Source of the DNA: an uncultured bacterium
Lineage (GTDB): Bacteria; CALINM01
Direction: 5' to 3'
DNA length: 7,623 nucleotides
NCBI GenBank assembly: GCA_938045315.1
Contig: CALINM010000039.1
Span: 1-7,623, forward strand
A program made the position numbers and the translations under genes. Below, one piece after another: positions 1-7,623 of the stretch. The notes beneath the pieces are model-generated. The model was not told the origin of the DNA and did no database searches. It saw nothing but the letters and a program-made list of their open reading frames with translations. Positions within the stretch are counted from its first letter, which is position 1. Every line of letters starts with the position of its first letter.

Positions 1-296
1 AGCATGACCATGCTTATTCCCACGGTAATAAGGGAAAAAAATATGAAAAATCTTTGTCCTAACTTTGATACTATAATGCCGCTAAAAAAAACAGAAATAA
101 GATATCCAATGAAATTACCGGTACTGACAAAGCCCATTTGAGAATAGGTTAATTCAAGTGTTTTTGCCATTGATGGAAGTAGCATTCCCAGAGCAAAACG
201 TCCAAACCCAAGACACGCTATTATGCAAAAAGTCCCGGTTATTGCAATAATCCATGCATAATGAAATGGTAATCTAATGACTTTTGAATCATTCAT
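1..296 (-). CDS. MFS transporter, YbfB/YjiJ-like, N-terminal part (runs off the window)
   Basis: Reading leftward from the ATG at 296-294 gives 98 uninterrupted codons to the window edge, about a quarter of a usual ~400-residue carrier. Two hydrophobic stretches are visible, at about residues 12-30 and 55-77, and a third begins near 83. Between the first two lies a Gly-Arg-Phe-Ala-Leu-Gly segment (residues 32-37) followed by Leu-Leu-Pro-Ser-Met. Just before and into the second helix is Tyr-Ser-Gln-Met-Gly-Phe with Thr-Gly-Asn (59-61). This pattern is the one I associate with the YbfB/YjiJ branch of the major facilitator superfamily, inner-membrane secondary carriers of mostly unknown substrate. 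The loop Ser-Lys-Leu-Gly-Gln-Arg (77-82) fits the MFS helix 2-3 loop. No Shine-Dalgarno precedes the ATG; a promoter-like pair sits directly upstream. It is divergent from mtaB. Substrate cannot be inferred; family is fairly sure, subfamily less so. Confidence 0.8.
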   Translation of the reverse strand, partial: MNDSKVIRLPFHYAWIIAITGTFCIIACLGFGRFALGMLLPSMAKTLELTYSQMGFVSTGNFIGYLISVFFSGIIVSKLGQRFFIFFSLITVGISMVM

Positions 297-312
297 GTTA
301 TTAATATAACAT
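295..312. repeat. 7-bp inverted repeat over the MFS start codon
   Basis: ATGTTAT and ATAACAT form perfect 7-bp arms separated by TAAT. The left arm overlaps the MFS start codon and the centre overlaps its putative -10, a position that would suit a repressor operator. The DNA is very AT-rich, so chance is a real alternative. Confidence 0.3.
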
Positions 313-330
313 TGTTTTAAAAAAAAACAA
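303..330 (-). promoter_or_regulatory. Candidate sigma-70-type promoter of the MFS gene
   Basis: On the minus strand TTGTTT (330-325) and TATATT (308-303) are separated by 16 bp. The predicted transcription start is about at the A of the ATG (296). Together with the lack of a Shine-Dalgarno this suggests a leaderless mRNA. This is pattern matching in AT-rich DNA only. Confidence 0.35.
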
Positions 331-358
331 ATAAATTTCATGAGTTTGTGTTTTTTTA

Positions 359-367
359 TGTTAAAAT
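359..367 (+). promoter_or_regulatory. Candidate extended -10 promoter of mtaB
   Basis: TGTTAAAAT has the form TGn followed by a -10 hexamer with five of six consensus bases. I see no convincing -35 upstream. Transcription would begin a few bases before the ATG at 378, giving almost no leader, consistent with the absence of a Shine-Dalgarno. Confidence 0.3.
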
Positions 368-377
368 ATTAATAATT

Positions 378-1625
378 ATGGAAAATAAAGTATTTATAAC
401 TTTTTCAGGATGCAAGGTTAATCAGTTTGAAAAAAGCTTGCTTTTAGAATTATTTCAAAAAGAGGGATTTATTATAACAGAAGCACCTGATGAAGCAGAT
501 TATATTATTTTTAATACTTGTGCTGTTACAAATAAGGCAGAAGCTGGCTGCAGACAACTTATAAGAAAATTTTATAGGTTAAACCCTAAATGTAAAATTA
601 TAGTAACAGGTTGTTATGGTGAAAAAGAAGGAGAGAAATTATTAAGTTTACCTGGAGTATACAAAGTATTTCCAAATGAACAGAAGCTTTCTATCCCTTC
701 AATGTTAGTCAATGGAAGAATTGAAAAATCTGATCTCTTAAGCTTTGAATATAAGAGGTTATATAAGGATAGATCTCGGGCATTTTTGAAGGTTCAGGAC
801 GGATGTGACTCTTACTGTAGCTATTGTATAGTTCCATTTTTAAGAGGAAAACCAATTAGTATGCCTCTCGAAATAGTCTTAAAGAATTTGTATAATCTTG
901 TAGATGAGAATGAAGTAGTCCTTACGGGCATTCATTTGGGCAAGTGGGGCAAAGATATTAATAAGTCTTTTGAAGACCTTATACGAGCAATCTCAAAGGA
1001 AAACTTCCCTTTTAGAATCAGATTGTCTTCACTGGAAGCAAAGGAAATTACAGGTAATGTACTGAAAATTTTAAAGGATATGAATAACTTTTGCCATCAT
1101 TTTCATATTCCCTTGCAAAGTGGAAGTGATAAAGTATTGAAACTTATGAAAAGAAACTATGATAGGCGGTATTTCAAAAATAAAATAGAGGAAGTAAGAA
1201 AATTTTTCCCTCATGCATGCATTGGAATTGACGTTATAGTTGGTTTTCCCGGTGAGGATGAGAATGATTTTTTAGAAACATATACTTTTATTGAGGATTT
1301 AATGATTGATTATATGCATATTTTTACTTATTCTCCAAGAGAAGGCACTGAATCATATCATTATAAAAATACAGTAGATAAAGATACATTAAGTAGCCGT
1401 TATCAAAAACTTAAAGAACTAAATGATGTAAAAAGAAAAGCTTTTATAAAAAGATTTTTGAAAAAAGATATTTTATGTATTCCCGATAAAAAGATTAGCA
1501 GCAAACATTATAGAGTTTTATCAAGAGAATATATAAAAGCATTCATTAAAAATGAGATTCCAGACAAAGAATTTAAGGCTAAATTGATAAATATCCATAC
1601 CCTGGAGGCAGTCGTTTCTAATTAA
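378..1625 (+). CDS. mtaB: tRNA (N6-L-threonylcarbamoyladenosine-A37-C2) methylthiotransferase MtaB
   Basis: A radical-SAM methylthiotransferase that converts t6A37 to ms2t6A37 in tRNAs reading ANN codons; cytoplasmic. From the ATG at 378 the protein has 415 residues, usual for the family. The N-terminal UPF0004 domain carries the three auxiliary-cluster cysteines Cys12 (Ser-Gly-Cys-Lys-Val-Asn-Gln, an MtaB-type motif), Cys48 (Asn-Thr-Cys-Ala-Val-Thr) and Cys79 (Val-Thr-Gly-Cys-Tyr). The radical-SAM CxxxCxxC is Cys143, Cys147, Cys150. Further on are Pro-Leu-Gln-Ser-Gly-Ser and Gly-Phe-Pro-Gly-Glu motifs and a weakly conserved C-terminal TRAM-like region. The frame is open up to a GTG at 348, but the extra ten residues are unlike the family, whose conserved strand begins right after Met-Glu-Asn-Lys, so I use 378. 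No Shine-Dalgarno is visible. It stands alone, divergent from the MFS gene and convergent with the small gene ending at 1632. Confidence 0.93.
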   Translation: MENKVFITFSGCKVNQFEKSLLLELFQKEGFIITEAPDEADYIIFNTCAVTNKAEAGCRQLIRKFYRLNPKCKIIVTGCYGEKEGEKLLSLPGVYKVFPNEQKLSIPSMLVNGRIEKSDLLSFEYKRLYKDRSRAFLKVQDGCDSYCSYCIVPFLRGKPISMPLEIVLKNLYNLVDENEVVLTGIHLGKWGKDINKSFEDLIRAISKENFPFRIRLSSLEAKEITGNVLKILKDMNNFCHHFHIPLQSGSDKVLKLMKRNYDRRYFKNKIEEVRKFFPHACIGIDVIVGFPGEDENDFLETYTFIEDLMIDYMHIFTYSPREGTESYHYKNTVDKDTLSSRYQKLKELNDVKRKAFIKRFLKKDILCIPDKKISSKHYRVLSREYIKAFIKNEIPDKEFKAKLINIHTLEAVVSN

Positions 1626-1631
1626 TGATTT

Positions 1632-1987
1632 TTATTTAGCCCTTTTTGCATCCTCGATAATGACTTTAAAAAAATAGCCAGCTCCAAAATCTTTATTGAT
1701 CTCAACTGTTCCACTCATAGTAACTATATCACCTACATTAACGTTTTCATTTGTTGTAACCACGAGATCAGCTTTCTGATTGTCTAAGTCTGTAATATGT
1801 ATCCAGTTTTTACTCATAATATTCGGGGTAAATTTTGTAATCTTACCTTTGAAAGTAATGAACTTACCATTTAATTCAGTGGAATTATCTAAAATCTTAC
1901 TGATTGTAAAAACACCGGGAACTTTTTTAGATTTTTAACATATTTTACGCTTATAGGAGATAAAAAGATACTAAAAAAGAGATTCAA
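1632..1987 (-). pseudogene. Small OB-fold-like (nucleic-acid-binding type) protein gene, frame-broken near its N-terminus
   Basis: The ATG at 1817-1815 opens 61 codons with the features Asn-Trp-Ile-His-Ile, Asp-Leu-Val-Val-Thr-Thr, Val-Gly-Asp-Ile-Val-Thr and Asp-Phe-Gly-Ala-Gly-Tyr. This resembles small exported OB-fold-like proteins common in Desulfobacterota-type genomes. The same frame continues upstream for 39 codons to a TAA at 1937-1935 with family-like sequence: Leu-Asn-Gly-Lys-(Phe-Ile-Thr-Phe)-Lys-Gly-Lys-Ile directly before Asn-Ile-Met-Ser-Lys-Asn-Trp. Starting at 1817 would therefore delete the first strands of the domain. The upstream stretch has no ATG, GTG or TTG. In the neighbouring frame a TTG at 1987-1985 starts a hydrophobic, signal-peptide-like segment that reaches the A6-G run at 1928-1922 (minus strand). 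A shift of one base there joins it to the conserved frame. Either a one-base deletion has broken the gene, or it relies on slippage. No Shine-Dalgarno is seen at either start. Exact function unknown. Confidence 0.6.
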
Positions 1988-2072
1988 TGTTAAAAAAATG
2001 GACCAAAAGTTGTAAAAAATTAATTTGGGTTAACTTAACTGACTGTTATTTTTTTATTTATTTTCAGATAAT

Positions 2073-2078
2073 TATAAT
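2073..2078 (+). promoter_or_regulatory. Candidate -10 hexamer upstream of the lyase-like gene
   Basis: A perfect TATAAT lies 84 bp before the ATG at 2162. The expected -35 position (about 2050-2055) is only a T-run, so the promoter is tentative. The stretch 1988-2150 is otherwise very AT-rich with no open gene. Confidence 0.3.
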
Positions 2079-2083
2079 TTTTA

Positions 2084-2130
2084 AAAATATGTTTTGTTTT
2101 TTACTTGAAATTTTTTTTAAAATATGTTTT
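2084..2130 (+). repeat. 12-bp direct repeat in the leader of the lyase-like gene
   Basis: AAAATATGTTTT occurs at 2084-2095 and again at 2119-2130, 35 bp apart, between the candidate -10 and the ribosome binding site. An 11-bp version is present in opposite orientation at 1937-1947. It could be a regulator-binding repeat, but low-complexity AT-rich sequence is an adequate explanation. Confidence 0.3.
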
Positions 2131-2147
2131 ACTTTAACGTAAACTGT

Positions 2148-2159
2148 AAAGGAGGTGAT
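2148..2159 (+). promoter_or_regulatory. Near-perfect Shine-Dalgarno of the lyase-like gene
   Basis: AAAGGAGGTGAT matches essentially the whole anti-Shine-Dalgarno tail of 16S rRNA, with six bases between GGAGG and the ATG at 2162. It fixes the start and predicts strong translation. It contrasts with the two Shine-Dalgarno-less genes at the left end. Confidence 0.9.
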
Positions 2160-2161
2160 TT

Positions 2162-3214
2162 ATGGCACAACTAAATTTACCAAAAAAAGTAGTTTTGGGG
2201 GATATTACAGTAAGGGATGGTTTTCAACATGAGGAAAAGTTTATCCCCACTGAAGCAAAGATATGGTTGGCGGAGGAGCTAATCCTTGCTGGGTTTAAAA
2301 GGATTGAGGTTACAAACTTTGGTAATCCAAAAGGTATGCCCCAATTTAAAGATGCTGAAGCTGTTCTAAAGGGCATTAGAAACAGTAAAAGAGTAGCACA
2401 CCTTTTGAAAGATGTGGAGATAACTGCAGTTACTATAAGAGAGCAGGCAGTAGCGAGGGCTATTCAGGCAAAAAAAGAAGGTTGGGGGCCCGATAGGATA
2501 TTACAAATGGTTTCAACAAGTGAATCTCATCAGTTAAAAAACTCTGGGCTTACTCATAAAGAATACTGGGCTATGACTGAAAAATGTATTAAAGAAGCAA
2601 AAGAAGTGGGCCTCAAATTTAATGGAACTGTGAGTACCATATGGGGTTGTCCTATAGAAGGGCCGACGGAGATGAAAAAAGCGGTAGAATTTGCGAAAAG
2701 GTATTTAAGCATTGGTGCAGATGATATTGAGCATGCAGATCATGATGGTCAGGCAACGCCAGCGAAAGTTTATGAGTATTTTTCAATGGTCCTCGATGAA
2801 ATTCCTGATCCTTCAAAGCACATTGCTCATTTCCATGTAACTCGTGGTTGGGGACTTGCGAATGTATTCGCTGCTCTTTTAGCTGGAATCACTCACTATG
2901 AATCTACGTGTGGCGGTATTGGTGGTCAACCTGCAAATTTTGTTGATGGTGTTCCTGTCTCAGGGACTGGGGAATATTACTATAAGGATCCTAACATAAC
3001 AGGTCTTGTATGTACTGAAGATATGGTTGTAATGATGGATGAAATGGGAATTGAAACTGGTATTGATGTTGATAGACTTCTTAAGATAGGTAATATGGTA
3101 GAAAAAATAGTGGGAAGAAGATTAAGGTCGGAATGTATAAAAACAGGTAGAATTCCGAAAGGTCCAACAGAATTCCTTGATGAAAAACTCAAAGCGAAAC
3201 TCTCCTCAAAGTAA
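2162..3214 (+). CDS. DRE-TIM metallolyase family protein, HMG-CoA-lyase-like, lacking the catalytic Cys
   Basis: 350 residues, a TIM-barrel enzyme of the HMGL-like / pyruvate carboxyltransferase superfamily, whose members make or break C-C bonds next to a carbonyl using a divalent metal. Near the N-terminus is Gly-Asp-Ile-Thr-Val-Arg-Asp-Gly (13-20), the DRE-type signature, with Arg18 and Asp19 matching Arg41-Asp42 of human HMG-CoA lyase. Ile-Glu-Val-Thr-Asn (48-52) fits strand 2. His223-Phe-His225 matches the metal-binding His-x-His. The glycine loop Gly-Gly-Ile-Gly-Gly (251-255) is followed by Gln256 where HMG-CoA lyases have the catalytic Cys266. The metal-ligand Asn of the next loop (human Asn275) appears to be Leu282, before Thr-Glu-Asp. 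Classical HMG-CoA lyase activity is therefore doubtful; a lyase or aldolase on another acyl-CoA or 2-oxo acid is an inference. The start is fixed by the Shine-Dalgarno at 2148-2159. It appears monocistronic, ending at an intrinsic terminator. Confidence 0.88.
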   Translation: MAQLNLPKKVVLGDITVRDGFQHEEKFIPTEAKIWLAEELILAGFKRIEVTNFGNPKGMPQFKDAEAVLKGIRNSKRVAHLLKDVEITAVTIREQAVARAIQAKKEGWGPDRILQMVSTSESHQLKNSGLTHKEYWAMTEKCIKEAKEVGLKFNGTVSTIWGCPIEGPTEMKKAVEFAKRYLSIGADDIEHADHDGQATPAKVYEYFSMVLDEIPDPSKHIAHFHVTRGWGLANVFAALLAGITHYESTCGGIGGQPANFVDGVPVSGTGEYYYKDPNITGLVCTEDMVVMMDEMGIETGIDVDRLLKIGNMVEKIVGRRLRSECIKTGRIPKGPTEFLDEKLKAKLSSK

Positions 3215-3217
3215 AAA

Positions 3218-3247
3218 GGGAGGGGATTTATACCCCTCCTGCTTTTT
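3218..3247 (+). terminator. Rho-independent terminator after the lyase-like gene
   Basis: GGAGGGG (3219-3225) pairs with CCCCTCC (3233-3239) around a 7-base loop; a G-U pair at 3218/3240 extends the stem. A T5 run follows at 3243-3247. It begins three bases after the stop codon. The A5 run before the stem could give weaker activity on the opposite strand. Confidence 0.9.
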
Positions 3248-3286
3248 GATTTATAATTAAGCATAAATTAGCAAAAAACTGAATTG

Positions 3287-3301
3287 TGCAAATATTTTGC
3301 A
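3287..3301. repeat. Small palindrome TGCAAA-TAT-TTTGCA
   Basis: Perfect 6-bp arms around a 3-bp centre, lying between the terminator and the decayed amidotransferase gene. It might be a remnant operator of that gene. It is short enough to be chance. Confidence 0.25.
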
Positions 3302-3355
3302 TTTTTTGTTTAAATGTTTAGTGTTTATAGACATATTATTTGCACTATTGATAAT

Positions 3356-4024
3356 ATGTTCTATGTGATTCCACATCTTGAAGAAGAAGGATCTGGACCA
3401 TTTAGTTGTTATCTTCCTTGAGAAGTAAAGACTATTATGGTCTCAAAAAATGCCTTTCTAAAAGTAAAAAAAGGGTGATGCCAATTTAATTGTGCGTGGA
3501 TCCCTGGGAGTTTATGAAAAAAATAGTTATTCCTTTATAAATTAGAGCTTAATTTTATCAAAAGGTATCTTAATTAGAGTGTCAAAATGTTGAGAATCTA
3601 TTTAGGATCTCAGATAATAGCTTATGCTTTAGGAAGAAGAGTATTTAAAGGTCATAAGAAAGAAATAGGGTAGTTTGAAATTACACATAAAGAAGAGGTA
3701 AAAATAATTTGCTTTTTGGTATATATGTTTAAAAAATGAAAGTATTTCCATGGCATAAGAATACTTTCGAGTTACCAAAAGGATCGGTTTGACTGTCGGG
3801 AAATCAAAATTAAATAAATCAGGCTTTTAAGTAGGGCACAACATTTATGGATTATAATATCATTTAGAAGTTACAGAAGAAATTTTAATTCAATGATGTC
3901 CCCGTATAGCACATAAAAGTTATTTATTGATACCAAAAACCTTTCTATTTTAAAATCGCTGGCGGAGAAGGTTTTTAAAAATTTCTTTCCCTATCAAATA
4001 TTATCAGAAAAATTTCTTTTGTAA
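3356..4024 (+). pseudogene. Decayed class-I (type 1) glutamine amidotransferase gene
   Basis: Recognisable pieces of one class-I glutamine amidotransferase (GMP-synthase-like GATase fold, normally ~230-240 residues) occur in the right order in all three + frames. From 3356: Val-Ile-Pro-His-Leu-Glu-Glu-Glu-Gly-Ser-Gly. From 3474: Gly-Asp, Leu-Ile-Val-Arg-Gly, Gly-Val-Tyr-Glu-Lys. From 3590: Tyr-Leu-Gly-Ser-Gln-Ile-Ile-Ala-Tyr-Ala-Leu-Gly, then Lys-Gly-His-Lys-Lys-Glu-Ile-Gly. From 3736: Val-Phe-Pro-Trp-His-Lys-Asn-Thr-Phe-Glu-Leu-Pro-Lys-Gly-Ser-Val. From 3837: Asn-Ile-Tyr-Gly-Leu, then His-Leu-Glu-Val-Thr-Glu-Glu (3861 on), holding the catalytic His-x-Glu. From 3929: the C-terminal helix Leu-Ala-Glu-Lys-Val-Phe-Lys-Asn-Phe. 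In-frame stops lie at 3419, 3543, 3575, 3671 (replacing the Trp expected after Lys-Glu-Ile-Gly), 3790, 3811, 3855 (replacing the Gln of Leu-Gln-Phe-His) and 3914. Frame changes occur near 3470, 3540, 3735, 3825 and 3893. The nucleophile Cys is Tyr (TAT at 3599-3601). Not functional. The last ~35 bp to the stop at 4022 may be non-homologous. Confidence 0.85.
3935..3976 (-). terminator. Possible weak terminator of the korAB operon
   Basis: AAAAACCTT (3935-3943) and AAGGTTTTT (3968-3976) form a 9-bp inverted repeat with a 24-base loop, about 70-110 bp downstream of the korB stop on the minus strand. The stem has few G-C pairs and the loop is long, so termination would be inefficient. It lies inside the 3' end of the decayed amidotransferase gene and may be a coincidence of that sequence. 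Confidence 0.3.
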
Positions 4025-4042
4025 TACTAAAGCTCTCCTAAA

Positions 4043-4903
4043 TCAAGCCAATAAATCATCAATTATATCTTCAATACTAATATTCTCGATGTCATCTTCT
4101 GAAAGTGGGTTTTCACCCAGCTCAATACACGCCTGTTCGTAAGTTTCTCGCTCTGTTTTATAAAAAATTCCTATTGGTATTTTATCATTGAATTCCATAG
4201 CTAATTTTATGGCATTTTCATAATCTTGTGGATTGTGAGCGGTATCCTCTAATTTATATACCCTTGGGTTATAAAAAGCGTATGAATATGAAGGATTAAA
4301 AGTAACACAGGGCTGAAGTACATCAATTACAGAAAAGCCTTTATGCTTCATACCCTGAACAATTAAAGATGCAAGGTGATCAATTTCACCAGAGTATCCC
4401 CTTGCAACAAAGGTAGCGCCAGAAATTATAGCTAAAGCCACAGGATTAACTGGCAATTCAATCACCCCAAAGGGTGTTGATTTTGAAGAAAATCCCTTAG
4501 GACTTGTAGGTGAGGTTTGACCTGTGGTAAGTCCATATACTCTGTTATCGTGTATTATATAAGTTATGTCTATATTTCTTCTACAGGTATGTATAAAATG
4601 ACCAAGACCAATTCCAAGTCCATCTCCATCACCTGAGGTTGCTAAAACATTCAGCTTATGATTAGCCAGTTTTATACCCGTTGCAACAGGTAGTGTTCTG
4701 CCATGAATACTGTGAAAGCCATAAACTTTTAAAAAATTACTTAAATTACCAGAACATCCAATTCCAAAGACCATTGTGATATCATGATTATTTAAACCCA
4801 GTTCATGAAAAGCATTTTTCAGAGCATACCAGATGCCAAAATTACCACAGCCTGGACACCATGAGGGTGTTTGATAGGTATTATAAACAGGATAATCTTT
4901 CAT
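4043..4903 (-). CDS. korB: 2-oxoacid:ferredoxin oxidoreductase, beta subunit (KorB-type)
   Basis: The thiamine-pyrophosphate and Fe-S subunit of a CoA-acylating 2-oxoacid:ferredoxin oxidoreductase: 2-oxo acid + CoA + oxidised ferredoxin to acyl-CoA + CO2 + reduced ferredoxin. It is reversible and cytoplasmic. 286 residues, full length. Trp-Cys16-Pro-Gly-Cys19-Gly-Asn, Gly-Ile-Gly-Cys50-Ser-Gly and Pro-Cys199 supply the four ligands of one [4Fe-4S] cluster. The TPP/Mg motif is Gly91-Asp-Gly-Asp-Gly, completed by Asp119-Asn120 and the following Tyr-Gly-Leu-Thr-Thr-Gly-Gln-Thr-Ser-Pro-Thr-Ser. Tyr-Gly-Phe-His-Ser-Ile-His-Gly-Arg (61-69) is typical of the Kor branch. AAAGGAGGT ends seven bases before the ATG and lies within the end of korA; only four bases separate the two genes, so they are co-translated. 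2-oxoglutarate is the usual substrate of this two-subunit type, but related enzymes take other 2-oxo acids, so the substrate is not settled. Confidence 0.93.
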   Translation of the reverse strand: MKDYPVYNTYQTPSWCPGCGNFGIWYALKNAFHELGLNNHDITMVFGIGCSGNLSNFLKVYGFHSIHGRTLPVATGIKLANHKLNVLATSGDGDGLGIGLGHFIHTCRRNIDITYIIHDNRVYGLTTGQTSPTSPKGFSSKSTPFGVIELPVNPVALAIISGATFVARGYSGEIDHLASLIVQGMKHKGFSVIDVLQPCVTFNPSYSYAFYNPRVYKLEDTAHNPQDYENAIKLAMEFNDKIPIGIFYKTERETYEQACIELGENPLSEDDIENISIEDIIDDLLA

Positions 4904-4907
4904 TTAT

Positions 4908-6620
4908 TTAACCTCCTTTTCTAACGTAATCCACAATTTCATCTGGGAAAAAGGGCCTTCCATCATATTTTAGAAGCTTTTCTTTAATTCTTATATTTAG
5001 GTTTTCTTGCAATATGCCAGCAAACTGTCCAAAGAAATTATTTTCAATACAAATTAATCTTTTTGCACTTTTGACAAACTCATAATAGTTTTCTGGAACA
5101 AAAGGGTGGGGACATAAACAATGTAGATAATTTACTGATATACCCTCTTTTTTGAGATACTCTATGGCCCTTAAGACGGGGTTTTTTACGGAACCAAAGC
5201 CTATTAATGATATATCAGATTTTACATCACCATACAATACCGGTTTTGGAACATCACTTTTTATATGTTCTAATCTTTTCATTCTTTTATTAACCATCTT
5301 AACCCTTAATTCAGATTCTTCTGTAACAAGCCCGTATTCGTCATGCTCATCGCTGTTTGCAAGATGCATACCATTTGGACTTGGTGGGAAAGCTCGCCAT
5401 GATATGCCATCTTCTACACTTAAATCGTATCTTTTGTAATTTTGAGGCACCTCTTTTAGTCTTTTACCCCTTTCTTTTGGTAGATCTAATTGTTTTAAAT
5501 CATCAATACTTTCTGAGCTTTCGGATAGAAATTTATCACTTAAAAGTATTACGGGAATCTGATATTTTTCGGCTAAATTAAAAGATACCTGAATTAAGTG
5601 ATAAGCTTCAGCAATATCTCCGGGGGTTAATATAATTCTAATGAACTCTCCTTGTGAGGCATGAATGACAAATCTCAAATCTCCCTGTTCAGTCCATGTT
5701 GGCATTCCTGTGCTTGGTCCTGGTCTCATGCACTCAGCAATTACTAAAGGAGTTTCAGTAATTCCTGCCATTCCAAGGGCCTCAGCCATTAAACTAAAAC
5801 CTCCACCTGATGTGGCAGCCATAGATCTAATACCTGCATAAGAGGCTCCAATTGCGGTTAGTATAGCAGATATTTCATCTTCTGTATGTTTCACAACTAT
5901 CCTGTACTTTCTTTCTAAGGGAGCTAAGAAATGTAATATTGATGATGCTGGTGTCATTGGATAAGCTGCATATAACTTTAATCCAGCTTTTATAGCACCA
6001 AGAGCTATTGCTTCATTCCCTGTCATTACGTATTTTTTTAAAAACTCTTTTTTATTTACAATACATGATCTTTTTTTTGGAGGATTCTGTTGAACAAAAT
6101 CATATCCTTCTTTAACTGCTAACAGATTCATATGAAGAACTTTTTCACCCTTATCTTTAAATGCTTTTGTTACTGATAAATTTATTGCATCTAGAGGCAT
6201 ATCAAGAATTGCTGCAGTAACACCGAGGGAAACGTTATTTTTAGTAATTTTTCCCCCTGATTTTAGAGCTATTTCCTCCATCGGTACTGGATATAGGCCT
6301 TCAAAATTTATAGATAAGTCTTTCAAGTTTGAATCATAAATAATTATACCTTCACTACTCATTTCGTTTAAATGTAGTTCTATGGTTTCTTTATTTAGAG
6401 CAACAAGTATATCTATTTCTTTTTCGGCTGTAACTGGCTTTTTATCCTGAGCTTTCACCTGATAACAGTTATGCCCGCCCCTTATTCTTGATGGATACTC
6501 TGCATAATTAAAAACTTCCAAACCTAATTTTGCACAGGATTTTGCAAATATTAATCCCGTAACCATTATGCCCTCACCAGCTTCGCCACCAATCTTCCAG
6601 TTGAACTCATTTATTTTCAT
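4908..6620 (-). CDS. korA: 2-oxoacid:ferredoxin oxidoreductase, gamma-alpha fused subunit (KorA-type)
   Basis: 570 residues. The N-terminal gamma domain (about 1-185) begins with Gly-Gly-Glu-Ala-Gly-Glu-Gly-Ile (11-18) and holds Ser-Arg-Ile-Arg-Gly-Gly-His (44-50), the CoA-oxidoreductase gamma pattern. The alpha domain follows, with Tyr220-Pro-Met-Thr-Pro-Ala-Ser, the KorA substrate-site signature. It also has Thr-Glu-Asp-Glu (246-249), Thr-Ser-Gly-Gly-Gly (270-274) and Arg-Pro-Gly-Pro-Ser-Thr-Gly-Met-Pro-Thr (299-308). The C-terminal part (about 465-570) matches the alpha-subunit transketolase-C-like domain. With KorB it forms the two-subunit enzyme; no separate ferredoxin-like delta subunit is encoded in this window, as is normal for this type. 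GGAG lies eight bases before the ATG. The gene lies 75 bp downstream of a sigma-54 activator gene on the same strand and has its own candidate promoter at 6654-6681. Confidence 0.93.
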   Translation of the reverse strand: MKINEFNWKIGGEAGEGIMVTGLIFAKSCAKLGLEVFNYAEYPSRIRGGHNCYQVKAQDKKPVTAEKEIDILVALNKETIELHLNEMSSEGIIIYDSNLKDLSINFEGLYPVPMEEIALKSGGKITKNNVSLGVTAAILDMPLDAINLSVTKAFKDKGEKVLHMNLLAVKEGYDFVQQNPPKKRSCIVNKKEFLKKYVMTGNEAIALGAIKAGLKLYAAYPMTPASSILHFLAPLERKYRIVVKHTEDEISAILTAIGASYAGIRSMAATSGGGFSLMAEALGMAGITETPLVIAECMRPGPSTGMPTWTEQGDLRFVIHASQGEFIRIILTPGDIAEAYHLIQVSFNLAEKYQIPVILLSDKFLSESSESIDDLKQLDLPKERGKRLKEVPQNYKRYDLSVEDGISWRAFPPSPNGMHLANSDEHDEYGLVTEESELRVKMVNKRMKRLEHIKSDVPKPVLYGDVKSDISLIGFGSVKNPVLRAIEYLKKEGISVNYLHCLCPHPFVPENYYEFVKSAKRLICIENNFFGQFAGILQENLNIRIKEKLLKYDGRPFFPDEIVDYVRKGG

Positions 6621-6653
6621 ATTCTTTACTCCTTTAAAGAAAAGTCTATGAGA

Positions 6654-6681
6654 ATTTTACCATTAAAAAATTAGTTGTAAA
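6654..6681 (-). promoter_or_regulatory. Candidate sigma-70-type promoter of korAB
   Basis: On the minus strand TTTACA (6681-6676) and TAAAAT (6659-6654), each five of six consensus bases, are 16 bp apart. Predicted start near 6647 gives a leader of about 27 bases containing the korA Shine-Dalgarno. It lies wholly between the regulator and korA, so korAB can be transcribed independently. Confidence 0.5.
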
Positions 6682-6684
6682 GAG

Positions 6685-6707
6685 AACATAGAATATCATT
6701 CTATGTT
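6685..6707. repeat. Perfect 10-bp inverted repeat at the regulator stop codon, next to the kor promoter
   Basis: AACATAGAAT (6685-6694) and ATTCTATGTT (6698-6707) are exact reverse complements with a 3-base centre. The regulator's TGA stop (6698-6696) lies in it, and its edge is three bases from the candidate -35 of korAB. As RNA it would be a hairpin, but no U-run follows in the minus-strand direction, so an intrinsic terminator is not convincing. A dyad operator for a factor acting on the kor promoter, or an mRNA 3'-end stabiliser for the regulator, are both possible. Confidence 0.6.
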
Positions 6708-7623
6708 ATATTCCTTTAATTTGTAGTGAAGTCCCCTTGGACTTATTTCTAATAATTTTGCTGCTTTTAGTTTGTTGCCTTTAGTCAGCATCAGAGCTCT
6801 TTTAATATAGTCTTTTTCTAATTCTTCAATAGCCCTTTTTAAAGAAATGAATTTTGCATCTGGGGAAATTTCTTTAGTATCCACATTTATCATGTAATCG
6901 GGGATATCGTTTATATCAATTGTATTTTTATCAAGAAAAATAAATAGTCTTTCAAGAAAATTTTTTAATTCTCTAAAATTCCCTGGCCAATCATAATTAA
7001 TTAGAATACCTAATGCCTCCTCAGTGATGGATAGTCTTCTTTTTTTTAGTTCCCTTTTTATATATTCAGCAATATCTTCTTTTCTTTCTCTTAATGGGGG
7101 AATATGTATTGGTATGACGTTAAGTCTATAAAAAAGGTCTAACCTGAATTTGCCCTCATCTACTAATTGTTTTAAGTTTTTATTTGTTGCTGATATAATC
7201 CTTACATCAACCTTTAAAGCATTCACATCTCCTATTCTTCTTATTTCACCATCCTCCAGGAAACGCAATAATTTTCCCTGCAGGCTTTCATGCATCTCAG
7301 AGATCTCATCTAAAAAACATGTGCCGCCATCAGCATGTTCTAATAAACCTCTTTTTGGTCTTATTGCATCTGTAAAAGCACCTTTGGTATGTCCAAAAAG
7401 TTCACTTTCAAGTAAATTTTCAGGTATTGCAGCACAATTTATTGCTACAAAAGGATTTTTTGCTCTCATGCTTTTTTCATGTATAAGTCTTGCGACAACT
7501 TCTTTTCCCACCCCGCTTTCACCTGTTATTAGTACTGGTTGCCTGTAAGGGGCTATTTTTTCAATGGAATTAATAATTTCTTTCATTGATTTACTTTCCC
7601 ATACAATATTTTCAAGCAACTTA
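6696..7623 (-). CDS. Sigma-54-dependent transcriptional regulator, AAA+ and Fis-HTH part (N-terminus off the window)
   Basis: A bacterial enhancer-binding protein that remodels sigma-54 RNA polymerase using ATP. The frame is open to the window edge, and the first in-window codons form the usual linker before the AAA+ domain, so the sensory or receiver domain must lie beyond 7623. A TTG at 7619 is an internal Leu, not a start. Counting that Leu as residue 1: Walker A Gly33-Glu-Ser-Gly-Val-Gly-Lys-Glu, the sigma-54 contact loop Gly80-Ala-Phe-Thr-Asp-Ala in place of the standard GAFTGA, Walker B around Phe102-Leu-Asp-Glu-Ile, sensor I Ser-Ala-Thr-Asn (143-146), and arginine-finger region Phe-Arg-Leu-Asp-Leu-Phe-Tyr-Arg-Leu (158-166). 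Sensor II is Trp211-Pro-Gly-Asn-Phe-Arg-Glu-Leu, followed by a Fis-type helix-turn-helix at about 281-304. It sits upstream of korAB on the same strand and may regulate it, but the target is not shown by the sequence. Whether it is a response regulator or a PAS/GAF type cannot be told. Confidence 0.93.
   Translation of the reverse strand, partial: KLLENIVWESKSMKEIINSIEKIAPYRQPVLITGESGVGKEVVARLIHEKSMRAKNPFVAINCAAIPENLLESELFGHTKGAFTDAIRPKRGLLEHADGGTCFLDEISEMHESLQGKLLRFLEDGEIRRIGDVNALKVDVRIISATNKNLKQLVDEGKFRLDLFYRLNVIPIHIPPLRERKEDIAEYIKRELKKRRLSITEEALGILINYDWPGNFRELKNFLERLFIFLDKNTIDINDIPDYMINVDTKEISPDAKFISLKRAIEELEKDYIKRALMLTKGNKLKAAKLLEISPRGLHYKLKEYNIE

Follow-up and report, generated by a model that had tools for sequence, protein, structure and literature searches.

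Genes and features at the locus

The window, which is the whole 7,623-bp stretch of DNA analysed here (contig CALINM010000039.1), contains an intact gene for an HMG-CoA-lyase-like protein and an intact korB gene, and between the stop codon of the former and the latter lies a gap (Table 1). No ORF of 60 or more amino acids was found at 3265–4042, in agreement with the first-pass annotation, according to which ORF callers would leave the region blank; the one exception in the gap is a 94-residue frame on the strand opposite to the lyase gene, antisense to its end. A strong terminator-like hairpin separates the lyase gene from the segment that follows, which is almost certainly a decayed class-I glutamine amidotransferase (GATase) gene, an old unitary pseudogene.

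Table 1. Coordinates of the gap, its flanking genes and the lesions assigned to the GATase relic.
Feature	Position	Strand	Basis or remark
HMG-CoA-lyase-like gene, intact	2162..3214	+	locus marker common with SKW305, 94% identical
Terminator-like hairpin, interval between lyase gene and pseudogene	3218..3240		both strands scored
Class-I GATase pseudogene (as interpreted)	3350..3987	+	about residues 4–213 of the 215-aa P0001; tblastn, frameshift alignment, stitched translation
Catalytic Cys codon, now TAT (Tyr)	3599..3601	+	corresponds to Cys86 of P0001 (GICLG, invariant)
TAG stop at invariant Trp110 (EIGW)	3671..3673	+	alignment to P0001 and outgroups
TAA stop at invariant Gln172 (GLQ.H)	3855..3857	+	alignment to P0001 and outgroups
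TGA stop at Trp185	3894..3896	+	frameshift-tolerant alignment
Other in-frame stops	3419, 3575, 3730, 3790, 3811	+	frameshift-tolerant alignment
About five frameshifting indels	3476..3903; near 3476 (or 3441), 3540, 3690, 3830, 3903 (3926 in the protein-level alignment)	+	two alignments
korB, 2-oxoacid:ferredoxin oxidoreductase beta subunit, intact	4043..4903	-	other flank of the gap

The locus was compared with that of a genome of the same family, SKW305 (G002; JAOAGA010000046.1, publicly entered as the MAG "Proteobacteria bacterium isolate SKW305"). The order there is kinase, sigma-54 regulator, korA, korB, the lyase gene on the opposite strand, an intact GATase gene divergent from the lyase gene, and miaB. 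Read in the same way, the window shows regulator, korA, korB, GATase relic and lyase gene, the last two on one strand. The neighbourhood is common to both genomes, and within it the lyase and GATase genes have exchanged places and changed their relative orientation. An intact copy between the lyase-like gene and korB had been suggested as something to look for in close relatives; the intact copy was found in SKW305, where it is divergent from the lyase gene and adjoins it on the side away from korB. A second genome (G001), from the same genus as the window genome, was uninformative for this comparison, since its korB match ends at the contig end, which leaves the absence uncertain, and neither the lyase gene nor the GATase was detectable.

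The lyase-like protein is 93–94% identical to its SKW305 counterpart, the korA protein 67% and the korB protein 78%. In both genomes a palindrome-like element directly precedes the lyase ribosome-binding site, TTTAACGTAAACTGTAAA at 2130–2155 of the window and TTTACGTTAACTGTAAA in SKW305 (L029), which is perhaps an operator. An inverted repeat, GTGCAAATA ... TATTTGCAC, occupies 3286–3345, upstream of the original start of the relic, and TTGCAAATATT recurs upstream of the intact SKW305 GATase gene; these are perhaps a leftover control site.

A second gene remnant was observed at 1635–1931 on the minus strand, corresponding to the C-terminal 99 residues of an OB-like, probably secreted protein of about 205 residues; intact copies of this protein occur in G001 (L034, where it likewise adjoins mtaB) and in SKW305 (L035). 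The remnant has neither the N-terminal half nor a proper start, and the rest is stop-free and 70% identical to the G001 protein. The 5' half was not recovered above shuffles in 1932–2161 (score 44 versus a shuffle maximum of 53). The lyase gene may have come to lie beside the remnant through a rearrangement whose breakpoint is the site of truncation.

Homology of the gap to an intact GATase

The DNA search of related genomes gave one convincing match to the gap, in SKW305, with 71% identity over 201 bp (E 1.7e-20). It falls inside an intact ORF of 215 amino acids (P0001), a class-I GATase that matched PF00117 with an E value of 5.1e-21 and PRK07053 (NF005458) with an E value of 1.2e-53. The SKW305 record was also the only match in a scan of genome contigs, no relative was found among viral contigs, and literature searches gave nothing specific.

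When P0001 was compared with the window by tblastn, three matches with internal stops were obtained, at 3350–3703 (E 9e-19), 3414–3887 (E 1e-7) and 3697–3834 (E 1e-6). A frameshift-tolerant alignment, akin to the check proposed in the first-pass annotation, gave a score of 394 over residues 5–213 of P0001, with 97 of 212 positions identical. The same procedure applied to 200 dinucleotide shuffles gave a mean of 38 and a maximum of 62; the opposite strand scored 31, and the window outside the gap at most 58. The homologous blocks lie in order on the plus strand and pass through all three frames, as had been described from the letters alone. The span then assigned, 3356–4024, does contain GATase homology, but this starts slightly earlier and stops at about 3987 rather than at 4024.

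The profile PF00117 missed the site when run on the raw sequence of the window genome, whereas the stitched translation of the relic, with X at stops, scored 26.5 bits against a curated cut-off of 22.8 (E 6.1e-6) and matched the PRK07053 GATase with an E value of 6.7e-27. Since stitching was guided by P0001, these values are a consistency check and not independent evidence, and the Pfam test foreseen at first pass succeeded on the stitched translation only. It was therefore the close relative, and not the family profile, that revealed the relic.

Lesions, signs of relaxed constraint and alternative explanations

From the frameshift-tolerant and protein-level alignments the relic was found to carry some eight stops in frame and some five frameshifting indels, the exact site of three or four of them varying with the alignment. 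The stop at 3419 is an extra codon in the alignment, that at 3575 is sited differently by the two alignments, and two additional stops, at 3459 and 3465, are contingent on the placement of the first frameshift. The earlier estimate of at least ten stop or frameshift lesions holds, and the coordinates given for the changes of the nucleophile Cys, of Trp110 and of Gln172 proved exact on comparison with P0001 and four intact outgroup proteins, in all of which these three columns are invariant. With a single close intact relative, individual DNA changes are unpolarised, and the codons of the ancestor are a reconstruction.

The catalytic Cys of the G-x-C-x-G motif has been replaced, and the codons for His174 and Glu176 (H-x-E) are still present at 3861 and 3867, downstream of stops. 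The relic is predicted to yield no working enzyme now. By a hand count it retains about 29 of the 40 columns that are invariant among the intact proteins, which indicates that it was once a constrained protein.

Divergence from SKW305 at codon positions 1, 2 and 3 was 0.374, 0.271 and 0.554 for the relic, as compared with 0.264, 0.169 and 0.559 for korA, 0.178, 0.105 and 0.538 for korB, and 0.072, 0.023 and 0.547 for the lyase gene. The raised values at positions 1 and 2, from a comparison of two sequences, are suggestive of relaxed constraint in the relic. Since position 3 is alike in the relic and its neighbours (about 0.55), the relic is not simply older; its positions 1 and 2 appear to have lost protection. 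That they remain below the level of position 3 is expected with selection on the SKW305 branch and early on the window branch. The lyase-like protein is under unusually strong constraint, position 3 of its gene being as diverged as that of the neighbours. The G+C content of the relic is 0.295, that of most intact neighbours 0.30–0.40 and that of intergenic DNA about 0.20.

The genome is a fragmented draft of 244 contigs, and sequencing or assembly errors in a GATase gene that is intact in the organism might be invoked. This explanation is very improbable: about a dozen lesions fall within 640 bp and none in the adjacent frames of 1,053, 861 and 1,713 bp, the substitutions are raised at codon positions 1 and 2, invariant residues have been replaced, and errors would not spare all but one gene. 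The first-pass preference for old inactivation over sequencing error is upheld on these grounds.

It is just as improbable that the relic has been kept in a secondary role, for example as a transcribed leader, an antisense RNA or a spacer that regulates korBA or gives rise to an RNA in the interval between korBA and the lyase gene. The relic has not been deleted and promoter-like matches are present, but these are about as numerous as expected by chance, with no significant excess; an Rfam search of the segment gave nothing, and the upstream 186 bp had no DNA-level match in G001 or SKW305. A chance resemblance to a GATase in a non-coding RNA or regulatory DNA element, which would suit the lack of both an ORF and an Rfam match, is already refuted by the alignment, given a protein similarity far above shuffles, ordered across nearly the whole protein, and a relative whose corresponding locus has the gene intact; its likelihood is negligible.

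The decayed GATase gene proposed at first pass for the seemingly empty gap was thus borne out by tblastn, by the frameshift-tolerant alignment and by the intact copy in SKW305. Ancestry within the class-I GATases follows from domain-wide sequence homology, and pseudogene status from several disabling lesions relative to the intact homologue. The assignment is established by the intact homologue adjoining the lyase gene, the ordered homology with a dozen lesions, the loss of the catalytic Cys and the intact neighbours.

Apparent loss of the enzyme and comparison with known systems

A search of the window genome with P0001 gave one other match, a 523-residue frame with 32% identity that is probably GMP synthase; other GATase matches were only distantly similar to the P0001 subfamily, and no second member was found in the assembly, a draft about 92% complete. 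Since the neighbours are intact and no other subfamily member was found, the enzyme appears to have been lost from the organism, with the reservation that such a draft could omit an intact copy. The ancestor would have been a stand-alone class-I GATase of about 215 residues, of the PRK07053-like or TM1158-like group, encoded next to korBA and the gene for the lyase-like protein. Along the window lineage the enzyme would no longer have been needed, and nonsense, frameshift and missense changes, among them the loss of the catalytic Cys, would then have accumulated. The loss was presumably neutral or tolerated and would have occurred in the window lineage once this had separated from that of SKW305.

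The case puts one more gene loss on record, from a lineage that has been sparsely sampled, and leaves the understanding of the enzyme family unchanged. It also illustrates that relics can escape ORF lists and family profiles and yet be clear once a single close relative is available.

P0001 is a clear homologue of the PRK07053-like proteins and of PF00117, both of which the stitched relic also matches. Its score lies below the equivalog cut-off of NF005458 (182 versus 250 bits), which makes it a relative and not the named equivalog, and the window copy differs from these families in being broken and without the nucleophile. The best solved homologue of P0001 is TM1158 of Thermotoga maritima (PDB 1o1y; E 4.9e-39), which shares the IGWY and FQWH blocks with P0001 and differs in being intact and from a distant organism. 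The relic is an ordinary unitary pseudogene, a common kind of thing: like other bacterial unitary pseudogenes it combines many nonsense and frameshift lesions, a once-constrained gene, no second copy found and intact neighbours, and its only notable difference from them is the local change in gene order.
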